From the NCBI GenBank assembly GCA_937958685.1, contig CALGNF010000060.1:1-11109 (forward strand): DNA of 11,109 nucleotides. Reading direction: 5' to 3'. This stretch comes from an uncultured Caryophanales bacterium (GTDB lineage: Bacteria; Bacillota_I; Bacilli_A; Izemoplasmatales; Hujiaoplasmataceae). The notes beneath the pieces were generated by a model. It saw only the letters and a list, made by a program, of their open reading frames with translations, did not search any database and was not told the origin of the DNA. A program made the position numbers and the translations under genes. This document shows positions 1 to 11,109 of the stretch, in pieces. Position 1 is the first letter of the stretch. Each line of letters opens with the position of its first letter.

Positions 1-110
1 GCTCATATCTCGTGAGGTTTTATGATTTGGAGGACACCTTGCTCGACGAGCAACTAGTCCTTCATGGCGAAGCCGCCAGCGACCCCTATGGCGAGCATGC
101 GGCCACTTTG
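1..110 (+). repeat. Direct repeat copy 1, at contig start
   Basis: Bases 1-110 match 748-857 with a single difference (A at 56, G at 803). They encode the first half of B-repeat 1. The first 55 bases are an exact match, and the window starts with this word. The offset is 747 bases, exactly 249 codons or four B-repeats. Identity stops abruptly at codon level: DIEGHTF here versus TIVGYAY in the other copy. Confidence 0.95.
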
Positions 111-2315
111 GATATTGAGGGCCACACCTTTACGGGCTGGTCCGAACCATTTGACCAGGTTGAGGGTGATCTGGTTCTCCATCCCGAATATGACATAAAC
201 AAGTACCTTGTGACCTTCTACAATTACGATGGCGCCATCCTCAAGACTGAAGTTGTCGAGCATGGAGCCGACGCCACGCCGCCCGCCGACCCATTTCGGG
301 AAGGCCATGAGTTTGACGGCTGGGTCGAATCGTTCTTCGATGTCTTCACGGACATCGACGTCCATGCCTCTTATACGCCAGTGACCTATACCGTGACCTA
401 TTACGACCGCGAATATGACATCATCTATGTCGAGCAAGTCGCCCATGGGGAGGCGGGAACGCCGCCTTCGGCACCCTCGCTCACGGGATACTTGTTCCTC
501 GGTTGGGACAAAAACGTTGATTCGATCACGAAAGACACCAATGTGCTTGCTTTGTATGAAATCATCACCTATCGCGTCGTTTTCCGGGATGCTTTGGGAT
601 CGGTATTCGATGTCCAGGATCTGCATCACGGGGATGACGCCTATGATCCGGGGACACCGGAAAAGCCCGGCTGGGATTTCCTCGGTTGGGACCAGAGCTA
701 TCTCGCTGTCACAGCGGACTTGAACATCTATCCGCTTTATGAGCAACGCTCATATCTCGTGAGGTTTTATGATTTGGAGGACACCTTGCTCGACGAGCAA
801 CTGGTCCTTCATGGCGAAGCCGCCAGCGACCCCTATGGCGAGCATGCGGCCACTTTGACGATCGTTGGTTATGCCTATCGCGGCTGGGACGGCGAACTTG
901 AGAACATCCAGCAAGCAAGCAACTTCCATCCGCAATACGAAATCCTCACCTATACTGTCGTGTTCGCGGATGACTCCGGTCATATCTTTGACATCCAGAC
1001 CATCGAGCACGGCGATGACGCGTATGCACCGCTAACACCTTCGCGCCTTGGTTACGCATTTCTTGACTGGGACACGGATTTCACCAATGTCACAGCCGAT
1101 TTGTGGGTCAGCGCCACTTATGAGATCCTGACTTACACGGTCGCCTTCTATGATATCGATCTCGAACTCATCGAGTCGCAGACTATCGATCATGGCGCAG
1201 CCGCCAGTGAGCCAGGTGTGCCTGATGTCACCGGCTATCACTTTGTCAGCTGGGACCAGGAATTCGCCAATGTCACCGGCGATATGGATATCTATGCCAC
1301 CTATGCTATCAATACGTATCAGGTGGTTTTCCATGACCATCAAGGCGCCATCCTGATGATCCAAACGATCGAGTATCTTCAGGATGCTTCGGCACCAGGA
1401 GACGTGTCGCGTACAGGCTACACTTTCACTGGCTGGGATGCCGTTTTCGAAGGCGTGACAGAGGATCTCTACATCTATCCCCTTTATACAATCAATACCT
1501 ACTCGGTTTTCTTTGATTCCAATGGCGGGACCGTGGTTTCGGCGATCCACGATGTGGAGCACGGATCAACGATTCTGCTGGATATCCCGACAAAACTTGG
1601 CTACAGATTCCTTGGCTGGTTCCTGGGAGAAACCATCAATGATGCGAAATTCTACGCCAATACACCGGTGACCGATGAACTATGGCTCTATGCCAGATGG
1701 GAATTGACATCATACGATGTCAGATTCCTTGATCATGATGACACGGTGCTCAGGCAGCTGCTTGTGCCGCACGGCTACAGCGCCATCGCGCCCCAAGACC
1801 CGTCGCGGCTTGGATATACGTTCGTTGGTTGGAGCGCGCTCTTCAACACCATCGTGATGGATACGGATATCTACGCTCTCTATGATCCGATCGAGTATCT
1901 GTTGGCGTTTGTGGAAAACGGCGGCGAGGACATGTCGGACATATGGGTTGCCTTTGAAGATCCACTCCCGACAATCGATGATCCGGTAAGGACGGGCTAT
2001 ACTTTCATGGGCTGGTATGAGGACATTTTCTTGACTGTCCCATTCACAACGACTGAGATGCCGCTTTATGGTTTGACGCTTTATGCCGACTGGGTGATCA
2101 ACCAGTACACCATCAGTTTTGCGGAAAACGGCGGCTCGGTTGTTGAAGATATCACTCAAGACTATGCCTCGGCGGTCAGTGAACCGGACGAACCGACCAG
2201 AACCGGCTATACCTTTGCCGGCTGGTATGCGGATTCCGACCTGGGAACACCCTATGTCTTTACCGTCATACCTGCGGAAGACATCACTGTCTATGCCAAA
2301 TGGATCATCAATGAA
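3..2315 (+). repeat. Tandem array of 12 B-repeats (repeats 1-12)
   Basis: Repeat boundaries, set at the conserved opening Tyr, are 204, 387, 570, 753, 951, 1134, 1317, 1500, 1713, 1896 and 2106. Two length classes occur. Repeats 2-4, 6-8 and 10 are 61 residues. They have the pattern YxVxFxD, then HGxxAxxP, GYxFxGWD, VTxDxxIYxxY. Repeats 11 and 12 are 70 residues, with ENGG in the first hairpin and GWYxD...MP...YAxW at the end. Repeats 1 and 5 are 66 residues with an insertion before the GY/GH motif. Repeat 9 (71 residues) is a hybrid with NGG and YARW. The InlB B-repeat has a ubiquitin-like beta-grasp fold, so this stretch should form a long rod or string of small domains. Confidence 0.9.
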
Positions 2316-5300
2316 TATGAAATTTCCTATTATGAAGTTGAGACGGGAACCATCTATGCTGGTGGTGGCAATGGCTTCAGTTTTGTGATCGAAGCCGACG
2401 GTTCAGTCTATGCCTTTGGCCGTAACGACTATGGTCAGCTTGGTGATGGAACACTCACCGAGCGCTGGAGCGCGGTTAACATCACCGATAAATTCACTTT
2501 GGATCCCGGCGAGAGAATCATCGTCATCAAAGGCGGTTATAATCATTCGATTGCCCTATCAAATCATGGCAATGTGTTCACCTTTGGTAGCAACGCATAC
2601 GGCCAATTGGGTAAATGCGCTTTGGACTACAGCAGCCTGCCGATGGACATCACCAGCAGGCTCAGTCTTAATCCCGGAGAGACAATCGTCGCGGTTGCTG
2701 CAAATACTTATTATTCAATAGCTTTATCCAGCGACGGCAATTTGTATGCTTGGGGATATAATCAATATGGGCAATTCGGGATAGGCACAACAGGCATTGC
2801 AGACTGTATACCACAAATCATAAGTGGGTATTTATTGCTTGAAGAAGGCGAAGACATTATCGCCTTTGCGGCCGGCGATAACCATCTGGTGGTGCTCACA
2901 TCCATGAACAGGGTGCTGTCGTCTGGCCAAAATCTCTACGGACAACTCGGGAACAATTCCACCACCGACAGCGATTCCTTCGTCGATATCTCCGCCGCGA
3001 TTGCTCTCGAACCCGAAGACAACCTCGCCGGCGTCAGCGCCGGAAGCCGTTTCTCGCTAGTCTATACCGAATCTGGCCGTGTCTTTGTCTGGGGCGCCAA
3101 TGACCACTCTCAGCTGGGCACGGGTGAATCCACTAGCGTGTCGCATTTGACACCGTATGAGATCACCGCCAATTTCAACCTGCAGTCAGGCGAAACATTT
3201 ATCAAGATCCTGACAGATTATCATAGCGCTCATGCCCTGACGACCAATCAGCGATTCTTTGTCTGGGGTTATGACGGAAACTGCTGCCTCGGGCTCGGAG
3301 ACTGTATTAACCAGCCGCTACCGACGCTGAACGAGCCAGATTATATACTGGAAGACAATGAGTACATTGTTGGCATTGGCAGAAACCGTGAGGTTATCTA
3401 TGTAATAACCTCTCATGGCAGAGTCTATTCTGCCGGCAGAGAACTGCATGGTTCGCTTGGTTATGAGGTCGAGGGCGATTTCGCTCCAGATTTTGGCTTG
3501 ATTCCGGGGTTGGGAACGTTCCTGCCGACGGATTCAACCAGTATCGTTTTCAATTCCGTTTTGGATTTACCCGAACCAGAGCGCGAGGGCCATACTTTCC
3601 TCGGCTGGTACAGCGATAGCCTGTTTTTGGTGCCGTTCACGGAAGTGACGATGCCAGCTTACGACTTTAACCTTTACGCCAGGTGGGAGATCAACCAATA
3701 TACGATCAGTTTCACAGAAAACGGTGGTTCCGATGTCGATGACATCACTCAAGACTATGGAACGCTCGTGACCGAACCGACATCGCCGACAAGAACGGCT
3801 TTCACCTTCATCGGCTGGTACGCGGATGAGGAGTTGACGATTCCCTATACCTTCTCGACGATGCCTGCGGAAAACATCACCCTTTATGCCAAATGGACAG
3901 ACATTCCCTATACGATCAGCTTTGTCGAAAACGGCGGCAGCGAGGTTGAGGACATCGTCGCCAACTACGGCGAATCCGTCAGCGAACCGGCCGAGCCGAC
4001 AAGAACCGGCTACACGTTTATCGACTGGTATGCGGATAGCGAACTGACGACTGTCTATGTCTTCACCACCATGCCGTTGGGCGGAAGAACGGTCTATGCG
4101 AAATGGGAAATCAATGAATATACCCTCAAGTTCATCAAGAATGTGGAGTATCTGGATCCGCAGTTTGCCGACGGAGTTTCACACAGTTTGCTATTGACAA
4201 CCGACGGGAGGCTCTATGCTGTCGGCAGCAACGCCTACGGCCAGCTGGGCGATGGCACGCTTGTCGCCAAAACGACCAAGATCGACATCACGGGTTTGCT
4301 GGGACTTGGCGAGACAGAGACAATCTCAAAGATCGCGGTTGCCAACGCCAGCAGTTATGTGCTGACATCCACGGGCCGGCTGCTGGTTGCCGGTTATAAT
4401 AACTCTGGCCAGCTGGGTACGGGAGATAAGACCAACAGGTCTTCCTTCACCGATATCACGGAGAACTTTACCCTTGACTCAGGCGAAACGATAACTGATA
4501 TCGCCTGTGGCGGGGAAACAGCGTTCGTCACCACCTCCGCCGGGAGGATCTTTGGCTTTGGCAGCAATGCCTATGGATCGGTCGGAGACGGCACTTCGGG
4601 GACCGATCGCACGCTTCCCGTCGACATCACCGGTAATTTCTCCCTTGGATCCGGGGAAACGATCACTGCGCTGCAAATCGGAGTTCAGCATGCATATGCG
4701 CTGACTTCGGCCGACCGGCTCTTCAGCTGGGGACGGAATGATTACGGTCAGGTGGGCATCGGAACGACTGTCAACCAGTTGTTACCTGTTGATATCACCG
4801 CCAATTTCCCCCTCGATACCGAAGATGAGATCGTCATGGTCGCAGCGGGATTCTATCACGGATACGCTCTGAGTGAAGCGGGCAGGGTCTTTTCTTGGGG
4901 TTACAATTATTACGGGATGCTTGGTATCAATTATGGAGGCTCGGGAAGCAACCGGTCTTTGCCGACCGAGATCACCAACGCTTTCTATCTGGAGAGCGAC
5001 GACAAGATCATCTATGTCACCGCTTCCGAATACAACGGCCAGGCGATTTCAAGTTCGGGAAGGATCTATTCCTGGGGTTACGGCAGTTACAGCGTCAACG
5101 CCAACGGCTTGACAACCGTCCAATATGCTCCGTATGAAATCACAGCCAATTTCAAATTGTTTAATGGAGAATCGCTCCTATCGATCAGCGGCTATGGCCA
5201 TTCGATGCATGCAATCACATCGATGGGTCGCGTGATCGTGTGGGGCTACGGCACTTCGGGGATGCGCTTTGATGGCATCACCTCCACGCTGACATATCCA

Positions 5301-8300
5301 ACGCACGTGATCATAACTGACAATACCTTGATCGATGAGGATATCTACGAATATGATCAGCCAATCGTCTATCCTGCCGATCCCACCAGAACCGGATTCA
5401 CTTTCGGCGGGTGGTATCAGGACAGCGGGTTCGTCACCGTCTTCAACGCGGCGAACATGCCGGCAGGGGATATCGACGCTTATGCCAAGTGGATTGCCAA
5501 CTCGAGGACGATCACGTTTGACAGCAAGGGTGGCAGCGCTGTGACGGCAATCACGAAGAATTATCAGGAAGCGGTGTCGCAGCCAGCAAATCCGACAAAG
5601 ACTGGCTATCTCTTCAAAGGCTGGTTCGAGGATGAAACCTACACAATTCCCTACAGGTTTGTTTTCATGGAAGATCGGAACATCACCTTGTATGCCAAAT
5701 GGGAAATCAACAACCACGATTTCCTGCTTTATGATTACCAAACCGAGATGGTCTTCATCAAAGTCGCACCCGGATGGAATCATACATTGGCTTTGGCTGA
5801 ATCAGGGCAATTGTTTGCTTGGGGCGGCAATACTTACGGGCAACTCGGAAACAACTCAACTTCGGCTTCCTATGTCCCCATCGACATCTCCGCGTATCTG
5901 CCGCTGGAAACGGGTGAGACGATCAGCGAGATCTTTGCGGGCGACAGCTGCAGCGCCGTGCTCACCTCTTTGGGAAGACTGTTTATCTGGGGTTACAATA
6001 GCAACGGCACAATCGGCGACGGCAGTTATGCCAATTACAAATCCACACCGCAGGACATCACCGCATATCTGATCCTGGCTGAGGCAGAAACCATCGAGCA
6101 GGTGCATCTAAACAGGACAGCCGTTCACGTCGTCACTTCAGCGGGAAGGGTGTTGGGCTGGGGCCATTCGGAAATGTCGGGCGCCAACGGCGAAAGAAGA
6201 CGCCCATATGATATTACTTCATACTTCAATTTTGTCGGCGATGAAACCATCATCTCCCTTGCCGGAGCGGATCGCTATATCATGGCGGTCACTTCCGAAG
6301 GCCGGATGTTTGGCTGGGGCTACGATGGTTCTTCCGGAGCTTTTGCCAATGGATCGGTGTATTACTATGCCACACCATATGATGTCTCCTCGGCGTTCAC
6401 CGCGGTCTTGGAGGAGGGTGAGACAATCATCAGTCTAAGCGCGGGATCGAACAACATGTATGCGATCACATCTTTGGGAAGACTTCTCGGCTGGGGCTAC
6501 AACGCCTATGGTGAATTGTGTGACGGCACGACGACCAAGCGTGACTATCCCATCGACGTCACCGGCTATCTGGGGCTGGAAAGCGGCGAGGAAATCCTTC
6601 ACATCAACGGTGGGGTTAATCACGCAATGCTCCTGACATCGTCAGGCAGGATCCTTTCCTGGGGACGGAACAATTATTACCAACTTGGCAACAAGACGAC
6701 CGTCAACTCCCTGATCCCTGTCGATGTCACCGCTAATATCCCGCTGGCCACCGGCGATGCCATCGCCATTGTCAGAGCGGCCAGGTATTCCGCTTTCATT
6801 TTGACCGAAGACGGCGCATTGATCCGCTTTGGCGATAACACCTCGGGTCTCCTTGGCGACAATTCGACAACGACAAGGCCGGATCCATTCAAACTGACCT
6901 TGGTTTCTTGGAAACTATATGAACGCTATCGTCTGGAATATGATGAAAGCTTGCCGTCGATAACCGATCCCACCAGATATGAGAACACTTTCGACGGTTG
7001 GTACGAGAACACCGCGCTCACGACTCCTTATACCAAGACGAACATGCCCAACTCGCAATTTGCCATCTATGGCAAGTGGATCGCGAACCAGTACACGATC
7101 AGCTTCGAGACCAACGGCGGCAATGCCATCACTGACCGGACCTTCGATTATGATGCCACCATCAGCATGCCAGCCAATCCAACCAAACAGGGATACTCGT
7201 TCGCCGGCTGGTTCACCGATGAGGCTTTGACCGAAGCCTTCACCCTGACGAAGATGCCCGAGTACAACTTCACCCTTTATGCCAAATGGACAATCAATGT
7301 CTATAACATCACCTATTATTACGACAATGAATCGATAACCTACACGCAAGTGTCCACGGGTGGTTACCACACGATCGCGCTGACGGAGACCGGGCAAGTC
7401 TTCACCTGGGGCTACAACGCCTATGGGCAACTGGGTGATGGGACCACATCAAGCAAGCAGATTCCGGTTGACATTACGGCCAACTTCTATCTTTATGATG
7501 GTGAAAAGATCATCACTGCCTACGCGCTTTACTCGCATTCGGTAGTCTTGACCGATCAGGGCAGGATCTTCACTTGGGGTTATAATACCCAAGGCCAGCT
7601 GGGCGACGGGACGACAACGCACAGAAACTTGCCAGTCGATATCACCGCGAACTTCGCCTTTGCAACCGGCGAAACCGCCACGACGATCTATAAAGGCAAT
7701 CAATCGGTGTTTGTGATCACCTCGCTCGACAAGATCTTCGCATTTGGTTCGAACAGCGAAGGGGTGCTTGGTTTCGGTGATTCGGTCAACCATCTCACGC
7801 CCGTGGAGATCACGAGCAAATTCAACCTGGCCTCGGGAGAGACGATGCTGCAGATTTCGGGTGGCAACCGCCACGTGATGGCGATCACAAGTGCCGGCAA
7901 AGTCTTTGCCTGGGGTTACAACTCGGGTACTGAATACGTCTTCGCAAGCTCCACGCCCTCAAATTCATTGGTTCCGCTAGACATCACCGGCAATCTCAAC
8001 TTGGAAAGCGGCGAGACGCTTACTTTCATCGCCGCCGGCAACGGCCAGAGCTATGCCTTGACTTCGCTCGGGAAACTACTCGCTTGGGGCTATGGTGAAC
8101 TTGGCGACGGCACCACGAATTACCGGACCTCACCAGTCGACCTCAGCATCTATTTTTCACTCGCCGAGGGCGAAACGATAACCAAAATCCAATCAGGCGA
8201 CGCCCACGTGCTGGCCTTGACTTCGACGGGCAGGATGTTCGCGTGGGGCAAGAACAGCGCCGGACAACTTGGCGATGGGACCACGACAAAACGCCTGTCA

Positions 8301-8681
8301 CCGGTGGACATCACTTCCCAGTTCACGCTTGCCGAAGGCGATAGTCTGACGACCCTTTTCCTTGGCTACACGATGAACACCAGTTTCGTGATGACCGACT
8401 CCGGGCAGCTTTATGCCTTTGGCTTGGCGCATTATGGCATCCTTGGCGACAACACGACAACCAACAAGTCCACGCCGGTCGCCATCAGCCACACGGCATT
8501 CAGCTATTTGCAGTCAAGCCAATTCGATTACCAGGAAGCCATCGTCCTAATAGATGATCCGGTGAAGAGTGGGTTTGGTTTTGTCGGCTGGTTTACGGAT
8601 CCGGCGCTCACCCAGGCATTCACCCTGACGAACATGCCGGCCAGTCATCTCAAACTCTACGCCAAATGGACTGCTGAATAG
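3..8681 (+). CDS. Giant B-repeat / RCC1-propeller protein, 5' partial (probable surface or secreted protein)
   Basis: The frame is open from the first complete codon at base 3 to the TAG at 8679-8681, so the true start, signal peptide and any N-terminal anchor lie outside the window. Residue numbers in this annotation count the GTG at 12 as 1 (residue = position/3 - 3). Residues 1-768 are 12 tandem InlB-type B-repeats (Flg_new / Listeria-Bacteroides repeat family) with the core GYxFxGW. Four seven-blade RCC1 arrays follow (about 786-1176, 1386-1773, 1921-2300, 2450-2833). Each is inserted into a further B-repeat, with two, one and one intact repeats between them. The protein ends in KLYAKWTAE after the last B-repeat; no LPxTG, membrane segment or charged tail is seen. 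Only eight cysteines occur, which fits an exported protein. In related proteins B-repeats act as spacers or adhesive modules, and RCC1 propellers bind proteins. An adhesin-like or cell-contact role is inference; the ligand is unknown. Confidence 0.93.
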   Translation, partial: SYLVRFYDLEDTLLDEQLVLHGEAASDPYGEHAATLDIEGHTFTGWSEPFDQVEGDLVLHPEYDINKYLVTFYNYDGAILKTEVVEHGADATPPADPFREGHEFDGWVESFFDVFTDIDVHASYTPVTYTVTYYDREYDIIYVEQVAHGEAGTPPSAPSLTGYLFLGWDKNVDSITKDTNVLALYEIITYRVVFRDALGSVFDVQDLHHGDDAYDPGTPEKPGWDFLGWDQSYLAVTADLNIYPLYEQRSYLVRFYDLEDTLLDEQLVLHGEAASDPYGEHAATLTIVGYAYRGWDGELENIQQASNFHPQYEILTYTVVFADDSGHIFDIQTIEHGDDAYAPLTPSRLGYAFLDWDTDFTNVTADLWVSATYEILTYTVAFYDIDLELIESQTIDHGAAASEPGVPDVTGYHFVSWDQEFANVTGDMDIYATYAINTYQVVFHDHQGAILMIQTIEYLQDASAPGDVSRTGYTFTGWDAVFEGVTEDLYIYPLYTINTYSVFFDSNGGTVVSAIHDVEHGSTILLDIPTKLGYRFLGWFLGETINDAKFYANTPVTDELWLYARWELTSYDVRFLDHDDTVLRQLLVPHGYSAIAPQDPSRLGYTFVGWSALFNTIVMDTDIYALYDPIEYLLAFVENGGEDMSDIWVAFEDPLPTIDDPVRTGYTFMGWYEDIFLTVPFTTTEMPLYGLTLYADWVINQYTISFAENGGSVVEDITQDYASAVSEPDEPTRTGYTFAGWYADSDLGTPYVFTVIPAEDITVYAKWIINEYEISYYEVETGTIYAGGGNGFSFVIEADGSVYAFGRNDYGQLGDGTLTERWSAVNITDKFTLDPGERIIVIKGGYNHSIALSNHGNVFTFGSNAYGQLGKCALDYSSLPMDITSRLSLNPGETIVAVAANTYYSIALSSDGNLYAWGYNQYGQFGIGTTGIADCIPQIISGYLLLEEGEDIIAFAAGDNHLVVLTSMNRVLSSGQNLYGQLGNNSTTDSDSFVDISAAIALEPEDNLAGVSAGSRFSLVYTESGRVFVWGANDHSQLGTGESTSVSHLTPYEITANFNLQSGETFIKILTDYHSAHALTTNQRFFVWGYDGNCCLGLGDCINQPLPTLNEPDYILEDNEYIVGIGRNREVIYVITSHGRVYSAGRELHGSLGYEVEGDFAPDFGLIPGLGTFLPTDSTSIVFNSVLDLPEPEREGHTFLGWYSDSLFLVPFTEVTMPAYDFNLYARWEINQYTISFTENGGSDVDDITQDYGTLVTEPTSPTRTAFTFIGWYADEELTIPYTFSTMPAENITLYAKWTDIPYTISFVENGGSEVEDIVANYGESVSEPAEPTRTGYTFIDWYADSELTTVYVFTTMPLGGRTVYAKWEINEYTLKFIKNVEYLDPQFADGVSHSLLLTTDGRLYAVGSNAYGQLGDGTLVAKTTKIDITGLLGLGETETISKIAVANASSYVLTSTGRLLVAGYNNSGQLGTGDKTNRSSFTDITENFTLDSGETITDIACGGETAFVTTSAGRIFGFGSNAYGSVGDGTSGTDRTLPVDITGNFSLGSGETITALQIGVQHAYALTSADRLFSWGRNDYGQVGIGTTVNQLLPVDITANFPLDTEDEIVMVAAGFYHGYALSEAGRVFSWGYNYYGMLGINYGGSGSNRSLPTEITNAFYLESDDKIIYVTASEYNGQAISSSGRIYSWGYGSYSVNANGLTTVQYAPYEITANFKLFNGESLLSISGYGHSMHAITSMGRVIVWGYGTSGMRFDGITSTLTYPTHVIITDNTLIDEDIYEYDQPIVYPADPTRTGFTFGGWYQDSGFVTVFNAANMPAGDIDAYAKWIANSRTITFDSKGGSAVTAITKNYQEAVSQPANPTKTGYLFKGWFEDETYTIPYRFVFMEDRNITLYAKWEINNHDFLLYDYQTEMVFIKVAPGWNHTLALAESGQLFAWGGNTYGQLGNNSTSASYVPIDISAYLPLETGETISEIFAGDSCSAVLTSLGRLFIWGYNSNGTIGDGSYANYKSTPQDITAYLILAEAETIEQVHLNRTAVHVVTSAGRVLGWGHSEMSGANGERRRPYDITSYFNFVGDETIISLAGADRYIMAVTSEGRMFGWGYDGSSGAFANGSVYYYATPYDVSSAFTAVLEEGETIISLSAGSNNMYAITSLGRLLGWGYNAYGELCDGTTTKRDYPIDVTGYLGLESGEEILHINGGVNHAMLLTSSGRILSWGRNNYYQLGNKTTVNSLIPVDVTANIPLATGDAIAIVRAARYSAFILTEDGALIRFGDNTSGLLGDNSTTTRPDPFKLTLVSWKLYERYRLEYDESLPSITDPTRYENTFDGWYENTALTTPYTKTNMPNSQFAIYGKWIANQYTISFETNGGNAITDRTFDYDATISMPANPTKQGYSFAGWFTDEALTEAFTLTKMPEYNFTLYAKWTINVYNITYYYDNESITYTQVSTGGYHTIALTETGQVFTWGYNAYGQLGDGTTSSKQIPVDITANFYLYDGEKIITAYALYSHSVVLTDQGRIFTWGYNTQGQLGDGTTTHRNLPVDITANFAFATGETATTIYKGNQSVFVITSLDKIFAFGSNSEGVLGFGDSVNHLTPVEITSKFNLASGETMLQISGGNRHVMAITSAGKVFAWGYNSGTEYVFASSTPSNSLVPLDITGNLNLESGETLTFIAAGNGQSYALTSLGKLLAWGYGELGDGTTNYRTSPVDLSIYFSLAEGETITKIQSGDAHVLALTSTGRMFAWGKNSAGQLGDGTTTKRLSPVDITSQFTLAEGDSLTTLFLGYTMNTSFVMTDSGQLYAFGLAHYGILGDNTTTNKSTPVAISHTAFSYLQSSQFDYQEAIVLIDDPVKSGFGFVGWFTDPALTQAFTLTNMPASHLKLYAKWTAE
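748..857 (+). repeat. Direct repeat copy 2, inside B-repeats 4/5
   Basis: This is the second copy of the 110-base repeat at the window start. It begins at the last residues of B-repeat 4 and covers the first half of B-repeat 5. Other B-repeats in the gene have clearly diverged in DNA. Near-identity of only this pair therefore points to recent duplication or gene conversion, or to an assembly loop. Confidence 0.95.
2367..3539 (+). repeat. RCC1 propeller 1 (seven blades), nested in split B-repeat 13
   Basis: Seven RCC1-like repeats of 52-58 residues start at 2367, 2538, 2706, 2877, 3045, 3219 and 3387 (residues 786, 843, 899, 956, 1012, 1070, 1126). The core pattern is ALTxxGRVFxWGxNxYGQLG, then xITxxFxLxxGE. 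The host B-repeat is split: its first strand YEISYY starts at 2316, and it resumes about 3540 with SIVFNSV, then GHTFLGWY and YARWEINQ, ending at 3698. This is the most degenerate of the four propellers. Blades 4 and 7 lack the WG (SSG, SAG), and blade 7 lacks the usual ITxxFxL part. Five of the protein's eight cysteines are here (869, 932, 1091, 1092, 1098). Confidence 0.88.
3699..4118 (+). repeat. B-repeats 14 and 15 (spacer between propellers 1 and 2)
   Basis: Two complete 70-residue repeats start at 3699 and 3909. Both are of the ENGG type: YTISFxENGGSxV, then SEPxxPTRT, a GYTF/AFTF-GWYAD core and YAKW. They resemble repeats 12, 17 and 19 closely in protein sequence. Repeat 15 has a DW in place of GW (FIDWYAD). 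Confidence 0.92.
4167..5330 (+). repeat. RCC1 propeller 2 (seven blades), nested in split B-repeat 16
   Basis: Blades start at 4167, 4344, 4512, 4683, 4851, 5028 and 5193 (residues 1386, 1445, 1501, 1558, 1614, 1673, 1728). Most carry GR(L/V/I)(F/Y)SWGYN or SNAYGQLGDGT and the PxDITxxFxL segment. Blade 6 has lost the GQLG signature (GSYSVNANG), and blade 7 also lacks it. The host B-repeat begins with YTLKFIKN at 4119. It resumes about 5331 with IYEYDQPIVYPADPTRTG, then FTFGGWY and YAKW, ending at 5504. Confidence 0.9.
5505..5714 (+). repeat. B-repeat 17 (spacer between propellers 2 and 3)
   Basis: A single intact 70-residue repeat of the NGG type. It opens RTITFDSKGGSAV instead of the usual Tyr, has GYLFKGWF as its core and ends LYAKWEINN. 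It links the second half of split repeat 16 to the first strand of split repeat 18. Confidence 0.92.
5772..6914 (+). repeat. RCC1 propeller 3 (seven blades), nested in split B-repeat 18
   Basis: Blades start at 5772, 5943, 6111, 6267, 6447, 6615 and 6783 (residues 1921, 1978, 2034, 2086, 2146, 2202, 2258). Six of the seven have an intact WG; blade 7 has FG. Blade 3 is short (52 residues) and lacks the GQLGDGT turn (WGHSEMSGANGE). Blade 4 is long (60 residues) with a Tyr-rich loop (VYYYATP). The host B-repeat opens with HDFLLYDYQ at 5715. It resumes about 6912 with KLYERYRLEYDESLPSITDP, then ENTFDGWY and YGKW, ending at 7091. Confidence 0.9.
7092..7301 (+). repeat. B-repeat 19 (spacer between propellers 3 and 4)
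   Basis: One intact 70-residue repeat: YTISFETNGGNAI, a GYSFAGWF core, then MPEYNFTLYAKWTINV. It is of the same class as repeats 12, 14, 15 and 17. Confidence 0.92.
7359..8513 (+). repeat. RCC1 propeller 4 (seven blades), nested in split B-repeat 20
   Basis: Blades start at 7359, 7530, 7698, 7866, 8040, 8199 and 8367 (residues 2450, 2507, 2563, 2619, 2677, 2730, 2786). This propeller is closest to the RCC1 consensus: blades 1, 2 and 6 have WGxN followed by GQLGDGTT and PVDIT. Blade 5 is short (53 residues) because part of the WGYN-GQLG hairpin is deleted (WGYGELGDGTT). The host B-repeat starts YNITYYYDN at 7302. It resumes about 8514 with SSQFDYQEAIVLIDDPVKSG, then FGFVGWF and LYAKW, and ends the protein at 8678. 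Confidence 0.9.
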
Positions 8682-8694
8682 CAAGACATATTAT

Positions 8695-8723
8695 AAGCGG
8701 GCTAGCCGGCCCGCTTTTCTTTT
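8695..8723 (+). terminator. Rho-independent terminator after the giant gene
   Basis: A perfect 8-base-pair stem AAGCGGGC / GCCCGCTT (8695-8702 with 8709-8716) has a six-base loop TAGCCG. It runs into TTTTCTTTT (8715-8723). It starts 13 bases after the TAG stop at 8681, so transcription of the giant gene should end here and the cupin gene needs its own promoter. Confidence 0.9.
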
Positions 8724-8734
8724 GTCATCTTGAT

Positions 8735-8762
8735 TTGCGAAACCTAAGTTTTTAAGTATAAT
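8735..8762 (+). promoter_or_regulatory. Sigma-A-like promoter for the cupin gene
   Basis: TTGCGA (8735-8740; four of six to TTGACA) and a perfect TATAAT (8757-8762) are separated by 16 bases. The flank is AT-rich. The site lies just downstream of the terminator and about 30 bases before the start codon. Transcription would start near 8769-8770, giving a leader of about 25 bases that contains the ribosome site. Confidence 0.7.
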
Positions 8763-8779
8763 ATATATAGATATTATCT

Positions 8780-8785
8780 AGGAGG
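8780..8785 (+). promoter_or_regulatory. Ribosome binding site of the cupin gene
   Basis: A perfect AGGAGG lies seven bases before the ATG at 8793. It is the strongest Shine-Dalgarno site in the window and fixes this start. Confidence 0.9.
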
Positions 8786-8792
8786 AAAGACC

Positions 8793-9137
8793 ATGATAGG
8801 ACACATCAACGACATCCCCGCGCGGCAGCTGCTTTCCGATTCCGTCAAGAATGCGGCCATGAAGGTGCTTGTTTCACCGGAAACCGGTTGGAGCGACCAC
8901 GTGATGCGCCTGGTGGAGCTCGGATGCGAAGGTTATTCGCCCGAACACAGCCATCCCTGGCCGCACATCAACTTCGTGGTCGCCGGCGAAGGCGAACTGA
9001 TGATCGAAGGGACGATTCACCCTTTGATGGCGGGAACATACGCCTTCATCCCCGCAAATACCCTGCATCAATTTCGCAATCCCAAATCCGCCAAACTCAG
9101 TTTCATCTGCATCGTCCCCAAGGAAGGCCATCAGTGA
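8793..9137 (+). CDS. Small single-domain cupin protein
   Basis: This 114-residue protein is about the minimum size for one cupin_2 beta-barrel, with no other domain, signal peptide or membrane segment, so it is probably cytoplasmic. Cupin motif 1 is seen as HSHPWPHINFVVAGEG: His52, His54 and His58, with His where many cupins have Glu. Motif 2 is PANTLHQFRN, with His92 and Asn96. These residues would bind a single divalent metal in the barrel. Cupins of this type act as small enzymes (isomerases, dioxygenases) or as sensory or binding barrels, and the sequence does not show which. The start is set by the AGGAGG at 8780. The methyltransferase gene follows 38 bases after the TGA, in the same direction and with no terminator between, so the two are probably co-transcribed. 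They may act on the same small molecule; this is inferred only from adjacency. Confidence 0.9.
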   Translation: MIGHINDIPARQLLSDSVKNAAMKVLVSPETGWSDHVMRLVELGCEGYSPEHSHPWPHINFVVAGEGELMIEGTIHPLMAGTYAFIPANTLHQFRNPKSAKLSFICIVPKEGHQ

Positions 9138-9157
9138 GGACGGCAAACGCGATCACC

Positions 9158-9163
9158 GGAGGG
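9158..9163 (+). promoter_or_regulatory. Ribosome binding site of the methyltransferase gene
   Basis: GGAGGG lies 12 bases before the GTG at 9176. The spacing is longer than usual. No other start is possible nearby, because an in-frame TGA stands at 9167-9169. Confidence 0.65.
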
Positions 9164-9175
9164 TTGTGAGCGCCC

Positions 9176-9892
9176 GTGAAACTATACAACGATTTTGCCA
9201 GCCACTATGATTTCATCTTTCCCGTCAACGAAAGGACTCTGGGTTTTCTTGAGGAGGAATTGCCAAGCGGGACGGTCGTCGATCTTGGTTGCGCAACCGG
9301 CGGGTATGCCATCGCTCTCGCTGGACGCGGTTATGTCGTCGAAGGCCTTGATCTTGACGCGCACATGCTTGAGATTGCCACTGGCAAAAGCCGGCAGTCG
9401 GAGATGAAAGTGACGTTTCAACTAAAGGATATCGCCCATTTTGCGGCCACGAGCCGTTATGATGGTATTTACTCGATCGGCAACACCATCGTGCATCTCC
9501 CGGATAAAGCCGCGGTCAAAGACTTGCTCGCCAGAATTTATGACGCTTTGATTCCTCATGGCAAGGCCGTGGTGCAGATCATCAACTATGATCGCTTTAT
9601 CGGTCTGGATCAGGCGTCGCTTCCGACCATCGAGCGCGAGGGACGGCGTTTCACGCGTTTCTACAGGCGCAAATCCGGGATGATGCTCTTTGAGACGGAA
9701 CTGAATCACCTCGAGGAAACCTATCGGGCTGTGACGCCACTTTTGCCGCTGCTATCCTTTGAACTAGCAAGCCTGTTTCAGGAGGCCGGCTTCGTCGACA
9801 TCAGATCATATGGAGGTTTTTCCCGTGAGCCATATGAAAGCGGCAAGTCGCAGCATTTCGTGATCGTGGCCGGGAAGCCAACGCAGAACTAG
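9176..9892 (+). CDS. Class I SAM-dependent methyltransferase
   Basis: This 238-residue protein is the usual size for a small Rossmann-fold methyltransferase. Motif I, which binds S-adenosylmethionine, is VVDLGCATG at residues 34-42. The acidic end of strand 2 is GLDLD (57-61), and a motif-IV-like stretch YDGIYSIGNTIVHLPD is at 95-110. The N-terminus YNDFASHYDFIF is typical of the Methyltransf_25/11 group. The C-terminal part (about 150-220) is a beta-rich region with many charged residues that would form the substrate pocket. The start is a GTG, the only in-frame start after the TGA at 9167. The acceptor is unknown; relatives methylate small molecules, and nothing here suggests DNA or rRNA. 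It is the second gene of a likely two-gene unit with the cupin, and no clear terminator follows it. Confidence 0.9.
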   Translation: MKLYNDFASHYDFIFPVNERTLGFLEEELPSGTVVDLGCATGGYAIALAGRGYVVEGLDLDAHMLEIATGKSRQSEMKVTFQLKDIAHFAATSRYDGIYSIGNTIVHLPDKAAVKDLLARIYDALIPHGKAVVQIINYDRFIGLDQASLPTIEREGRRFTRFYRRKSGMMLFETELNHLEETYRAVTPLLPLLSFELASLFQEAGFVDIRSYGGFSREPYESGKSQHFVIVAGKPTQN

Positions 9893-9921
9893 ATTCCAGA
9901 CATCTTTACCAGGGTTTCCGC

Positions 9922-9949
9922 TTGCTTGCGGGCCCCGTTCTGTTATACT
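9922..9949 (+). promoter_or_regulatory. Extended -10 promoter for the PfkB-family kinase gene
   Basis: TTGCTT (9922-9927) and TATACT (9944-9949) are separated by 16 bases. A TGT directly before the -10 gives an extended -10 element. It lies in the 64-base gap after the methyltransferase. Transcription would start near 9956, almost on top of the first ATG of the next gene. Confidence 0.6.
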
Positions 9950-9956
9950 ATAGTCG

Positions 9957-11058
9957 ATGCCTCACACAGGAAGGACAGGATCAAAGATCCGCATTGATAT
10001 GGACAAACGCAAGATGCTGGCCAACAAGTTGCGCCAGCAGCCACCACAGAGACCAAACGTCGTGATCGGTCTCGACGGCTTCGTCGACGAGATCATCCAC
10101 GTCGTCGACAAGCGCCTTGATGCGCAAACCTTCGTCCGTCTGGACAATATCGCCGATTTTGCACGGCGCATCGACCGCGCGAGCGGTCTGTCGACAAACA
10201 TCGAACTCTATCCGACCCAAAGGAAGATCGGCGGGAACGGACCGATCATGTGCAACGCCCTTGCCCAACATGAAGGAAACTACACCTATATCGGTTCTTT
10301 GGGCATGCCGGCGATCGACGGTGTCTTTCAGGAACTGGCTGCCAAGGCCGAACTGATCACGCTGGCGGCAAGCGGGCATACCGACGCGCTCGAGTTCGAC
10401 GATGGCAAGATTCTCTTCGGAAAAACCGCCTCTTTGAACGACATCACCTATGAGAGACTGATCGAGGTCGTGGGCAAAGACCGTTTTGTGGGGCTGTTGC
10501 AGACGGCTGACCTGTTTGCGACCGTCAACTGGTCCTTGATCCCGAAGATGACGGAGATTTGGCGGAACTTGATTGCCAATATCATTCCTTTGCTGAAACC
10601 GCGACCAGTGCGCCCGGTCATGTTCATCGATCTGGCCGACCCCGAGAAACGCACACCAAAGGAAATCGCCGAAGCGCTGTCTCTGCTGAAGGAATTCCGC
10701 AGCTACTTCTTTGTCGTCCTTGGCTTCAACAAAAAAGAAGCGTATGATGTGGGACATGTCCTGCAACTCTTTCCCGCTGATGAGTTGGCGCGTTATGAGG
10801 TGACCCTCGAGGAACTCAACCAAGCCTTGATCCGGAAACTGGCACTCGATGCGATCGTCATCCATCCGGTCGATAGATCCTGTTGTGTCGTTGACGGCAA
10901 ATTTTTCCATGAGCTGGGACCATTCGTCAAGAAACCCAAGCTCACCACCGGCGCCGGCGACAATTTCAATGCCGGCTTCGTCCTCGGCCTGTTTCTGGGC
11001 TTGACCCCCGACGAGGCTTTGCTTGTCGGTATGGCCACAAGCGGCTTCTATGTCAGAA
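9957..11058 (+). CDS. PfkB/ribokinase-family carbohydrate kinase, 3' truncated by adapter
   Basis: The N-terminal part reads GLDGFVDEI (residues 38-46 from the ATG at 9957), where Asp residues would contact a sugar. GGN at 92-94 opens the substrate-loop region. The second PfkB signature, TTGAGDNFNAGF, holds the likely catalytic base Asp335 and the anion hole. The expected reaction is ATP-dependent phosphorylation of a sugar or nucleoside hydroxyl; the substrate cannot be told. Genomic coding ends at about Arg367 (11057). The apparent last residues KIGRAQV and the stop at 11079-11081 come from the adapter, so some C-terminal residues (perhaps a few tens) are missing. The start is uncertain. 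ATG 9957 lies at the predicted transcription start with no ribosome site, while ATG 9999 (MDKRKML) follows an AGGAAGGACAGGA stretch 18 or more bases away. About 350 residues is longer than ribokinase (about 310). Confidence 0.85.
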
Positions 11059-11109
11059 AGATCGGAAGAGCACAAGTCTGAACTCCAGTCACCGAATACG
11101 AACTCGTAT
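11059..11109 (+). other. Illumina adapter and index sequence (non-genomic contamination)
   Basis: From 11059 the sequence starts AGATCGGAAGAGC and continues as the standard TruSeq read-1 3' adapter to 11092, with one mismatch (A for C at 11075). Next comes an 8-base index-like word, CGAATACG (11093-11100). AACTCGTAT follows, which matches the ATCTCGTAT that follows the index with one mismatch. Any protein end or reverse-strand start here is artificial. Confidence 0.97.

Follow-up and report, generated by a model that had tools for sequence, protein, structure and literature searches.

The window, as we call the whole 11,109-nucleotide stretch of DNA analyzed here, comes from a bacterium related to the wall-less Izemoplasma group and encodes a giant surface-type protein in which each of four RCC1 arrays stands between the first strand and the remainder of an InlB-type B-repeat. 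In the reading that we favor, the backbone would be a chain of InlB-type B-repeats, four of them broken open between strand 1 and strand 2, with an entire seven-bladed RCC1 propeller in each break. Strand 1 would exit the small domain, and the chain would circle the closed propeller once and re-enter as strand 2; the host repeat would be completed by both flanks, with the propeller on a two-stranded neck. The propellers would project from the B-repeat rod as heads held off the membrane, for which a sideways display is plausible. Taken as a whole, with its strand pairing and its rod and head steps, this reading is probably correct.

Organization of the window

The features of the protein, in order, are as follows.

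3..8681, + strand: open reading frame of 2892 aa, 5' end open at the window edge; N-terminal B-repeats, then four split-repeat/propeller cassettes
3..2303, + strand: N-terminal stalk of B-repeats, mostly of a divergent type; a count by eye gives about twelve, the window edge truncating the first
2307..2333, + strand: unit 1 lone first strand INEYEISYY, residues 769-777
2343..3473, + strand: unit 1 propeller, seven RCC1 repeats, residues 781-1157
3534..3686, + strand: unit 1 remainder of B-repeat, residues 1178-1228, profile 16-67
3696..4106, + strand: two intact B-repeats, residues 1232-1298 and 1302-1368, by HMM
4110..4133, + strand: unit 2 lone first strand INEYTLKF, residues 1370-1377
4158..5315, + strand: unit 2 propeller, seven RCC1 repeats, residues 1386-1771
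5322..5492, + strand: unit 2 remainder of B-repeat, residues 1774-1830, profile 11-67 (by the window-only HMM, residues 1781-1830, profile 18-67)
5502..5702, + strand: intact B-repeat, residues 1834-1900, by HMM
5706..5732, + strand: unit 3 lone first strand INNHDFLLY, degenerate, residues 1902-1910
5745..6899, + strand: unit 3 propeller, seven RCC1 repeats, residues 1915-2299
6933..7079, + strand: unit 3 remainder of B-repeat, residues 2311-2359, profile 19-67
7089..7289, + strand: intact B-repeat, residues 2363-2429, by HMM
7293..7319, + strand: unit 4 lone first strand INVYNITYY, residues 2431-2439
7335..8495, + strand: unit 4 propeller, seven RCC1 repeats, residues 2445-2831
8511..8669, + strand: unit 4 remainder of B-repeat, residues 2837-2889, profile 15-67, three residues short of the protein's end
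8695..8716, + strand: terminator-like hairpin followed by TTCTTTT, directly 3' of the stop codon (one found versus 0.6 expected by shuffling)

The span 2316 to 8678 that the first-pass annotation gave to the four cassettes is right: position 2316 lies inside the first strand segment, which starts at 2307 (INEY..), and 8678 is the last base before the stop codon. Within the N-terminal stalk, window positions 1-140 and 748-887 form a 140-base direct repeat of 89% identity with a period of 747 bases. The contig starts inside this repeat, so that the assembly may have broken on it, and the true N-terminus of the protein is missing.

Downstream lie genes for a cupin-like protein (8793-9137), a SAM-dependent methyltransferase-like protein (9176-9892), and a PfkB-like sugar kinase (9957-11060), all with NCBIfam matches below the curated cut-offs; the three look unrelated to the surface protein. 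The contig's 3' end, window positions 11059-11109, reads like what we take to be an Illumina TruSeq adapter with index, and because the kinase frame runs into it, the last kinase residues are artificial.

Four seven-bladed propellers

The open reading frame matches the RCC1 families PF25390 (852.7 bits, cut-off 150), PF00415 (525.2 bits, cut-off 21.7), and PF13540 (464.4 bits, cut-off 22). Its 28 RCC1 repeats fall into the four arrays listed above, exactly seven in each, as the first-pass annotation had proposed. The expected closure at seven blades is also borne out, by the repeat count in all four arrays and by closed rings in the two units that were modeled. AlphaFold models of units 4 and 2 (pLDDT 93) are closed UVR8-like propellers, matching UVR8 across the entire ring in a fold search, with two flanking strands. 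In an alignment of 1350 blades, W27, G28, N30, G33, L35, G36, P46, I49, and T50 are nearly fixed (at most 0.8 bits), and the most variable positions are 12, 13, 29, and 31, at 3.7-3.8 bits. Presumably, positions 12-13 correspond to the GWRHT positions on the interaction face of UVR8.

A B-repeat apparently divided around each propeller

The B-repeat assignment of the backbone is strong: the open reading frame scores 598 bits against PF09479 (InlB B-repeat/Flg_new; cut-off 27) over 18 stretches, and the window B-repeats match the solved structure 2y5p by sequence (E 3e-5). To this family the window adds four copies that are interrupted after strand 1 by about 390 residues. We built an HMM of 67 positions from seven intact window B-repeats. 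These seven start at profile position 1-2; it also matches seven divergent N-terminal repeats, of which five start at 1-2 and two are partial (from 12 and 20), and in all it finds ten of the approximately twelve B-repeats of the stalk (residues 67-767). The repeats that follow the arrays, by comparison, start at position 23, 18, 20, and 18 in units 1-4, respectively, and all reach position 67. In alignments with an intact repeat from this protein, all four halves cover the stretch from position 14-20 up to 67, and not one of 1000 shuffles equaled their scores. Thus the HMM and the shuffle test agree that the first strand and the ENGG turn are absent from the post-array B-repeat in all four units, as was first supposed.

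The other part of the claim, a lone first strand upstream of each array, holds by position in all four units, and its sequence support is uneven. An intact B-repeat precedes every array, and the lone strand sits after the KW end of that repeat and before the array. The strands score less well in the shuffle test than the halves because they are shorter: as good a score was reached by 0 (unit 2), 5 (unit 1), 61 (unit 4), and 298 (unit 3) of 1000 shuffles, which makes units 1 and 2 clear and unit 4 intermediate, and leaves the degenerate strand of unit 3 unsupported by itself. Similarly, units 1, 2, and 4 score 14-20 against a strand profile, and unit 3 (HDFLLY) scores -11.7. At the corresponding position, the 67%-identical relative L112 has INQYNF..Y, which is nearer the canonical form. 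The original proposal that all four arrays share one insertion site, after strand 1 of a B-repeat and before its strand 2, is supported.

The structural models are compatible with this arrangement. The AlphaFold model of the unit 2 cassette has confident strands of near-equal length on either side of the propeller; at the junctions, the mean pLDDT of ten-residue blocks falls to 76-86 (models of units 4 and 2). The fold-search lists for both models are filled by propellers and are uninformative about the B-repeat part. The two flanking strands of the models fit a single interrupted hairpin, in which we infer that strand 1 pairs with strand 2.

The split layout among relatives

The split-repeat/propeller layout is a family trait and is widespread among relatives. 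A first protein search matched 7935 of 7985 scored candidates. In the 120 proteins listed plus the window, there are 126 arrays of at least four repeats, of which 90 have seven. Arrays with a following B-half are mostly preceded by a strand of the IN.Y.I.YY type, and C-terminal arrays mostly continue from KW without it. For a quantitative comparison, we took arrays of 6-8 repeats with a B-repeat end at most 45 residues upstream, merged identical linkers, added the genome loci, and called split any array with a B-repeat match starting at most 60 residues after it; eleven arrays were left out, namely 10 from Bifidobacterium and that of P0018, in which the strand is present and the following match absent. 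At 4 bits or better, the strand profile finds the lone strand in 60 of 71 split arrays (in a few of them the match after the array begins ahead of profile position 12; 4 of 77 in a related count) versus 2 of 17 C-terminal arrays (some of them possibly truncated records, and two, L010 and L011, the latter with its array at a contig end, outside the group), with a Fisher p of 2e-8; because the rows are related and C-terminal ends may be truncated, the p-values here are only a guide. At 6 bits or better, a score that none of 1464 random stretches taken within RCC1 repeats attained, the counts are 53 of 71 and 2 of 17; at the strictest level, 16.5 bits, which 95% of intact repeats reach, they are 24 of 71 and 1 of 17 (p 0.03).

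A second search, for long proteins, with the best 120 listed, gave a set of 241 including the window. Both domains, a B-repeat and an array of at least five repeats, are present in 135 of these 241 retrieved proteins. Under a strict rule, in which the half starts at profile position 12 or later, and by which the window itself thus counts three of four, 105 of the 135 retrieved two-domain proteins contain at least one split cassette, 30 contain at least two, and 3 contain at least four (five in P0123, four each in P0126 and P0121). P0125, which its source assigns to Acholeplasma laidlawii, has two.

We also examined 90 genomes of the order of G001 (the Tenericutes MAG behind locus L003), among them G003 (Mycoplasmatota bacterium zrk2) and G004 (Izimaplasma ZiA1). 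The unit 4 cassette is matched in 29 of the 90 at an E-value of 1e-30 or better. With one locus taken per genome, the best locus is split by the strict rule in only 14 of these 29, and two (L091 and L101) are without an array of at least five repeats in a frame of at least 150. Of these 90 genomes, 30 also match the kinase gene of the window, at 53-66% identity, which puts the window close to that order. In the complete chromosome of G003, two split cassettes lie in one frame of 1568 aa. Nearest to the window is L112, with 66.7% identity across 1086 aligned positions; it carries units 3 and 4 in the same order, cut by the contig end.

These comparisons bear on a different account of the cassettes, in which the domains would follow one another as beads on a string: the upstream strand would be just a linker, or would add an edge strand to the propeller, and a shortened B-repeat would fold without strand 1. 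The lone strands are indeed short and individually weak, as the shuffle counts for units 3 and 4 illustrate, and some UVR8 alignments begin at model residue 8 or 79, touching the upstream strand. Covariation between strand 1 and the half-repeat, computed with correction on 102 split units with a lone strand of at least 2 bits, correlates with that of intact repeats at 0.06, a value reached by 30 of 200 shuffles; the uncorrected signal in intact repeats is dominated by one column, probably a subfamily marker. Against this account, the strand mostly accompanies arrays that have a following B-repeat match and is rare before those that do not, the two flanks jointly cover the B-repeat domain except for the turn region, and the cassette model places confident strands of near-equal length on both sides of the propeller. 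Moreover, in protein P0185, the flanks of one array match positions 1-26 and 28-84 of the 84-position TIG domain. We consider the beads arrangement unlikely and continue with insertion as the preferred reading.

Origin of the four cassettes

The first-pass annotation had further suggested that a mobile cassette could have spread by duplication, a proposal that comparison of the propellers does not support. The four are 27-40% identical to each other, and three of them find their best match in another protein. In a FastTree tree of 173 propellers (of 193 with seven repeats, after removal of near copies), the window's four need four separate placements; units 3 and 4 belong to a set of eight that has support, and those from Bifidobacterium gather in one supported group. 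Low mutual identity and separate placements make the split cassette look old in the family. Recent copying within the gene, by duplication or by a mobile element, could be read from the one insertion site used four times, from units 3 and 4 being the closest pair within the protein (40% identical, in the same supported set), and from the 140-base duplication in the stalk. It is nevertheless very improbable, given the identities and the tree, the order of units 3 and 4 that is shared with L112, and the absence from the window of inverted repeats 24 bases or longer.

That the layout is an assembly artefact or chimera, as the adapter-like 3' end and the 5' end within a repeat might hint, is rejected for units 3 and 4, which the independent contig of L112 also carries, and for the design, which the complete chromosome of G003 shares and which recurs in most of the retrieved two-domain proteins. 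Overall, such an origin is highly improbable.

In the same tree, P0142 and P0159 have their second propeller near units 3-4. Both proteins open with a short segment and then turn glycine-rich, possibly collagen-like, and the window protein may have a start like theirs.

Other host domains

Insertion into a small host repeat recurs in other hosts and is not universal. The clear case is P0185 (4641 aa), in which, by Pfam matches all above cut-off, two arrays have TIG positions 8-26 and 1-26 before them and 32-84 and 28-84 after them; a TIG-start pattern precedes six of its seven seven-repeat arrays. In P0185, the TIG domains around the propellers are clearly split. Among 675 arrays of at least six repeats, the TIG-start pattern precedes 18, one of which (L010) is false and lies inside a B-repeat.

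P0178 (1846 aa) contains an intact Ig-like domain to which the sequences on either side of units 2 and 3 can be aligned (residues 3-19 and 27/33-78), and none of 1000 shuffles did as well. In Pfam, the part after the propeller matches PF16403, and the upstream piece tested (that of unit 2) has no match. From these alignments, the two propellers appear to sit inside split Ig-like domains of the PF16403 type. By eye, the host-type domains between the propellers of P0155 and P0176 look intact.

The Bifidobacterium loci have a B-repeat before their arrays and no B-half closely following. All five B-repeat matches of L011 are full length; in some other Bifidobacterium loci the match starts at profile position 14-28, and in L019 the first strand is present by eye. 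The propellers of L011, L012, L019, L020, and L078 appear to be inserted into split IPT/TIG-like domains, with the B-repeat before them. The post-array segment of L019 matches TIG positions 25-84 of 84 at 16.9 bits, below the Pfam cut-off of 20.9. Of nine short Bifidobacterium flank pieces, three matched TIG below cut-off (E 0.06-0.09), one matched an unrelated family, and the other five had no match, so that propellers inside split TIG domains are only suggested here.

TIG and PF16403 are both Ig-like, and the three host families thus represent two folds. We lean slightly toward a general principle, in which RCC1 propellers would be a plug-in head for bacterial surface rods and a small host repeat would take up a whole propeller in one of its early hairpins or loops. 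Two unrelated folds, with at least three host families between them, would have done so: the B-repeats of Acholeplasma/Izemoplasma-like bacteria, and the Ig-like IPT/TIG domains (in P0185 and, probably, Bifidobacterium) and PF16403-type domains (in P0178). The host repeat would be the socket that fixes the orientation of the propeller and keeps the stalk continuous.

Likely anchoring and possible role

A search for an LPxTG motif, hydrophobic stretch, and positive tail at the C-terminus of the window protein, which ends ..LKLYAKWTAE, found none. Lipid anchoring is likely, by analogy, because relatives with complete N-termini mostly begin in a lipoprotein-like manner; the protein's own N-terminus lies outside the window. 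A loose lipobox pattern occurs in 88 of 120 M-starting relatives with both domains, a raw count with no control. The propeller blades combine a variable face with a fixed frame, which suits ligand binding. It is a guess, made by analogy, that a lipid-anchored rod would present the propellers as ligand-binding heads, for adhesion or capture.

Relation to known systems

The idea of a propeller lodged within another domain has a precedent in prolyl oligopeptidase, where a propeller is inserted in the hydrolase domain and gates the active site. There, the host is an enzyme, whereas the hosts in the window are small repeats, several per protein. Compared with UVR8 and RCC1-like propellers (4dnu, 8gqe, and 1a12), the window protein is a bacterial repeat protein of the surface type, and UV-B or Ran functions are not indicated.

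The nearest published systems are the RCC1 surface proteins of honeybee-gut Bifidobacterium (Ellegaard 2015, PMC4449606). The accessible part of that paper reports Flg_new with each RCC1 domain, on average seven RCC1 repeats per domain, and 2-4 domains per protein; it proposes a surface location, and the split is not described in that part. The window protein shares with them Flg_new and RCC1 domains of about seven repeats, several per protein. It differs in having B-repeat halves around its propellers, where theirs are seemingly TIG-like, and in the absence of LPxTG. A second comparable case is the RCC1-like protein of Hepatoplasma, for which the available text (PMC10928387) gives a predicted seven-bladed propeller at the N-terminus with four Ig folds and discusses it among genes possibly acting in host-bacterial interaction. 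It resembles the window protein in being a propeller protein of a Mollicute; insertion is not described in the text available for Hepatoplasma. Among the papers listed from a full-text collection that covers few subscription journals, we saw no account of a B-repeat or TIG domain split around a propeller, and a word search of PMC8397711 and PMC7761423 gave no mention of one. Hence the novelty first claimed for this architecture holds in part: the serial combination of Flg_new and RCC1 domains is already published, as the accessible part of PMC4449606 makes clear, and the split is apparently an undescribed, widespread variant of it.

Insertion of this kind would explain how a bacterial surface protein of great length bears bulky propellers as its heads and keeps the stalk unbroken. 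It gives annotators a reason for the half B-repeats and half TIG domains that are found beside RCC1 arrays, and the combination of a host hairpin with a closed ring is a natural socket-and-plug scaffold that could be used in protein engineering. What strikes us most is that such insertion recurs in further host families with a different fold.
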